In this document: in pieces, positions 1-64,000 of the stretch
Position numbering within the stretch: position 1 is the stretch's first letter
How the letters are laid out: every line of letters starts with the position of its first letter
Assembly: GCF_000285275.1 (NCBI RefSeq)
Contig: NZ_CADO01000026.1
Span: 1-64,000, forward strand
DNA from: Acetobacter pasteurianus subsp. pasteurianus LMG 1262 = NBRC 106471
GTDB lineage: Bacteria > Pseudomonadota > Alphaproteobacteria > Acetobacterales > Acetobacteraceae
Reading direction: 5' to 3'
DNA: 64,000 nucleotides
Translations under genes and position numbers: made by a program
Notes under the pieces: generated by a model
Database searches by the model: none
What the model was told of the DNA's origin: nothing
The model's input: the letters and a program-made list of their open reading frames with translations, nothing else

Positions 1-35
1 TATGGGTCAGAAAACTCTTGCATAACGGACGGTAA

Positions 36-230
36 CCACAGAAGAAATCCGCGTTGAACGCACAGGGCCAGCCCGTGCAGGTGGTGCCCATTACCGGGCA
101 GGGTAGCAACACGGTGGCTGGTAGCTGCGGCGCACTCAAGCGCGCCATGGTGCAGGCCAGTGAAAAAGCCGTGGCCCAGATTGGTAATGACTTTGTAACC
201 AAAGTGGCAAATGGCCACGTGTTGAACTAG
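36..230 (+). pseudogene. C-terminal remnant of an unidentified protein
   Basis: An open frame runs from just after a TAA at 33-35 to a TAG at 228-230. It encodes about 64 residues with the composition of a protein C-terminus, including the stretch GALKRAMVQASEKAVAQIGN. No convincing start codon or ribosome-binding site precedes it: a TTG at 54 is possible but weak, and the other upstream frame (ATG at 2) stops after seven codons. The simplest reading is the 3' end of a gene broken by frameshift upstream. A truncation by the window edge alone does not explain the in-frame stop at 33. I do not recognise the family. It could also be a very small intact gene using the TTG. Confidence 0.35.
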
Positions 231-260
231 CACATGGCCAAAGGCACCCGCTAAAAGCAG

Positions 261-289
261 GCAGGCCCAAGCTTATGCCAAGGGCCTGC
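261..289 (+). terminator. Hairpin between the remnant and the converging Hint gene
   Basis: An 8-bp perfect inverted repeat, GCAGGCCC at 261-268 and GGGCCTGC at 282-289, encloses a 13-base loop. It lies 31 bases after the TAG of the left-edge remnant and 22 bases beyond the stop of the converging Hint gene. There is no long T-run on either strand, so termination strength is uncertain. Confidence 0.4.
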
Positions 290-310
290 ATACCTTAATA
301 CGGTAGAAAA

Positions 311-2026
311 TCAGGCAGAGTGTGCCTGTGTTTCTACTTCTTTATGGTCTTCCACAATGTAGGGGCCACCGGCCTGTACGGTCATGGAAAGCATGCCCAT
401 GTTGCCGTGGGTGAGGTACCCATCCAGCGGCAGCACGGCATTACCATTTGTCCATACGCAGCCTGCGGGTTCTGTGGCGTACCAACCCGCGGGTTTTTCA
501 GCCTGCAAATGGGCTGTGATGATGTGCTTGTCATCGGCAGACAGAAGGTGAATGTCTGCAATGGCAACGCCCATGTAACGGCGGTCATCCACAAACGGGC
601 CAATCACATCCGCCGGGCGGCTGGCGCGGGAGACAATGCGCACAGATTGCGTGTTGGGCGGCAGCATAAAGCTGTACTGGTGTGTGGTGCGGCGCATGGG
701 GTGCACAATGGCGCCAGACTGCGTTACCAGATGCAGATCCGGATTTGTGGTTGTTTCAACAACTGCGGGGGCAGCGTGGCACCCGGCAACGCTGTTTTTG
801 CGATAGTTCAGCGCATGGAACAGGGGTTCCACAAATGCGCGATCTACGCACAGTGGGGCTGCGGCATCGTGCGCCCAGCTTTTTGCGGGGGTGCTGCGGC
901 CAATGCTTACAACTGTGCCAGACTGCTGGAAGGAGGCACGGTTGCCCGTATCCAGATAGCTTTCTGTGAGCACACCATTTGCCATGATGACGGCATGCTG
1001 CTCGGTTTCAATGTGGTAGTATTCGTAAGATGTAATGGAGGTATCATAGAAAATGGAACCACCATTTACCAGCATACGCGCGGGCACAAACTTGCCGTTA
1101 AAGAACAGGCAGTGTTCGGGCGTAATCAGCAGGTCTGTGCTGGGCACGTTGTCTGCCAGAGCATTGGCCAGAATGCGGATGGGGTAGGCGGCTTCATCCT
1201 GCTTCAGGGCGGTGTTGACCTGCACAGAGGCATGGCCTGCCCATGTTACGTGGCTGACTTCCTTTTTACCATCTGCATAAACGCAAACGGCATCACCAAC
1301 CTGCATATCTTCAATCTTGCGCAGGCCTTCTGGCGTTTCAATCAGGGAGCCGGCAAGGAAGCAGTTGATGGTGCCTGATGTATCATCATATGTGAACCGG
1401 CTTGTATCTTCCCCAGCCACCAGAGTGACGGACTGAATGAGCACGTCGGTTGGGTCTGCCTTATTAACAACTTCGTACGTATTGTCACCCGTTGAAATCC
1501 ATTCGAGAGCGATCTGGTTATCACCACGCCCACCGAATGAAATCCTATCGTTAGTTGAGAAATTAATGACAGTCCCGGCAGACCTCTGCCCACCATACAA
1601 ACTAAGCGTATTCGGTATAGAGCTATCACGCACAGGCCAGAATGAGGTTATTGGCTCATAAGTAGCGCCATTTACTTGGACGCTAGCTTCCTTGATAATG
1701 ACCGTAGCACCACTACCTGTTACATTCCCGGTGATATTTGCGATGAGGGAAGAAAACAGCACGCCGCCGCTATCGTTATCCAAGCTGACGTTGTTATCAA
1801 CTGACAAAGTATCAGTGATACCTGAACCCTGAATGGTAAGGCCTGTTGCGCCAGAAACGGTAAGAGAACCGATTTCTGTAAATCCTGAAATAGTAATGGC
1901 CTGATTCTTGGTGGTGTCTGTATCAATCACCACGTCAGAATCTGATGTCGGAACACCATCGGACCAGTTGCCTGCGGTATTCCAGTTTCCGTCACCGGCA
2001 GCGCCAGTCCATGTATCAGTTGCCAT
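311..2026 (-). CDS. Hint_2-domain protein with beta-strand-rich N-terminal half
   Basis: A 571-residue protein. Residues 1-220 are Gly/Thr/Asn/Asp-rich and open with ATDTWTGAAGDGNWNTAGNW, the kind of segment that begins autotransporter-like beta-repeat passengers. From about residue 222 a Hedgehog/intein (Hint) fold starts at the Cys of NCFLAGSLIETPEG, with the later Hint block LLITPEHCLFF and the closing motif ESYLDTGNR; together these match the Hint_2 family common in acetic acid bacteria. About 200 further residues follow. The start is placed at the ATG at 2026, not an upstream in-frame codon, because GAGG sits 6 bases before it. No classical signal peptide is visible. Hint domains can self-cleave at the N-terminal Cys, but whether this one does is not known. 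It stands alone in its transcription unit. Confidence 0.8.
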   Translation of the reverse strand: MATDTWTGAAGDGNWNTAGNWSDGVPTSDSDVVIDTDTTKNQAITISGFTEIGSLTVSGATGLTIQGSGITDTLSVDNNVSLDNDSGGVLFSSLIANITGNVTGSGATVIIKEASVQVNGATYEPITSFWPVRDSSIPNTLSLYGGQRSAGTVINFSTNDRISFGGRGDNQIALEWISTGDNTYEVVNKADPTDVLIQSVTLVAGEDTSRFTYDDTSGTINCFLAGSLIETPEGLRKIEDMQVGDAVCVYADGKKEVSHVTWAGHASVQVNTALKQDEAAYPIRILANALADNVPSTDLLITPEHCLFFNGKFVPARMLVNGGSIFYDTSITSYEYYHIETEQHAVIMANGVLTESYLDTGNRASFQQSGTVVSIGRSTPAKSWAHDAAAPLCVDRAFVEPLFHALNYRKNSVAGCHAAPAVVETTTNPDLHLVTQSGAIVHPMRRTTHQYSFMLPPNTQSVRIVSRASRPADVIGPFVDDRRYMGVAIADIHLLSADDKHIITAHLQAEKPAGWYATEPAGCVWTNGNAVLPLDGYLTHGNMGMLSMTVQAGGPYIVEDHKEVETQAHSA

Positions 2027-2486
2027 AAAGCACCTCAAAAAAGTTAAGCAATTAGCAACATATAGACTCACGTCAGGATTCTGAAAGCATTTTTAGTTAT
2101 ATCAAAAGAAACAATACATAATGTTCTTATAAAATATACTTTATGGAATTGTTTTCTTTTGTTGAAGATAAATATAAAACATATAATTGTTTATATTTAC
2201 AGTTTTTAAGTTAAGTTATTTATTATTATTGGCTGATATTTGAAAAATAAATAAATATAAAATTTATTTTATAAGTATTTATTACAAACGAATTTATGTT
2301 TGTTTGAGTTCGTTTTTATTTATTTTGGTGGTGTTGGCGTGGCTTTGTTGCAACACCAAAGAAAAGCCACATTTTTTCACGAAAAATTTAGTTTTTCTTT
2401 TGTAAAAGCAAGAAAAAATCTCGGAACATGTGAGTTCACAATTTAATAAAAACCGTGAACTCACAACACGTTCCTGCCCGCGCAGA
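2027..2486. other. AT-rich intergenic region between the Hint gene and ppk2
   Basis: A 460-base spacer with no credible gene. About 2080-2330 is strikingly AT-rich compared with the rest of the window and probably carries the promoter of the Hint gene, which reads leftward. GGTGTTG at 2330-2336 and CAACACC at 2351-2357 form a hairpin, and the perfect 10-bp palindrome TGTTGCAACA lies at 2346-2355. The right end carries the terminator of the ppk2 gene. Confidence 0.7.
2430..2464 (-). terminator. Terminator of ppk2
   Basis: GTGAGTTCAC at 2430-2439 and GTGAACTCAC at 2455-2464 form a perfect 10-bp stem. Read on the minus strand the stem is followed within ten bases by a run of Ts (2412-2417 region), as expected for intrinsic termination of the leftward ppk2 transcript. 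Confidence 0.7.
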
Positions 2487-3404
2487 TTAGTAGATTTCGG
2501 GCACGATCATGGCGTCTGGTGTGGGCTGGCGTTCGTAATCAGCGTGATATACGCGCGGGGGCAGCACCACTTCGGGGCGGGGCACAGGTTTGTAAGGCAC
2601 CAGAGAGAGCAGGTGGTTAATGCAGTTCAGGCGCGCGCGCTTTTTGTCCACGGCCTGCACAACCCACCACGGGGCTTCCTCGATGCTGGATTTTTCCAGC
2701 ATGGTTTCCTTGGCCTTTGTGTAGGCTTCCCACCGGCGGCGGCTTTCAAGGTCCATGGGGCTGAGCTTCCACTGCTTCAGCCGGTCTTCCATACGGGCGC
2801 GGAAGCGGGCTTCCTGCTCATCATCGGTGATGGAGAACCAGTATTTCACCAGCTTGATGCCGCTGCGCACCAGCATGCGCTCAAACTCCGGCACAGAGCG
2901 GAAGAATTCTTCGTATTCTTCATCAGTGCAAAAGCCCATCACGTGTTCCACACCGGCGCGGTTATACCAGCTACGGTCAAACAGCACGATCTCACCCGCG
3001 GCAGGTAGGTGCGCCACATAGCGCTGGAAATACCACTGCGTTTTTTCACGGTCTGTTGGGGCGGGCAGGGCGGCCACGCGGCAGATGCGGGGGTTTAGCC
3101 GCTGGGTAATGCGTTTGATCACGCCGCCCTTGCCTGCGGCATCGCGCCCTTCAAACAGCACCACAATGCGCTGGCCGGTGGCCTGCACCCAATCCTGCAA
3201 CTTCACCAGTTCGGTTTGTAGGCGCACCAGTTCCCGAAAATACTCACGGCGGAAGGCGTTTTCAGATTCGGAAATGCTGCCGTCCAGCCCGTCTTCCTGC
3301 AATTCCAGTTCTATTTCTTCGTCCAGGTCATCAATAATTTCCTGGCGCATCCGCTCACGTTCATGTTCTGCAGCGCGAAGGGTATCTGTTGCCTGATCTG
3401 TCAT
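2487..3404 (-). CDS. ppk2: Polyphosphate kinase 2 (PPK2 family)
   Basis: A 305-residue PPK2-family kinase, which transfers phosphate between polyphosphate and nucleoside diphosphates in the cytoplasm. The Walker A motif GRDAAGKGG is at 86-94 and the Walker B/lid segment FDRSWYNRAGVE at 142-153. The single-domain length is typical of short PPK2 enzymes. Residues 10-60 are strongly charged and probably helical. The ATG at 3404 is chosen because GAGGG precedes it by eight bases; an upstream in-frame TTG would add five residues. It lies directly downstream of the PiT phosphate transporter on the same strand, separated by a hairpin, so uptake and storage of phosphate are adjacent. Whether it favours ADP or GDP cannot be told from the sequence. 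Confidence 0.93.
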   Translation of the reverse strand: MTDQATDTLRAAEHERERMRQEIIDDLDEEIELELQEDGLDGSISESENAFRREYFRELVRLQTELVKLQDWVQATGQRIVVLFEGRDAAGKGGVIKRITQRLNPRICRVAALPAPTDREKTQWYFQRYVAHLPAAGEIVLFDRSWYNRAGVEHVMGFCTDEEYEEFFRSVPEFERMLVRSGIKLVKYWFSITDDEQEARFRARMEDRLKQWKLSPMDLESRRRWEAYTKAKETMLEKSSIEEAPWWVVQAVDKKRARLNCINHLLSLVPYKPVPRPEVVLPPRVYHADYERQPTPDAMIVPEIY

Positions 3405-3423
3405 ATCCAAGGCCCTCAAGCAA

Positions 3424-3453
3424 AGAGCGGGGCACTTTGGGGTGCCCCGCTCT
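3424..3453 (-). terminator. Hairpin between pit and ppk2
   Basis: AGAGCGGGGCAC (3424-3435) and GTGCCCCGCTCT (3442-3453) form a perfect 12-bp stem with a 6-base loop, seven bases past the pit stop codon. Only a short T-run follows on the minus strand, so read-through into ppk2 is plausible. Confidence 0.65.
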
Positions 3454-3459
3454 GATTTA

Positions 3460-5073
3460 TTAGAAGATGTGGCGGAAGATGAAGTAAAGCACGCCGCTGA
3501 TCAGCATGGCGGCGGGCAGGGTTGTCACCCACGCCATGGCCATGGCGCGCAGGGTGGCCCATTGCAGGCCACCGCCACCGGCAACCATGGTGCCAGCCAC
3601 ACCGCTGGAAAGGATGTGCGTGGTGGAAACCGGCAGGCCATAGCGTTCTGCCAGGCCAATGGTGCCCATGGCCACCAGTTCTGCCGCAGCACCCTGTGCG
3701 TAGGTCAGATGGGTTTTGCCAATTTTTTCACCAACGGTGACAACAATGCGCTTCCAGCCCACCATGGTGCCAAGGCCCAGAGCCAGCGCCACGGCAATTT
3801 TAACCCATGTGGGAATAAAGCGTGTGCCTGCGTTAAGCTGGCCCATGAACTTGCTTAGCTCGGCACTTTCATCACCCGTAAAGCCGGAAACCTTGCCCAT
3901 GTTGCGCACGGCTTCTGCCACCAGATACATGTCTGTGCGCACGTTTGGCACAGCAGCAGCCGGAATGGCCTGCAGGGAGTGATAGTTGCTAACAGACTGT
4001 GCAATATCATCAGACAGCACGCCAAGGGCGGAATAGATTTCCGGGCGGGCCACTGTTTTGGTGCGCAGCGCATCTGTTACCTGTGCGCGGGCTTCTTCTG
4101 CACTTGGCAGGCTTGGCGCGGCGGAGCCGTGCACTTCAAACACATGGGCGGCCTGCTGTGCGGTCTGCACAAAGGCGGGCATCATGTCATCTGGAATGGC
4201 GCGGTTAAGCGCATACGCCGTGGGGGCCGCACCAATAAGGATAAGCATGATAAGGCCCATGCCCTTCTGCCCATCGTTACTGCCGTGGAAGAAGGAAACA
4301 CCCGTGCAGGTGCCCACCAGCAAACCACGGATCCACAGCGGCGGCGGGGCATCACCCTCTGGCGCGCGATACAGGGCCGCATTGCGGATAACCACACGCA
4401 TCAGGATCAACATGCCCGCAGCCAGCACAAAGCCGCAAACGGGGGAGAACAGCAGGGCGGAAAACACCTTGCGCACCTGAGACCAGTCCACCCCATACAG
4501 GGCGCTACCGGCAGGAGACATCAGCTGGTTGGCAAAACCAACGCCCAGAATGGACCCCACCAGAGCGTGGGAGGAGCTGTTGGGAATGCCAAAGGCCCAT
4601 GTGGCCAGGTTCCAGATAATGGCGGAAAGCAGCAGGGCAAAAATCATGGCATGGCCGGCACCGCTGCCAACCTGCAGGATAAGCTCTACTGGCAGAAGTG
4701 TAACAACACTGTACGCCACCGCCCCGGATGAAACCAGAACGCCAGCAAGGTTCCACATGCCAGACCACACAACCGCCACCAGCGGGGGCAGGCTGTTGGT
4801 GTAAATAACGGTGGCCACGGCGTTTGCCGTATCATGAAAGCCGTTTACAAATTCAAAGCCCAGCGCAATCAAAAGCGCCAGAGCCAGCAGTGCAAAGGCC
4901 CCAATGGCCATGCCGTTTTCACCAGCAGACCGCAGGTCTGCCAGAACACTATACCCTACAAAAACAAGAGCTGCCGCGACCACGCCCAGAAAGAACATGC
5001 GGAAGGCCTGATTGGTGCCTCCCTTCATGTTGGGGCGTGGTGCGGCAGCCGGACTCAGCAACGTGCCGGACAT
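3460..5073 (-). CDS. pit: Inorganic phosphate transporter, PiT family
   Basis: A 537-residue polytopic inner-membrane protein. The PiT signature GFHDTANAVAT is at 78-88, and its internal duplicate near the C-terminus reads GLPVSTTHILSSGVAGTM. Family members symport phosphate (as neutral metal-phosphate) with protons. The hydrophilic segment of about 130 residues in the middle separates the two repeat halves, as in bacterial PitA. AGGA lies eight bases before the ATG at 5073. The gene is followed by a stable hairpin and then ppk2 on the same strand. No Pho box could be identified by eye upstream. Confidence 0.93.
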   Translation of the reverse strand: MSGTLLSPAAAPRPNMKGGTNQAFRMFFLGVVAAALVFVGYSVLADLRSAGENGMAIGAFALLALALLIALGFEFVNGFHDTANAVATVIYTNSLPPLVAVVWSGMWNLAGVLVSSGAVAYSVVTLLPVELILQVGSGAGHAMIFALLLSAIIWNLATWAFGIPNSSSHALVGSILGVGFANQLMSPAGSALYGVDWSQVRKVFSALLFSPVCGFVLAAGMLILMRVVIRNAALYRAPEGDAPPPLWIRGLLVGTCTGVSFFHGSNDGQKGMGLIMLILIGAAPTAYALNRAIPDDMMPAFVQTAQQAAHVFEVHGSAAPSLPSAEEARAQVTDALRTKTVARPEIYSALGVLSDDIAQSVSNYHSLQAIPAAAVPNVRTDMYLVAEAVRNMGKVSGFTGDESAELSKFMGQLNAGTRFIPTWVKIAVALALGLGTMVGWKRIVVTVGEKIGKTHLTYAQGAAAELVAMGTIGLAERYGLPVSTTHILSSGVAGTMVAGGGGLQWATLRAMAMAWVTTLPAAMLISGVLYFIFRHIF

Positions 5074-5143
5074 GGATTTTTCCTGACTGTCAATTTCACT
5101 CTATAGGGGAAAAGCAGACCTTTTCCCGTCCTGCTGTCAGGGT

Positions 5144-5368
5144 TCAGACGGCGTGGGCCGGCTTGCCGGCCACATGGGCCGCTGTAGCAGGGCGTGCACC
5201 TGCGCACACCTTGCGGCGTGCGGTATGCGGCAGGGCTGCATACGGGTGCGGGGTGCCGTTACGTTCCCACACATAGAGCAAAGTGGTGCGCCAGCGCTCA
5301 CGCACGGCTTCACGCCACTTGGGCTTATGTGCATCGGGCTGCATTGCAGTAACTGGTTCAGCACACAT
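5144..5368 (-). CDS. Small hypothetical protein
   Basis: A 74-residue basic protein starting MCAEPVTAMQPDAHKPKW, with the central segment WREAVRERWRTTLLYVWERN. I do not recognise a family. The start at 5368 is supported by a strong GGAGG ten bases upstream. No signal peptide or membrane segment is visible. An overlapping ORF on the plus strand (5153-5395) has no comparable ribosome-binding site. It is upstream of pit on the same strand, 70 bases away, so they may share a transcript. Confidence 0.55.
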   Translation of the reverse strand: MCAEPVTAMQPDAHKPKWREAVRERWRTTLLYVWERNGTPHPYAALPHTARRKVCAGARPATAAHVAGKPAHAV

Positions 5369-5630
5369 TGTCTGCTTCTCCTCCAAACAGGATGAGCAGT
5401 CCTTTAGCCCCTTGCCGGACCATTGTGCGTGACGCTTTCATGACAAACATTGAGAACTGTTCGCAAAAGCGTGAGGCTAACTGCCTGAAAACACGTTATT
5501 ATATTGAAATAGTAATATCACATATGCGTTAAGAACATAGATTAGCCCCTATAGGCCGGAACGCCGCCTTTCTTCCCTACGTTGGCACCCGTGTAACGCT
5601 GTGCAGATGTATGGAAAGGTCAGGCAGAAC

Positions 5631-6602
5631 ATGTCGGTTCAGATTTCAAGAGAAGCCCTGCTGCGTGCGTATCGGAGCATGCGTACCATTCGTGTTTTTG
5701 AAGAACGCCTGCACGTGGAATTTGCCACAGGAGAAATTCCCGGCTTTGTGCATCTTTATTGCGGCGAGGAAGCCTCGGCCGTTGGGGTGTGCGCCAACCT
5801 TACAAATAACGATACCATTGCCAGCACCCACCGTGGCCACGGGCACTGCATTGCCAAGGGCGTGGAAGTGGGCGGCATGATGGCCGAAATTTATGGCCGC
5901 CATACCGGCGTGTGCCGGGGCAAGGGAGGGTCCATGCATATTGCGGATCTTTCCAAGGGCATGCTGGGGGCCAATGGCATTGTGGGTGGCGGGCCACCGC
6001 TTATTTGCGGGGCAGCACTTTCGCACAAAACGCTTAAGGATAACGGTGTGGCCGTAGCGTTTTTTGGTGATGGAGCCTCTAACGAGGGCACCACGCTGGA
6101 AAGCATGAACCTTGCCTCCGTATGGCATCTGCCCGCCGTGTTTGTGGTGGAAGACAACGGATATGGCGAGGCCACAGGCGCAGCCTATGCCTGTGCAGGC
6201 ACGCAAAAGGACAGGGCCGCCGGGTTTGGTCTGCCGTATTTCTCCTGCGAAGGGGATGACTTTTTTGATGTGTATGAAACAGCCCGTGCCGCCATAGATC
6301 ACGCACGCTCTGGCGAAGGGCCGGTGATGCTGCATGTGCATCTCAGCCGCTGGTATGGGCACTTTGAAGGCGATGCCATGACCTACCGCAAGGCCGGAGA
6401 AGTGGCCGAGCAAAAGAAAGATCATGATTGCCTCAAAAAGTTTCGCGCCCGCGCGGTGGCGGAAAACCTGCTGCCCGAAGGCGATATGGATGAAATAGAC
6501 GCCGCCGTGGCAGATGAGGTGGAAAGCGCGGTTGTAACCGCCAAGCAGGCACCATGGCCGCAGGACAAGGACCTGATGGCCGATGTGTATGCGCGTTACT
6601 AA
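5631..6602 (+). CDS. acoA: Acetoin dehydrogenase-type E1 component, alpha subunit
   Basis: About 323 residues. It is the alpha half of a thiamine-diphosphate 2-oxoacid/acetoin dehydrogenase. The ThDP-binding motif GDG...N is seen as FFGDGASNEGTTLESMN, and RGHGHCIAKG and GRHTGVCRGKGGSMH are typical of the family. With the beta subunit it would decarboxylate or cleave its substrate and pass the acyl group to a lipoyl domain. The start is placed at MSVQIS, ten codons inside the longest frame, because CAGG lies six bases upstream; the upstream ATG at 5601 is possible. First gene of a tight three-gene operon. Acetoin rather than pyruvate is inferred from the E2 partner. Confidence 0.87.
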   Translation: MSVQISREALLRAYRSMRTIRVFEERLHVEFATGEIPGFVHLYCGEEASAVGVCANLTNNDTIASTHRGHGHCIAKGVEVGGMMAEIYGRHTGVCRGKGGSMHIADLSKGMLGANGIVGGGPPLICGAALSHKTLKDNGVAVAFFGDGASNEGTTLESMNLASVWHLPAVFVVEDNGYGEATGAAYACAGTQKDRAAGFGLPYFSCEGDDFFDVYETARAAIDHARSGEGPVMLHVHLSRWYGHFEGDAMTYRKAGEVAEQKKDHDCLKKFRARAVAENLLPEGDMDEIDAAVADEVESAVVTAKQAPWPQDKDLMADVYARY

Positions 6603-6649
6603 CCCCTCCACCAGTTTTTCAGTCACACAGGCAAACGGGAACCAGAACA

Positions 6650-7678
6650 ATGGGTAAGAAAAGTTTCAGACAGGCCATTAACGAAGCCCTGCGGCAGGAA
6701 ATGCGGCGTGACCCACGGGTGATTCTGATGGGGGAAGATATTGCCGGGGGCCGTGGCGGCACTGCGGGCATTACAGATGCCTGGGGCGGTGTGCTGGGTG
6801 TGACCAAAGGGCTGTGGGAAGAGTTTGGAGATGACCGCGTGCTGGACACGCCCATTTCCGAGGCCTCCTACATTGGTGCCGCGGCAGGTGCGGCCGCCAC
6901 CGGCCTGCGCCCCGTGGCCGAGCTGATGTTTGTAGATTTTGTGGGCTGTTGTCTGGACCAGATCATGAATCAGGCGGCGAAGTTCCGCTACATGTTTGGC
7001 GGCAAGGCCACCACGCCGCTGGTTATCCGGGCCATGTATGGCGGAGGGTTTAGTGCGGCGGCCCAGCACAGCCAGGCGCTTTACCCGCTGTTTACGCATA
7101 TTCCGGGGCTTAAGGTTGTTATCCCGTCATCACCGTACGAGGCCAAGGGCCTGCTGATAGAAGCCATCCGGGATGATGACCCCGTGATCTTCCTTGAAAA
7201 CAAGGTGATGTATGATGATGAGGAAGATGTGCCCGATGAGGCCTACACCATTCCGTTTGGTGAAGCGAACGTTACGCGCGAAGGCGAAGATGTCACCATT
7301 GTGGCCATTGGCCGCATGGTGAGCATGGCCAACGCCGCAGCGGATGAGCTGGAAAAGCAGGGCATTGGCTGCACGGTAATAGACCCACGCACCACATCCC
7401 CGCTGGATGAGGAAACCATTTTGGAATCCGTATCCGAAACCGGCCGCCTTGTGGTGGTGGATGAAGCCAGCCCGCGCTGCAACATGGCGTGCGATATTTC
7501 TGCCCTTGTGGCGGAAAAAGCGTTTTTCAGCCTCAAGGCACCTATCCGCCGCGTGGTGCCACCGCATACGCCGGTGCCGTTTTCCACCCCGTTGGAAAAG
7601 CTGTACATGCCGGATGCAAATAAAATTGCAGCTGCGGTGCGCTCCATTACTTCCAGCCAGAAACAGAAGGTTGCATAA
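6650..7678 (+). CDS. acoB: Acetoin dehydrogenase-type E1 component, beta subunit
   Basis: A 342-residue E1 beta subunit, beginning MGKKSFRQAINEALRQEM. Its family features include the segment GEDIAGGRGGTAGITD and the central DTPISEASYIGAAAGAA. It forms the heterotetramer with the preceding alpha subunit and completes the ThDP site. The start lies 47 bases after the acoA stop; a weak GGGA precedes it. The longer open frame overlapping acoA is not used because it lacks homology to the family N-terminus. Only three bases separate its stop from the start of the E2 gene. Confidence 0.9.
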   Translation: MGKKSFRQAINEALRQEMRRDPRVILMGEDIAGGRGGTAGITDAWGGVLGVTKGLWEEFGDDRVLDTPISEASYIGAAAGAAATGLRPVAELMFVDFVGCCLDQIMNQAAKFRYMFGGKATTPLVIRAMYGGGFSAAAQHSQALYPLFTHIPGLKVVIPSSPYEAKGLLIEAIRDDDPVIFLENKVMYDDEEDVPDEAYTIPFGEANVTREGEDVTIVAIGRMVSMANAAADELEKQGIGCTVIDPRTTSPLDEETILESVSETGRLVVVDEASPRCNMACDISALVAEKAFFSLKAPIRRVVPPHTPVPFSTPLEKLYMPDANKIAAAVRSITSSQKQKVA

Positions 7679-7681
7679 GCC

Positions 7682-8848
7682 ATGCCCAACACCATTACAG
7701 CCCTCACCATGCCCAAGTTCGGTTTGGCCATGACAGAAGGCAAGCTGGCATCATGGACGGTGCCAGTTGGCCAGAGCGTGCAGCAGGGTGATGAACTGGC
7801 GGATATTGAAACCACCAAAATTACCAGCAGTTATGAAAGCCCCGCCGCAGGTGTGCTGCGCAAACAGGTGGCAGAGGCGGGGGAAACCCTACCCGTAGGC
7901 GCGCTGATTGGCGTGTTGGCCGATGCCGAAACGCCAGATGTGGATATTGAAGCCTTTATCAAGAACTTTCATGCCGAAAACCCGCAGGATGCCGCCGCCA
8001 CGCAGGATGCCAACGCCGGGGAACCCAAGCCGGTAACAGTGGGGGAACACACGCTGAATGTGCGTGATGTGGGCACACATACGGGCACGCCCATTGTGCT
8101 GGTGCACGGTTTTGGCGGAGATATCAGCAACTGGCTGCTCACGCAGGATGCCTTGGCCGCAGACAGGCGCGTGATTGCGTTTGACCTGCCGGGGCATGGG
8201 GCTTCCTCCAAAAACGTGGGCACAGGCACGCTGGCGTTTTTGGCCGGTGTGGTGAGCGAATTGCTGAAAACCCTTAAAATAGAAAAAGCCCATGTGGTGG
8301 GCCATTCTCTGGGGGGCGGCATTGCGCTGATCCTGCTGCGAGACCACCCCGATCAGGTTGCCAGCCTGAACCTTCTGGCCCCCGCCGGGTTGGGCAAGGA
8401 TGTGAATTCAGATTTCATCAGCGCGTTTGTGGATAGTGAAAGCAGCCGCGATATGAAAGCTGTTTTGCAAATGCTGGTGCATAACAAAGCCCTTGTGGGC
8501 CGGAAGATGGTGGATGCCGTGCTGCGCGCCCGCAGGCTGGATGGCGCGCGTGATGCCCTGCACGTTATTGCCAAGGCGTGCTTTCCCAACGGGCATCAGG
8601 CGGATGATCTGCGCCCGGTGCTAGCTGGGGCGGAAACACCCACCCAGATTTTCTGGGGCAAGGAAGATGAAATTCTTTCTGTTTCCAACGCATCCGGCCT
8701 GCCAGATGTCATTCCCGTAACAGTGTATGAAGAAACAGGCCATCTGCCGCAGCTTGAGTGTGCAACAGATGTCAACAAAGCCATTGCCGTGTTTGTAAAA
8801 GACCCCGAAGCCGCGCTGAGCATGGCCCGGATGGACGCTACAGCCTAA
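7682..8848 (+). CDS. acoC: Acetoin dehydrogenase E2-type protein: lipoyl domain fused to alpha/beta hydrolase
   Basis: A 388-residue fusion. Residues 1-80 form a biotinyl/lipoyl domain with the lipoylation Lys at 46 in ETTKITS. A linker follows to about 120. Residues 125-375 are an alpha/beta-hydrolase fold with oxyanion segment VHGFGG, nucleophile Ser209 in GHSLGG, and likely acid Asp329 and His354. There is no classic 2-oxoacid dehydrogenase acyltransferase catalytic domain or E3-binding domain. This arrangement is known for AcoC of acetoin dehydrogenase complexes and is the main reason to call the operon acetoin-specific. No dihydrolipoamide dehydrogenase gene is adjacent, so E3 must be supplied from elsewhere. 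Confidence 0.88.
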   Translation: MPNTITALTMPKFGLAMTEGKLASWTVPVGQSVQQGDELADIETTKITSSYESPAAGVLRKQVAEAGETLPVGALIGVLADAETPDVDIEAFIKNFHAENPQDAAATQDANAGEPKPVTVGEHTLNVRDVGTHTGTPIVLVHGFGGDISNWLLTQDALAADRRVIAFDLPGHGASSKNVGTGTLAFLAGVVSELLKTLKIEKAHVVGHSLGGGIALILLRDHPDQVASLNLLAPAGLGKDVNSDFISAFVDSESSRDMKAVLQMLVHNKALVGRKMVDAVLRARRLDGARDALHVIAKACFPNGHQADDLRPVLAGAETPTQIFWGKEDEILSVSNASGLPDVIPVTVYEETGHLPQLECATDVNKAIAVFVKDPEAALSMARMDATA

Positions 8849-8879
8849 CCCCCAAACTCTCCCCAATATGCCCGATCAT

Positions 8880-8918
8880 GCAGGTGCCTTCTATACGTAA
8901 AGTGTAGAGGGCATCTGC
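8880..8918 (+). terminator. Terminator of the aco-type operon
   Basis: A 17-bp near-perfect stem (8880-8896 with 8902-8918, the mismatched positions being mostly G-T pairs) encloses a 5-base loop. It is followed by the T-rich ATATTGTTTGTT. It begins 31 bases after the acoC stop codon. Confidence 0.7.
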
Positions 8919-9050
8919 ATATTGTTTGTTAAAAACGCTGCATTGTTCTTTAGATATGGGAAGCGATGTTATGACATGCACGCATTTCCGGCACGCTGAA
9001 TCAGGGTATGTAAAATTGATCTGGATCAAGGGAGGGGCGATCAGAAAGCG

Positions 9051-9119
9051 GTGATACTCCTAAGCGTGATCACAAGGGTGCCGCGTGCCGGGCCCTTGTG
9101 CCAGAACAAGGAGGATAAA
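9051..9119 (+). promoter_or_regulatory. Structured 5' leader of hsp20, possible RNA thermometer
   Basis: Immediately upstream of hsp20, CACAAGGG (9071-9078) and CCCTTGTG (9093-9100) form a perfect 8-bp stem ending eight bases before the ribosome-binding site AAGGAGG (9108-9114). In addition, CTCCT at 9057-9061 is complementary to AGGAG at 9109-9113, so an outer helix could mask the ribosome-binding site. Alphaproteobacterial small heat-shock genes are often controlled by ROSE-type thermometers, but the ROSE consensus was not identified here. Confidence 0.35.
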
Positions 9120-9605
9120 ATGACCAGTTATGTGAATACGGGCCGCTCCCCAGTTGTGCGCGTTCCTGTTGGCACTGTACGGGTGGCAGATCCGTTTTCT
9201 GTTCTGCAGCGGCAGATGAGCCGTTTGTTTGAAGATTTTAAAACACCAGAAGGGGCCGCAGCAGCCACAAGCCGCTTGGGCGCCACCGATATTACAGAAA
9301 ACGCCAGTGCCTACGTGGTTGCCACGGAAGTGCCGGGCTGTTCTGAAAATGACATCAAGCTGGGCACAGCCAACGGGCTGCTGACCATTAGTGGCGAAAA
9401 GAAAAAGCCAGAACTGGAAGAAGGCACAAAGCACCACGTTGCAGGCCGCCAGTTTGCCGCTTTTGAAGATTCCTTTGCCATTCCTGAAGATGTGGACGTG
9501 GATAAAATTTCTGCCACCATCAAAAACGGTGTGCTGACAGTAACCATGCCCAAGAAAGCGGAAGCCAAACCGGCAGAACGCCAGATTGCCATTAAGGCAG
9601 GCTGA
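9120..9605 (+). CDS. hsp20: Small heat-shock protein, Hsp20/alpha-crystallin family
   Basis: A 161-residue ATP-independent chaperone. The alpha-crystallin domain spans about 57-150 and ends in the conserved strand GVLTVTMPK (137-145). The N-terminal arm carries a PFSVLQRQMSRLFEDF segment like other IbpA-type proteins. A short C-terminal tail, RQIAIKAG, contains the I-x-I oligomerisation motif (IAI). The start at 9120 is fixed by AAGGAGG six bases upstream; the longer frame lacks a site. A cytosolic oligomer holding unfolding proteins is the expected role. It is probably heat-induced; the leader can fold over the ribosome-binding site. Confidence 0.94.
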   Translation: MTSYVNTGRSPVVRVPVGTVRVADPFSVLQRQMSRLFEDFKTPEGAAAATSRLGATDITENASAYVVATEVPGCSENDIKLGTANGLLTISGEKKKPELEEGTKHHVAGRQFAAFEDSFAIPEDVDVDKISATIKNGVLTVTMPKKAEAKPAERQIAIKAG

Positions 9606-9612
9606 AAAAACA

Positions 9613-9633
9613 GGCGGGGGGTTTAACCCCGCC
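9613..9633 (+). terminator. Hairpin after hsp20
   Basis: GGCGGGG (9613-9619) and CCCCGCC (9627-9633) form a 7-bp stem with loop GGTTTAA, eight bases after the hsp20 stop. No T-run follows. It lies immediately before the next coding region and may separate or attenuate the two. Confidence 0.45.
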
Positions 9634-9648
9634 ATGAAAGATAGATTG

Positions 9649-9825
9649 ATGAGCACGAAAAATAAAACGGTACAGATCGACAGCACCAAATACGAAATGC
9701 TGGGTGTTATCAATGATGGTGACAGCAAGGTGCGGTTGAAAGATAGCGCAGGCAAGGTGGAGGAAATGACAAGTGATTCCTTCATTACTCTGCTGAATGA
9801 AGGCAAGGCTAAGTATCTGGACTAA
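9649..9825 (+). CDS. Small conserved hypothetical protein
   Basis: A 58-residue hydrophilic, mildly basic protein starting MSTKNKTVQIDSTKYEML and ending GKAKYLD. The predicted pattern of short strands is like small beta-barrel or KOW-like proteins, but no family is recognised. It begins 43 bases after hsp20 on the same strand. An alternative ATG at 9634 would add five residues and abuts the hairpin. Neither start has a strong ribosome-binding site, so translation may depend on hsp20. Co-transcription suggests, but does not show, a stress-related role. Confidence 0.6.
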   Translation: MSTKNKTVQIDSTKYEMLGVINDGDSKVRLKDSAGKVEEMTSDSFITLLNEGKAKYLD

Positions 9826-9919
9826 TCAGATAGCCGGATAGAAAAGCTGTTGGCACGGCAGGGTGCATAAAGGCCCGCATTGTGGGGTTTATCCAACACA
9901 CAAAGCAGGCGCTTTAAAA

Positions 9920-10060
9920 ATACAGGGGGCAGGCAGGATGCGGTGAACCTGTCTGGTCTGGCTCTTATACGGGTGGGCCGCCCCTGTGTGGCAGGTTTGC
10001 GTTATCAGGTTCCCGCACTGGCTGATGTTTTAAACAGGCCGGTGCGGGAATGCTTTTTTA
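9920..10060 (+). ncRNA. Candidate structured small RNA ending in an intrinsic terminator
   Basis: This spacer folds into several helices: ACAGGGG (9922-9928) with CCCCTGT (9981-9987) as a closing stem, an inner 8-bp hairpin AGGCAGG-type arm near 9931-9958, and a 3' terminator hairpin with a T-run. No protein-coding ORF on this strand explains it, since the next gene converges. It could be a standalone sRNA or a 3'-UTR-derived RNA of the small gene at 9649. It does not carry the conserved SRP RNA apical motif or an obvious known riboswitch core. Confidence 0.35.
10010..10059 (+). terminator. Strong intrinsic terminator
   Basis: TTCCCGCAC (10010-10018) pairs perfectly with GTGCGGGAA (10042-10050), extended by an inner GGC/GCC after one mismatch. 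It is followed by six Ts at 10054-10059. It ends the rightward hsp20 region or the candidate RNA and faces the converging NDH-2 gene. Confidence 0.8.
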
Positions 10061-10096
10061 TAAACCGCGTATTTATGGGCGGTGTTAAGTTTTAGC

Positions 10097-11380
10097 TTAG
10101 TCCATCCGCACGGGTGGGCGCACAAAGCCATCCAGCCAATCCGTAAAGCAGGCAATCATGCCGCGGAATGGCCCGTACAGTTCAAACTGATGTTGCCGGT
10201 ACAGCGCCATATGGCCAAGCCGTGCGCTGAGGCCGTGCATAAAGCCGCCGCCGAAGGTTTTGCCATCTGCAAAAGCGCCCCAGCCGTTGTAATCCCCCAA
10301 AGCCACAATGGCCCCACGGTTTTTGAACTTAAAGGCGGGCACGGGCTTTTTGTTAAAGATAAAGCCCGGCAGATAGCGTGCCAGATGATGTGCCTGCTGG
10401 CGGGCCACCTGTGCGGTGGGGGCAAGCGGGCTATCGCTAATAAAGGCGCAATCGCCCACAGCAAAAATGCTGTCATCCAGCGTGGTCTGCAAATTGGGGC
10501 GCACCAAAAACTGGCCACCACGCCCACATTCCAAACCATCCATCTGGCGCGTCACATCCGGGGCTTTTACGCCAGCCGCCCAAACGCGGAACTGCGCATC
10601 CACACGGGTGCCATCTTTAAGCATAAAGCCGTGCTCGTCCGCACCGCTCACCATTGTGCTGGTGAGCACTTTGATCTTGAGCGCTTCAAGCTGCTTTTGC
10701 GCGGCGGCAGACACGTTTTCGGGGAAGGCAGGCAGAATACGCGGCCCGGCTTCCAGCAATGTGACGCGCATTTCCGGCGTAACAGGCGTGAAGTTGTAAA
10801 GGGAGCCAATATCCAGCGCCTTGTGCAGTTCTGCCGCAAGCTGCACGCCCGTGGCGCCACCGCCCACAATGGCAATATCCAGCGGAGAACCCCGGCCATA
10901 GGCCTGAATAACCGCATGGCGGAAGCGCTCGTTAAAGTTATTGGCTTCTACAATGTTGTCCAGGAAGATGCAGTTTTCCACCACGCCCGGTGTGCCAAAA
11001 TCGTTCGCGCGGCTGCCAATGGCAAAAATCAGCACATCGTAATCCAGATACCGCTCATCCAGCAGCACCTCGTGGTCTTCTTCTTCCAGCGGGGCCAGCT
11101 TCAGGCGCTTGGCGGCGCGGTCTATCCCGGCAATTTCACCATAGCAAAAGCGGAACCCATGCGCCGCAGCGTGGGAGATAAAGGTGATGCGGTCATTCTC
11201 GTTTTTGGCCGTGCCCGCGGCAAAGCAGTGCAACATGGGCTTCCACACATGGCTGAAGCCCTTGTCCACCAACGTAATATCCAACTTGCCGGAGCGCCCA
11301 AGGCTGTTGCCCAGCCGCGTTGCAATAGCCATGCCTGCAACACCGCCGCCAACAATAACCACCCGAAACCGATCACTCAT
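10097..11380 (-). CDS. ndh: Type II NADH:quinone oxidoreductase (NDH-2)
   Basis: A 427-residue FAD-dependent, non-proton-pumping NADH dehydrogenase bound peripherally to the inner membrane. The FAD-binding GGGVAG motif is at about 11-16, and the second dinucleotide fold for NADH carries IVGGGATGVQLAAEL. The family motifs WAAGVKAP and FAVGDCAF (FAD contact) are present, with a C-terminal amphipathic region around GHMALYRQHQFELYGPFRG. In acetic acid bacteria NDH-2 feeds NADH electrons to ubiquinone in parallel with the periplasmic dehydrogenases. A G-rich site precedes the ATG at 11380. Confidence 0.93.
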   Translation of the reverse strand: MSDRFRVVIVGGGVAGMAIATRLGNSLGRSGKLDITLVDKGFSHVWKPMLHCFAAGTAKNENDRITFISHAAAHGFRFCYGEIAGIDRAAKRLKLAPLEEEDHEVLLDERYLDYDVLIFAIGSRANDFGTPGVVENCIFLDNIVEANNFNERFRHAVIQAYGRGSPLDIAIVGGGATGVQLAAELHKALDIGSLYNFTPVTPEMRVTLLEAGPRILPAFPENVSAAAQKQLEALKIKVLTSTMVSGADEHGFMLKDGTRVDAQFRVWAAGVKAPDVTRQMDGLECGRGGQFLVRPNLQTTLDDSIFAVGDCAFISDSPLAPTAQVARQQAHHLARYLPGFIFNKKPVPAFKFKNRGAIVALGDYNGWGAFADGKTFGGGFMHGLSARLGHMALYRQHQFELYGPFRGMIACFTDWLDGFVRPPVRMD

Positions 11381-11398
11381 CCCACAATATCCCCCTTG

Positions 11399-11420
11399 CT
11401 CCGCACCATGCGGTGCGGAG
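11399..11420 (-). terminator. Hairpin between the WD40 gene and ndh
   Basis: CTCCGCACC (11399-11407) and GGTGCGGAG (11412-11420) form a perfect 9-bp stem with tetraloop ATGC. It lies between the WD40 stop and the ndh start on the minus strand. No T-run follows, so it may be a leader structure of ndh rather than a terminator. Confidence 0.4.
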
Positions 11421-11514
11421 GAGTGCCGTGCAATCCACTACTTGTTGATCTCACGCACCCGTTTATTGTGTTCTACCGTGGTACGCGCCGTTTTGATGAC
11501 CGAAGCTAGCGTAA

Positions 11515-12570
11515 TCAGGAAGCGGCTAAATCCACCACACCAATTACACCTTCCTCGGTGCCAAAACCCAGCGTGCAGCCATCTGGGCTATAGGCCAGCG
11601 CCGTAATGGCCCCCGCCTTGCCCAGTGATACGGGCAAAACCCGCTGGGTAGATGGTTCCATCATTACAACGGTACCATCCGCAAAGCCAGCGGCCACAAC
11701 CTCCTGCTCTGGGTGAAAAGCCACGCGGGTGCACAGCGCACCGCCTGCGCCCGGCAGTTCCATGGGCGGTTTGCCCATGGGGCCACCCCCAAAGAACGGC
11801 CACATCACAACGATGTCAGCCCCGCTGGTGGCCAGCCATTTGCCGTTTTTGGAAAAGGAGAGCGAGCGCACCTTGGTGGGGTAGCCGCTCATGCGCATGT
11901 TGTGGCCATCGGCCAGCCGCCAGCCGTGCAGGTCATTATCCTGCATGGCGGTTACTACGGCATCACCCGCCGGGTGCATGGCAATATCAAGGTGGCTGCC
12001 TTTCCATTCCAACTGGCGGGGCTTGCCATCCTTGGATTGGGTGAACCACACGGAAACACCATTGTAGTGCGAAACCGCAATGCGCTTGCCTTTGGGGTCA
12101 AACACAATGCCGCCCACGGTGGTGGGGTGTTCCAGCGTGCGGGTTACGGTGCGGCCCGTGGCATCGCGCAGTTCCACATTCTTGCCAGCAGCGGCGGCAA
12201 TCACGGCAGATTTGGCATCTACATAGGTGGCAATATGCTCCACCCAGCGGCGGCCCTTGCCCAGTTCCTCAATCTCGCCAGATGGATCAAGGCGGCACAG
12301 GCGGCCATCATCACCACCCGTTAAAAAGCAATCGGGCAGCGTATCGGCAGAAAGGGAAAGGGCAGGGCCATCATGCACGGCATAGGTGTTCCATGCCTCC
12401 GGCGTAAGCTGGTCTTCACGGTGCACCACCACCACATCACCTTCACCGGTGGTAAAGGCAAAGCGGCTGTTATCCCGCGTGGCGGCGCAGGCGGTAATTT
12501 CACCTTCCACCTTGATGTGTGCACCACGTTTTTCAATAAGGCCGCGCAGGGTTTGTGTCTCGGTGCTCAT
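11515..12570 (-). CDS. WD40-repeat protein encoded with a CobW GTPase
   Basis: A 351-residue beta-propeller protein without signal peptide. Repeats are visible as segments such as SLSFSKNGKWLATSGADIVVMW and ITALAYSPDGCTLGFGTEEGV, each with the GH/WD-like spacing of WD40 blades, though canonical WD pairs are degenerate. Its ATG overlaps the stop of the upstream CobW gene by four bases (ATGA), which implies translational coupling. WD40 proteins next to COG0523 GTPases recur in alphaproteobacteria; a scaffold role for the metal chaperone is an inference. The exact function is unknown. Confidence 0.82.
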   Translation of the reverse strand: MSTETQTLRGLIEKRGAHIKVEGEITACAATRDNSRFAFTTGEGDVVVVHREDQLTPEAWNTYAVHDGPALSLSADTLPDCFLTGGDDGRLCRLDPSGEIEELGKGRRWVEHIATYVDAKSAVIAAAAGKNVELRDATGRTVTRTLEHPTTVGGIVFDPKGKRIAVSHYNGVSVWFTQSKDGKPRQLEWKGSHLDIAMHPAGDAVVTAMQDNDLHGWRLADGHNMRMSGYPTKVRSLSFSKNGKWLATSGADIVVMWPFFGGGPMGKPPMELPGAGGALCTRVAFHPEQEVVAAGFADGTVVMMEPSTQRVLPVSLGKAGAITALAYSPDGCTLGFGTEEGVIGVVDLAAS

Positions 12571-13571
12571 GCGGCAATGCAGCTTTCAAGCCCGCGGCGC
12601 AGCTGGGGCCGGTTAAGGTTGCGACCAATGAACACAAGGCGGCTTTCACGCGGTTCATCTTTCTTCCACGGGCCGATGTTGTCTCCATCTGCCATCATGT
12701 GCACGGCCTGAAAGGCAAAGCGATCGGGCTGGCCTGCAAAATCCAGAATGCCCTTGGTGCGCAGGATATCGCCGCCCTTTTCCTGCAACAATGCGCCAAT
12801 CCATGCCTGAAAGCGCCCGGCATCCAGCGGCTGCTTGACGGTAAGGGAAACGCTGGTGATATCCCCTTCATGGTGGTGTTCTGGCGTGTGTTCCAGAAAA
12901 TCCGGGGTGTTCTCCAAAACGCGTTCCAGATCAAACCCGCCACGGTCCATCACGTCGGTCAGCTTCACGTTGCCTTTTTTGGCGGGGTAGATGGGCGCTA
13001 CGGCGTTAATCTTGCGGATGGCATCTTCCACCGCCTTTAGCTCGGCGGCATCTACAAGGTCTGTCTTGTTCAGGATAATTACATCCGCAAAAGCAACCTG
13101 TTCGTGCGCTTCGGGGCTGTCCTTCAGTGTGGTCAGGAAGTTGCTGGCATCCACCACCGTTACCACGGCATCCAGCTTGGTTTTTGCGCGCACGTCTTCA
13201 TCGGCAAAAAAGGTCTGGGCCACGGGGGCGGGGTCTGCCAGGCCGGTGGTTTCTACAATAATGCCATCAAACTTGCCGCGGCGTTTCATCAGCCCGTTCA
13301 AAATACGGATCAGGTCTCCGCGCACGGTGCAGCAGATGCAGCCATTGTTCATTTCGAACACTTCTTCATCTGCATCCACAACCAGATCGTTATCCACGCC
13401 CAGTTCGCCAAACTCGTTAATCACCACGGCGTATTTGCGGCCGTGTTCGGCTGTGAGAATGTGGTTGAGCAGCGTGGTTTTGCCCGCGCCCAAAAAGCCG
13501 GTCAGCACGGTAACCGGTATGCGGGTATCAGCCGCGGCGGCGCTTGCAGGCGCTGAAGATGCGTCGGACAT
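12567..13571 (-). CDS. CobW/COG0523-family GTP-dependent metal chaperone
   Basis: A 334-residue G3E GTPase. The Walker A motif GFLGAGKT is at 25-32, and the metal-binding GCICC motif at 77-81 is characteristic of zinc-related COG0523 proteins. NKTD (guanine specificity) and the C-terminal CobW_C domain follow. A His-rich loop, HTPEHHHEGD, could bind zinc. It would deliver a metal, probably zinc, to a client apoenzyme in the cytoplasm. The start at 13571 (MSDASS) is preferred over an upstream ATG eight codons earlier, with AAAGG about ten bases before it. A palindromic TGTTGCAACA lies 30 bases upstream and may be an operator. The next gene is the coupled WD40 protein. Confidence 0.9.
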   Translation of the reverse strand: MSDASSAPASAAAADTRIPVTVLTGFLGAGKTTLLNHILTAEHGRKYAVVINEFGELGVDNDLVVDADEEVFEMNNGCICCTVRGDLIRILNGLMKRRGKFDGIIVETTGLADPAPVAQTFFADEDVRAKTKLDAVVTVVDASNFLTTLKDSPEAHEQVAFADVIILNKTDLVDAAELKAVEDAIRKINAVAPIYPAKKGNVKLTDVMDRGGFDLERVLENTPDFLEHTPEHHHEGDITSVSLTVKQPLDAGRFQAWIGALLQEKGGDILRTKGILDFAGQPDRFAFQAVHMMADGDNIGPWKKDEPRESRLVFIGRNLNRPQLRRGLESCIAA

Positions 13572-13600
13572 CGGGAATGAACCTTTCCAGTACAAACAAC

Positions 13601-13610
13601 TGTTGCAACA
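13601..13610. promoter_or_regulatory. Palindrome upstream of the CobW gene, possible metal-regulator operator
   Basis: TGTTGCAACA is a perfect 10-bp palindrome 30 bases upstream of the CobW start codon. Zinc-regulated COG0523 genes often carry Zur boxes in this position. The sequence is shorter than known alphaproteobacterial Zur boxes. A second palindrome, AGAGCGCTCT, is at 13622-13631. Confidence 0.3.
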
Positions 13611-13658
13611 TATAGGGTGCCAGAGCGCTCTAGGCCAGAACCCAAGCCCAGAGGCACA

Positions 13659-15025
13659 TCAGCTCTGCTTTGAGGATGAGGCGCGGCGTGCGGTATCTGT
13701 GGCCGTTACCACGGATGCGCTGCTTTGTTTGGGGGCAGTGGTGCGCACAAAACGCACGGCCAGCGCACCATACAAGGCATGGCTGCACAGGGTGCGGGAT
13801 ACACCAAAGGCCAGAAAGGCGCTGGCCAGCAGGGCAAGGGTGATCTGCTGGTTATCGCACATCTCCATCACAATCACCGTGGCGGTGAGGGGAGACTGCG
13901 TAACCGCGGCAAAATAGGCCACGGTGCCCAGCCGCCCATGCCCGCCCCAACGGAAAGCGAGGGCGCAAACAGTCCGCCGGGAATGCCCGAACAGTAGGAT
14001 ACAATGGTGGCCAGCAGTTTCAGCACAAAAAATGAGGCCGGATACTGGTCAGACCCCATAATGATGTCACGCGCCTGCACGTAGCCTGTGCCGTATGTCA
14101 TGCCGCCAGAAATCAGCCCGATAAAGGCCAGCACCAGCCCGCACAGGGCGGCAAATGCCACCGGGTGGCGCGTAATGAATATGCCAAAAGCCCCCGAAAT
14201 ACCGCGAGACATGCGCACCAAAAGGGCAGAAAACCCACCCCCACACAGCCCGCCGATAATGCCGCAGGCCAGCACGGCCAGCCAGCTTGTGCCCACCGGC
14301 ACGGAGGAATAGGTGTGCCCGAAATAAGTATAGTTGCCCACAAGGGCGATAGCCGTAACACCAGAGATGACCACACAGGTCAGCATGGTGCCGCTGGTGC
14401 GTTGCTCGAAGGAATGGGCCAGTTCCTCAATACCAAACACAATACCAGCCAGCGGAGTGTTAAAGGCGGCGGCCACACCTGCGGCCCCTCCGGCTTTAAT
14501 CAGCGCACGTTGGCGGGTGAGGTCTGTAATGCCCATGTAATGCCCCACCGTGTGCATGATGGAAGCACCCACCTGCACGGTTGGCCCTTCTCGGCCAATA
14601 GAGGCGCCAGAAAGCAGGCCAAGGCATGTCAGCAGGATTTTGGCAAAGGCAATGCGCAGAGAGAGCACTTTATCAACAATGGTAATGTTGTTGAGGTGCA
14701 TGCACGCAATGGCCTGCGGAATACCGCTGCCCTGTGCGCCCCTAAACCATGTGCGCGTCAGCCACGTAGAAAGCGCCAGCCCACCGGGGGTAACCAGCAG
14801 CATCAGCAGCGGGCTTATTTTTAAAATGTGGTCGCGCACATGGGCGGCGGCATCGGCCAGCGTGGCAAAGCCTACGGCCACCACACCCACCATAATGGCG
14901 CCAGACCAGTAAATAAATTTTCTGCGCCAGTTTACGGTGCCCGCTTTGGCATGTTCTCGCAAATGACGAAGGGATTCAGTCGTGGGGAACACGCTGGCGG
15001 GCATGGGCGGCATCCGTAAAGGCAT
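13659..15025 (-). pseudogene. CLC-family chloride/proton antiporter, single-base frameshift near the C-terminus
   Basis: Two overlapping frames together encode one CLC protein of about 455 residues. The first frame carries the selectivity motifs GSGIP, GREGP (with the gating Glu), GIEEL (with the internal proton Glu) and GGLFAPSL. It then runs out of frame after GAGMGG at about 13935, into a proline/arginine tail. The second frame resumes the family sequence at LGTVAYFAAVTQSPLTATVI and ends at 13659. Restoring one G within the GGCGG run would join them, so this is a one-base deletion, a sequencing error or, less likely, programmed shifting. The start is uncertain among ATGs at 15025, 15013 and 15004. 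The lost part contains the last helices and the anion-coordinating Tyr region, so the product as read is probably inactive. Confidence 0.8.
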
Positions 15026-15128
15026 AAAGGGCAGGAAAAAAGGATGCAGCCGAGTGTAGCATTTCATGCACAACATGAAAGAGGCGATGTTCTTTATTGC
15101 CGAATATTTATGGCAAGCACCGCTTTTA

Positions 15129-16094
15129 TTATGCGTGGGCTCCAGTATCGGGCAGGGCATCGGGTGCGGGGCAGGCTTCTGCCGGGCCTTTCCAGAACAC
15201 AATGCCCTCGCGCTTGGCGTGCGTGTCTGGCTCAACATGAATATGCACCAGCGTGCTGCCCATGCTGGCGCGCAGGGCGGCCTCTATGCGGTCACAGATA
15301 TCATGCGCGGTGTTTACACTCATGGTGCCGGGCACAACCAGATGGAACTCCAAAAACGTTACAGCCCCCACAATGCGGGTGCGGATATCGTGCGCCTCAA
15401 TTGCCCCTTTGCCGTTGGCGGCAATAATGGCGCGAATTTCATCCATTGTTTCGGGTTCGGGTGCTTCATCCATCAGCCCGGCAACAGATTCGCGCATCAC
15501 TTCCCAGCCCACGCGCAGCACGTTTATAGCCAAAAGCCCTGCCAGAATGGCATCCAGCCGCACCCAGCCGGTAAGTGGAATAAGCGTAACACCCACCACA
15601 AGGGCAACGCCTGTCCATACATCGGAGAGCACATGCTGCCCGCCTGCCACCAATGCGGGGGAGCGGCGCTTTTGTCCCACCCGCAGCATGATAAGCCCCC
15701 ATGCCAGATTCACCATGGTGGCCAATGCGTTCAGCCCCAGGCCAAGCCACGGGGCCTTGGGTGGGTTGGGGTGCAGCCAGCCATGCACGGCTTCATCGCC
15801 AATTACAAAAGCTGTCACCACCACCAACGCGCCTTCTGCCACGGCAGAAAGATATTCCGCCTTGTGGTGGCCGTAGGGGTGGTTGGTATCTGCGGGCAGT
15901 TCGGCCACGCTGAGCGCCCACAGCCCTCCGGCGGCGGCTACCACGTTAATGATGGTTTCTAGCGCATCGGCATACAGGGCAATGCTGCCGCTGGTGGCAT
16001 AGGCAGCATATTTCAGCCCCAGAGCAACAAAGCTGACACCAAGGCTGACAACAGCAATCCCGCGATTGCTGGAGGGAAGGGGAAGTTCTGGCAC
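15129..16094 (-). CDS. Cation diffusion facilitator (CDF) family metal exporter
   Basis: A 321-residue inner-membrane protein, with about six transmembrane segments in residues 10-205 and a C-terminal cytoplasmic metal-binding domain to about 300. Family motifs include YADALETIIN in TM2, HPYGHHKAEYLSAVAEG after TM2 and GQHVLSDVW in TM5, which supply the Asp/His metal site. It exports a divalent cation (zinc, iron, cobalt or manganese) in exchange for protons. The start codon is GTG at 16094 with no strong ribosome-binding site. It is flanked by a CLC gene and a second CDF gene on the same strand. Confidence 0.9.
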   Translation of the reverse strand: MPELPLPSSNRGIAVVSLGVSFVALGLKYAAYATSGSIALYADALETIINVVAAAGGLWALSVAELPADTNHPYGHHKAEYLSAVAEGALVVVTAFVIGDEAVHGWLHPNPPKAPWLGLGLNALATMVNLAWGLIMLRVGQKRRSPALVAGGQHVLSDVWTGVALVVGVTLIPLTGWVRLDAILAGLLAINVLRVGWEVMRESVAGLMDEAPEPETMDEIRAIIAANGKGAIEAHDIRTRIVGAVTFLEFHLVVPGTMSVNTAHDICDRIEAALRASMGSTLVHIHVEPDTHAKREGIVFWKGPAEACPAPDALPDTGAHA

Positions 16095-16154
16095 GTAAAA
16101 AACAACTCTGGCTGGCGTGGCGGCGTAAAATGCGCGGGGGCGCGGGCTGGCGTA

Positions 16155-17327
16155 TCAGACAGTATGTGGGTCTGTTAAGGCGCAGGAGGGGGCGTAATCT
16201 GCGGCTTCTATCTGCAAGGTGGGGTGCACAATGCCAAACCGTTCACGCAGGGCGGCGGCGGCTTTTTCCAGCAGGGCGGTATCATTGTCTGCTACGGGGG
16301 CGGAGGTGCGCACCAGATGCACCGTCAGCGCGGTTTCCGTGGTGCTGATGGGCCAGATGTGCAGATCATGCAAATCCGCCACACCGGGCAGCGTGCGCAA
16401 GAAGCCCTCCACGGCCCCGGCATCCACCGTGCGGGGCACGGCATCCAGCGCCATATCCAGCGAATCCCGCAGCAGGGACCACGTGCTGGCCACCACCACA
16501 ACGGAAATGGCAAGGCTTATGGCGGGGTCTATCCAGTTCAGGCCTGTCAGCAACACCAGCCCGCCCGCTATCACCACGGCAAGGGAGGTAACGGCATCTG
16601 CCATAAGGTGCATGAAGGCCGCGCGAATGTTGAGGTCTCCCTTCTGCCCGGAGGCAAAAAGCAGGGCGGTGGCGCCGTTCACCACAATGCCAAGGGCGGC
16701 CACAATCATCATGGTTTTGCCAGCTACGGGGGCGGGGTCAAACAGCCGGGTTATGGCCTCCCACGCCACGCCGCCCGTTACCAACATGAGCACCAGCGCA
16801 TTGGCCAGTGCCGCCAGAATGGAAGACCGGCGCAACCCATACGTAAACCGCAAAGAGGGTGAGCGTTGGGAAAGATGCTGCGCCATCCATGCCGCGGCCA
16901 GTGCCAGCACATCGGAAAGATTGTGCCCCGCATCGGCCAGCAATGCCAGCGAGTGTGAGAAAAAGCCCCACAGCGCCTCGGCCACCAGATAAAGGCTGTT
17001 GGCCGCAATACCTATGGCAAACGCCTTGCCGAAGGAGGAAGGGGTATGCACATGGGCGTGCCCAAAACCGTGGCTGTGCCCGCAGCTTGTGCCTGCTGCA
17101 TGGTCATGCCCGGCGTGATCATCACCATGCGCATCATGGGCGTGGTCATGATCTTCCGCGCTGCACGCATGCGTATGGGTGTGGGCATCTGCTGCGTGAT
17201 CATGCCCTGCGGTGCAGGATTCTTCTGCATGGCTGTGCCCGTCTGTCTGGCCCGGCGTGTGGTGCGCATGACCACAGGCAGAACCCGCAGGCTGGGAAGG
17301 TGGCGTATGATCGTGCGGCGAAGGCAT
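16155..17327 (-). CDS. CzcD-type cation diffusion facilitator with histidine-rich N-terminus
   Basis: A 390-residue CDF protein. Residues 1-100 form a His/Asp-rich cytoplasmic arm with many H-x-H and HDH units, of the kind that binds zinc or nickel. The six-helix transporter follows, with ADAGHNLSDVL in TM2 and AFMHLMADAVTS in TM5 giving the HD-HD zinc site. A short C-terminal cytoplasmic domain ends near CALTDPHTV. HD-HD residues and the His-rich arm point to zinc (CzcD/ZitB group). The start at 17327 is chosen for AGGA about a dozen bases upstream; the longer frame to 17393 adds a Cys/Pro-rich segment unlike the family. It forms a metal-efflux cluster with the preceding CDF gene. Confidence 0.92.
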   Translation of the reverse strand: MPSPHDHTPPSQPAGSACGHAHHTPGQTDGHSHAEESCTAGHDHAADAHTHTHACSAEDHDHAHDAHGDDHAGHDHAAGTSCGHSHGFGHAHVHTPSSFGKAFAIGIAANSLYLVAEALWGFFSHSLALLADAGHNLSDVLALAAAWMAQHLSQRSPSLRFTYGLRRSSILAALANALVLMLVTGGVAWEAITRLFDPAPVAGKTMMIVAALGIVVNGATALLFASGQKGDLNIRAAFMHLMADAVTSLAVVIAGGLVLLTGLNWIDPAISLAISVVVVASTWSLLRDSLDMALDAVPRTVDAGAVEGFLRTLPGVADLHDLHIWPISTTETALTVHLVRTSAPVADNDTALLEKAAAALRERFGIVHPTLQIEAADYAPSCALTDPHTV

Positions 17328-17545
17328 GGAAAGGCACATTCCTGAATGAATGGGACACGAATAGCCGGGGAGGGTGCAAGCTAACAGGACCAACCCGGTC
17401 TGTCTTATTTATGTCTGCTAAGAAAGGCATGGAAGGGCAACATCTTTTTTGTGACCCACCAAGCCAATATTGCGCCACACGGCGGAGCGGCCTAGGGAAA
17501 GAGCAGATTTTTTTCACGGCTGCTTGAAAGGTAAGGGCACAGCGC

Positions 17546-19204
17546 ATGCTCCGACTGACCGAATTACGGCTTCCGCTCGACCATTCGCCACAGGCACTGG
17601 CACAGGCCATTTGTGAGCGGCTGAATATCAGCCCAGATGCGCTGGAGCATTATAGCGTGTTCAAACGCGGGCACGATGCCCGCAAGCGCGTGGCTATCAA
17701 GCTGGTTTATGCCGTGGATTGCACCGTGAAGGACGAGGCCGCCGTGCTGGCGCGTTATCGTGCAGCCCACCCCAAGGATAACCACGTGCAGCCTTCCCCC
17801 AACATGGAGTGGGTGCCCCCCATTACCAATGGGGCGGAACTGGCGGCAAAGCCTGGATACAAGCGCCCTATTGTTATAGGTGCCGGGCCGTGCGGGTTTA
17901 TGGCCGCCCTTGTGCTGGCCCGCATGGGCCTGCGCCCGCTGCTGCTGGAACGCGGCAAGGTGGTGCGTGAGCGCACGGTGGATACGTTTGCCCTGTGGCG
18001 CCGCTCTGAACTGACGCCAGAAAGCAACGTGCAGTTTGGTGAAGGCGGAGCCGGAACCTTTTCTGACGGCAAGCTGTACAGCCAGGTAAAAGACCCGCGC
18101 TTTTTGGGCCGCAAGGTGCTGGAGGAGTTTGTAAAGGCTGGCGCGCCGGAGGATATTCTGTATCTGGCCCACCCGCATATTGGCACGTTCCGCCTTGTTT
18201 CCATGGTGGAGCACATCCGGCGCGAGGTAGAGGAAGCTGGTGGGGAATACCGTTTTCAAACCCGTGTGGATGGGCTGGTGCTCAACCCGCAAACCCGCGC
18301 GGTAGAAGGTGTGCGCACGGCTGATGGGGAGGTTATAGACTCCGACCACGTTATTCTGGCCGTGGGCCACAGTGCGCGTGATACGTTTGCCATGTTGCAG
18401 GCCGAAGATGTGGCCATGCAGGCCAAGCCATTTTCCATTGGGGTGCGCATAGAGCACCCGCAATCTGTTATAGACGTGGCGCAGTTTGGCCCCAGTGCGG
18501 GTAATGAGCTGCTGGGTGCGGCGGAATATCGGCTGGTGCACCATGCCAGCAACGGGCGGGGCGTGTATTCCTTTTGCATGTGCCCCGGCGGTACCGTGGT
18601 GGCGGCAACCTCGGAAGAAGGGCAGGTGGTTACCAACGGCATGAGCCAGTATTCCCGCGCCGAGCGTAACGCCAATTCCGGCATTGTGGTGGAACTGCGC
18701 CCCGGTGTGGATTACCCCGATGACCCGCTGGCAGGCATGGCCTTCCAGCGCCAGTGGGAGCGCAAGGCGTTTGAACTGGGGGGCAAGGATTACCGCGCCC
18801 CCGCCCAGCGTGTAGGAGATTTTCTGGCAGGCCGCCCCTCCACCACGTTGGGGGATGTGGTGCCATCTTACAAACCGGGCGTCACCCCAAGTGATCTTTC
18901 AAAATGTCTGCCGGATTTTGTGGTGGAAGCCCTGCGTGAGGCCCTGCCAAAGTTTGACCGCAAGATCCACGGTTTTGCCATGGAAGATGCGGTGATGACG
19001 GGGGTTGAAACTCGTACGTCCTCACCCTTGCGTATTCCGCGGAATGAGGTCGGGCAGTCCATCAACACGCCGGGCCTGTATCCGGCGGGTGAAGGGGCTG
19101 GTTATGCGGGCGGTATTCTTTCCGCCTCCATGGATGGCATTCGCATTGCCGAGGCCGTGGCGCTGGATATGGCGGGCAAGCCCGTAACGCTGCCGCCACG
19201 CTAA
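17546..19204 (+). CDS. FAD-dependent oxidoreductase of the COG2509 type
   Basis: A 552-residue flavoprotein. Residues 1-90 form a small alpha/beta domain (SPDALEHYSVFKRGHDARK). The FAD-binding motif GAGPCG is at 112-117, followed by the Arg/Glu adenine-ribose contact LLLERG. QFGEGGAGTFSDGKL is the hallmark of this uncharacterised family. The C-terminus restores the FAD site with YPAGEGAGYAGGILSASMDG. The substrate is unknown; the annotation as dehydrogenase is by homology only. The start is supported by AAAGGTAAGG upstream. It diverges from the CDF gene and stands alone. Confidence 0.88.
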   Translation: MLRLTELRLPLDHSPQALAQAICERLNISPDALEHYSVFKRGHDARKRVAIKLVYAVDCTVKDEAAVLARYRAAHPKDNHVQPSPNMEWVPPITNGAELAAKPGYKRPIVIGAGPCGFMAALVLARMGLRPLLLERGKVVRERTVDTFALWRRSELTPESNVQFGEGGAGTFSDGKLYSQVKDPRFLGRKVLEEFVKAGAPEDILYLAHPHIGTFRLVSMVEHIRREVEEAGGEYRFQTRVDGLVLNPQTRAVEGVRTADGEVIDSDHVILAVGHSARDTFAMLQAEDVAMQAKPFSIGVRIEHPQSVIDVAQFGPSAGNELLGAAEYRLVHHASNGRGVYSFCMCPGGTVVAATSEEGQVVTNGMSQYSRAERNANSGIVVELRPGVDYPDDPLAGMAFQRQWERKAFELGGKDYRAPAQRVGDFLAGRPSTTLGDVVPSYKPGVTPSDLSKCLPDFVVEALREALPKFDRKIHGFAMEDAVMTGVETRTSSPLRIPRNEVGQSINTPGLYPAGEGAGYAGGILSASMDGIRIAEAVALDMAGKPVTLPPR

Positions 19205-19233
19205 AAACTGGCGGCAGTGCGTGCTGTGTGCCG

Positions 19234-20031
19234 TTAGGCCGTGGTGGCGTTTTCTGTCTGGGTGGCAAATTCTTCCACCAGTTCCATAAACCGGCGCGGG
19301 GCATCTGCATGCACCCAATGGCCTGCGCCGTTAATGGTTTCCAGCCGATAATGCGGGAACAGGTGGCGCATTTGCGGGTAATTGGTGGGCTGAATATAGG
19401 GTGATGTTTCCCCCCGAATAAACAGTGTGGGGCCGCTATACTGCGCGCTGGCGGGCAGGGTGGGCCAGCCCATCATGGCGGGCATGCCAGCCAGAATATC
19501 GTGCATGCCAATGGCCCAGCCGGGGTTATCCCCCATGCGGATGTTCTGGATCATCAACTGCCGCACGGCATCATTGGCAATAAGTGGGCGCAACAGCTCA
19601 TCCGCGCTGCGCAGGTCCAGATGCGGGGGAAAGGCCAGCTTATCCAGCCCCGGTGGCAGGTCCATGCGGGCAAAGCCGCCCTGGCCGGGGGCAATATCCA
19701 CCACCAGCAGGCTTTGCACGGCCTGTGGGTGAATGAGTGAGAGCATCATGGCAGTTTTGCCACCCATGGAATGGCCCAGCACCATGGCTTTTTGCATGCC
19801 ATAATGGTGCATGGTTTCCAGCACATCCTCCGCCATGGCGGGGTAGCTCATGGGGCCGTGGGGGCTGTTGCCGTGGTTGCGTAAATCCATTGCCAGTGTC
19901 TGGCGGGTGGCGGCCAGCTTACGTTGCACAAAACCCAGATTGCGCGCGCGGCCAAACAGCCCGTGCAACAGCACAACCGGCGGCAGGGTAGAGGGGGCAT
20001 CGGGGCCGCGTTCAATCACGTTCAGCAACAC
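19234..20031 (-). CDS. Alpha/beta hydrolase, YbfF-like esterase
   Basis: About 265 residues. The alpha/beta-hydrolase fold shows the oxyanion segment LLHGLFGRARN, nucleophile Ser88 in GHSMGG, and catalytic His238 in NGAGHWVHAD. MDLRNHGNS after strand 4 is typical of YbfF-like acyl-CoA/short-ester hydrolases. No signal peptide, so cytoplasmic. No ATG is available near the domain start; GTG at 20031 (with AAGGA ten bases upstream) or the adjacent TTG is used. The reading frame continues upstream without an ATG, so a longer version cannot be excluded. The physiological substrate is unknown. Confidence 0.85.
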   Translation of the reverse strand: MLLNVIERGPDAPSTLPPVVLLHGLFGRARNLGFVQRKLAATRQTLAMDLRNHGNSPHGPMSYPAMAEDVLETMHHYGMQKAMVLGHSMGGKTAMMLSLIHPQAVQSLLVVDIAPGQGGFARMDLPPGLDKLAFPPHLDLRSADELLRPLIANDAVRQLMIQNIRMGDNPGWAIGMHDILAGMPAMMGWPTLPASAQYSGPTLFIRGETSPYIQPTNYPQMRHLFPHYRLETINGAGHWVHADAPRRFMELVEEFATQTENATTA

Positions 20032-20280
20032 GGTGGCCGTATCCTTTTCTTGCGTAAGGGCTGGTGTAATTCTTGCGGTTGTGCCGCGCTTTGCCCCGAA
20101 ATGCGAGAGGGGGCGGCATGTTTTTTCTTCACCTTCCAGAGAGAGGGCAGGCGTGGCACAGTTGGGGGGATGGGCAACCCTTCAGCCGGCAGGCACGTTT
20201 GGTGCGGATGCTTTCTGGCGCTGGCCCACCATAGGTGTGCGTGGTGACACGCCACAGATAAGAAAGGGAGAGCGCAGGCA

Positions 20281-21096
20281 ATGCAGAGATGTCTTGTTAT
20301 TCTCAGCCAGCAGGATCAGGCGGAAGTGCTGCTTAATATGGCGGCACAGTTTCTGGCCCGCGTAAATGGCAACCGTATGGATGTTCTGGCCGCGCGGGAG
20401 CCACCCACGCAGGTGCTGGGCAATATGGGCCTGACGGATGAAAGTGCCGCCGTGCTGCGTGAAAACCAGCGTGAATGGGCCGATAGCCTGCACACAATTT
20501 TCCATCGCTGGCTGGCGGAGGAATATGGTTCTGGCGCAGAGCGGCTGAACAAGGTGGAAGTAAACTGGCTGGACCCCGAAATTACGGTGGACAGAATTAT
20601 CAGCGGTTATGGCAAGGATGCTGATCTGCTGATTATGAACTTTCCCGATAGCCGGGATAGTGACCAGAAAAAACTGGCCACCCGTTCAGCCATTTTTCAG
20701 ACAGGCCGCCCCGTTCTGTTTGTGCCGCCATTTTGGGACCGCCCAAGTGGAGACCATATTCTGATGGCATGGAAGGATACAGATGGCTGCCGGAAGGCGT
20801 TTGCCTCTGCTCGTGTGCTGCTGGCGCAGGCCAAGCAGGTGGATGTGCTGCAAACGCCGGATTCCCCCATGCCCATGGATATCCTGCCCGGCATTACGCC
20901 CGAACGGGTGGAGCTAAAACCAAGTGATGATGCCAGCAAGGCTGCACAATCCATTCTGGATGAGGTCGATGCCCGGCGGGCGGATCTGCTGGTGATAGGC
21001 GGGTATCAGCACAACATGCTGTATAACCGGCTTATGGGCAGTGCTACGGATTACATTCTGGGCCACCCGGATGTGCCGGTCTTTTTGCAGCACTAA
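20281..21096 (+). CDS. Universal stress protein family protein (two UspA-like domains)
   Basis: A 271-residue cytoplasmic protein with a tandem USP arrangement. The N-terminal domain (1-150) ends in TGRPVLFVPPFW, and the C-terminal domain has the nucleotide-loop-like segment RADLLVIGGYQHNMLYNRLMGSATDYIL and ends VPVFLQH. The G-2x-G-9x-G-S/T ATP-binding loop is partly conserved as GGYQHNMLYNRLMGSAT. Tandem USPs of this kind are common in alphaproteobacteria and respond to stress. AGGGAG and GCAGG precede the ATG. It is a monocistronic-looking gene, divergent from the esterase. Confidence 0.83.
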   Translation: MQRCLVILSQQDQAEVLLNMAAQFLARVNGNRMDVLAAREPPTQVLGNMGLTDESAAVLRENQREWADSLHTIFHRWLAEEYGSGAERLNKVEVNWLDPEITVDRIISGYGKDADLLIMNFPDSRDSDQKKLATRSAIFQTGRPVLFVPPFWDRPSGDHILMAWKDTDGCRKAFASARVLLAQAKQVDVLQTPDSPMPMDILPGITPERVELKPSDDASKAAQSILDEVDARRADLLVIGGYQHNMLYNRLMGSATDYILGHPDVPVFLQH

Positions 21097-21156
21097 CGCA
21101 CATACAAGGGGGCGTATTGTGTAGGAATACGGCCTCCCCTTTGCTAAGGCGGGCAT

Positions 21157-23493
21157 ATGCCCGCTTTTTCTTTTTCTGCCCGCCATCGGTTTTGTGCACA
21201 TTGGCCCGTGTGGCACGTGGTTGTGCTGGTGCTGCTGCCTGTGCTGGTGCATCTGCCAGAACTGCTTGGCCCGGCCCTGTGGGGGGGGGCAACGTCAGAC
21301 CCCATTTCCGTGCTTTCGGCAGGTACGCAAACACGGCGCAACTGGCTGGAAGGCGGTATTCTGCCCGGCCTGCCGGGGTGGATAGATGGCTGCGCGGGCG
21401 TGATTGTGCAGGCACTGGGGCACTTGGCCGCGGCAGACTGGCGGCATGGTATTTTGCCGTGGTGGAACCCGTATAGCGGTGTGGGCATGCCGCTTGCGGG
21501 GGAGTATCAGCCCGGCGCGTTCTTTCTGCCTTTTGTGCTGCTTCTGGGCCTGCCCGGTGGTCTGCTGTTTCTTAAAATTACGCTGCAAATTCTGGCAGGT
21601 TTTTGCATGTACGCCCTGCTGCGCAAACTGGGGATAGATGCGCGCGTGGTGTTGGTGGGGGCTGTGCTGTGGGCGTTTAACGGCACGTTTGCATGGGCAT
21701 CGGATGGGCCAAGCCAGCCGCTGGCCTTTTTGCCGCTGGCCCTGCTGGGGGTGGAGGTCTTGCGCGGCACAGCACGCGGCTGGGCCGGTGTGCGTAACTG
21801 GAGCATTCTGGCCCTTGGCTTGGGCGGCATGGTGCTTTCCAGCTTTCCCGAAACCGCGTTTTTGCAAGGCACGCTGGTATTGTGCTGGGCACTTTTGCGG
21901 TTGGCGCAACAGCCTGCGGAGGCGCGCGCACCGTTTGCCGCCGCCATTGCGGTTGGGGGCTGCACGGCCCTGCTTCTGGCAGCCCCGCAGCTTGTGGCGT
22001 TTGCCACCTATCTGCCTCATGCGTGGGTGGGAGACCACGCAGCGGGTATTTCCATCACCCAGCCCATAACGTGTTGGGCTATGGCGCTGTTTCCCTACAT
22101 CAATGGCCCCATCTTTTACGGCCCGGCCTCTCGGTATGAGGCATGGTGGAGTGTGGGCGGATACTGGGGCGTTTTGCTGCCATTTTTGGCCATTCTGGGC
22201 CTGTGGGGGCGAAGGGAGCGGGCCGCGCGCATATTGCTGGCGGCCTATTTTGTGGCGTGTGTGGGCAAGCAGGCCAATCTGCCCGGCATAGCCCAGCTTG
22301 TGGATATGATACCCGGCATAGCGCTGACGTTTTTCCATCGCTTTTGCTACCCGATGGAGGAAATGGCGCTTCTTCTTCTGGCCGCCTTCGGGCTGGATGA
22401 TGTGTGCCGCAATGTCGCTATTCGGTCAGGCGCGGAGGGTGCCAAACAACGCACCAAAAGCTGGTTGGCAACAGCATGGCCCGCACTGTGCGCCGGAGGC
22501 GTTCTGCTGCTGGCCACCTATGCCGTATGGCGCTGGAACGCCCCCGCACGGGCGGATTTATGGGGCTTTACGCAGGGGCCGGTATCTTCGCGCTTTTATG
22601 CGTTTGGTTCCATGCTGGCCGGTGGTGTGTTGGTGGCGTTGTGCCTTGCCGCGTTGCTGCTGCCCATTCTGGCGCGGTGGCGGGTGACAGTTCTGGCAAG
22701 TGCCGTGGTGGCAGAAGCGCTTTTTCTGTTTTGTGTGCCGCTGTTATCTACCCGCAGCGTGTTGCCCATAGATGCCACGCTGATAAACACCATGAAGGCC
22801 CAGATCGGGCTGAACAAGTTTGTTTCCCTCGGCGGGTTGGCCCCCAATTATGGCGCGTATTTTGGGTTGGCCTCCATCAACCACAACGGCGTGCCCATGC
22901 CTGCGGCGTGGATTGCCCGTTTGCAGCATGATTTTGGCCCGAACCTCAACCCCGTGACGTTTGATGGCATTACGCCCAACACCCCAAATGGGCACTTCTT
23001 TTTGCAGGATGTGCTGGGCCAGAGGCCGGAGGTGCTGGAACGTTTGGGCGTAGCGTTGGCCGTGGTGCCACACGGTATGGAACTGCCGGGCCAGCAGGAG
23101 GCACCAGCCGAAAAACGTCTGCAACTGCTTTACAGCAGTGCGGCGAATGATCTGTACCGCCTACCGCATCCCGCCCCGTATTTTGAGGCGCCCGAGAACT
23201 GCGAGATCCAGCCGCTTTCTCGCACCGCACTGCGCACAAACTGCCGCACGCCTGCCACGCTTATCCGGCACGAACTCATGCTGCCCGGCTGGCACGTGCG
23301 CATAAACGGGCAGGAGGCTGCCCTTGGGTATGAAGAAAACCTGTTCCAGCGTATCACTTTGCCAAGCGGGCAGGCGGATATTCGCTTTTCCTTCACCCCA
23401 CCCGGCATGGTGTGGGGGTGGGCAGGGCTGGTGTTTGGGGTGGCCCTGCTGGGGCTGGGTTTTGGGCGTGGGCGGAATGAGGAAAACGCCTGA
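21157..23493 (+). CDS. Large polytopic membrane protein, YfhO/GT-C-like
   Basis: A 778-residue inner-membrane protein. Roughly residues 15-540 hold a dozen hydrophobic segments. An early extramembrane loop contains the pattern WWNPYSGVGMPLAGEYQP, which resembles the P-Y-x2-G-x-P...Q motif of YfhO-type and GT-C membrane proteins. The soluble C-terminal part (about 550-740) looks periplasmic and ends with a last transmembrane helix before RGRNEENA. Such proteins are suspected of transferring sugars from lipid carriers, but no catalytic residues are certain. AAGGCGGG precedes the ATG. A run of nine Gs (21281-21289) lies within the coding region. It follows the stress-protein gene by 60 bases on the same strand. 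Confidence 0.7.
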   Translation: MPAFSFSARHRFCAHWPVWHVVVLVLLPVLVHLPELLGPALWGGATSDPISVLSAGTQTRRNWLEGGILPGLPGWIDGCAGVIVQALGHLAAADWRHGILPWWNPYSGVGMPLAGEYQPGAFFLPFVLLLGLPGGLLFLKITLQILAGFCMYALLRKLGIDARVVLVGAVLWAFNGTFAWASDGPSQPLAFLPLALLGVEVLRGTARGWAGVRNWSILALGLGGMVLSSFPETAFLQGTLVLCWALLRLAQQPAEARAPFAAAIAVGGCTALLLAAPQLVAFATYLPHAWVGDHAAGISITQPITCWAMALFPYINGPIFYGPASRYEAWWSVGGYWGVLLPFLAILGLWGRRERAARILLAAYFVACVGKQANLPGIAQLVDMIPGIALTFFHRFCYPMEEMALLLLAAFGLDDVCRNVAIRSGAEGAKQRTKSWLATAWPALCAGGVLLLATYAVWRWNAPARADLWGFTQGPVSSRFYAFGSMLAGGVLVALCLAALLLPILARWRVTVLASAVVAEALFLFCVPLLSTRSVLPIDATLINTMKAQIGLNKFVSLGGLAPNYGAYFGLASINHNGVPMPAAWIARLQHDFGPNLNPVTFDGITPNTPNGHFFLQDVLGQRPEVLERLGVALAVVPHGMELPGQQEAPAEKRLQLLYSSAANDLYRLPHPAPYFEAPENCEIQPLSRTALRTNCRTPATLIRHELMLPGWHVRINGQEAALGYEENLFQRITLPSGQADIRFSFTPPGMVWGWAGLVFGVALLGLGFGRGRNEENA

Positions 23494-23583
23494 TCCAGAC
23501 ATCCATCTTTGCCCAAGGTATATCTTGAAGGGTGCTTATGTGCGGTGTTCCAGACAAAGCCACACATTTTGCGCGGGCAGAGT

Positions 23584-25554
23584 TTAACGGCCCAGTGCTT
23601 CGGCTTGCAGGGTTTTGCGGGCAAACCACCAGCACGCAGCCCCAAAAGCCGCAACGCCCAACACAGGCGGCAAGCTTTGGGGCACATATTGTGCGATGGA
23701 GAGGGCATCATCCTGCCCCAGCGCACCAGAAAGCACGGCCAGCGCCACGCCTGTCAGGCTTTCACCCACAATAAAGCCGGAGGCCAGCATGGTGCCAATG
23801 GCGGCGTTGGAAGCAGGTGCATCCTGCGCGGTTTGCGCCCTGCGGGTTTTGATATGGTGCTTTAGCCCCCAGCCCAGAATGGCCCCAAAAGCCAGCGTAA
23901 TGCTGACAGAGGCTGGCAGATACAGCCCAACCGCCACACCCAAAGGCGGCAATGCCATATGGCGGCGGCGCAAAAGCTGATCCACCCCCACCAGAACAGC
24001 CCCCAGCACCATGCCGATTGAGAGCATGCTCCAATCCAGCGAGTGCGTGAAAATGCCATTGGCAATCATGGCTATCAGCGCGGGCTGTGGGGCAGAAAGC
24101 GCATGTGTGGGGTCCATGCCCGGGCGGGGCATGGTGCCAGCAAAACCATAAGCCTGATAAAGCAGGTTCAGCACGGGCGGAATAACCGCAGCGCCCACCA
24201 CGCAGCCTACAATCAGCGCCACTTCCTGCTTCCACGGTGAGGCCCCAACAAGCTGCCCGGTTTTAAGATCCTGCAAGTTGTCGTTGGAAATAGCTACCGT
24301 GGCGGTAATGGCCGAAAGCACTAAAATGGTAAAAGCCGTGGCCAGCTTTTGCCCTTCTGCCATCATGCTGGTGGGGGCAAGGCCCAAGGCTTCCAGCGCC
24401 AAAATCATCAGGGCGGAAAGCACAGCGCCAATAATGATAATGCCCGATATGGGGGAGGAGGATGAGCCCACAATGCCCGCCATATAGCCGCAGGCAGCGG
24501 CCATAATAAAACCGAACACAATGCAAAACAGCACGGCAGCGGCCACAACAGGCCAGAACCCTACCGCAACAGGGGCCAGAAAATACGCAAACAGCCCGGC
24601 CAGCATGGCGGCAGAAAGCAGCAGCAACAGCCCCATGCTGCGGCCAGACATATCGCGCTCGGCATCGGGTACCAGCGTTTGGCCACGGCCTGCAAACATG
24701 GCGCGCAGGCCACGCAGCACAGGCGGCATAAGCTCCACCAATGTCCAGAGAGATGCCACAGCAATGGCACCCGCCCCAATAAAGCGCACCTTGTGCAGCC
24801 ACACATCATGCGCAAAGGCGGCAGGGGCCAGATGTTGCGGGTTGGGCAAATGGGCCGTAAGCCACGGCACACCCATACCCCACGCCAAAATGCAGCCCAG
24901 CAGCATGGCCAGCCCGCCTGCCAACCCCACCAGATAGCCTGCGCCAACCAGTGCAAGGGAAAGCCCGCCGGAAAACTGAAACACCGCTGCCCCGGCCGAG
25001 GCCGTAAGAGTAAGTGTATCTGCCAAAAGCCGCAGCCCGGCACTGGCGAATGAGAAAAGCGTGGCAATAACGCCGCTGCCAATAAGGGCGCGCAGCCCTT
25101 GGCTATGGCCTTTTTCTGCCCCGGCGCGCAGAATTTCTGCCGCAGCCACGCCCTCTGGGTAAGGCAGGCTGCTTTCCGTTACCAGCGCACGCCGCAGCGG
25201 GATGGTAAACAGCACGCCCAATATGCCCCCGGCGAGGGAAAGCCCCGCCGTTTGCCAGAACGGAAAGTTCTGCCAATACCCCGCCATCACCAGCCCCGGA
25301 AAAGTGGCAAACACGCATGAAAGCGTGCCCGCTGCCGAGGCCTGACTTTGCACCATGTTGTTTTCCAGAATGGAGCCACCACCCAGCATCCGCAGCACCG
25401 CCATGGAAATAACCGCTGCCGGAATGGAGGAGGCAAACGTAAGCCCGATACGCAGGCCCAGATACACGTTGGAAGCTGTAAAAACGATGGTGATAAGCGC
25501 GCCCAGTATAAGCCCGCGCAGGGTGAGTTCTCGGCGGGTGGGGGATGGCGTCAT
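23584..25554 (-). CDS. OPT-family oligopeptide transporter
   Basis: A 656-residue polytopic inner-membrane protein of the OPT superfamily. The N-terminus carries RGLILGALITIVFTASNVYLG followed by the well conserved stretch RIGLTFASSIPAAVISM, and the motif SLPYPEGVAAAEILRAG lies near 140-160. The second half shows SNDNLQDLKTGQLVGASPW, a signature of bacterial OPT proteins. They import peptides or metal-chelate complexes with protons; the substrate here is unknown. The start at 25554 (MTPSPTRREL) is chosen because GAGG precedes it by seven bases; an upstream codon would add 11 residues. It follows the porin gene on the same strand, so outer- and inner-membrane uptake may be linked. Confidence 0.9.
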   Translation of the reverse strand: MTPSPTRRELTLRGLILGALITIVFTASNVYLGLRIGLTFASSIPAAVISMAVLRMLGGGSILENNMVQSQASAAGTLSCVFATFPGLVMAGYWQNFPFWQTAGLSLAGGILGVLFTIPLRRALVTESSLPYPEGVAAAEILRAGAEKGHSQGLRALIGSGVIATLFSFASAGLRLLADTLTLTASAGAAVFQFSGGLSLALVGAGYLVGLAGGLAMLLGCILAWGMGVPWLTAHLPNPQHLAPAAFAHDVWLHKVRFIGAGAIAVASLWTLVELMPPVLRGLRAMFAGRGQTLVPDAERDMSGRSMGLLLLLSAAMLAGLFAYFLAPVAVGFWPVVAAAVLFCIVFGFIMAAACGYMAGIVGSSSSPISGIIIIGAVLSALMILALEALGLAPTSMMAEGQKLATAFTILVLSAITATVAISNDNLQDLKTGQLVGASPWKQEVALIVGCVVGAAVIPPVLNLLYQAYGFAGTMPRPGMDPTHALSAPQPALIAMIANGIFTHSLDWSMLSIGMVLGAVLVGVDQLLRRRHMALPPLGVAVGLYLPASVSITLAFGAILGWGLKHHIKTRRAQTAQDAPASNAAIGTMLASGFIVGESLTGVALAVLSGALGQDDALSIAQYVPQSLPPVLGVAAFGAACWWFARKTLQAEALGR

Positions 25555-25726
25555 GCTGGGGCCTCGGGCTGCTGCTTGGTCTGGCAAGGCGGCCCGATGG
25601 GTGCATGTTCAGGACATGCGTGGCGCGTGGGGCTGCCCCGTCTGGTTTGTATATGCTGCAAGCATTACGATGGACGGGGCAGTTTGTCTGTACCGCAGTG
25701 CCCTTATGGGGCACAGAAGGCGGGTG

Positions 25727-27592
25727 TTAGAACGTAAGTTCCAAGTTGCTCTGCACGAACGCGCCGGAGGATGCGCCCGCGTTGATCATGGTTTTGGAGG
25801 CAAAAATATATTCGCCATCAATGCTTAGCGTAATGTGGCGCGTGGCACGCCACGTAAAGCTGGCCTGCGGCATGGTGGCTGTATAGGCCCCATGTGGGCG
25901 CAGGTTATAAAAAGCCGTGCCGCTGGCATAAATGGCATCCTGTTTGCTGTTGCGCCACACCACGGGCACCTTCATCAGCAAGGTGGTGTTGGGGGTGGGG
26001 GAAACCGTGGCAATAGGCCCTACATCTATGATGTTGGATTGCCCGATATAGGTGCTGATATCCAGGTAGTAGGCGCTGGGCACGTAAGGTGAAAGAAAGC
26101 TGCCCCAACTGCTGGTCTGGCTTTTGTTCATGTTGCCACCAGAGACATCATCCACCTGAATGCCCACAGCCGGATGCCCCGCCCATTTGGCAAAGCGCCA
26201 TGAGAGTGTGGCGTTGACGGAATAGGCAGAAACAGGCCGCGTAGGGCCGCTTTTGGCAGCGCGGAATTCTCCGCCCTGCCACATGCCGCCAACAGAAAAT
26301 TCAACAGGCCCGGCGTTACCCCATACGCGCATGCCCGGCGTATCACGGTGGGTAGAACCCGCAATGCTGCCGCCTGCTGCGGTGGGCAGGGCGCTGCTGG
26401 CCAGAATGATGCCGTAGTAAAAGCTATCTACAAACACCTGGCTGCTTTTGCCCAGAAACGAGAACTTGGGCAGCGCGTAAGATGTGTAGGCCCCAAACAG
26501 GCGAGACCTCCAGCCCACGGTATCATGGAAGGCAATAGGCGGGCTGTTATCTGTGAGGGTCAGGTAAAAGCCATCTACCCGAAAGTTCTTCCAGAAGGCA
26601 TAGCCGCGCAGGCCGTTCCATGAATACGGCAAAGTGGGATACACGCTTCCTGCCGTAAAATAGGGGGGTGCATCCAAAAAGGTCATGCGCCCGGCCATGC
26701 CGCCTACGGTGGCGCCCAGCACCTTGCCGCGTACTTCTACAAATGCCTGCTGGGCATCCAGTTTGCTGCGCCAGCGGCCCCCGGCATAGCCATAGTAGTT
26801 TACACCTGCGGCCTGCCCGCTCATCAGCTCCCCATACAGGCGGACGTGTTCGCCCAAGTGCAGGTCTGCGCCCAGATTCCAGCGGAAATTGTTGCGGTAG
26901 GCCGGGTCTTTTTTGGTGGTGCCAAACCCTGCGCGCTGATCGTAAAAGTTGTGCTGGCGGAAGTTGCCGCTGAAGGACAGGTAAATATCGCCTTCCTGAT
27001 TGAAGGGAATGTATTTGAGCGCATCCATGGCATCCAGACGGTTGCGCTTATCCCGCAGGCTGGACCAATCCTCCGCCCAGCGTGAAACAGCATAATACCC
27101 CACGGTGCCAAACCCTGCGGCGGCTCCGGTATTGGCGTTAAATACGCCCCACGGGCCTTGATGCAGCAGGGCCGTAGGCAGGGGGGCGAGTTCCAGAGAC
27201 TGCGGCTGACCATACGCTTCTGGTCGGCTGGTGAGCGGGGGCAGCAGGCGCTCATTATCCCAAAACCCCGGTTTGGCTGCGGGCGCGGCAGAGGATGTCA
27301 CTTCTGCCGGGGCTTCCTTGGCGGGTACAACGGTTGTTGCAGGAACCCTGCGCACAGGAACAGATGTGTGCGGATAATGCAGATGTGCAGCATTAGGTGC
27401 TGTTTCCGCCGCGTGTGCAGATGGGGCAAGCCACACGGCACACCCGGCTGCAGAAGCTGCAAGCAGAATGTGCAGGCCAAAGGCGGGCCAATAAACAGGG
27501 GTGCGGGCAGGCAAGGCAGGAGGAGAAAAAGCCGGACAGTAAACGGCGGCAATGGCCTGTCCGGGACGAGAAAATCCGGGGTATGCGGTCAT
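25727..27592 (-). CDS. Outer-membrane beta-barrel porin, alginate-export-domain type
   Basis: A 621-residue outer-membrane protein. The N-terminal 60 residues hold a hydrophobic stretch, LHILLAASAAGCAVWLA, followed by PSAHAAE, an export signal with a long n-region. A Pro/Ala-rich linker to about 115 precedes a beta-barrel of alternating polar and aromatic strands (for example NNFRWNLGADLHLGEHVRLY) that ends in Phe (NLELTF), the usual signal for outer-membrane assembly. The barrel resembles the Alginate_exp family of AlgE-like porins, which also includes general porins. The start is weakly supported; a later ATG or GTG nearer the hydrophobic core is possible. An AT-rich palindrome lies 36 bases upstream. 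Confidence 0.8.
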   Translation of the reverse strand: MTAYPGFSRPGQAIAAVYCPAFSPPALPARTPVYWPAFGLHILLAASAAGCAVWLAPSAHAAETAPNAAHLHYPHTSVPVRRVPATTVVPAKEAPAEVTSSAAPAAKPGFWDNERLLPPLTSRPEAYGQPQSLELAPLPTALLHQGPWGVFNANTGAAAGFGTVGYYAVSRWAEDWSSLRDKRNRLDAMDALKYIPFNQEGDIYLSFSGNFRQHNFYDQRAGFGTTKKDPAYRNNFRWNLGADLHLGEHVRLYGELMSGQAAGVNYYGYAGGRWRSKLDAQQAFVEVRGKVLGATVGGMAGRMTFLDAPPYFTAGSVYPTLPYSWNGLRGYAFWKNFRVDGFYLTLTDNSPPIAFHDTVGWRSRLFGAYTSYALPKFSFLGKSSQVFVDSFYYGIILASSALPTAAGGSIAGSTHRDTPGMRVWGNAGPVEFSVGGMWQGGEFRAAKSGPTRPVSAYSVNATLSWRFAKWAGHPAVGIQVDDVSGGNMNKSQTSSWGSFLSPYVPSAYYLDISTYIGQSNIIDVGPIATVSPTPNTTLLMKVPVVWRNSKQDAIYASGTAFYNLRPHGAYTATMPQASFTWRATRHITLSIDGEYIFASKTMINAGASSGAFVQSNLELTF

Positions 27593-27627
27593 GGGCCGGG
27601 ATTCGCTTCTTGTTATTTTTTTTTGAG

Positions 27628-27650
27628 AGATATTCTAATAATGAATATCT
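27628..27650. promoter_or_regulatory. AT-rich palindrome upstream of the porin gene
   Basis: AGATATTC (27628-27635) and GAATATCT (27643-27650) form a perfect 8-bp inverted repeat with spacer TAATAAT, 36 bases upstream of the porin start, beside a T/A-rich tract. Position and symmetry suggest an operator; the regulator is unknown. Confidence 0.35.
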
Positions 27651-27839
27651 AATATTTGGATGTTACCACTTCACGCGCTCAGATCATATCTAAATTGCGT
27701 GTGGTGCATTTCTTCTCTGTGCAGCGTTTTGGGCTGAACAGGCGCGTATAAACCGGCTGAAACTGGCAGTATTTCTTGGTTTTTTGTGCCAGCTTCAGGG
27801 TTTCATAAAAACTGTTTTAAAAAATCAACAAAAAAGTGT

Positions 27840-28340
27840 TCAGCCATCCAGCCTGTTCAGGCACCGCTGCGCGCGGTCAGACAGATGAACATCATGCACA
27901 TGGGCCACAGCTTGGCGGGCCTGTTGGCGCCATGCGTGGCTCATACCTATGGGGGAGCACACAGCCTGCACATCGGCCTGCACGGGGCCACCGTGTTTGG
28001 TGGCGGCCAGCACAATAGCCGGGTGCTTGGGCAGGGCGGCCTGCATGGTTTTATAAAGCGTGCGCGTTGTGCGCGAATCTGCTGCGGGCAAAAGTGCAGG
28101 CACAAGCCGCGCGGCATCGGGCTGGCCAGAGGCTACGGCGTGCTGCACATCCGCCCACCCTTTCTGGCGAGAGAGGGCTTGCGCCGTCTGGGCTGCGCCA
28201 TCATGTTCCACCATGTTCAGAATATGGGTGGTGCGTTCTGGCTGCCGTTCTGGCAGCGGAGCATGTTGCAGGGCAAAAAGGCACATCCCCACCGGCACGC
28301 AGGCAGAAAGCACCGGCACAAGAGCACGCAAGAAACGCAA
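27840..28340 (-). CDS. Hypothetical exported protein
   Basis: A 166-residue protein of unknown function. The start is a TTG at 28340, chosen because AGGAGG lies eight bases upstream; this gives the N-terminus MRFLRALVPVLSACVPVGMC, a basic-hydrophobic export signal. The longest frame begins much further upstream and lacks such a site. The mature part is Ala/Gln/His-rich and helical (GAAQTAQALSRQKGWADVQ) and holds three Cys, one in AVCSPIG and one in AQRCLNRLDG near the C-terminus. It lies about 250 bases upstream of the porin gene on the same strand and diverges from the DUF3126 gene. Confidence 0.6.
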   Translation of the reverse strand: MRFLRALVPVLSACVPVGMCLFALQHAPLPERQPERTTHILNMVEHDGAAQTAQALSRQKGWADVQHAVASGQPDAARLVPALLPAADSRTTRTLYKTMQAALPKHPAIVLAATKHGGPVQADVQAVCSPIGMSHAWRQQARQAVAHVHDVHLSDRAQRCLNRLDG

Positions 28341-28571
28341 TGGCAGATCCTCCTCTAACCTGTGGGTTACATGCACTGCAGAAAGTGGCGCTGGCAGGGC
28401 AATGCTGCGGAAAGGTTGCGGCAGCGTGGGTGGTTGTCCTATAGCGGGGCCACAGATCGGAAAGGCGGCCGCGCCAGTGCCCGGTCGCTCCACCATTTTG
28501 GGCGGGGTGGCCCATGCCTGCGCGGCTTGTCTTATTTTGGCGCAAAGTTATGCCAGCAGGAAAAGAATGAC

Positions 28572-28802
28572 ATGAGCGGTTCCATATCTCCTTCAGAAAT
28601 CTCCCGGCTCCAGACAGCTCTGCGCAGGCTGCTGGGTTCCGAAAAGCTGACCATCAACCCCGCACCTCGTGCAGGTATGTCTGTTGAACTGGCAGCAGAT
28701 GGTGAAGTGATCGGCACCATCCATCGTGATGATGAAGATGGTGATGTGTCCTACGCCGTAAACATTGTGGTGCTGGAGGAAGACCTGCCCGCCGCCAAAT
28801 AA
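28572..28802 (+). CDS. DUF3126 family protein
   Basis: A 76-residue acidic cytoplasmic protein starting MSGSISPSEISRLQTAL. The conserved core LLGSEKLTINPAPRAGMSVE and the ending YAVNIVVLEEDLPAAK match the DUF3126 family found in alphaproteobacteria, usually as a single small protein of this length. Function is unknown. AGGAAAAG lies ten bases before the ATG. A terminator follows. Confidence 0.82.
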   Translation: MSGSISPSEISRLQTALRRLLGSEKLTINPAPRAGMSVELAADGEVIGTIHRDDEDGDVSYAVNIVVLEEDLPAAK

Positions 28803-28821
28803 ATCTGGCGCACAGGGTTGC

Positions 28822-28897
28822 AAGGCCACTTCATGCGTAGGCTGGCAATTATGTTGCCGCCTGCGGGTGGGTGGCCTTTTTTATAAGGGCCACCCAC
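28822..28897 (+). terminator. Terminator between DUF3126 and DUF2939 genes
   Basis: AAGGCCAC (28822-28829) can pair with GTGGCCTT (28871-28878), followed by Ts to 28882. Alternatively GTGGGTGGCC (28867-28876) pairs with GGCCACCCAC (28888-28897) around a T-rich loop. The two folds are mutually exclusive. The region separates convergent genes. Confidence 0.6.
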
Positions 28898-28925
28898 ATG
28901 CGCTAGGGAGAAGGCGGGTTAGAGT

Positions 28926-29537
28926 TCAGGCGTTGGACGGCGCCGCAGAAGCCTGAAGCACTGGAGCCCGCGCAGTGGGGAATTCCACATTGGTAATTTT
29001 CCAGCGCCAGCCCTGTATCCGCATTTCAATGCGCAGGGGCGTTTCGCGCTCATGCCCCGGCAGGGGTACTTCCGCTACAAACTGATCAAGCCGTGCAAAC
29101 CTTACGGAAGCATGGGCCGCCAGAGAGGCGAAGGAAATATTGGGCTGGCTGACCGGCACCGCCGCCGGAATGGCCTGATCGACCAGCATGCCCAGATTGT
29201 TTTGCGTGACCGTGGTATCCACCGCATTGGAAACAGCCGTGGCGGCAAAGGATTCACCAAACTCGGGCAGATCGTCCGAGGCAGGTATAAGGTGCAGGCC
29301 ATTAAGCGTCTGGTGCTTGATGGAGGCATCCAGCGCCCCCCAGTTGATGACCTGGCCAAGGGCCGTCATATCGTGGGAGTGCAGGGCGGAACCCACACTC
29401 CACAGCGTTACAAAAGGGGAAGCCAGATACACACCCAGCGCTGCTGCGGCTGAGGCAACACATATCCCCCGCGCGGTCTGGCGCGGGGTCAGACTGGCTG
29501 CTCGGGCAGGCTGCCCAAACTGAGGAAGGGATATCAT
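28926..29537 (-). CDS. DUF2939 domain protein
   Basis: A 203-residue membrane-anchored protein. Residues 22-50 form one hydrophobic segment, with the family motif YLASPFVTLWSVGSALHSHD (pattern YxSP...L..a...D) and the following VINWGALDASIKHQ. The remainder is probably periplasmic. The DUF2939 family is common in proteobacteria with unknown function. GAGG precedes the ATG at 29537 by nine bases. It is divergent from the ThiF/MoeB-type gene, with about 190 bases of shared upstream region. Confidence 0.8.
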   Translation of the reverse strand: MISLPQFGQPARAASLTPRQTARGICVASAAAALGVYLASPFVTLWSVGSALHSHDMTALGQVINWGALDASIKHQTLNGLHLIPASDDLPEFGESFAATAVSNAVDTTVTQNNLGMLVDQAIPAAVPVSQPNISFASLAAHASVRFARLDQFVAEVPLPGHERETPLRIEMRIQGWRWKITNVEFPTARAPVLQASAAPSNA

Positions 29538-29730
29538 GTTTGCATTCCTCTTATGTTGATTTTGCAGGTTACTATAACAGAAGCATACCTCTGATGCACA
29601 CTAACATGTCATGTTTTGGGTGTTATTACAAAAACGTGATTTCTGCCACAACACGAAGCATGATGGCTGTTTAACGCCATTCTGACCGATCGGTTCACTG
29701 CCTTTTTTACTTTTTTCAGGACGCCCCACC

Positions 29731-30543
29731 ATGATTTCGCAGTTTTCTGAAGACGAGATCCAGCGCTATTCCCGCCACATTCTTTTGCCCGAGGTTGGCG
29801 GAATCGGGCAGATGGCGCTGAAAGGGGCTTCCGTGCTGATTATTGGTGCGGGGGGCTTGGGTTCCCCCACGGCACTGTATCTGGCCGCAGCCGGTGTGGG
29901 GCGCATCGGGCTGGTGGATGATGATGTGGTGGAGCTTTCCAACCTTCAGCGCCAAATCCTGCACGCCACGGCCGATGTGGGGCGCAGGAAGATAGATTCC
30001 GCCCGTGCTACGCTGGAAGCCCTCAACCCCGGTATTGTCGTGGAAACACACCCCCAGCGGCTGGATGCCGCATCCGCAGAAGGGCTGATAAGCCAGTACG
30101 ATCTGGTGTGTGATGGGTGCGATAACTTTGCCACCCGCTATGTGGTGAACGCCGCCTGCGTAAAAACCCGCAAGGTGCTGGTTTCCGCCGCCGTGCAGCG
30201 GTTTGAGGGCCAACTTTCCACCTTTCGCCCGTGGCGCGGTGGGCCGTGTTACCACTGCCTTTACCCCCAAACCGATGGTGAAGCCTCTGGCCTAAGCTGT
30301 GGTGAGGCTGGAGTGTTTGGTGCCGTAACGGGTGTGATGGGCACCTTGCAGGCCACCGAGGCCCTGAAGGAGCTTTTGAATATAGGAGAAAGCATGGCGG
30401 GGCGTTTGCTGATGTGGGATGCCCTGCGCACGCGCTTTACCACCATTATGTTGGAGGCAGACCCTAACTGCCCCGTATGCGGCGGCATGGGGGCGGAACA
30501 CGCTCACACACCCCAACAACAGGCTGCACCTTCCGCCGGGTAA
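29731..30543 (+). CDS. moeB: HesA/MoeB/ThiF-family adenylyltransferase
   Basis: A 270-residue E1-like enzyme that adenylates the C-terminal glycine of a small sulfur-carrier protein (MoaD or ThiS). The ATP-binding motif GAGGLG is at 39-44, VDDDVVELSNLQRQ contacts nucleotide, and the structural zinc cysteines are in CYHC (173-176) and CPVC (247-250). The crossover region holds Cys190 in SCGEAGVFGAVTG. It lacks a rhodanese domain. No moaD or thiS gene is nearby, so MoeB and ThiF roles cannot be separated; MoeB is used as the best match by length and motif order. CAGGA precedes the start. Confidence 0.85.
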   Translation: MISQFSEDEIQRYSRHILLPEVGGIGQMALKGASVLIIGAGGLGSPTALYLAAAGVGRIGLVDDDVVELSNLQRQILHATADVGRRKIDSARATLEALNPGIVVETHPQRLDAASAEGLISQYDLVCDGCDNFATRYVVNAACVKTRKVLVSAAVQRFEGQLSTFRPWRGGPCYHCLYPQTDGEASGLSCGEAGVFGAVTGVMGTLQATEALKELLNIGESMAGRLLMWDALRTRFTTIMLEADPNCPVCGGMGAEHAHTPQQQAAPSAG

Positions 30544-30820
30544 GCCGCCACAAACACGTATGCGCTGCGACTCCTGTTGCAGTTACGCATGCAGCACCTT
30601 CAAGCAGCGGAGAATACGGGCCTTTCCCCCAAAGGCTATGCAGGCGGGATGTGTTGGGCATAGGCTGCGTGTGCGGGGCATGTCTGGCGGGAACGCAAGG
30701 TTTGGCTTAGATTTGCCGCGGCTTTGGCAGGGCAGGGCGTGCACCCTTATCTGTCTCCACGCGCGGGATAAGGTGTGATGCCTCTTGCCCCGGCGCGTCT
30801 CTCTTGGCAGGGATGCAGGC

Positions 30821-31837
30821 ATGATGTTCACACGCTCTTCCATTTTCCGGCTTCACCTGCTTGCCTGTGCGGCAGGCTGTGCCGTGGCTTTTGCCAGTGT
30901 TCCCACGGTTTCTGCCAATGCGGCAGAGCAGAAAAAAACCTCGGCGCACAGCCACCATGCGCATCATGCCGGGGCCACGCATGAAGGTGCTTCTGCCAAG
31001 GTGGGCAAAAAGGCTTCCGCCAAGTCGGACACGGCAAAGTCAGACAGTGCAGAGGCCAAGGCCGAGCATGCCAAAAAGAGCAAGCATCATAAAAAGCACC
31101 ATGCTGCAGGGCATGAGGCCACGCACACCGCAGCCGCCAAGCATCACCCCGTAGCCACGGCTGCCGCTGGGGCCGCAGCGGGGGCAGGTGCAGTTGCCGC
31201 GGGCACTGCCGCAGCAGATGCCGCAAATCCGGCCACACCTCCGGCAGATGCCGCGCCAGAACCGCCAAAGGGCACCGTAACGGGCCTGCCGCTGCCACGT
31301 TATGCGGCATTGCGGGCGGATGAAGTGAACATGCGTGCCGGGCCGGGGCAGCGTTTCCCCATTATCTGGGTGTATCATCGCCGCGGTATGCCGGTGCGGA
31401 TCGAGCGTGAATTTGATGTGTGGCGTCTGGTAGAAGACCCCACGGGCCAGAAGGGCTGGATGCAGCAGGCCACCCTTGCGGGCGGGCGGGATTTTCTGGT
31501 GCCGGGTGAACCACCGGGGGATGATGCCCCCATAGCGCCCAAGCTGGACAAGAATGGTGAGAAAATTCCCGCATCCGGCCACATGGATACGCGCGTTGTA
31601 GAAACAGTGCCCACGCTGGATGATGCCAAAAGCATTGCAGGTGCCGTTATGCTCCGCGCAAGTGCCAGTGATGATGCCCCTGTTGTAGCGGTGCTGAAAC
31701 CGGGTGCTGTAGGCTCTGTTAAGGAATGTGCGGCAGGCTCTGCCTGGTGCAGGGTTTCCGTTAAACAGTATAATGGCTGGGTGCCACGCAAGGCGATCTG
31801 GGGTGTGGATGCTGATGAGGCCGTCAACCCCTCCTGA
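30821..31837 (+). CDS. Exported protein with His/Lys/Ala-rich region and two SH3-like domains
   Basis: A 338-residue protein. The N-terminus is a signal peptide ending near SANAAEQ. Residues 36-135 are low-complexity and rich in His, Lys and Ala (for example KKSKHHKKHHAAGHEATH), followed by an Ala-rich stretch. Two bacterial SH3 domains follow: about 155-220 (RADEVNMRAGPGQRFPIIW) and about 265-335 (AVMLRASASDDAPVVAVLK). SH3_4-type proteins sit in the periplasm and may bind cell-wall peptides. The start is ATG 30821 with AGGG eight bases upstream; ATG 30824 is also possible. It precedes pyk by 32 bases on the same strand. Confidence 0.82.
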   Translation: MMFTRSSIFRLHLLACAAGCAVAFASVPTVSANAAEQKKTSAHSHHAHHAGATHEGASAKVGKKASAKSDTAKSDSAEAKAEHAKKSKHHKKHHAAGHEATHTAAAKHHPVATAAAGAAAGAGAVAAGTAAADAANPATPPADAAPEPPKGTVTGLPLPRYAALRADEVNMRAGPGQRFPIIWVYHRRGMPVRIEREFDVWRLVEDPTGQKGWMQQATLAGGRDFLVPGEPPGDDAPIAPKLDKNGEKIPASGHMDTRVVETVPTLDDAKSIAGAVMLRASASDDAPVVAVLKPGAVGSVKECAAGSAWCRVSVKQYNGWVPRKAIWGVDADEAVNPS

Positions 31838-31869
31838 AAGACCCCAGCGGACTAGAAGGAGAAACAGAT

Positions 31870-33330
31870 ATGGCTGAATCCACACAACAGGGTTCGGGCG
31901 CAGAACAGGCGCAAACCTGCCGTACTAAAATTGTGGCCACACTCGGTCCGGCTTCTTCAGATTATGCAACCATCCGCGATCTGGCCTTGGCCGGGGCGGA
32001 TGTGTTCCGCTTCAATTTCTCCCACGGCACGCATGAAGATCACGCCGCCCGCCACGCCATTGTGCGGCGGTTGGAAGAAGAACTGGGCACACCCATTGGC
32101 ATTCTGGCCGATATGCAGGGGCCAAAGCTGCGCGTGGGCCGCTTTGCCGCAGGCCGCATTATCTTGCAGCCGGGTGCCACCTTTCGGTTTGATCTGTCTG
32201 ACGTGCCGGGGGATGAGCACCGCGTAAACCTGCCGCACCCGGAAATTATCAGTGCCGTGCGCCCCGGCAGCCGCCTGCTGATGGATGATGGCAAGCTGGC
32301 CGTTGTGGTGGAAAAAGTAGGGCCAGACTGGATAGAAACGCGGGTGGATGTAGGTGGCCCGCTTTCTGACCATAAAGGCGTGAACGTGCCGGATGTGGCG
32401 CTGCCCATTCCCGCCCTGACAGAAAAAGACCGCAAGGATCTGGCCTTTGCGCTGGATCTGGGGGTGGATTACGTGGCCCTTTCCTTTGTGCAGCGGGCCG
32501 AGGATGTGGCACAGGCCCGTGCGCTGGTGGGTGAACGCGCCGCCGTGCTGACCAAGCTGGAAAAACCGCAGGCGGTTGAAAATCTGGACGCCATTCTGGA
32601 ACTGTCTGATGCTGTTATGGTGGCGCGTGGAGATTTGGGCGTTGAACTGCCGCCCGAAACCGTGCCGCTGGTGCAAAAACGCATTATTCGCGCTGCCCGC
32701 AGGCTGGGCAAACCCGTTGTGGTGGCCACCCAGATGCTGGAAAGCATGATTTCTGCTCCAACTCCCACACGGGCCGAGGCATCGGATGTGGCAACCGCCG
32801 TGTTTGATGGTGCAGATGCCGTAATGCTTTCTGCCGAATCCGCAGCAGGCAAATATCCGCGTGAGGCTGTGCGGATTATGAACCGCATTTTGTGGCGGGT
32901 GGAAGAAGATGCCGGCTGGCAGGCCCATATGGCCGCAGCCCGTCTGGCCCCGGAAGATTACGTGGCCGATGCCATTGCCAGCGCCGTGCAGCAGGTGGCG
33001 GATACGCTCAAGGCTCCGGCCATTGTGGCTTATACGCACCGCGGCCCCACGGCGCTGCGCATTGCGCGTGAACGGCCCACATGCCCCATTCTGGGCATTA
33101 CACCCACACATACATCTGCCCGGCGCATGGCGCTGGTATGGGGTGTGCGGGCATTTGTAAGCGCGCCGCACAAACCCACAACCACGGTGGAAGATGTGGT
33201 GGAGGCCGCGCTGGATGTGGTGAACCGGGCAGGCATAGGGGCAGAAGGTGATTCTGTGGTGATAGCCGCCGGTGTGCCCTTTGGCGTAAGTGGTTCCACC
33301 AACCTTTTGCGCGTGGCGCGTATTGGCTGA
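31870..33330 (+). CDS. pyk: Pyruvate kinase
   Basis: A 486-residue glycolytic enzyme converting phosphoenolpyruvate and ADP to pyruvate and ATP. The N-terminus TKIVATLGPAS, the active-site region LTKLEKPQAVENLD, and the metal-binding MVARGDLGVELP are all intact. The length is that of the usual three-domain enzyme. AGAAGGAG lies just before the ATG. The segment TPTRAEASDVATAVFDGAD follows the catalytic lysine region as in the family. Acetobacter has limited Embden-Meyerhof flux, so the enzyme mainly serves PEP/pyruvate balance; that is inference. Confidence 0.97.
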   Translation: MAESTQQGSGAEQAQTCRTKIVATLGPASSDYATIRDLALAGADVFRFNFSHGTHEDHAARHAIVRRLEEELGTPIGILADMQGPKLRVGRFAAGRIILQPGATFRFDLSDVPGDEHRVNLPHPEIISAVRPGSRLLMDDGKLAVVVEKVGPDWIETRVDVGGPLSDHKGVNVPDVALPIPALTEKDRKDLAFALDLGVDYVALSFVQRAEDVAQARALVGERAAVLTKLEKPQAVENLDAILELSDAVMVARGDLGVELPPETVPLVQKRIIRAARRLGKPVVVATQMLESMISAPTPTRAEASDVATAVFDGADAVMLSAESAAGKYPREAVRIMNRILWRVEEDAGWQAHMAAARLAPEDYVADAIASAVQQVADTLKAPAIVAYTHRGPTALRIARERPTCPILGITPTHTSARRMALVWGVRAFVSAPHKPTTTVEDVVEAALDVVNRAGIGAEGDSVVIAAGVPFGVSGSTNLLRVARIG

Positions 33331-33474
33331 AAACCGTGCAGGGCAGAGGGTTTGCAATGGCCCCATGCCCTTGCGCAAAGGGGTTGCCACAGCCAAAGGG
33401 GTGACAGTGCAGGGCCAAGGCAGTATGCACCCGCTCCATATGGCAGAAATTGCCCGGTAAACGCAGGAGGCTCA

Positions 33475-34689
33475 ATGGCACCCCCACGTAGCAGGCTGGC
33501 AAGACGTGCAATGCTGAAAGGCATAACCGCGCTTTCTGCAACCGTGGCAGCCCCGGTGCTGGCCCGTGGGGCGGATGAAGTTCTACCCGATACCGTGCGC
33601 CCGCCCGATGTTACCACCAATCCGCCGCGCCAATGGGGGGTAAACGCCCCACCCGTTTATACGCCAGACCCGGATGTGCTGGTGATAGATCGCTCCTTCC
33701 GCGATCTGCTGTACGGCAACGCCGCCCTGCATCGTGTGTGGGATAAAGGCACATGGCTGGAAGGGCCTGCGTGGTCATCCCAAGGGCGGTATCTGCTGTT
33801 TAGTGATGTAGTGGCAAGTCGGCAGTATCGCTATTTGTGGGAAACGGGGGAGGTGACGGTTTTTCGCCCGGAATCCTACCACGCCAATGGCAACACGTTT
33901 GATTATCAGGGCCGCCAGATTACGTGCGAGCACTTTCTGCGCCGCGTGATCCGGTGGGAGCACGATGGTTCCGCCCATGTGGTGGCCGACAAGTTTGAAG
34001 GCCATTCCCTCAACTCCCCCAATGATGTGATAGCCCACCCGGATGGCAGCATCTGGTTTACCGATCCGGGGTATGGAGACAACGTGGCCGAAGGCCATGC
34101 CGACATGCCGGGCGGTGAGGCCAACCCGGATGGGCATATCCGCTGGAAAATAGGGGAAGAACTTATTGGCACGCTGGGTGGTTCGCGCCGGCAGGCAGAC
34201 CATACCTTCCGTGTAGATGCGGCAGGCCATCTGGATGTGGTGCTCACGCAGGCGCAGTTGCCCAACCCCAACGGGCTGTGCTTCTCGCCCGATTTCTCGC
34301 GGCTTTATGTTATTTCATCCGGCAAGCAGCCGGGCGGGCATGGGCATGATGGAGATCAGGCCGTGCATGTGTTTGATCTGCACAAGGAGGAACTGCCGCT
34401 TTCCAACCCGCGCCTGTTCACCAACATGCGGTTTGAAGGCGTGCAGATGGGGCCGGATGGCATGAAGGCCGATGTGCACGGCAATATCTGGTGCGGTGTC
34501 AGCGGGCCGGTGGGGCTGTGCGGGGTGTTTGTGTTCAACCCCGAAGGGCACCTTATTGGCCGCATTCGCCTGCCGCAGAGTGTTTCCAACCTCACATTTG
34601 GTGGCCCCAAGCGCGATTGGCTATTTATGTGCGCGGGGGATTCACTCTACCGTTTGCAGGTGAACACCCAAGGCGCGGCCCCGGCCTGA
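33475..34689 (+). CDS. Secreted SMP-30/gluconolactonase-type protein
   Basis: A 404-residue protein. The N-terminus has basic residues and a hydrophobic run (RRAMLKGITALSATVAAPVL), an export signal with a twin-Arg-like RR. The SMP-30/gluconolactonase beta-propeller starts about residue 80 with WLEGPAWSSQGRYLLFSDV. Calcium-site residues appear in the E-G-P segment, in SLNSPNDVIAHPDGSIWFTD and in NPNGLCFSPD. It would hydrolyse glucono-delta-lactone in the periplasm, where the PQQ glucose dehydrogenase of the same window makes it. GGAGG precedes ATG 33475; the longer frame is not supported. It follows pyk. Confidence 0.85.
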   Translation: MAPPRSRLARRAMLKGITALSATVAAPVLARGADEVLPDTVRPPDVTTNPPRQWGVNAPPVYTPDPDVLVIDRSFRDLLYGNAALHRVWDKGTWLEGPAWSSQGRYLLFSDVVASRQYRYLWETGEVTVFRPESYHANGNTFDYQGRQITCEHFLRRVIRWEHDGSAHVVADKFEGHSLNSPNDVIAHPDGSIWFTDPGYGDNVAEGHADMPGGEANPDGHIRWKIGEELIGTLGGSRRQADHTFRVDAAGHLDVVLTQAQLPNPNGLCFSPDFSRLYVISSGKQPGGHGHDGDQAVHVFDLHKEELPLSNPRLFTNMRFEGVQMGPDGMKADVHGNIWCGVSGPVGLCGVFVFNPEGHLIGRIRLPQSVSNLTFGGPKRDWLFMCAGDSLYRLQVNTQGAAPA

Positions 34690-34700
34690 GAAGGCAGCGT

Positions 34701-35855
34701 TTAGGCGCTTTTTTTCAGGAACAGGGGCAGCAGGCCAAATAGCGCGCAGGTAATGGCGGCAAACCATGCCAAGCCATCTGGCGCTGCCGCCATGGAGCTG
34801 GCAGCCAGCGCAGGCCCTGCAAACGCACCTGCACTCCATGCAAGGGAGCTGAGGGTGTAAATGGCTATCAGGTCTCCGCCCTTATAGCGGTCTCCCACAA
34901 CAGACATGGCCACTGTGTAAATACTGGCAAACACGCCATCCCACGCAAACAGCAGCACATGGGCCAAACCGGGATGATGGATAGCCACCGGCCACAGCAA
35001 CGCGCCCCCAGCAGCCAACCCTGCCAATGAGACTAAAAGCCAGCGGCGGCTTGTGCGGTCTCCTATCCAGCCAATGGGAATCTGAAACGCCGTAGCCCCC
35101 AGCAGCATGATGCTGAGCAACAGCGTAGCCGCGTGTTCTGACCACCCGGAGTGCATGGCATACAGCGCCAGAAAAGAGGTGGCGGCCGAATCCAGCATGG
35201 CAATCAGCAATGTGGCGGCAATAACAATGGGGGCCAGAGGCAGATAGCGCAGCAGGCTGGGGCGCTGCGGGGGCGTAAGCTGCGGGTGTGGTAACCACGG
35301 CGCAGCCACAAGCCCGGTGGTAACTAATAGGGCAACACTGGCGCAGGCAAAGGGCAGGGCGCTGGTGCGGCCTGTAACAGTAAGCAAGGCGGGGCCTGCG
35401 GCAATGCCAATGGAAAGCAGCGTGCTGTAAAGCCCCATCACGCGGCCTCTGGCGTGGTCTGGCGTAATCTGGTTCAGCCAGCTTTCAGAAAGCACCAGAA
35501 TAATCTCGCACGCAGCCCCCAGCACGGTGCGCAAGCCAAACCACACCCAGATGGAGGGCAGCAGCGGAAAAAGGGCTAGCGTGGCAGCGCCCGTGAGCAA
35601 AGCCAGAGTTACAGCCCGCTTGGGCCCCAAAGCCATGCTGATGCGCGGGATAAACGGCGCAATGGCCAGTGAGCCCACAGCGTGCATCATGGTGTTGGCG
35701 GCAATCATGCCCGTGCCAAACCCCAGATCCACCATTTCCAGCGTAAACAGGGGCGCACCCAGCCCCATAACCAGCCCGAACATCAGCCCTACAACGGTAA
35801 GGGAAAGGGTAGGGGCGGCGCTTACAGCAGAACGCGCAGGAGAGTGAAGCAGCAT
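34701..35855 (-). CDS. MFS transporter
   Basis: A 384-residue inner-membrane protein with twelve predicted transmembrane helices. It has the MFS pattern in the first half (ANTMMHAVGSLAIAPFIPR; motif A degenerate) and the segment LVLSESWLNQITPDHARGRV typical of YcaD-like transporters. The substrate is unknown. The start codon has no clear ribosome-binding site and abuts a long hairpin (35856-35895), so translation may start later, for example at the Met in VGLMFGLVMG. Confidence 0.82.
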   Translation of the reverse strand: MLLHSPARSAVSAAPTLSLTVVGLMFGLVMGLGAPLFTLEMVDLGFGTGMIAANTMMHAVGSLAIAPFIPRISMALGPKRAVTLALLTGAATLALFPLLPSIWVWFGLRTVLGAACEIILVLSESWLNQITPDHARGRVMGLYSTLLSIGIAAGPALLTVTGRTSALPFACASVALLVTTGLVAAPWLPHPQLTPPQRPSLLRYLPLAPIVIAATLLIAMLDSAATSFLALYAMHSGWSEHAATLLLSIMLLGATAFQIPIGWIGDRTSRRWLLVSLAGLAAGGALLWPVAIHHPGLAHVLLFAWDGVFASIYTVAMSVVGDRYKGGDLIAIYTLSSLAWSAGAFAGPALAASSMAAAPDGLAWFAAITCALFGLLPLFLKKSA

Positions 35856-35895
35856 AGGCTGGCTTGTAGCCGGTTGCGTGCGCCGGAGCCAGCCT
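35856..35895 (-). promoter_or_regulatory. Hairpin abutting the MFS start codon
   Basis: AGGCTGGCT (35856-35864) and AGCCAGCCT (35887-35895) form a perfect 9-bp stem, with an inner CCGG/CCGG extension. It ends directly before the MFS ATG. It can terminate transcription from the upstream gene or hide the MFS start; no T-run follows. Confidence 0.4.
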
Positions 35896-35919
35896 TCACG
35901 CCCTCAGGCGTGCGCGTAT

Positions 35920-36312
35920 TTAGAACAGTTTGTTGATAAGCGTGTTGCCAATGCCAAACCCCGCGCCAGATGCCAGAGAATGCGCAAAGCCGGAGTTGAT
36001 GACATCGTCCAGCACGTTTTCCACTTCCGGCTTAACGGAGCTAAGGGCGGAGGGCTGCGGCGGGGCCACATTCTGCTGCATCTGTGTGGCAAGAGCCGTG
36101 TGCAAAGCCTGAAGCAGGTTGATAACCTGAGATTGCTCATCACGCAGGGAAAGGGCCAGTTCCTTCAGGTCCAGCAGCCATTCACGGGCCTGCATATCTC
36201 CGCCATCGGCGGCGGTTTGCATTTTGGCGCACAGCGTTTGCAGCGCGGTGGCAGATTGTTGGGCCTGTGCCTGAAACTGGTTGTAGGTTTGATCTATGGC
36301 CTGAATATCCAT
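35920..36312 (-). CDS. Hypothetical helical protein
   Basis: A 130-residue soluble protein rich in Gln and Ala, starting MDIQAIDQTYNQFQAQAQQS. Residues 10-85 look alpha-helical with heptad-like leucines (LLDLKELALSLRDEQSQV). The C-terminus (SGAGFGIGNTLINKLF) is Gly-rich and hydrophobic. No family is recognised. AAAGGG lies about nine bases before ATG 36312; the longer frame to 36486 is rejected for lack of a site. It is divergent from typA. Confidence 0.6.
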   Translation of the reverse strand: MDIQAIDQTYNQFQAQAQQSATALQTLCAKMQTAADGGDMQAREWLLDLKELALSLRDEQSQVINLLQALHTALATQMQQNVAPPQPSALSSVKPEVENVLDDVINSGFAHSLASGAGFGIGNTLINKLF

Positions 36313-36561
36313 GCTAAAAACCCTTTCAATATAATGTGTTCCAAGGTGCCGAGCACACCACCATAAGGGGGTAAATGCAAGCCGTGCGGCCCGTATGTGG
36401 CCACCCCCGGTGGCAGCCATGATACGCACTGGTGAGGATTTTGCGTGCATTCCTGCGCGCGGGCGGCTATTTGTCTGCCCAAGCAAACATCAGCAAAGCC
36501 ATTCTCCACCCTTTCAGGCAGAAAGCGGTGGCGTGGCCCGCAGGGAATATCAGGCCTTTAC

Positions 36562-38379
36562 ATGGATATCCGCAATATCGCCATCATTGCCCACGTTGAC
36601 CACGGCAAGACGACTCTGGTTGACGAACTGCTCAAGCAGTCGGGTTCGTTCCGCGAAAACCAGCACGTTGCCGAACGCGCAATGGACAGCAACGATCTGG
36701 AACGCGAACGTGGCATTACCATTCTTGCCAAGTGCACTTCCGTTGTCTGGAAAGATACCCGTATCAACATTATTGATACACCCGGACACGCCGACTTTGG
36801 CGGGGAAGTGGAACGTATTCTGAGCATGGTGGATGGCGCCATTGTGCTGGTGGACTCCGCCGAAGGTGCGCTGCCGCAGACCAAGTTTGTGGTTGGCAAG
36901 GCACTGGCCCGCGGCCTGAAGCCAATTGTGGTTGTGAACAAGATTGACCGTGGCGATGCCCGCCCCGATGAAGTGCACAACGAAATTTTCGATCTGTTTG
37001 CAGCCCTTGGCGCAAATGATGAACAGCTTGACTTCCCGATGCTGTTTGCTTCTGGCCGTCAGGGCTGGGCAGATGAAACGCTGGACGGCGCCCGCAAGGA
37101 CCTGAGCCCGATGTTCGAGCTGATCCTGCGCCATGTGCCCGCTCCGAATCTGGACAAAGACAAGCCCTTCGCCATGACAGCCACCATTCTGGAAAGTGAC
37201 AACTTTCTGGGCCGCGTGCTGACAGGCCGTGTGGAACAGGGCCGCGCCAAGGTGAACATGCCTGTTAAGGTGCTGCGGGCCGATGGTTCCGTGGTGGAAA
37301 CAGGCCGCCTGACCAAGCTGCTTTCCTTCCGTGGTCTGGACCGCGTGGGTGTGGAAGAAGTGGAAGCTGGTGACATTGTGGCCGTGGCCGGTTTGTCTGA
37401 AGCCACCATTCCAGACACCATTGCTGCCCCGGAAGTGGAAGCCCCGCTGGAAGCCATTCCGGTTGATCCGCCGACACTGTCCATGACCTTCCGCCTGAAC
37501 GATGGCCCGCTGGGTGGCCGTGAAGGCAAGAAGGTAACGTCTCGCCAGATCCGTGACCGTCTGTTCAAGGAAATCGAAAGCAACATTGCTATTCGCGTGA
37601 CAGACAGCCCGGAAAGCGAAGCGTTTGAAGTGGCTGGCCGTGGTGAACTTCAGCTTGGTGTGCTGATTGAAACCATGCGCCGTGAAGGCTTTGAGCTGAC
37701 AATCGGTCGCCCGCGCGTGCTGTTCCGCACCAATGAAGAAACGGGTGAGCGCGAAGAGCCTTACGAAGAAGTTACCATTGATGTGGACGAACCCTATTCC
37801 GGCGTTGTGGTGGAAAAGATGTCCCTCCGCAAAGGCCAGATGCAGGACATGCGCCCCTCCGGCGGTGACAAGGTGCGCCTGACATTCGTCATCCCGTCTC
37901 GCGGGCTGATCGGCTATCACGGTGAATTCCTGACCGACACGCGTGGCACGGGTATCATGAACCGTCTGTTCTCCCACTACGGGCCTTATGCTGGCACCGT
38001 GGAAGGCCGCCGCAACGGGTCTCTGATCTCTGCAGAAAACGGGGCTACCACGCAGTACTCCCTGTTCTCCCTGCAGGATCGTGGCACGCTGTTCGTGGAT
38101 GCGGGTGAAACAGTTTATCAGGGCATGATCATCGGTGAGCATTCCCGTGAGAATGATCTGGAAGTAAACCCGATCCGTGAAAAGAAGCTGACCAACATGC
38201 GTGCCGCCGGTAAGGACGAAGCCCTGCTGCTGACCCCGCCGCGCCGTATGTCTCTGGAACAGGCTATTGCTTACATTGAAGATGATGAGCTGGTGGAAGT
38301 TACCCCATCTGCCATCCGCCTGCGTAAGCGGTATCTGGACCCGAACGAACGCAAGAAGCGCGGCAAAAAGGCAGACTGA
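36562..38379 (+). CDS. typA: Ribosome-associated GTPase TypA/BipA
   Basis: A 605-residue translational GTPase. G1 HVDHGKTT is at 11-18, then the switch RERGITI, G3 DTPGHADFG, and G4 NKID. EF-G-like domains III and V and the TypA-specific C-terminal domain follow, with [13 protein letters not shown]. The length matches the family. TypA binds 70S ribosomes and affects subunit assembly and stress or low-temperature growth. The start at 36562 fits the family N-terminus ([18 protein letters not shown]); the upstream extension is not homologous. Confidence 0.96.
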
Positions 38380-38735
38380 TTCTCTGTAACTTGTGGGCTG
38401 CCTGGCATTTTGGGCAGCCTGTAAGTGTGGCGCGTTTGTGGTGTAGAGATATTTTTTTCAGTTACACCATTTTGTCACATACAGAGCGTTCAAAGCGCTT
38501 TTTCCTATGAAAACCGCCTGTTAGCGGGCGGTTTTTTAGGTTTTGCCAATGCCAATATGGCTGGTTTACGGCTGTCAAGTGACTGGGTGATGATATGTGC
38601 AAAGATTGCACAAATTTTAGCTCAAGACGCTGTGCTTTTGCCGTGATAATAAGCAATGCATAAACCGGTCTATGTGCTGGATGCAGGGTTGTCCTGCATG
38701 AGGCGGAGTGGACCACAGGTTTTTGGAGACATTCT
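38380..38735. other. Intergenic region with two hairpin terminators
   Basis: 356 bases with no convincing gene. Just past typA, GGCTGCC (38396-38402) pairs with GGCAGCC (38413-38419). Further on lies a strong terminator (38511-38537). The remainder, to the small secreted gene at 38736, shows no ORF with a ribosome-binding site. A short transcript between the two hairpins is conceivable but unsupported. Confidence 0.6.
38511..38537 (+). terminator. Strong intrinsic terminator after typA
   Basis: AAACCGCC (38511-38518) pairs with GGCGGTTT (38527-38534), followed by Ts through 38537. It lies about 130 bases after the typA stop codon. Confidence 0.85.
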
Positions 38736-39035
38736 ATGATTTCTCGTCGTCTGCTTGCGGCTCTGTCCACCGTTGCCCTGCTGGGCGCTGCTGCTCCTTC
38801 CTTCGCTCAGGAAGCTGCACCTCCTGCTCCTCCCGCTGCTAGTGGCCCAGAAGCTGGTGCTCAGGCCCCAGAAGGCGCTGGCCCGGCTGCTGAAGAAGCT
38901 GGTCGCACGGAAGAAAGCAAAGGTGCTGCTGCGCATAAGGGCAAGCACAAAGGCAAGCACAAAGGTGGCAAACACCACGGCAAGAAGAAGTCCGCAGCTC
39001 CGGCTTCTGACTCTTCTTCCGAATCTGCTCAGTAA
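38736..39035 (+). CDS. Small secreted Lys/His-rich protein
   Basis: A 99-residue exported protein. The signal peptide MISRRLLAALSTVALLGAA ends at SFA-QEAA. The mature part is Pro/Ala/Glu-rich and then a Lys/His/Gly repeat, KGKHKGKHKGGKHHGKKK, before a Ser-rich tail. No domain is recognised. The mature peptide is intrinsically disordered and highly basic, which could bind metal ions or anionic polymers; that is inference. GGAG precedes the ATG, and a strong terminator follows. A similar His/Lys-rich region occurs in the SH3 protein at 30821. Confidence 0.75.
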   Translation: MISRRLLAALSTVALLGAAAPSFAQEAAPPAPPAASGPEAGAQAPEGAGPAAEEAGRTEESKGAAAHKGKHKGKHKGGKHHGKKKSAAPASDSSSESAQ

Positions 39036-39109
39036 TAACCCGGCAGAAAGGGGCACTGCGTTACAGGCGCGGTGCTTCCTGCCTGCTGTGGCGTAAAGCT
39101 GCGGAATAC

Positions 39110-39147
39110 AAAAAGGCCGCTGGTGGTTTTGCCACCGCGGCCTTTTT
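39110..39147 (+). terminator. Strong terminator of the small secreted gene
   Basis: AAAAAGGCCGC (39110-39120) pairs with GCGGCCTTTTT (39137-39147), extended inside by GGTGG/CCACC, followed by Ts to 39147. It is about 75 bases after the stop codon. Confidence 0.85.
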
Positions 39148-39289
39148 TGTGCCTGATGCACAGCACTGTTTTTTATAAACAGGTTAGATCAGCGGTATAG
39201 CAGGCGGGTGTGTCTATAACGGCAAGAGTGTGCGTGTGTAGCTTGCCGCCATGGTTTTGCGCCACAGCGGGCATAAGCTCTGGGCCAGC

Positions 39290-40546
39290 TTAGTTATAGC
39301 GGCTGATGGAAAGATCCAACGCCGGAATATCGGGCTTTTTGCCGTGCACAAGGTCTGCAATCAGGCGGCCAGAACCACAGGCCATTGTCCAGCCCAGCGT
39401 ACCGTGGCCAGTGTTCAGCCACAGGTTTGTAAAGGCGGGCACAGGGCCAATAACGGGTGTGCCATCTGGCGTGCAGGGGCGCAGGCCTGTCCAGTATGTT
39501 GCGGCGGTAAGGTCTCCCCCGCCAAACAGTTCTGAAAAAGAAAGTTCCAGCGTTTCACGCCGGTCTGGGCTCAGCTTCTGGCTGTAACCTGTCAGTTCCG
39601 CCGTGCCACCCACGCGGATCCGGTTGCCAAGCCGCGTAATGGCCAGCTTGTAGGATGTATCATTCACGGTGGATGTGGGGGCGTGGGTTTCATCCGTAAG
39701 GGGCAGGGTGAGGGAATAGCCTTTTACGGGGTAAACCGGCAGATGCACGCGCAATGGGCGCAGTAGCAGCGGGCTATAGCTGCCCATGGCCACAATATAG
39801 GCATCACCCCGGAAGTGCCCGGCACTGGTGCGCACAGACATAATTTCGTCCGCCGCGGCATCCAGCCCCAGAATGGTGGTGTCATATACAAACTTTACAC
39901 CCTTGGCTTCTGCCATACGGGCCAGCCTTTGGGTGAAAATATGTGCATCGCCCGATTCATCATTGGGCAAATACAGCCCACCTGTGAGCAGATGCTTGGC
40001 ATGGGCTAGGCCGGGTTCGTGCTCCAGAACCTGATCCACCGCCAAAAGCTGGTGCGGAATGTTGGCTTCTGCCAGTAGGCGCATATCGTGCTGGGCGGTA
40101 TCTATCTGCTTGTTGGTGCGGAAAAGCTGGATCAGCCCGCGCTGCCTGTCATCATACGTAATGCCGGTTTCAGCTCGCAGGGCATCCAGACAATCGCGGC
40201 TGTATTCAGCAATGCGCAACATGCGGGATTTGTTGATGTCATACGCATGGGCGTTACAGTTTTTTAAAAGCTGTTCCATCCAGCGCAACATGGCCAGATC
40301 AAACCGTTTGCGAATAACCAGCGGGCTGGTTTTGGGGTGCAGCATCCACTTTGCGGCCTGAAGCGGCAGGCCGGGAGAAGCCCAAGGTGTGGAATATCCG
40401 GGGGAAACCTGCCCCGCATTGGCAAACGATGTTTCAAGTGCTGGGGCGGGCTGGCGGTCTATAACCGTGACTTCATGCCCAAGGCTGGCCAGGTACCAGG
40501 CCGATGTCACCCCGATAACGCCAGCGCCGAGAATGATGACTTGCAC
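39290..40546 (-). CDS. dadA: D-amino acid dehydrogenase, small subunit
   Basis: A 418-residue FAD-dependent, membrane-associated enzyme oxidising D-alanine and other D-amino acids to keto acids, passing electrons to quinone. The FAD motif GAGVIG is near residue 7, and the segments ETSFANAGQVSPGYSTPW and YSRDCLDALRAETGI match DadA. The C-terminus has NTGHGTLGWTMACGSGRL. The GTG at 40546 is preferred over a GTG six codons upstream because AAGGA lies seven bases before it and the N-terminus then matches known DadA. No racemase gene (dadX) is adjacent. Confidence 0.93.
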   Translation of the reverse strand: MQVIILGAGVIGVTSAWYLASLGHEVTVIDRQPAPALETSFANAGQVSPGYSTPWASPGLPLQAAKWMLHPKTSPLVIRKRFDLAMLRWMEQLLKNCNAHAYDINKSRMLRIAEYSRDCLDALRAETGITYDDRQRGLIQLFRTNKQIDTAQHDMRLLAEANIPHQLLAVDQVLEHEPGLAHAKHLLTGGLYLPNDESGDAHIFTQRLARMAEAKGVKFVYDTTILGLDAAADEIMSVRTSAGHFRGDAYIVAMGSYSPLLLRPLRVHLPVYPVKGYSLTLPLTDETHAPTSTVNDTSYKLAITRLGNRIRVGGTAELTGYSQKLSPDRRETLELSFSELFGGGDLTAATYWTGLRPCTPDGTPVIGPVPAFTNLWLNTGHGTLGWTMACGSGRLIADLVHGKKPDIPALDLSISRYN

Positions 40547-40717
40547 GGTTTTATCCTTACTCACAAGGTCAATGGATCAGGCACGCACCATAGCTTGCCG
40601 CAGCCAACCGCGCCAGAACCCGTAAGAAAACTGGCATGGCGCACGTTGTATGGAGCTATGCGCCAGCAAAGCAGCCCCCGCCCAACCCATTGCGCAACAA
40701 AAGTGCGTTTATAAAAA

Positions 40718-40756
40718 ATGGCGGCATGTAGCGCCCGCTTGGAGCCATGCCGCCAT
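40718..40756 (-). terminator. Terminator of the ferredoxin-NADP reductase gene
   Basis: ATGGCGGCATG (40718-40728) and CATGCCGCCAT (40746-40756) form a perfect 11-bp stem. On the minus strand it is followed by Ts (40712-40717). Confidence 0.85.
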
Positions 40757-40769
40757 GATGGCGTGGGGT

Positions 40770-41786
40770 TTAGGCGGGCACACCTTTACTGGTGGAATAT
40801 TCAAAGTGCAGCGCCTGATCCGGGTTCACAATGGGGTAAATGGCGTGAGCGGCCATGGCGGCTTCGCTAAACCCTTGCAGAATCAGCTTGAGCTTGCCGG
40901 GGTAGGTGGCCACATCGCCTACGGCAAACACGCCCGGCAGGCTGGTTTCACAGCTTGAAGGGGTGACGGGAATGGTGGAGCGCATGGTATCCATACCCCA
41001 CCGCGCTACGGGCCCCAGATCTGTTGCCAGCCCAAAGAAAGGCAGCAGCACATCGGCTTCCAGCATACGGGTTGCCCCATCCAGATCAGCCACTTCCACG
41101 CCTTCCAGCGCACCGTTCTGGCCGTGCAGGGCGTGGAGCTGATAAGGCACAACCTTTTCAATCTGCCCGGCGGCTACGGCTTCATCCAACTGGCGCAGGC
41201 TTTCTGGCGCACCACGGAACCTGTCACGCCGATGCACGAGGTACAGCTTTTCTGCATTGTCTTTCAGGGAAAGAGCCCAATCCAGCGCGGAATCGCCGCC
41301 ACCGGCAATCACAATACGGCGGCCTGCAAAATCGGCTTTGCGGCGCACGTAGTATTGCACGGCCCCGGTATCTTCAAACGCTTCCAAACCTTCCAGCGGT
41401 GGGCGGTTGGGGCCAAAGGCACCGGCACCGGCGGCAATAATAATGGCCTTGGCTTTCAGCGTGGTGCCCTGGTTGGTGCCCAGCGTAAAGTTGCCCCGGT
41501 GGCCTTCAAGGCTTTCCACCCGGTGCTTGAGCAGGCGCGGGATGTTGAAAGGGGCAATCTGTTCTTCCAGCCGGGCAATAAGCTGCGCGCCTTCTACGGC
41601 GGGGCAGGCGGGAATATCGTAAATCGGCTTTTCCGGATACAGGGCCGCACATTGGCCGCCCACTTCTGGCAGCACATCAATCAGCACACAGTTCAGCCGC
41701 AGCATGGCGCACTGAAAAGCGGCAAAAAGCCCGGCTGGGCCAGCGCCAATTATGGCTACGTCTGTTTCTGCTGGCGTATCAGTCAT
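40770..41786 (-). CDS. Ferredoxin-NADP(+) reductase, thioredoxin-reductase-like type
   Basis: A 338-residue FAD/NADPH flavoprotein. The FAD motif GAGPAG is at 14-19, the NADPH-binding GGGDSA at 162-167, and the closing FAD contact reads VGDVATY. The CxxC active-site pair of thioredoxin reductase is absent before the second dinucleotide motif, so it belongs to the ferredoxin-NADP reductase group (YumC-like), not true TrxB. It would pass electrons between NADPH and ferredoxin or flavodoxin. A GGGAG site lies about 14 bases upstream, rather far. Confidence 0.9.
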   Translation of the reverse strand: MTDTPAETDVAIIGAGPAGLFAAFQCAMLRLNCVLIDVLPEVGGQCAALYPEKPIYDIPACPAVEGAQLIARLEEQIAPFNIPRLLKHRVESLEGHRGNFTLGTNQGTTLKAKAIIIAAGAGAFGPNRPPLEGLEAFEDTGAVQYYVRRKADFAGRRIVIAGGGDSALDWALSLKDNAEKLYLVHRRDRFRGAPESLRQLDEAVAAGQIEKVVPYQLHALHGQNGALEGVEVADLDGATRMLEADVLLPFFGLATDLGPVARWGMDTMRSTIPVTPSSCETSLPGVFAVGDVATYPGKLKLILQGFSEAAMAAHAIYPIVNPDQALHFEYSTSKGVPA

Positions 41787-41879
41787 GGCGTGGCGTGATG
41801 CTCCCTTATCTGGTTACATTAAAATACAGTTTCTGTTTTGCGCCAGCACGGGCCGGTGCGCAATGGCCTAGAATAAGCA

Positions 41880-41911
41880 ACACCCCGAAGCAGAAATTTG
41901 CTCCGGGGTGT
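41880..41911 (-). terminator. Terminator of icd
   Basis: ACACCCCG (41880-41887) pairs with CGGGGTGT (41904-41911), extended by AGCA/TGCT. It lies 40 bases beyond the icd stop codon on the minus strand, with a mildly T-rich follow-on. Confidence 0.65.
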
Positions 41912-41950
41912 GCTGGTGTTGTTCAGGTCAAAAGACGTGCGGCAGAAAAA

Positions 41951-43171
41951 TCAGCCTTTGGTCAAGGCCTGCTTGAGTTTTTCATCCAGCACATCAAGGA
42001 AGGGCTGCGTGTCCAGCCATTTGGTGCCGTTGCCCACCAGTAGCGCCAGATCCTTGGTCATCTGCCCGCCTTCAACGGTATCTACGCACACTTTTTCCAG
42101 CGTGTTGGCAAAGTGCACAACGTCTGGCGTATCATCAAAGCGGCCGCGATAAGCCAGCCCACGTGTCCATGCAAAAATGGAGGCAATGGGGTTGGTGCTG
42201 GTGGGCTTGCCTTTCTGGTGCTCACGGTAATGGCGGGTGACGGTGCCATGCGCGGCTTCGGCTTCCACCACATCGCCTTTGGGGCTGAGCAGCACGGATG
42301 TCATCAACCCAAGGCTGCCAAAGCCCTGCGCCACAATGTCACTTTCCACATCACCATCGTAGTTTTTGCAGGCCCATACGTAGCCACCCGGCCATTTAAG
42401 GGCGCAGGCCACCATGTCATCAATCAGGCGGTGTTCGTAGGTCAGACCCAGCTTTTCAAACTCGGCCTTGAATTCCTTTTCGTACACCTCCTGAAACACA
42501 TCCTTGAACATGCCATCATAGGCTTTCAGGATGGTGTTCTTGGTGGACAGATACACCGGCAGCTTGCGGTCCCGCCCGTAGGAGAGGGAGGCACGGGCAA
42601 AGCCTTCGATGGATGCGCGGGTGTTGTGCATGCCCAGCGCCACGCCGGGGCCTTTGAAGTCATGCACATCCAGCGTAATGGGTTCGCCGCCATCTTCGGG
42701 AATGTAGTTGAGCGTCACCTTGCCGGGGCCGGGGATCTTGGTTTCCGCAGCGCGGTAGATATCCCCATAGGCATGGCGACCAATCACGATGGGCTTTGTC
42801 CAGTGCGGCACAAGGCGTGGCACGTTGGAACAGATGATGGGTTCACGAAAGATGGTGCCATCCAGAATGTTGCGGATGGTGCCGTTGGGTGAACGCCACA
42901 TCTTTTTCAGCCCAAATTCCTTCACCCGTGCTTCATCGGGGGTGATGGTGGCGCATTTTACAGCCACGCCGTAGCGTTTGGTGGCTTCTGCGGCTTCTAC
43001 GGTCACCTTGTCATCCGTGGCATCGCGGTTTTCTATGCCCAGATCGTAATATTTCAGGTCAATATCCAGATAGGGCAGAATCAGGCGCTCACGAATGAAG
43101 TGCCAGATGATACGGGTCATTTCATCCCCGTCCATTTCTACCACCGGGTTCTTGACCTTGATTTTAGCCAT
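41951..43171 (-). CDS. icd: NADP-dependent isocitrate dehydrogenase
   Basis: A 406-residue TCA-cycle enzyme oxidising isocitrate to 2-oxoglutarate with NADP+. The eukaryote-like type is indicated by the N-terminus [20 protein letters not shown] and by the substrate-binding motifs [17 protein letters not shown] and [19 protein letters not shown]. Metal-binding Asps are in [10 protein letters not shown]...GDVESD. The start at 43171 is preferred over the upstream in-frame ATG by family alignment. In Acetobacter the NADPH made here supports biosynthesis; NADP specificity is inferred from the family. Confidence 0.95.
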
Positions 43172-43557
43172 AATACTGCATCCGATTCGAAGAGTGTCTT
43201 GCATTCGTTGCGCGCAGATGCGGAATACGCATAGGCATCATGCAGTGCGCGAATTGAGACCATAAGCGGGGATGCAACACTGCGCTGTTCACGATCAGGA
43301 CAGAACAGGCCCTATTGGGCGCAATAGGGCTTACGCGCGGGCAAAAATCTTTGTTTTGTGCGGGATGGGCCCTGTTATCACAAACATGTCAGGGTTTGGG
43401 CTGGTGGATCATCCCATCTCGGTCAAGAGGTGCCCGCGCGGGAGATGTTATGCTAACCATGTGCATCATTAAGGAAAAATGGCTGGCCGCCTGTATGCAC
43501 GTGTCAGCCACAACCATGATTCCGCATATGGAACGGGCAGCCGGGGTAAGCTGAGGC
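43172..43557. other. Divergent upstream region of icd and the glycosyltransferase-like gene
   Basis: 386 bases. GCCCTATT (43309-43316) and AATAGGGC (43323-43330) form a perfect 8-bp inverted repeat with loop GGGCGC. A 34-codon open frame at 43450-43554 starts after a GGGAG and ends with a TGA three bases before the next gene's ATG, so it could be a leader peptide coupled to that gene. No promoter element can be fixed with confidence. Confidence 0.45.
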
Positions 43558-45675
43558 ATGTTTTCTTTTATATCACTTCACGGGCACATTCTGGCACATC
43601 GTGATTTCTACCTTACGGGAATTCCGGTTGCGCAAGCCGTTTCTCCGCAGTGGAACGTGGTTCAGCTGAATCCCGCAGGCAATAATCTGCAAGGGTTTGC
43701 AGATATTGCCGTAAGCGTTGTGGAAGATGGTGATAACAGAGGGCTGGTGACGCTGGGGGATGGCACAAACTTTTTGTGCGCCCATCCGGAAGGTGAACTG
43801 ACATGGATGCAGCATGTTCTCACGTGGGAATTGTTTGCACCGGTGTTGAGCCAGCATGTGCCTCTGCTTGTGCGTTTGGCGCAGGGCAAATGGCTTATTG
43901 CCGGACAACAGCAGGCTGAGCAGGTTTTGTTTTTAAACCACTCCCTCCAGCTTGGTGAGCATAAGTGGGACCTGCGCACCCTTTTCCTGCGTGAAAAAGG
44001 CGATGCCATTGTTGTTTCTGATGGGCGTGAGCAGGAAAGCGTGCTCCAGCCCAGCCCCGTGGCGGTGCAGAAAACCTTTATGGCAGCGCTATCTGCCCAG
44101 ATGAAGGCAATGGGGGATAGCCCGTTTGTGCAGGCCGCGCAGGCCGCCCGCCAACGTTTGCTTGTGGCCCCCGAAGATTCTGGCTGTTTGCTGGAGCTGG
44201 CAAAAGATTGCGCCAAGGTTGGGCAATTCGGCTTGGCGCGCACTGCGGTATTGTGCGCTGCGTTGCAGGATTTTCGGCCAGATTTATACTTCTTTTCCGC
44301 CATTCTGGCGTTGCGGGAAGGGGAGGCCCAGCAGGCCGCGGAATTGGCCAATCTGGCCCTGAAAGGCCGGTTTGGTGAGGCCCCCATACCCGAACAGCTC
44401 ACACATCTGGTGCAGCGGACAGCGCAGGGGGAGGCCGCGCTGCTTTTGCTGCCCGCTGCCTTGAAAGAGCTGCCGGATACAGAAGAGTTTGACCCCGCCT
44501 TTAATTTTTTGATGGTGCCTTTGCCGGCCTCTATGCTGAGGGCAGAAGATGTGCGGCAGGCCTATTCTTACCAGTTTGAGCAAGTGGCTTCTGCCTGCAC
44601 GCAGGAAGAACGGCTGCAACTGGCGCAGGCTGATCAGGCCCAGAACAGGGCGCAATACTGGAACCAGGTTGTGGCTGGCCATTACGCATGGCTCAATCAG
44701 GACCGCGCCAGCGCAGACCCGCATTATGTTACGGCCCGTAAGCTTTCCAGAGATTCCGGCATCAAGGCCATTGATTATAATTGCGGTGTTTATACATGGT
44801 TGCCGGAAGCCGCGGCATACAACCTGCATGAACAACAGGTAATAGACCAGTTGGGCATTGCGGGCTGGAACTGGCATTCCAGCGTAGCGCCTGATCGGAC
44901 CGAGGCTGATGCGCCAGATGCCTGTCTGGTTTTTGGGTGCGATAGTGCGTATTTCCGCTTTGTGCCCAAGCTTGTGATGTCTTTGATGCGGGCGTGTCAG
45001 GCGCAGCCGGAACACGGGCGTTTCCGCCTATGCTTGGGTGTGGATCGGCCCACGGATGAACAGTTGACCCTGATGCAGGATCTGGTGGCCTTTTTCTCGG
45101 AAAAAGACCGGGGGATGGATGTGTCCTTCACGCACGGGCAACTGAACCATGCGAACGAGGCCACCTATACCTGCATCCGCTACCTTATGCTGCCGCATAT
45201 TGTGGGCCAGTGGCACTGCCCGGTGCTGACAGCAGATTGCGATGGTTACTTCCCGCAGGATTTCCCGGCCTTGTGGCAGGAGCTCACATCCGGTTCGGAT
45301 TACGGGTTCCGGCTGTATGCGTACAACCATGAAGGCAAGCAGATAGCCGGAGAACCGTGGGGCTTTGGTGCGGGCCTGTCCTATTTTGGGGAAACGGAGC
45401 TTCTGCCGCAGATCGGGCGGTATCTGCACAATTATGTGCAGCGGACATACAGCCCGGAAAACCCAACCAACTGGTGTATTGACCAATGCGCGCTGGCACA
45501 GGCTTACGCGCGTTTTGTTGCACCGCGCTGGAATGACCTGCGGATACGCTTCATGGATGAAGGCACCCCTCTAATGGTGATGCCACACCATGTAGGCGGC
45601 AAAGATGCGCTGCTGGAACACGATGGCGCGGTTTCCGAGCAAGACCTGCGCCAGTTCATGCAGGATAACGCTTAA
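43558..45675 (+). CDS. Uncharacterised protein with GT-A glycosyltransferase-like C-terminal domain
   Basis: A 705-residue cytoplasmic protein. The N-terminal part (1-200) is a beta-rich unknown domain. Residues 200-340 are helical and TPR-like (LLELAKDCAKVGQFGLART). The C-terminal 280 residues look like a GT-A fold: VFGCDSAYFRFVPKLVMSLM, a DxD-type motif at 560-562 (LTADCDGYF), and WCIDQCALAQAYARF near the end, similar to GT8-like or related transferases. The acceptor and donor are unknown. No glycan-gene cluster surrounds it. It ends in a strong terminator, and a small unknown gene follows. Confidence 0.6.
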   Translation: MFSFISLHGHILAHRDFYLTGIPVAQAVSPQWNVVQLNPAGNNLQGFADIAVSVVEDGDNRGLVTLGDGTNFLCAHPEGELTWMQHVLTWELFAPVLSQHVPLLVRLAQGKWLIAGQQQAEQVLFLNHSLQLGEHKWDLRTLFLREKGDAIVVSDGREQESVLQPSPVAVQKTFMAALSAQMKAMGDSPFVQAAQAARQRLLVAPEDSGCLLELAKDCAKVGQFGLARTAVLCAALQDFRPDLYFFSAILALREGEAQQAAELANLALKGRFGEAPIPEQLTHLVQRTAQGEAALLLLPAALKELPDTEEFDPAFNFLMVPLPASMLRAEDVRQAYSYQFEQVASACTQEERLQLAQADQAQNRAQYWNQVVAGHYAWLNQDRASADPHYVTARKLSRDSGIKAIDYNCGVYTWLPEAAAYNLHEQQVIDQLGIAGWNWHSSVAPDRTEADAPDACLVFGCDSAYFRFVPKLVMSLMRACQAQPEHGRFRLCLGVDRPTDEQLTLMQDLVAFFSEKDRGMDVSFTHGQLNHANEATYTCIRYLMLPHIVGQWHCPVLTADCDGYFPQDFPALWQELTSGSDYGFRLYAYNHEGKQIAGEPWGFGAGLSYFGETELLPQIGRYLHNYVQRTYSPENPTNWCIDQCALAQAYARFVAPRWNDLRIRFMDEGTPLMVMPHHVGGKDALLEHDGAVSEQDLRQFMQDNA

Positions 45676-45689
45676 GAGTGTTTTGGCAA

Positions 45690-45721
45690 AAGCCGGTCAG
45701 TTTGGTCTGACCGGCTTTTTT
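45690..45721 (+). terminator. Strong terminator after the glycosyltransferase-like gene
   Basis: AAGCCGGTCAG (45690-45700) and CTGACCGGCTT (45707-45717) form a perfect 11-bp stem with a six-base loop, followed by Ts to 45721. Confidence 0.88.
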
Positions 45722-45754
45722 GTTCGGGTTTTTATCGCAGGGGAAAAGCCACTG

Positions 45755-46039
45755 ATGACATATGCTGCATTTTACAAAGAAGAAGACGAGCAGCGTTTTC
45801 AGGATTGGCAAAGGGCGCATCCATCCGGGATTTTTATAAACTCAAGTCCGGGGCGTCTGAATCCAAAGTATATTGTGGCGCATCGGTCTGGGTGCATGTC
45901 TGTGCAGCAGCATAAAGGGCGGACAGTGGTTTATTCTAAGCACTGCTTTGATAGTCTGCACGAAGCTCAGGACTACTTACGTGCAGAATGTGGTGCAGCG
46001 CCTTCAACCGGTTGCAGCAGATGCAAGCCTGCAGGGTAG
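45755..46039 (+). CDS. Hypothetical protein with HP-G/F-N motif
   Basis: A 94-residue protein starting MTYAAFYKEEDEQRFQDW. The pattern W...HPSGIFINSS followed by PKYIVAHRSGC and C-x-S-L-H-E-A resembles the small N-terminal module seen in front of some restriction-type endonucleases, but no catalytic domain follows. Function unknown. GGGG precedes the ATG by about ten bases. It has four Cys (AHRSGC, SKHC, AECG and CSRC, the last supplying two). It lies between a strong terminator and tRNA-His. Confidence 0.5.
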   Translation: MTYAAFYKEEDEQRFQDWQRAHPSGIFINSSPGRLNPKYIVAHRSGCMSVQQHKGRTVVYSKHCFDSLHEAQDYLRAECGAAPSTGCSRCKPAG

Positions 46040-46124
46040 TCGCGCAGGCGCAGACATAAGCTATGTGGTGTGCACGCAGTATGGGGACCGTGCAGAATGT
46101 ATTTTGAATTTTAGGGGAATATGC

Positions 46125-46201
46125 TGGGGCGAACGACGGGACTTGAACCCGCGACCACCGGTACCACAAACCGGCGCTCTACCAGCTGAGCTACGTCCGC
46201 C
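46125..46201 (-). tRNA. tRNA-His (GTG)
   Basis: A 77-base cloverleaf including the encoded CCA (46125-46127). Acceptor stem 46194-46201 pairs with 46128-46135, including the extra 5' G typical of tRNA-His opposite the discriminator. The D-arm GCTCAGCTGGTAGAGC, anticodon stem CCGGT/ACCGG with loop TTGTGGT (anticodon GTG), and T-arm GCGGGTTCAAGTCCCGT are all canonical. Confidence 0.96.
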
Positions 46202-46272
46202 ACACAGCAAGCGGACGTTTAGAGAAAACTGCATCGTTCGTCAATCACTTCTGGCGTTTTTATGTAGAAAAA

Positions 46273-47448
46273 TCAGCTCTGGCGGCTTTCCCACTGTTCC
46301 AGACGGGCCACAGCCTCAATCAGCACTTCCTCACGCTTGCAAAAGGCAAAGCGAATCAGGTTGCGCGGGGGCGTGCCGCTTTGCGCATCATAAAAGGCAG
46401 ATGCGGGAATGGTGGTCACACCGGCCTGCTCTGTCAGCAGGCGGCTGAAAGCCATGTCATCCAGCCCGTTTGCCAGCGGGGTAATATCCGCCATCACAAA
46501 GTAGCTGCCTTGGCAGGGCAACACACCAAAGCCCACACGCGCCAGCCCGGCAGAAAGAATCTGGCGTTTTGTATCCATCTCCTGCGCCAGTTGGGTGAAG
46601 TAGGCGGTATCCTTGTTCAGCCCAAAGGCCACGGCGCGTTGCAGGTTGGGGGCTGTGGCAAATACAAGGTTCTGGTGCGCCTTGGCCACAACGGCTGCCA
46701 GCGGGGCAGGGGCGGTAACGTAACCCACTTTCCACCCGGTAAAGGAAAAGCTTTTGCCTGCGCTGCCAATACGGATGCAGCGTTCACGCATATCCGGCAA
46801 AGCCATGAGCGAGAGGTGCGGCGCACCAAATACAAGGTGTTCATACACCTCATCGCAAATGGCGTAGGTATCGTGCTGGCGCATGAGGTCGGCAATGAAG
46901 GCCAGTTCCTCGGCGGTGAACACTTTGCCGGTGGGGTTCATGGGGGTGTTCAGCACAATGGCCTTGGTGCGGGGGCCAAAGGCGTTCTTCAGGGCCTCAC
47001 GCGGGAGCTCCCAATCTGGTGCTTCCAGCCGCACAAGGCGGGGGATGCCCCCAAGCTGGCGCACAACCGGCAGGTAGGTATCGTAAAGCGGTTCTATCAG
47101 CACCACCTCATCACCCGGTTCTATCAGCGCCATGAAGGATGCGGCTAGGGCCTCAGTCGCGCCGGAGGTGACAACCACTTCCGATTCGGCATCAACGGGA
47201 ATGTTCTGGAATCGGGCAGAGGCATCTGCAACGGCGGCGCGCAGTTCTGGCAGGCCTGTAAGGGGCGCATACTGGTTGCGCCCATCCAGCAGGGCATCTG
47301 CGGCCAGTTGCACCATGTCCTGCGGGCCTTCCGTATCAGGAAAACCCTGCCCAAGATTGATGGCGTTATGCTTGCGCGCCAGCTCGGACATAAGCGTGAA
47401 AATAGTGACAGGCTGGTTGGCAATCTGCCTGTTAAGCAATTTTGTCAT
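46273..47448 (-). CDS. PLP-dependent aminotransferase, class I/II
   Basis: A 391-residue cytoplasmic transaminase. PLP-binding residues include NPTG at 171-174, Asp199 in CDEVY, and the Schiff-base Lys232 in SAGKSFSFTGWKVG. The N-terminal HNAINLGQGFPDTEGP is typical of YbdL/kynurenine-aminotransferase-like enzymes that act on methionine or aromatic amino acids. The substrate is not fixed by the sequence. AAGGA precedes the ATG at 47448. The tRNA-His gene lies just downstream on the same strand. Confidence 0.9.
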   Translation of the reverse strand: MTKLLNRQIANQPVTIFTLMSELARKHNAINLGQGFPDTEGPQDMVQLAADALLDGRNQYAPLTGLPELRAAVADASARFQNIPVDAESEVVVTSGATEALAASFMALIEPGDEVVLIEPLYDTYLPVVRQLGGIPRLVRLEAPDWELPREALKNAFGPRTKAIVLNTPMNPTGKVFTAEELAFIADLMRQHDTYAICDEVYEHLVFGAPHLSLMALPDMRERCIRIGSAGKSFSFTGWKVGYVTAPAPLAAVVAKAHQNLVFATAPNLQRAVAFGLNKDTAYFTQLAQEMDTKRQILSAGLARVGFGVLPCQGSYFVMADITPLANGLDDMAFSRLLTEQAGVTTIPASAFYDAQSGTPPRNLIRFAFCKREEVLIEAVARLEQWESRQS

Positions 47449-47678
47449 TACAAAGTTCCTTGCCCCGCTGGCGGAAAGAGGCGAATAAGACGCGATACCG
47501 AAACATTTGGCGTAAACAGTTGATTTGGTGCTTTATCGATACAAATTTGCATCTGCCTGATTGCCCGCACGGGCAAGCCGTGCAAGTGTAACGGTATGAG
47601 GTGCATTCTGCCTATAGGGGCAGGGTGGCATCATGAACGGACAGGCCCAAAATTACGGGCACAACAATGGTGTGTTGA

Positions 47679-48026
<348 letters not shown>

Positions 48027-48131
48027 CACGCTCCATGCGTAAGTATGGGGCGCGAACGTGCGCGTACATTATTCCCGCAGACCGCGTGCCCGCAAAGTGC
48101 GGCATGCTGACAAAGCTTAGGTGAAGAGAGC

Positions 48132-49577
48132 ATGGTAAAGAAAACAGCTCCGGCGGGTGACAGCAAGGCTGCTGCAATTGCCAAGGTTTTTGATCTGATT
48201 CAGGAACACTCTGTGGAACTGGTGGATCTGCGTTTTACAGACCCAAAGGGCAAGTGGCATCACACATGCCAGTATGTCAGCACCATCGAGGAAGATAGCT
48301 TTACCGATGGCTTCATGTTTGATGGGTCCTCCATCGGCGGGTGGAAAGCCATTAACGAAAGCGACATGGTTCTGCTGCCGGATCCGACATCCGCAGTGAT
48401 GGACCCTTTCTCTGCTCGTCCGCAGCTGATCCTGTTCTGCGATATTATCGAACCTTCCACCGGGCAGCCTTACAACCGCGACCCGCGCTCCACCGCCAAG
48501 CTGGCTGAGCAGTACCTCAAGTCCTCCGGTCTGGGTGATACGGCGTTCTTTGGTCCGGAAGCTGAATTCTTCATTTTCGACAACGTGCTGTTTGGCACTG
48601 GCCCGAACTACGGCAAGTACCAGCTCGACAGCATTGAAGGCCCCGATGCATCCCTGAAGGAATATCCTGAAGGCAACATGGGCCACCGTCCGGGTGTGAA
48701 GGGTGGTTACTTCCCCGTGCCGCCAGTGGATAGCGAAAGCGATCTGCGCGCAGAAATGCTGGCAGCCATGGGCGAAATGGGTCTGGCTATTGAAAAGCAC
48801 CACCATGAAGTGGCGCAGTCTCAGCACGAACTTGGCACCAAGTTTGAAACGCTGGTACGCGCAGCAGACTTCATGCAGATCTATAAGTACTGTGTGCACA
48901 ATGTTGCCAATTCCTACGGCAAGACCGCAACATTCATGCCAAAGCCCATCTATGGTGATAACGGCTCCGGCATGCACGTTCACCAGTCCATCTGGAAAGA
49001 CGGCAAGCCCACATTTGCTGGCAATGGTTATGCAGACCTGTCCGACACGGCCCTGTATTACATTGGCGGCATTATCAAGCACGCCAAGGCACTGAACGCC
49101 TTCACCAACCCGTCCACCAACTCCTACAAGCGCCTGATTCCGGGCTTTGAAGCACCTGTGCTGCTGGCATATTCTGCTCGCAACCGTTCTGCTTCCTGCC
49201 GTATTCCGTACGCAACAAGCCCGAAAGCCAAGCGCGTTGAAGTACGCTTCCCGGACCCCACAGCCAACCCGTATCTGGCATTCGCTGCCATGCTGATGGC
49301 TGGTATGGACGGCATCAAGAACAAGATCCACCCGGGCGATGCCATGGACAAGGATCTGTATGACCTGCCGCCAGAAGAACTGAAGCAGATCCCGACAGTT
49401 GCCGGCTCCCTGCGTGAAGCTCTGGAAGCTCTGGCTGCGGATCATGAGTTCCTGCTGGCTGGTGGCGTGTTCACCAAAGACCAGATCGAAAGCTACATCA
49501 CCCTGAAATGGGATGATGTGTACCGTTTCGAACACACACCGCACCCGGTTGAATTCGAAATGTACTACTCCGTCTGA
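48132..49577 (+). CDS. glnA: Glutamine synthetase, type I
   Basis: A 481-residue subunit of the dodecameric enzyme making glutamine from glutamate, ammonia and ATP. The beta-grasp N-domain has [14 protein letters not shown]. Active-site motifs include [28 protein letters not shown], and the adenylylation site Tyr410 in [11 protein letters not shown]. The length is that of GSI-beta. AGGTGAAG lies near the ATG. Adenylylation by GlnE under P-II control is expected from the conserved tyrosine and the glnB neighbour. Confidence 0.98.
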
Positions 49578-49614
49578 TTTTCTTTTCCTTTAGGGAAGAT
49601 ATCGGAAATAAAAG

Positions 49615-49644
49615 GCGCGGTTCCTTCGGGGGCCGCGCTTTTTT
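49615..49644 (+). terminator. Terminator of glnA
   Basis: GCGCGG (49615-49620) and CCGCGC (49633-49638) form a stem with further pairing around the UUCG-like loop TTCG, followed by six Ts. It lies about 40 bases past the stop codon. Confidence 0.85.
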
Positions 49645-49659
49645 GTATTGGATTGCTGA

Positions 49660-50766
49660 ATGGTATTGAAAACACGTATTTTTTCTGCGTTTGGGCTGTT
49701 GTGTCTGGCAGGGTGTGCAACCTCTGGCTCTGTGCCCGGTGGGCATGTTGCCACTGCGCCGCACGCTATTGCGCAGCCGCAGCCCCCGGCATCTGCAACG
49801 GCTTCTGGCGCGGGAAATCCTGTGCTTTCGGCCGATAAGCCTTCCTTGCTGAATGTCACCTCCCTGTCCCCTTCATGGGGGGAGGTTTACTGTGCGCAGG
49901 ATATTAGCAAGCTGGCTGTGCAACTGCCGCTTCAGCAGGATGATAAGGATTATATTGCCAAAAGCCTGAAAAACGCCAAGCCGTTACAGGCGTGCTTTAT
50001 TTACTCTCGCCCAGCCCAGGCATCCACACAGCCGCTGTTTACGGCTGATGGGCAAAGCAATGGCCTTATGGTGATGAGCATGTATGTTCTTACAGGGGCG
50101 GATTTGGCAGATACCACTGCTTTGTCCTTGAATTCCCTAACATACAGCCAGTTTTTAATAGGCTTACAGTGGCCCAAAACCCGCTCAACCGAGGGGGTTT
50201 CTGCACAGTTACAGGCAGATACGCCAGACAGGCACCACTATAATTTCCCCTTGGTGTTTGCCAAAGATACGCCGCAAAAATTGTTCGGCATCTTTTTGCC
50301 AATTGCCACATTGCAGGAGCTTGCAAAAGCGCCCCAGCTGAGCGTGAAAGTCAACGTGCCGGGTCAGGCACCTTATACGCTGCATTACGGCACAGAGGGT
50401 TTATCCAAAAGTCTGGAAACCCTGTATAACTGGCGCCACACAACGGAAGATAAGGACGAATACGCCGTTATCAACGCCATGTCTGCCGTAGATAAAACCG
50501 TGCGGCTTAACCGTATCAACAATGCAGCCCCCGTTTACCCGGCAGCGGAAGAAAACAAAAATCTGGAAGGCCGTGTGCTGGCGCGGTGCGATATTACTGC
50601 GGCAGGTGCTCCTACCAACTGTGTGGTGCTTAAAACCATGGGCGGCGCAAATTTTACAAAAAGTGCGCTAACATATTTGCAGCAGGTGCGTTTTGCCCTT
50701 TCGGGTAACAATGTTGCAGATGGTGTTAAAGGCCATGTGTTTACCGTACGCTTCAAGCTGGACTGA
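49660..50766 (+). CDS. Lipoprotein with TonB-type C-terminal domain
   Basis: A 368-residue protein. The N-terminus MVLKTRIFSAFGLLCLAGC ends in a lipobox with Cys19, so it is a lipoprotein. A Pro/Ala/Thr-rich linker to about 60 and an unknown domain (about 70-275) follow. The last 80 residues carry a TonB-like domain: PVYPAAEENKNLEGRV, CDITAAGAPTNCVVLKT and ALTYLQQVRFA. No N-terminal transmembrane anchor for ExbB/ExbD coupling is present, so it is not an ordinary TonB. Two Cys within the C-terminal domain may form a disulfide. A ribosome-binding site is not evident. Confidence 0.72.
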   Translation: MVLKTRIFSAFGLLCLAGCATSGSVPGGHVATAPHAIAQPQPPASATASGAGNPVLSADKPSLLNVTSLSPSWGEVYCAQDISKLAVQLPLQQDDKDYIAKSLKNAKPLQACFIYSRPAQASTQPLFTADGQSNGLMVMSMYVLTGADLADTTALSLNSLTYSQFLIGLQWPKTRSTEGVSAQLQADTPDRHHYNFPLVFAKDTPQKLFGIFLPIATLQELAKAPQLSVKVNVPGQAPYTLHYGTEGLSKSLETLYNWRHTTEDKDEYAVINAMSAVDKTVRLNRINNAAPVYPAAEENKNLEGRVLARCDITAAGAPTNCVVLKTMGGANFTKSALTYLQQVRFALSGNNVADGVKGHVFTVRFKLD

Positions 50767-50812
50767 TACGGCCAAGTATCAAGCTCCAAGGTATTGAAGT
50801 GAAAACTTCTGT

Positions 50813-50849
50813 AACCGCCTGTGTTTTATGAAAATGCAGGCGGTTTTTT
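50813..50849 (+). terminator. Terminator after the TonB-like lipoprotein
   Basis: AACCGCCTG (50813-50821) and CAGGCGGTT (50837-50845) form a perfect 9-bp stem, followed by Ts to 50849. It lies about 45 bases past the stop codon. Confidence 0.88.
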
Positions 50850-50970
50850 GTGTCTTTTACAGTATTTTCTTGGGCTGCAATGCCCCGCTGTTGTATTGAT
50901 TATTCTGAAACGGTTTTTCTTGTGCAGAAAAATTGGGATGTGAACGTGTGCAGGGCAGAAAACAGGCAAC

Positions 50971-53385
50971 ATGATACAAACGAATAGTCACCGGCCAGAT
51001 ATTGTATTGCGGATTACCGCAGCAGTTTTTGCAATATTGGGCGTTTTTCTTGCGGGCGGAGGCCTCTGGCTGGCCCTGTTGGGCGGCTCCTGCTTTTACG
51101 TGGTGTGCGGTGTTGTGCTGCTGGCCACGGCAGTGTTGCTGTGGCAGCGGCGGCGCGAGGCCCTGTGGCTTTACGCGGTACTGGTTGCGGCCACACTCGT
51201 GTGGTCTGTGGGGGAAGCCGGGTTTGATTTCTGGGCCCTGGCCCCGCGTGGTGATGTGCTGCTGCCGCTGGGCCTGTGGCTTGTGTTGCCTTTTGTGTCT
51301 TCTCGCCTGTTGCCGTCTTCGCGCTGGAACAGTGCGCCGTTGCTGGTCGGTGTTGTGGTGGGGGCTGGTGTATATGGTTACGCCCTTACGCAGGATCCGC
51401 AGGATATTGCCGGTGTGTTGCCCCGCGCGAATGTGCAGGCTTCATCCGCCCCATTGCCGGGGGATAATGCAGAGGTGCCTGCGGCAGACTGGCCCGCATA
51501 TGGCCGCACGCAGGCGGGGGACAGATACTCCCCACTTGCACAGATCAATGCCAGCAATGTGCATGATCTGAAAGTGGCATGGGTGTTCCGTACGCATGAC
51601 CTGAAGCGCGCGGATGATCCGGACGAAATTACAGATGAAGCCACGCCCATAAAGGTGCGCGATACGCTGTATCTGTGCTCACCGCATCAGATCCTGTTTG
51701 CGATAGACGCCGCCACCGGGCATGAGCGCTGGCATTTTGACCCCAAAATTACCTACAACGCCTCCTATCAGCACATGACATGCCGCGGCGTGTCCTACGC
51801 TGAAACCCCGGTGGCGGAAGAACAGGCCCACGATGTTGCCGTGGCGGATGAGTGCGCACACCGTATCTTCTTGCCCACCAATGATGGCCGCCTGTTTGCC
51901 CTGAATGCTGATACCGGTGCTTTGTGCCGTGGTTTTGGGCGTGATGGTGCAGTGGATCTGACAGATGGCATGCCCATGCGCACGCCGGGGTTTTATGAGC
52001 CCACATCTCCGCCAGTCATTACCTCCAAGGTGGCCATTATTTCTGGCGCGGTGACGGATAACTATTCCACGCACGAACCTTCAGGAGTGACACGCGGGTA
52101 TGATCTGTATAGCGGCAAGCTGGTATGGGCGTTTGATCCGGGCAACCCAAACCCGAACGAACTGCCCTCCGCCACGCATCATTATGTGGCCAATTCTCCC
52201 AATTCATGGATCACCTCGGCTTATGATGCACGGCTGAATCAGATTTACATTCCAACAGGTGTGGCCACGCCGGATATCTGGGGCGGCCACCGCACGCCGG
52301 ATCAGGAACGCTATGCTTCTGGTATTCTGGCGCTGGATGCCGATACCGGGCGCAAGGTGTGGTTTTACCAGACAGTGCACCATGATCTGTGGGACATGGA
52401 TGTGCCGTCCCAACCCAGCCTTGTGGATATCAAGCAGGGTGATGGGTCCGTAGTGCCAGCGCTGTATGCGCCAGCCAAAACAGGCAACATCTTTGTGTTG
52501 GACCGGCGCAACGGCCATTTGCTGGTGCCTGCGCCAGAAATGCCTGTGCCACAGGGGGCTGCACCGGGGGATCACCTTTCTCTCACTCAGCCATTCTCGG
52601 CCCTCACATTCCGTCCCAAAAACAACCTGACGGATGCGGATATGTGGGGCGCGACCATGTTGGACCAACTGGCCTGCCGCATCATGTTCAAACGCCTGCG
52701 GTATGAAGGGCCGTTTACGCCGCCTTCTACGCAGGGCACGCTGGTGTTCCCCGGTAATCTGGGCATGTTTGAATGGGGCGGTCTGGCGGTGGACCCGGTG
52801 CGTGAGGTGGCATTTACCAACCCCATTGCCGTGCCGTTTGTTTCTCGCCTAGTACCGCGTGGGCCGAACAACCCGGCGCAGCCGCCACACAATGCTGGTC
52901 CTTCTGGCGGAGAGGCTGGTTTGCAGCCACAATACGGCACACCGTTTGGGGTAGATTTGCACCCGTTCCTGTCCCCCATTGGTATTCCGTGCAAGCAGCC
53001 GGGCTGGGGCTATGTGGCAGGGCTGGATTTACGTACCAACACAATTTTGTGGAAGCACCGCAACGGCACCACGCGGGATAGTTCCCCCGTGCCGCTGGCC
53101 TTCCGTGTTGGGGTGCCTTCTTTGGGTGGGCCTATTATTACTGCTGGTGGTGTGGCGTTCCTGACATCTACGCTGGACCTGTATATCCGCGCCTATGATG
53201 TCACGACAGGCCAGCAGCTCTGGCAGGACCGTCTGCCCGCAGGGGGGCAATCCACCCCCATGACGTATGAGCAGAACGGCCACCAATATGTGCTCTCGGT
53301 AGATGGCGGGCATGGCTCCTTCGGCACCAAACTGGGGGATTACGTGGTGGCCTATGCGCTGCCAGATGCGCAGGCAAAACACTAA
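50971..53385 (+). CDS. gcd: Membrane-bound PQQ-dependent glucose dehydrogenase
   Basis: An 804-residue quinoprotein. Residues 12-140 contain five hydrophobic segments anchoring it in the inner membrane. The eight-bladed PQQ propeller faces the periplasm, starting near WPAYGRTQAGDRYSPLAQIN. Quinoprotein signatures occur as WVFRTHDL, DAATGHERWHFDP, and QTVHHDLWDMD, which carries the His/Asp near PQQ. Cofactor and calcium residues in the family are conserved by position as far as can be seen. It oxidises aldoses to lactones and donates electrons to ubiquinone, a central trait of acetic acid bacteria. Substrate width cannot be read. CAGG precedes the ATG. Confidence 0.95.
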   Translation: MIQTNSHRPDIVLRITAAVFAILGVFLAGGGLWLALLGGSCFYVVCGVVLLATAVLLWQRRREALWLYAVLVAATLVWSVGEAGFDFWALAPRGDVLLPLGLWLVLPFVSSRLLPSSRWNSAPLLVGVVVGAGVYGYALTQDPQDIAGVLPRANVQASSAPLPGDNAEVPAADWPAYGRTQAGDRYSPLAQINASNVHDLKVAWVFRTHDLKRADDPDEITDEATPIKVRDTLYLCSPHQILFAIDAATGHERWHFDPKITYNASYQHMTCRGVSYAETPVAEEQAHDVAVADECAHRIFLPTNDGRLFALNADTGALCRGFGRDGAVDLTDGMPMRTPGFYEPTSPPVITSKVAIISGAVTDNYSTHEPSGVTRGYDLYSGKLVWAFDPGNPNPNELPSATHHYVANSPNSWITSAYDARLNQIYIPTGVATPDIWGGHRTPDQERYASGILALDADTGRKVWFYQTVHHDLWDMDVPSQPSLVDIKQGDGSVVPALYAPAKTGNIFVLDRRNGHLLVPAPEMPVPQGAAPGDHLSLTQPFSALTFRPKNNLTDADMWGATMLDQLACRIMFKRLRYEGPFTPPSTQGTLVFPGNLGMFEWGGLAVDPVREVAFTNPIAVPFVSRLVPRGPNNPAQPPHNAGPSGGEAGLQPQYGTPFGVDLHPFLSPIGIPCKQPGWGYVAGLDLRTNTILWKHRNGTTRDSSPVPLAFRVGVPSLGGPIITAGGVAFLTSTLDLYIRAYDVTTGQQLWQDRLPAGGQSTPMTYEQNGHQYVLSVDGGHGSFGTKLGDYVVAYALPDAQAKH

Positions 53386-53411
53386 CGCCACCCTAGTTTG
53401 GGCAGGCTTTG

Positions 53412-53440
53412 GCGGGCACACGTATCATGCGTGTGCCCGC
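53412..53440 (+). terminator. Terminator of gcd
   Basis: GCGGGCACAC (53412-53421) and GTGTGCCCGC (53431-53440) form a perfect 10-bp stem with a nine-base loop. The following TTTGCGTTT is mildly T-rich. It lies 27 bases past the gcd stop codon. Confidence 0.75.
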
Positions 53441-53514
53441 TTTGCGTTTGGGAGAAGTGCCGTGTGTGAAAACATCCTCTTGCCGCCGCGTGCGGGATGC
53501 GTGATCCTGCATTG

Positions 53515-53751
53515 ATGTGGAACGAACCCTACCTAGAAACATGTTGCCGCGCCGCCCTGCACAGGCTTTGCCTTGCCGGTGAGGTTGGCCGCCCAACGGG
53601 CATGAAGGATGACCCCTGCCTGACACGTCTGGCAGGTAAGGGCCTTGCGCGGCAGAACGGGCAGGGGCGTTTTTTTATTACGGATGAAGGCACGGCCCGC
53701 CACGCCAGCGAAGTGCTGAAGCAGGAAGAACTCCACACCAAAAAATCATGA
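53515..53751 (+). CDS. Small winged-helix-like protein coupled to the S24-type regulator
   Basis: A 78-residue protein starting MWNEPYLETCCRAALHRLCL. The C-terminal half (LTRLAGKGLARQNGQGRFFI, then TDEGTARHASEVLK) has the look of a short helix plus wing found in winged-helix DNA-binding domains. No family could be named. An upstream ATG at 53497 would add six residues; neither has a strong ribosome-binding site. Its TGA overlaps the next ATG by four bases (ATGA), so both are probably translated together. It may be an auxiliary factor of the regulator. Confidence 0.5.
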   Translation: MWNEPYLETCCRAALHRLCLAGEVGRPTGMKDDPCLTRLAGKGLARQNGQGRFFITDEGTARHASEVLKQEELHTKKS

Positions 53752-54392
53752 TACCGGCAGAGCGTATATGGCACGCGCTGGACACACTGGCGCAGGAGCG
53801 GGGGCTTACGCCTTCTGGCTTGGCGCGGGCAGCGGGGCTGGATGCCACTACTTTTAATCCCTCGCGCCGCCATACCGGTCAGGGTGTGTGGCGCTGGCCT
53901 GCGCTGCCAAGCCTGCTGCGTGCGTTGGATGTGCTGCGTGTTTCCCTTGCGCAGTTTGAGGGCCATATCTGGGGGTATGAACAACCAGACGAGGCGGAAG
54001 CTCCGGTACCATGTTTTATGCGCAGCCTGCCGCTTTCCTGGCTGAATCAGGAAGGGGTGCTGGACTGGGCAGGTCTGCCCGCCGGAGGGCTGTGGGAGCA
54101 GGAAGAAACATTTTTCAGCCTGCCGTCATCTTCGGCCTATATGTTGCGGGTGGATACGGAAGGTATGGAACCCATCTTGCGGCTAGGGTGTTCCTTGGTG
54201 GTGCACCCCGCATTGCACCCGCGTGGGGCAGACCGCGTGGTGCTGATACGCCCGGGCCAAGCCCCCGTGGTAGGTATTTTGCAGGAAAAACCCGTGCTGG
54301 CCATTCAGCCCTTTGGGCGCAGCGCCCTGCAACCTGTGCCGCAGGCGGCGGCAGGCGTATGGCTGCACCGTATTGTGCTGATATCGGGCTAA
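53748..54392 (+). CDS. S24/LexA-like transcriptional regulator lacking catalytic residues
   Basis: A 214-residue protein. Residues 1-60 resemble the N-terminal HTH of alphaproteobacterial S24-type repressors (RIWHALDTLAQERGLTPSGL). Residues 125-210 match the S24 fold (YMLRVDTEGMEPILRLGCSL), but the position of the catalytic Ser (normally GDSMEP) is Gly139 and the expected Lys region is VVGILQE, so both residues of the Ser-Lys dyad are lost. It should therefore act as a repressor or activator without autocleavage. It follows gcd and is translationally coupled to a small upstream ORF. Its targets are unknown. Confidence 0.75.
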   Translation: MIPAERIWHALDTLAQERGLTPSGLARAAGLDATTFNPSRRHTGQGVWRWPALPSLLRALDVLRVSLAQFEGHIWGYEQPDEAEAPVPCFMRSLPLSWLNQEGVLDWAGLPAGGLWEQEETFFSLPSSSAYMLRVDTEGMEPILRLGCSLVVHPALHPRGADRVVLIRPGQAPVVGILQEKPVLAIQPFGRSALQPVPQAAAGVWLHRIVLISG

Positions 54393-54517
54393 AAAACAGG
54401 CTGCGGACTGGTGCCAAATGCGGCAGTGTGCGCAATAGGGAAAAAATTTACCTGATAATGGCCCAAGCCCGTGCGGAAGCGGCTGACTTTTCTTTCCGTT
54501 TCGCTTAAAGGAGCAGC

Positions 54518-56323
54518 ATGACCGATACACCCCTTTCGCTCATCCGCAATTTTTCCATCATCGCACATATCGATCATGGAAAATCCACTCTGGCTGACCG
54601 CCTGATTCAGGCGTGCGGTGCCCTGACCGCGCGTGAAATGACCAATCAGGTTCTGGACAACATGGATCTGGAGCGTGAGCGTGGCATTACCATTAAGGCG
54701 CAAACCGTCCGGCTGACCTATCCGGCCAAGGATGGCAACACCTATGTGCTGAACCTGATGGACACCCCCGGACACGTGGACTTCGCTTACGAAGTCAGCC
54801 GGTCTCTGGCGGCGTGTGAGGGTTCTCTGCTGGTGGTGGATGCCTCTCAGGGGGTGGAAGCGCAAACACTGGCCAACGTGTATCAGGCCATTGATGCCAA
54901 CCATGAAATTGTGCCCGTGCTCAACAAGGTGGATCTGCCAGCCGCAGAACCCAAGCGCGTAAAGGCTCAGATTGAAGAAGTTATTGGCATTCCGGCCGAT
55001 GATGCGGTGGAAATTTCCGCCAAAACCGGCCTGAATATTGAAGGTGTGCTGGAAGCTGTGGTGACCCGCCTGCCACCCCCAACGGGTGATGCGGAAAAGC
55101 CCCTGCAGGCCATGCTGATTGATAGCTGGTACGACCCGTATTTGGGTGTGATCGTGCTGGTGCGTATTAAGGAAGGGCGGCTCAAGCGCGGCATGAAGGT
55201 GCGCATGATGTCCTCCGGCGCGGTGCATCAGGTGGATCAGGTGGGTGTGTTTGCCCCACGCATGACCAGCGTTGAAAGCCTTGGCCCGGGTGAAATGGGC
55301 TTTATTAACGCGGCTATCAAAACCGTGGCGGACTGTAATGTGGGTGACACCATTACGGATGATCGCCGCCCGGCAGAAAAGCCGCTGCCCGGGTTCAAAC
55401 CCTCCATCCCCGTGGTGTGGTGTGGCCTGTACCCCGTTGTGGCCGATGACTTTGAAAAACTGCGTGACAGCCTTGCCAAGCTGCGCCTGAACGATGCCTC
55501 CTTCCACTATGAGGCCGAAACCTCCGCAGCCCTTGGCTTTGGTTTCCGTTGTGGCTTCCTCGGTCTGCTGCATCTGGAAATTATTCAGGAACGTCTCTCG
55601 CGCGAGTTCGATCTGGATCTGATCGCAACCGCACCTTCCGTTGTGTACAAAATCACTCGCACCAATGGTGAGCGTGAGGAACTGCACAACCCGGCGGACA
55701 TGCCCGATTCCTCCCTGATTGAAACCATTGAGGAACCGTGGATTAAAGCCACCATCATGGTGCCGGATGAATATCTGGGCGCGGTGCTGACACTGTGCAC
55801 AGAGCGGCGCGGCGTGCAGGTGGATCTGACCTATGTGGGCAGCCGTGCCATGGCTGTGTACCGCCTGCCGCTGAACGAAGTGGTGTTTGATTTCTATGAC
55901 CGCCTGAAATCTCTCACCCGCGGGTATGCCAGCTTCGATTATCAGATGGATGGGTATGAGGAGAGTGACCTCGTGCGTATTTCCATTCTGGTCAATCAGG
56001 AACCAGTGGATGCGCTGTCCTTCATTGCGCACCGCACGGCGGCGGAATCTCGCGGGCGTTCCATTTGCGCGCGCTTGAAGGATCTTATCCCCCGCCAGTT
56101 GTTCAAGATCGCCATTCAGGCCGCCATTGGCAGCAAGGTGATTGCGCGTGAAACCATTGGCGCACTCTCCAAGGATGTAACGGCCAAGTGTTATGGTGGT
56201 GATATCTCCCGTAAGCGCAAACTTCTGGAAAAACAGAAGGAAGGTAAAAAGCGCATGCGGCAGTTTGGTAAGGTGGAAATTCCGCAAAGCGCCTTCCTGG
56301 CCGCGCTTAAAATGGAACACTGA
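54518..56323 (+). CDS. lepA: Elongation factor 4 (LepA)
   Basis: A 601-residue translational GTPase that back-translocates ribosomes. G1 HIDHGKST is at 17-24, followed by [17 protein letters not shown], and NKVD. EF-G-like domains are followed by the LepA-specific C-terminal domain ending in [17 protein letters not shown]. Length matches the family exactly. AAAGGAG precedes the ATG. It is followed by metX. Confidence 0.97.
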
Positions 56324-56449
56324 AACAGGACCGGGCGGAACTTTCCAGCACATCGGGCGTAACAGGGCAGGGCCGTTGGAAACCGGACTTGCCTTGTCCT
56401 GTAAACGTCCGTATGCCGGAGAGGATTGTTTGGAGCATTCGGCGTTTTT

Positions 56450-57625
56450 ATGAACAGCACAACACCCTTGGCCATTGGTGAACAGCAGCATGTCCGGTTT
56501 GCCGAAGGGCTGGGGCTGGATTGCGGCGTTACGCTTGCCCCTGTTGATATTGCCTACCGCACCTATGGCACGCTTTCAGAAAAGCGGGATAACGCCATAC
56601 TGATCTGCCACGCCTTTACGGGGGACCAGTACGTGGCAGAGGAACACCCGCTTACGGGCAAGCCCGGCTGGTGGAGCCGCATGGTAGGGCCGGGAAAGCC
56701 CATTGATACCAACAGGTTTTTTGTTATCTGCTCCAATGTTTTGGGGGGGTGTATGGGCAGCACCGGCCCACGCTCCACCCGCACGGATGGGGAAGGTGAT
56801 GGCGTAGAGCTTTGGGGCACGGCGTTTCCGCCCATTACCATTCGGGATATGGTGCGCGCGCAGCACAAGCTTGTGCAGGCACTGGGTATAGAAAAGCTGT
56901 TTGCCGTTATCGGTGGTTCCATGGGTGGCATGCAGGTGCTGGAATGGACAGTTACCTACCCGCAGATGATGCTGGCTGCCATGCCCATTGCCACGGCACC
57001 TTTCCATTCCGCCCAGAACATTGCGTTTAACGAGGTCGGGCGGCAGGCCATTATTGCAGACCCGGACTGGCGCGGTGGCCGCTATTGGGCGGATGATGTT
57101 GTGCCTGCCCGTGGTTTGGCTGTGGCCCGTATGATGGGCCATATCACCTACCTTTCGGAAGAAGCCTTAACGCGCAAATTCGGTCGCCGTATGCGGCGCG
57201 GGCCTGTTGGCGGGCAGGGGCCAGAAGGCCCTGTTTCCATGTTCAGCGATATTTTCGAGGTGGAATCTTACCTGCGTTATCAGGGCTCCACCTTTGTACG
57301 CCGGTTTGATGCCAACTCCTACCTCACCATCACCCGCGCGATGGATTGGTTTGATATTGCCGCAGATCATGATGGGGAACTCACACACGCTTTTGCCGGT
57401 ACGCCAGTGCGGTTTTGTGTGGTGTCGTTCTCGTCCGACTGGTTGTTCCCCACATCGGCGGCCCGCACATTGGTGCGTGCGCTCAACCGGGCTGCGGCCA
57501 ATGTCTCGTTTGTAGAAATCGAGACAGACAAAGGGCACGATGCTTTCTTGCTGGAAGAACCGGATTTTGACCGCACGGTGCGTGGCTTTTTGTGTGGTGT
57601 GGCCGAACATGCGGGGCTTGCCTGA
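56450..57625 (+). CDS. metX: Homoserine O-acetyltransferase
   Basis: A 391-residue alpha/beta-hydrolase-fold acyltransferase that activates homoserine with acetyl-CoA for methionine synthesis. The catalytic triad is visible: Ser157 in GGSMGG, Asp330 in SSDWLFP, His363 in GHDAF. The active-site region [12 protein letters not shown] is conserved. O-succinyl use is known for some family members, so the acyl donor is not certain. The start is placed at MNSTTPLA; an upstream TTG (56426) is preceded by AGAGGA but without proper spacing. Its stop codon overlaps the metW start by one base. Confidence 0.93.
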
Positions 57626-58230
57626 TGCGTCTTGACCAGCGGCTGATTGCCGAAATGATAGCCCCCGGCACCCGCGTGCTGGATATTGGCAGCGGAGATG
57701 GCACGCTTATTGACCATCTGTTCCGTTACCGTGGGTGTGATGCGCGCGGTATTGAGCTGAATATGGAGCTTGTTACCAAGTCTGTCGCACATGGCCTGCC
57801 TGTGGTGCATGGTGATGCAGACCACGATCTGGCGCATTATCCGCACCATGCGTTTGATTACGTGGTGCTGCAACGCACCTTGCAGGCAGTGGCCCGCCCG
57901 CGGGAGGTGCTGCGGCAAATGCTGCGTATTGGGCGGCATGCCATTGTCTCATTCCCCAATTTTGGACATTGGGAACTTCGGCTCAAGCTGCTGCTCAGTG
58001 GCCGTATGCCCATGACATCCGTCTGGCACACACCGTGGTATGAAACCCCGAACATTCACCCCTGTACAATCCGAGACTTTCTGGAGTTGTGTAAACAGGA
58101 TGGCTACATTGTAGAGCAATGGATGGCCGTGGATGAGGAGGGCGAACGTGCCCCGTGGCGGCGCTCTATCCGGCTGGCCAATCTGTTTGGGGAGCAAGCA
58201 CTTTTCCTGCTCCGGCGCCGAAATGGCTAA
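57625..58230 (+). CDS. metW: Methionine biosynthesis protein MetW
   Basis: A 201-residue methyltransferase-fold protein. The SAM-binding-like motif VLDIGSGDG is near residue 20, and the characteristic MetW segments SFPNFGHWELRLKLLLSGRM and HTPWYETPNIH are present. MetW works with MetX in homoserine acetylation in many bacteria, apparently by forming a complex. The TGATG overlap with metX implies coupling. The role of the methyltransferase fold itself is unclear. Confidence 0.94.
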   Translation: MRLDQRLIAEMIAPGTRVLDIGSGDGTLIDHLFRYRGCDARGIELNMELVTKSVAHGLPVVHGDADHDLAHYPHHAFDYVVLQRTLQAVARPREVLRQMLRIGRHAIVSFPNFGHWELRLKLLLSGRMPMTSVWHTPWYETPNIHPCTIRDFLELCKQDGYIVEQWMAVDEEGERAPWRRSIRLANLFGEQALFLLRRRNG

Positions 58231-58686
58231 GGGGTGAAGGCTGTGCGCCAATAAGTTGCCTAAAAATTATGTTAGATTTATGCCATTTGCGTGAATGATC
58301 CGCTGAATGCTCTAAATGGCAATATTTTAAAAAGACCTTTAAGATATCAGCATAAACCGTTTAAAACCGACAATGTTATAACGATTTTTACCCCGATTTC
58401 TAAAAATTCCTCAACATTACACGAACATCATTTTAGGACTAATATGGTACGGAAGCCTTGCGGGGTTTGGGAAGTCCCCTTATATACACTTTTACAAGGT
58501 TTGTGAGGAACGAACTCAGTTTGAAAACTTCCTTATCGGATCTTGATGTGTTCAAAAATTTGTGGGTGCTCAGCTAAAAACCGGTGCAAAAATGTTCCGT
58601 GTGCGCCACAAAACATACAGTGCATAACTGAAAAGGGTGCGGTCTCTCGATCTCGTTTTCAGGCTGCACAAATAAGGTTGGCCCTG
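58231..58686. other. AT-rich upstream region of the RhlE-type helicase gene
   Basis: 456 bases. From about 58250 to 58470 it is much richer in A and T than neighbouring genes, with several A-runs. A 71-codon frame (58291-58506) lacks a ribosome-binding site and conserved look and is not called. The spacer likely holds the promoter and a long leader of the helicase gene, as is common for cold-regulated RNA helicases. No specific element is claimed. Confidence 0.5.
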
Positions 58687-60024
58687 ATGACCAAATTTTC
58701 CGATCTAGCACTTGCTCCACCACTGCTGAAGGCACTGGCAGAGCAGGGTTATGATACACCCACTCCTATTCAGGAACGTTCCATCCCCTATCTGTTGCAG
58801 GGGCGTGATCTGCTGGGTCTGGCCCAGACAGGCACAGGCAAAACCGCATCTTTTGCGCTGCCTATTCTGGAACATCTGATCAAAAACCCCCGCGCAAACA
58901 CGCCCAAGCAGCCGCGTGTTCTGGTGCTGGCCCCCACGCGTGAGCTTGTGGCCCAGATTAGCGATAGCTTTAAGGCTTACGCACGCCACATGAAGTTTAC
59001 GCAGGCCGTTGTGTTCGGCGGTGTAGGCCAGGGCAGGCAGGTTGAAGCCATGCGCCGTGGTGTAGATGTGCTTGTGGCTGCACCGGGCCGTCTGCTTGAT
59101 CTGATGGGTCAGGGCTTTATTGACCTGTCCGGTCTGGAAATTCTGGTGCTGGACGAAGCCGACCGCATGCTGGACATGGGTTTTGTGCGCGATATCCGCC
59201 GCATCATGACCTTTGTGCCAGAGCAGCGTCAGACGCTTCTGTTCTCTGCCACCATGCCGCGCAGCATTGAAGATCTGGCAGCATCCTTGCTGAATGATCC
59301 GGCACGCGTTGAAGTGGCACCGCCTTCCAGCACGGTGGATCGTATTCAGCAGGCTGTCATGTTCGTAAATGGCGCGGGCGATAAGCGCGATGCGTTGCTG
59401 AACATGGTGGAATCTCCCAAGGTTTCCCGCGCTGTGGTGTTCACGCTCATGAAGCATGAAGCCAACAAGGTTGCGGAATTTCTGAACAAGAACAACGTGG
59501 TGGCAGAAGCCATTCACGGCAACAAGTCTCAGGGTGCGCGTGAGCGAGCCATGAAGGGCTTCCGCTCCGGTTCCGTTAAGGTGCTGGTGGCAACAGATAT
59601 TGCTGCCCGCGGTATTGATGTGGACGACGTAAGCCACGTGTTCAATTACGATCTGCCAAACGTGCCGGAAAGCTACGTGCACCGCATTGGTCGTACAGCA
59701 CGTGCGGGGCGTGATGGCTGGGCTGTTTCCTTCTGCGATGCAGAACAGCGGGCTTGGCTGCGTGATATTGAACGCACCATTGGCAAGACTGTGCCGGTGG
59801 TTCGGGATCATCCGTGGCACTCGGCTGAGGCCGAAGCTTCCACCATGCGTCCGCCTGTTCTGGGTGGCGGTGGCCGTGGCCGTGGTGGCCCGCGCGGCGG
59901 TGGTGCTCCACGTGGTGGCGCACCTCGTGGGGGTGCTCCCGGTGGTGGTCGTGGTGGCCCGCGCCGTTCCGGTGGTGGTGCTCGCAGCGGTGGCCGTTCC
60001 GGTGCACCTGCTGGCCGCATGTAA
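58687..60024 (+). CDS. rhlE: DEAD-box RNA helicase, RhlE type
   Basis: A 445-residue ATP-dependent RNA helicase. The Q-motif region TPTPIQERSIPYLL, motif I AQTGTGKT, motif Ia PTREL, motif II DEAD (VLDEADRMLDMGF), motif III SAT, and motif VI HRIGRTARAG are all intact. The last 50 residues are Gly/Arg/Pro-rich (RGG-like), a typical RNA-binding tail. Likely roles are ribosome assembly and mRNA decay at low temperature. The ATG at 58687 matches the family start (MTKFSDLALAPPLLKALAE) with AAGG nine bases before it. Confidence 0.94.
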   Translation: MTKFSDLALAPPLLKALAEQGYDTPTPIQERSIPYLLQGRDLLGLAQTGTGKTASFALPILEHLIKNPRANTPKQPRVLVLAPTRELVAQISDSFKAYARHMKFTQAVVFGGVGQGRQVEAMRRGVDVLVAAPGRLLDLMGQGFIDLSGLEILVLDEADRMLDMGFVRDIRRIMTFVPEQRQTLLFSATMPRSIEDLAASLLNDPARVEVAPPSSTVDRIQQAVMFVNGAGDKRDALLNMVESPKVSRAVVFTLMKHEANKVAEFLNKNNVVAEAIHGNKSQGARERAMKGFRSGSVKVLVATDIAARGIDVDDVSHVFNYDLPNVPESYVHRIGRTARAGRDGWAVSFCDAEQRAWLRDIERTIGKTVPVVRDHPWHSAEAEASTMRPPVLGGGGRGRGGPRGGGAPRGGAPRGGAPGGGRGGPRRSGGGARSGGRSGAPAGRM

Positions 60025-60053
60025 TATCTCAGGCGCATAGCTTGCAAAATAAG

Positions 60054-60087
60054 GCTGCTGCATCCTTTGGGTGCGGCAGCTTTTTTT
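60054..60087 (+). terminator. Terminator of the helicase gene
   Basis: GCTGCTGCA (60054-60062) pairs with TGCGGCAGC (60072-60080, one mismatch), followed by seven Ts at 60081-60087. Confidence 0.88.
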
Positions 60088-60100
60088 GTTTTGGGGTGCG

Positions 60101-61066
60101 CTAAGGCTGTGGCTGTTTTTTGGTGGATGGTAAACGTAGTGAGATGGAAACGGGGCAGTGATCGGAAAGGTTTTGCCCGGTTTCCTCCGCCAAAGGTATC
60201 ACGCGCAAGGAGTTAGGGACTTTCCATGCCCGTGCGGCTCCACCCAGAATAATGTGGTCTATAAAATAGCTGCCACCTTGGCATGGGCTTGCCATGCCAG
60301 CGGTTGCCAGATCCAGCGGTGCAATACGTAACAGCGTAAGAAACAGCGGATCATGCACCGTAAGGTGGCGGTTAAAATCTCCCATAATGGCGAAGGCTTC
60401 ATGGTGTTGGGTGCGGTCGGCCACCCAATCATCCAGCGCGGCAAATTGCTGCCAAAGCGTTGTGCAGGCAGGGCGGGAAGCATGGAGCAGGTTATCTGGG
60501 CATCCGGCTTTAAGATGCACAACCAGAATGCGCAGGGCCTGCCCGTTCTGGTGCAGCGTAATATCCAGCCCACTGCGTAAGTGATGGTGCGTGGCCGGGG
60601 CTGTTGCGTAGGCATCCAGCGCCGTAACATCCGGGTTTTGTTCAAACGGAATATCTGCCCGCACAGCCAGCGCCGTATGCTGCAATATATGGTCTTGGCT
60701 GATGGCAAGGTGATAACGCGCTAATGGAAAAAGCTGCCCGGCACCGGCAGGGCTTTCTACTTCCTGCAAGGCCACAACATCGCCGTGCAAATGGGCGGCA
60801 TAGCTGGCAAGGCTGGAAATATCGGCAGATGTGCGATGGGGAATATCTGGCGGCGCCTGTGCGTAACCGGGGTGTACCGGATCAAGCAGCCAGTCTAAAT
60901 TCCATGTGCTGAGTTTAAGTGTGTCTGCTGCGGTTGCCGAAGTAAAACTCAGGCAACACGCAGCCAGAACAAGTGCAGAAAAGAAGAACGAAGGGCCTTT
61001 AGGCGGCTTTTTCTTCCATCTGTGTAATAACAGTTTTAATGGGCAGGCTTTTACGTGTTTGTTCAT
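60101..61066 (-). CDS. Secreted endonuclease/exonuclease/phosphatase (EEP) family protein
   Basis: A 321-residue protein. The start at 61066 gives a basic n-region (MNKHVK...HRWKKKPPKG) and the hydrophobic run PSFFFSALVLAACCLSFTSATAA, that is a signal peptide. The EEP fold follows: STWNLDWL, VVALQEVE (metal-binding Glu), AIMGDFNRH (Asp/Asn), and SDHCPVSI (catalytic His). It may act as an extracellular nuclease or lipid phosphatase. This start overlaps the carbonic anhydrase gene by 68 bases, and no start codon exists nearer the hydrophobic region, so the N-terminus is uncertain. Confidence 0.75.
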   Translation of the reverse strand: MNKHVKACPLKLLLHRWKKKPPKGPSFFFSALVLAACCLSFTSATAADTLKLSTWNLDWLLDPVHPGYAQAPPDIPHRTSADISSLASYAAHLHGDVVALQEVESPAGAGQLFPLARYHLAISQDHILQHTALAVRADIPFEQNPDVTALDAYATAPATHHHLRSGLDITLHQNGQALRILVVHLKAGCPDNLLHASRPACTTLWQQFAALDDWVADRTQHHEAFAIMGDFNRHLTVHDPLFLTLLRIAPLDLATAGMASPCQGGSYFIDHIILGGAARAWKVPNSLRVIPLAEETGQNLSDHCPVSISLRLPSTKKQPQP

Positions 61067-61685
61067 CCAGCACCGTAATTTCACCGGTGCCGATATCATA
61101 AAACCACCCTTGCAGGAACAGCGTACCCTTTGCCAGACCAGCGGCCACGGCAGGGTGCGTACGCAAATGCGCCAACTGCAACAGCACGTTCTGTTCTGCA
61201 ACAGAGCGCACGGTGGCGGGGCCAACATCTTCGCCTGTAAAGGTGTGCAGTGTGGCCGCGCGGGCGGCTTCTGCATTACGCAGCCATTTGCGCACGGTTG
61301 GCATTTTATCCAGCCCGTTCTTTTCTGGTTCCAGCAGAGCCTTCATGGCACCGCAATCAGAATGGCCGCACACAATAATGGTGGAAACCCCAAGGCCCAG
61401 AACAGCATATTCCACTGCGGAGGACACACCACCCAGCATTTCACCATATGCGGGTACAAGGTTGCCAATGTTGCGCAGAATAAACAAATCACCCGGCCCT
61501 GTCTGGGTAATCAGGTTAGGGTTAATGCGGCTATCTGCACATGCAATAAACAGAGCTTCTGGTGCTTGCCCTTTTGCCAGGCTGGCAAACAGTTCTTTCT
61601 TGGCAGGGAAAATTTCGGTGTTGAAGTGCTCAACGCCACGCAGCAGGGAAAGAAGGCTGCTTCTGGCTTCAGAACATGAGGGCAT
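60999..61685 (-). CDS. Beta-class carbonic anhydrase
   Basis: A 228-residue zinc enzyme interconverting CO2 and bicarbonate in the cytoplasm. Zinc ligands are Cys49 (ACADSR), His108 and Cys111 (CGHSDCG); the Asp51-Arg53 dyad is present. The family length is typical. GGAG precedes the ATG by seven bases. It supplies bicarbonate for carboxylases and pH balance. The downstream EEP gene overlaps its 3' end. Confidence 0.95.
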   Translation of the reverse strand: MPSCSEARSSLLSLLRGVEHFNTEIFPAKKELFASLAKGQAPEALFIACADSRINPNLITQTGPGDLFILRNIGNLVPAYGEMLGGVSSAVEYAVLGLGVSTIIVCGHSDCGAMKALLEPEKNGLDKMPTVRKWLRNAEAARAATLHTFTGEDVGPATVRSVAEQNVLLQLAHLRTHPAVAAGLAKGTLFLQGWFYDIGTGEITVLDEQTRKSLPIKTVITQMEEKAA

Positions 61686-61800
61686 ATAAAAACTCCGGCA
61701 AATTACTATGTCGGTTCACCCTTGTAACAAAAGGGCTTCAACAATGGTGACGGTTAAATAACGGCAAGACAACTTGAGAGTTTTGCACGCAGATGAAAAA

Positions 61801-61831
61801 AAATGCCACCCTCTGTTAGAAGGTGGCATTT
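61801..61831 (-). terminator. Terminator of the NYN gene
   Basis: AAATGCCACC (61801-61810) and GGTGGCATTT (61822-61831) form a perfect 10-bp stem. On the minus strand it is followed by a run of Ts (61792-61800). Confidence 0.88.
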
Positions 61832-61842
61832 GCGTAGAGCGC

Positions 61843-62466
61843 TTAGCTTAGCGGATCATCTTCATCCGGTTCGCTCATCTGGTCTGCCGGGTGGCGCACG
61901 GGTGGGGCATTGGTGCGCACGGGGCGGGGGTTTTCTGTTTGCCTGCGGGTAAAGTTGCCAGCCAGAGCGGAAAGTTCCAGAAACTGGTCAGCCTGCCTGC
62001 GCAAATCATCCCCAATCAACGGCGGGGTGGAGCGCATGGAGGAAACAACGGAAACCCGCGTGCCCTGCCGCTGCACGGCTTCCACCACGCGGCGGAAATC
62101 GGAATCGCCGCTGAACAGAATGGCGTGGTCGATATGCGGGGCCATTTCCATCATGTCCACGGCAATTTCTATGTCCATATTGCCTTTTACGCGGCGCTTG
62201 CCGGTGGAATCGGTAAATTCGCGCGCAGGTTTGGTGACAAGAAAATACCCGTTATAGGAAAGCCAGTCCGTAAGGGGCTTAAGCGGAGAGTAATCTTCCG
62301 TATCCAGAATGGCGGCGTAATAATAAGCGCGGATGATGTGTGTTTTTGCTGCAAAGAAATCCAACAGCTTTTTGTAGTCTACATCAAAACCAAGGCTGCG
62401 GGATGTAGAATAAAGGCTGGAGCCATCAATGAAAAGGCAGGTCTTTTCGGTTTTCTGAAGGTTCAT
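61843..62466 (-). CDS. NYN/LabA-like PIN-fold protein
   Basis: A 207-residue protein with an NYN domain (PIN-like RNase fold) in residues 5-160. Acidic metal-binding positions are Asp14 (FIDGSSLY), Asp98 and Asp104 (MDIEIAVDMM), and Asp121/Asp123 (SGDSDF). The C-terminal 45 residues are Pro/Arg/Asp-rich and probably disordered. It may cleave RNA; LabA-type proteins also affect regulation. GAGG precedes the ATG at 62466. Confidence 0.9.
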   Translation of the reverse strand: MNLQKTEKTCLFIDGSSLYSTSRSLGFDVDYKKLLDFFAAKTHIIRAYYYAAILDTEDYSPLKPLTDWLSYNGYFLVTKPAREFTDSTGKRRVKGNMDIEIAVDMMEMAPHIDHAILFSGDSDFRRVVEAVQRQGTRVSVVSSMRSTPPLIGDDLRRQADQFLELSALAGNFTRRQTENPRPVRTNAPPVRHPADQMSEPDEDDPLS

Positions 62467-62622
62467 AGTAGGTTTCCTCTAAATACTTTGGGGTGCTGTT
62501 TTGGGCATTATTATGAAATGGTCTGAGGTCTTTTCGGTTTTGCTAGAAAGAATGGTAAGATCATCAGATAACGATATCCATCAAATGTGGCAGAATTGTC
62601 TGCGTGGAACGAGTTTATAACG

Positions 62623-63135
62623 ATGCCGGAAAATAATACCAGATCAGTGCTGATAGCGATAGGTGCGAATCTTCCGCATTTGCGATTAAGCGCGCGCCAG
62701 ACGTGTGAACAAGCCGTGCAGGCCTTGAAAAACCTACCCCAATTGGAGGTTGAGGCTGTTTCTCGCTGGTATGAAAGTGCGCCTGTGCCACCATCTGGGC
62801 AGCCTCCTTATGTGAATGGGGTTGTGCGTTGCCGCACCACGCTGGAGCCTCTGGCTCTGCTTGATGCGCTTCAAGGGGTGGAAACGCGGTTGGGGCGTGT
62901 ACGTTCCGTGCCAAATGCAGCGCGCACGCTTGATTTGGATATTATTTCAATAGACAATATACAGCTAAATACAGAGCGACTTATATTGCCGCACCCCCGC
63001 GCAACCCAGCGCGCCTTTGTGCTGTACCCCCTGAACGATGTTGCGCCGGAATGGAAAGACCCCGCAACCGGCAAGGGGCTGGATACCCTGCTTAAAGACG
63101 TTGCAGGGCAGGAAATACAGCCCGCAAAGGAATAA
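62623..63135 (+). CDS. folK: 2-amino-4-hydroxy-6-hydroxymethyldihydropteridine pyrophosphokinase
   Basis: A 170-residue enzyme of folate synthesis that transfers pyrophosphate from ATP to the pterin. The motif RTLDLDIISID and the segments LIAIGANL, SRWYESAPVPPSGQP, and LPHPRATQRAFVLYPL are diagnostic. The start is ATG 62623, 12 codons inside the longest frame, by family alignment. No other folate genes are adjacent; it lies upstream of rpoZ on the same strand. Confidence 0.93.
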   Translation: MPENNTRSVLIAIGANLPHLRLSARQTCEQAVQALKNLPQLEVEAVSRWYESAPVPPSGQPPYVNGVVRCRTTLEPLALLDALQGVETRLGRVRSVPNAARTLDLDIISIDNIQLNTERLILPHPRATQRAFVLYPLNDVAPEWKDPATGKGLDTLLKDVAGQEIQPAKE

Positions 63136-63225
63136 ACTCTTTCGTAGGTGGGGCGGATGCGGTAATATACTCTTTCTGTTCCTGTAAGCATCTATAAGCT
63201 GAAACTTGTCTGGAGGCTCTCCGCA

Positions 63226-63597
63226 ATGGCCCGCGTCACCGTTGAAGACTGTGTGGAAAAGGTCCCGAACCGTTTTGAACTGGTGGTCTATGCCGCACAG
63301 CGTGCCCGCAATATCTCCCGCGGGGAAGAGCTGACAGTTGATCGGGATAACGATAAAAACCCCGTTGTTGCTCTGCGTGAAATTGCAGATGAAACCGTCT
63401 CTCTGCCCGCTCTGCGCAATGATCTGATCCGTTCTCAGGCCCGTGAACCCGAGCCCGAACCCGTGGAAGAAGAAGTGCAGGATCTGGTTCCCACCGAGCA
63501 GAACATCTTTGGCTTGCAGGAAGTTTCTGCAGAAGAAGAAGCTGCTGATGATGTGCGGGCTATTGAAGCTGCACTTACCGGTCGCGCACGTCGGTAA
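63226..63597 (+). CDS. rpoZ: RNA polymerase omega subunit
   Basis: A 123-residue subunit that helps fold and assemble the beta' subunit. The conserved N-terminal [20 protein letters not shown] and [11 protein letters not shown] are present. The acidic C-terminal extension ([16 protein letters not shown]) is common in alphaproteobacteria. GGAGG precedes the ATG. It lies just upstream of the relA/spoT gene, the standard arrangement. Confidence 0.96.
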
Positions 63598-63627
63598 TTC
63601 GGGTGGCGCATACGGGCGGCGATCATT

Positions 63628-63668
63628 CCCCTCCGGTTCCGGTTTCCGTTAAGGACTCGGGGGAGGGG
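63628..63668 (+). promoter_or_regulatory. Hairpin masking the ribosome-binding site of the relA/spoT gene
   Basis: CCCCTCC (63628-63634) is complementary to GGAGGGG (63662-63668), which is the ribosome-binding site of the next gene. GATC flanks on both sides can extend the pairing. The loop is about 27 bases. The arrangement could lower translation of the (p)ppGpp enzyme. Confidence 0.4.
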
Positions 63669-63671
63669 ATC

Positions 63672-64000
63672 ATGCAGCCTGTTAAAACGGACGCTCCAGT
63701 AGAAGAAAACACCGCTCCGGTTCCCGCCGCAGAAAATGGTGGGCGGAGTGAGCTGAACTGTGAACGTCTGGTTAACCGGGTGCTCAGTTACGCACCCAAG
63801 GCGGATGTAGACAGCATTCGCCGCGCTTTTGCCGTGGCCTACAAGGCGCACGAAAACCAGAAGCGCGATAATGGTGATCCGTACATAACCCATCCGCTTG
63901 CCGTGGCCATGATTCTGGCCCGCTTCCGGCTGGATGTGCAGTCCATCTGCACTGCTTTGCTGCACGACACCATAGAAGATACCGGCGTTACCTACGATAC
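63672..64000 (+). CDS. spoT: RelA/SpoT-family (p)ppGpp synthetase/hydrolase, N-terminal part
   Basis: The first 109 codons, cut by the window edge. After an acidic, Pro-rich leader of about 25 residues, the HD hydrolase domain begins: YKAHENQKRDNGDPYITHPL, then LLHDTIEDTG with the conserved HD and ED residues. This is the alphaproteobacterial bifunctional Rel enzyme position, next to rpoZ. GGGAGGGG, three bases before the ATG, is the likely ribosome-binding site and is embedded in a hairpin. Whether the synthetase domain is intact cannot be seen. Confidence 0.93.
   Translation, partial: MQPVKTDAPVEENTAPVPAAENGGRSELNCERLVNRVLSYAPKADVDSIRRAFAVAYKAHENQKRDNGDPYITHPLAVAMILARFRLDVQSICTALLHDTIEDTGVTYD

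Follow-up and report, generated by a model that had tools for sequence, protein, structure and literature searches.

What does the gene at positions 43558 to 45675 (+) encode, and are the parts of its product of a known kind? The window, i.e. the whole 64,000-nucleotide stretch of Acetobacter pasteurianus DNA analysed here, contains an uninterrupted open reading frame of 705 codons at this site, and the 705-residue protein proposed by an earlier sequence-only reading is therefore real. That reading described an orphan with a glycosyltransferase-like C-terminal third. An AlphaFold model of the full protein, built with alignment A1 (18 sequences, window protein included, the 17 others being 23-78% identical to it), reached a mean pLDDT of 92.7 and a pTM of 0.79 and consists of three parts. 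The features discussed below are the following.

43558..45675, + strand: whole protein of subfamily A, with trefoil, TPR repeat and GT-A domain (reading frame, alignment, AlphaFold model)
43558..44061, + strand: N-module, residues 1-168, predicted beta-trefoil (about 1-99) plus beta appendage (own model)
43825..43836, + strand: WExF motif W90-E91-L92-F93, sole copy in the protein (motif scan, N-module alignment A2)
44062..44862, + strand: TPR-type helical repeat, residues 169-435 (helices of the model, profile matches to PDB TPR proteins)
44908..45630, + strand: predicted GT-A glycosyltransferase domain, residues 451-691 (Foldseek, VIA, profile comparison)
45235..45243, + strand: DxD motif D560-C561-D562 (alignment, motif scan)
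45472..45492, + strand: WCIDQCA, residues 639-645 (aligns with the GT8 'DQD' in the profile alignment)
45586..45603, + strand: HHVGGK, residues 677-682 (resembles by eye the GT8 motif HxxGxxKPW)
45688..45721, + strand: intrinsic terminator, a G-C-rich stem between an A run and a T run (hairpin folding)

The C-terminal domain and the helical repeat

Judged by the model, residues 451-691 form a GT-A glycosyltransferase domain that is distantly like GT8. Structural comparison with GT-A folds, which the sequence-only reading had proposed as a check, yielded a VIA Z of 12.9 over 194 aligned residues for BoGT6a (4ayl) and of about 12 for blood-group glycosyltransferases, UGGT and GlyE. All 50 listed VIA matches are glycosyltransferases with Z≥12.0, which we take to belong to GT-A; these rows span residues 451-691, and for the middle part of the protein the assignment draws on its helix pattern and on the sequence profile. 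The best Foldseek match was GlyE (E 1.3e-3, prob 1.00), followed by 3tzt, titled GT family 8; at or below E 0.001 Foldseek returned no match for the full model or the N-module model. The structural matches support the glycosyltransferase-like character ascribed to the C-terminal third.

In the model, the conserved DxD motif (D560, D562) follows the central strand (556-558). Both the DxD-type site and the GT-A-like segment noticed before are borne out, D560, D562 and W639-A645 being invariant in all 18 sequences of A1. A motif table of 47 rows contains DxD in 35; the other 12 are ten genes of subfamily B (see below), L021 (degenerate) and L063 (divergent). The sequence-only reading had held that a confident match to another kind of family, or loss of DxD in orthologues, would speak against it. 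As the C-terminal third is GT-A and DxD is retained, this does not apply to the aligned orthologues, although the motif is gone in one paralogous subfamily.

How close is this domain to GT8? Profile comparison by hhalign with eight Acetobacteraceae GT8 proteins (8 of 12 GT8 loci used) gave a probability of 82% and E 1.2e-6 over 249 columns, pairing DCD with DSD, FGAG with YFNAG and WCIDQCAL with LQDQDILN. Two controls run against the trefoil profile, which represents another fold class and not other Rossmann-like folds, gave 0.1%. Like GT8 proteins of the LgtC, GlyE and glycogenin type (PF01501), the window protein has a GT-A fold in the model, and GlyE and LgtC are among its top Foldseek matches; the matching order of DxD, NAG-like and DQ segments in the profile alignment may point to a distant relationship. 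Unlike them, it has WCIDQCA in place of DQDxxN and carries a trefoil and a TPR repeat in front. Since the Pfam GT8 family matched none of the 18 A1 sequences at E≤1, we term the domain GT8-like and not GT8. The window protein had no family match in Pfam or NCBIfam at E≤10, the glycosyltransferase profile had no meaningful match among PDB sequences, and a single-sequence PDB search returned mostly antibody chains and likewise no meaningful match.

The same glycosyltransferase domain occurs in other Acetobacteraceae proteins of TPR/GT-A type (L071-L077, L079-L083). Eight of these (L071-L077 and L079) were linked to the window profile by profile-profile comparison (prob 100, E 5.6e-43), and L080-L083 were found directly with the A1 profile. 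Several have TPR matches, and L075, L080 and L079 are fused to GT61, GT2 and GT32-type domains, respectively. They differ from the window protein in having no N-module match. The domain common to these proteins and the window protein is covered by no Pfam family.

The middle part consists of paired helices in the model (residues 169-435). The A1 profile matched PDB TPR proteins at profile positions 196-325, among them PA4667 with E 6.7e-6, and single-sequence Pfam TPR matches were absent or weak; by profile and structure this part belongs to the TPR superfamily. The first two thirds had been called beta-rich, TPR-like and unfamiliar. Model and profile agree with the first two terms, whereas the third does not hold, as the front resembles a CBM92/fascin-like trefoil in fold and motif.

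The N-terminal trefoil and its occurrence on other enzymes

Folded alone, the N-module gave a pLDDT of 93.4 and a pTM of 0.88. The model is a beta-trefoil, matching the designed trefoil 3o4d (VIA Z 10.3, 90 aa, rmsd 2.2), human fascin 3llp (Z 9.7) and the lectin SeviL (Z 9.6). Searching the PDB with the N-module profile yielded one noteworthy sequence, 7zoi_A (CpCBM92A; whole-sequence E 0.0041), whose three lobes were each matched around WExF, though weakly (per-lobe i-E 24 to 240). W90, E91 and F93 are invariant in all 14 rows of A2, and W90-F93 closes a lobe, starting before strand 92-97 and running into it. The window module therefore has in common with CBM92 and bacterial fascin-like modules the trefoil fold itself, a WExF located at a lobe's last strand and the three-lobe profile match.

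There are also differences. CBM92 modules typically have WExF in all three lobes, whereas each of the 14 modules in A2 contains exactly one. For CBM92 members an overall identity of at least 37% is given; the window module is linked to them by the profile match to 7zoi. The Fascin domain cut-off (PF06268) was not reached, the window protein being without any match; among the module-bearing proteins scanned, L146 alone had a Fascin match (16.6 bits versus a cut-off of 23.1, E 0.0089), and an FRG1 match of L067 (0.062) also lay under the cut-off.

According to the CBM92 paper, the Trp of WExF stacks on a glucosyl unit and the Glu hydrogen-bonds to the same unit, and some CBM92s are without Trp in one or more lobes (PMC11039641). 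It further describes its CBM92s as almost always occurring together with GH or PL domains, and the word 'glycosyltransferase' is absent from its main text (PMC11039641). By comparison with that description, the window module has one WExF instead of three, is probably intracellular, and sits on a glycosyltransferase rather than on a GH or PL. On the strength of motif and model, we read the front as a CBM92-like trefoil with a single, putatively sugar-binding site, and WExF might instead be structural.

The module is not confined to this protein family. A profile search detected it in 32 of 299 family genomes and in 2 of 385 class genomes, both of which belong to the family. There are 29 matches outside the own protein family, 28 from this search and one more from the search with the A1 profile; 22 of these proteins were examined, the other 7 being without a retrieved locus. 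Ten fall into one GT8 group, in which L145 and L153 exceed the Pfam cut-off and the rest are linked by blastp. Four are GT11-like, on weak matches (lowest E 0.012), GT90 is present in two (L068, L152), and one is DUF1796-type (L143, cut by the locus end) and related to L068. The remainder comprises two GT32-type proteins, one with GT61 and WcbI, one with WcbI alone and one without assigned type. WExF is kept in 20 of the 22, the exceptions being HETF in L152 and WEGM in L078, and in 32 of 35 distinct genes of the own family, where it is missing in L046, L028 and L056; in this count, the second fragments of two broken genes are excluded, L003 is own family, and L140 and the second L070 row are repeats. 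As far as these sequences tell, the front module is mobile within Acetobacteraceae.

Elsewhere, the CBM92/fascin-like trefoil serves for binding in secreted enzymes that degrade glycans. We tentatively propose that acetic acid bacteria may have turned it into an intracellular glycan-binding module of GT8, GT32, GT61 and GT90 enzymes, i.e. at least four Pfam-supported families, and that in one Acetobacter branch an enzyme of this type may have evolved into a conserved pseudo-glycosyltransferase. With its sugar-binding motif retained, the latter could sense the glycan made by the active copies or hold on to it. Carbohydrate-binding modules are mostly studied on glycan-breaking enzymes; the reuse proposed here, if true, would suggest that a separate module for binding the chain is needed in glycan synthesis as well. 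In addition, WExF combined with a glycosyltransferase would offer a sequence handle by which acetic acid bacteria could be searched for polysaccharide genes that are still unnamed.

Beta-trefoils and GT-A folds are both common. GalNAc-T (GT27) likewise combines a GT-A catalytic domain with a lectin-like ricin-type beta-trefoil; that trefoil is of another family and C-terminal, and the enzyme is found in the eukaryotic Golgi and has no TPR. Full-text searches of one open-access library, with hits judged by title and the opening of the abstract, showed no description of a WExF trefoil combined with TPR and GT-A. Given this result and the absence of a Pfam or NCBIfam match, the earlier suggestion that acetic acid bacteria have here a new glycosyltransferase architecture is upheld. 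Taken singly, the parts all belong to known kinds; what appears to be new is their combination and its reuse on enzymes of biosynthesis.

Relatives and a sister subfamily without catalytic residues

The protein is not an orphan as had been assumed. Its own genome harbors a second full-length copy on a different contig (G000:C137:67389-69455, 33% identity), and a single-sequence search matched 11 of 61 genomes (own and relatives), all within the genus, where they make up 11 of 37 genomes, the own one included. Scanning the genome collection revealed 17 relatives in Acetobacter, Gluconobacter, Saccharibacter, Asaia, Commensalibacter and one Rhodospirillales bin. With the A1 profile, 71 of 397 family genomes were matched, many in part only, and 16 of 385 genomes at class level, 13 of them outside the family and all 13 partial.

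The second copy in the own genome is one of the ten subfamily-B genes in the motif table, in which the invariant residues of the glycosyltransferase domain are lost together. The changes D562A, R585D, N638H, W639T and Q643R are accompanied by loss of K682; D581 is replaced by T (nine genes) or S (one), E599 by T (nine) or A (one), and C640 by D or A. All ten genes are open over about 700 codons, and nine retain WExF. In the midpoint-rooted tree, from which L063 was excluded as too divergent, they form one clade (support 100/100), which is joined by three motif-intact Acetobacter genes (G004, G008, G090; joint clade 100/99). A folD/MTHFR-like neighbourhood is common to four of the ten and to these three, namely those with wider flanks; the MTHFR match is under the Pfam cut-off, and the folD neighbour is a presumed one. 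Within the A. pasteurianus/pomorum group, dN/dS of subfamily B is 0.084-0.106 (10 pairs, 5 genomes), so that the five genes measured are under purifying selection. Such a pattern fits a pseudo-glycosyltransferase that has been maintained together with its glycan-binding-like motif. The paralogue retains module and scaffold while the catalytic residues are gone, and it would most likely act as a non-catalytic partner or regulator. As a naturally dead, conserved paralogue beside living homologues, it makes the role of a pseudo-glycosyltransferase directly testable, and this in a food-grade genus.

The window subfamily (A) is under purifying selection as well, with a dN/dS of 0.13-0.19 in the same group (6 pairs, 4 genomes, including the degenerate copy of G029) and of 0.13-0.16 among the three intact copies when G029 is left aside. 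When intact copies are compared domain by domain, the glycosyltransferase domain has the lowest ratio both times; against the degenerate G029 copy, the TPR part has it. The tree places the window copy beside those of Gluconobacter and Saccharibacter; the support of 84/92 is under the starred level, and Saccharibacter drew a long-branch warning. All four Gluconobacter loci listed have the gene flanked by typA- and dadA-like genes, which is a few genes away from where it sits in the window.

Counterparts of the window copy are broken in two genomes of the same group, G029 (by an insertion) and G228. In the latter (L090:8614-10732), a run of nine G close to codon 493 marks the loss of frame, and transposase-like reading frames interrupting genes were seen by eye nearby. 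Moreover, the gene is split over at least two frames, at differing places, in G342, G381, G362 and G208 (Asaia-type, genus g109) and in G008 (Acetobacter), and in G316 a remnant of a family gene with a stop is left. The splits in five genomes and this remnant suggest repeated loss or assembly errors. Given the breaks in G029 and G228 and the splits in G008 and several Asaia, the gene is dispensable in some lineages, or the assemblies are faulty. The data do not support general phase variation: the window gene contains no homopolymer of seven or more, no such run lies at the break in the three Asaia copies inspected (L014, L056, L058), and the break in G029 is an insertion.

Three Commensalibacter-type relatives (L018:7554-8741, L088:13416-14648, L081:5467-8355) are without the trefoil; a DUF4432 gene lies close to them or is joined to them in one frame (Pfam E 1e-104 for L018 and 6.2e-104 for L081; L088 judged by eye).

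Proposed function and genomic surroundings

We consider it reasonably probable that the window protein is a cytoplasmic, probably Mn2+-dependent GT-A glycosyltransferase, distantly related to GT8, whose trefoil would bind a glycan at a single site. By eye, no signal peptide was seen. The GT-A domain would bind a nucleotide sugar through D560/D562 and a metal, with the segment N638-W639..D642-Q643 placed near donor or acceptor, and would transfer the sugar to an acceptor. The trefoil would hold a glycan via W90-E91, most simply the glycosyl end of the acceptor or of the growing chain, and the TPR repeat may act as spacer or docking surface. As the same module is found on other polysaccharide-type enzymes, a pathway leading to surface polysaccharide, LPS or another glycan is likely.

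It is rather unlikely that the enzyme is an active GT-A glycosyltransferase whose trefoil serves solely in protein-protein contacts or folding, WExF being structural. The N-module has fascin among its best matches in structure, and eukaryotic fascin trefoils bind actin; the single WExF per module and the sub-cut-off Fascin and FRG1 matches point in the same direction. They are opposed by the carriers of the module, 20 of the 22 others being polysaccharide-type enzymes (four GT11-like ones resting on weak matches), and by the motif itself, which matches the CBM92 lobes whose Trp and Glu are described as binding sugar (PMC11039641). We regard a protein O-glycosyltransferase, with the TPR repeat selecting polypeptide acceptors as in OGT/SPINDLY, as improbable. 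A TPR scaffold does adjoin the glycosyltransferase domain, adjacent polysaccharide genes are absent, and Foldseek listed OGT and SPY among its matches. However, the rmsd of these matches is about 17-24, their TMq is 0.11-0.16, and polysaccharide-type enzymes carry the module too. The catalytic domains of OGT and SPY are GT-B; GT-B or OGT-like catalysis is rejected because the catalytic part of the window protein is GT-A. A decaying accessory gene without current role is highly improbable: the patchy distribution within the genus and the broken and split copies would fit, but the gene is intact in the window, and the low dN/dS among the three intact copies, lowest in the glycosyltransferase domain, argues against decay.

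The genomic surroundings of the proposed glycan-binding glycosyltransferase are in line with the earlier statement that it lies outside a polysaccharide cluster, which holds for the immediate vicinity: the neighbours are housekeeping-type genes. Upstream, on the minus strand, are what we take from their translations to be dadA-, FNR- and icd-like genes, the icd-like one being divergent to the window gene. Downstream, a 94-aa reading frame is followed by tRNA-His (-) and then by an aminotransferase (-) and glnB/K- and glnA-like genes of nitrogen metabolism, again presumed from their translations. The typA-, dadA-, FNR-, icd- and glnA-like neighbours are 94.8-100% identical to those flanking the A. 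pomorum copy (L003), which would place the window in the A. pasteurianus/pomorum group. Plasmid origin was rejected, as there was no plasmid match. A scan for sigma-70 promoters returned a single site on the opposite strand, a count below the shuffle mean. The gene also has its own terminator, as had been noted: the hairpin 3′ of the stop codon has a dG of -22.6 kcal/mol (z -4.0), and none of 200 shuffles was equally stable, although a simple consensus terminator scan missed it. The 94-aa frame directly downstream (45755-46039, +) had no Pfam match over the cut-off and no NCBIfam match; by eye, it is also present beside the A. pomorum copy.
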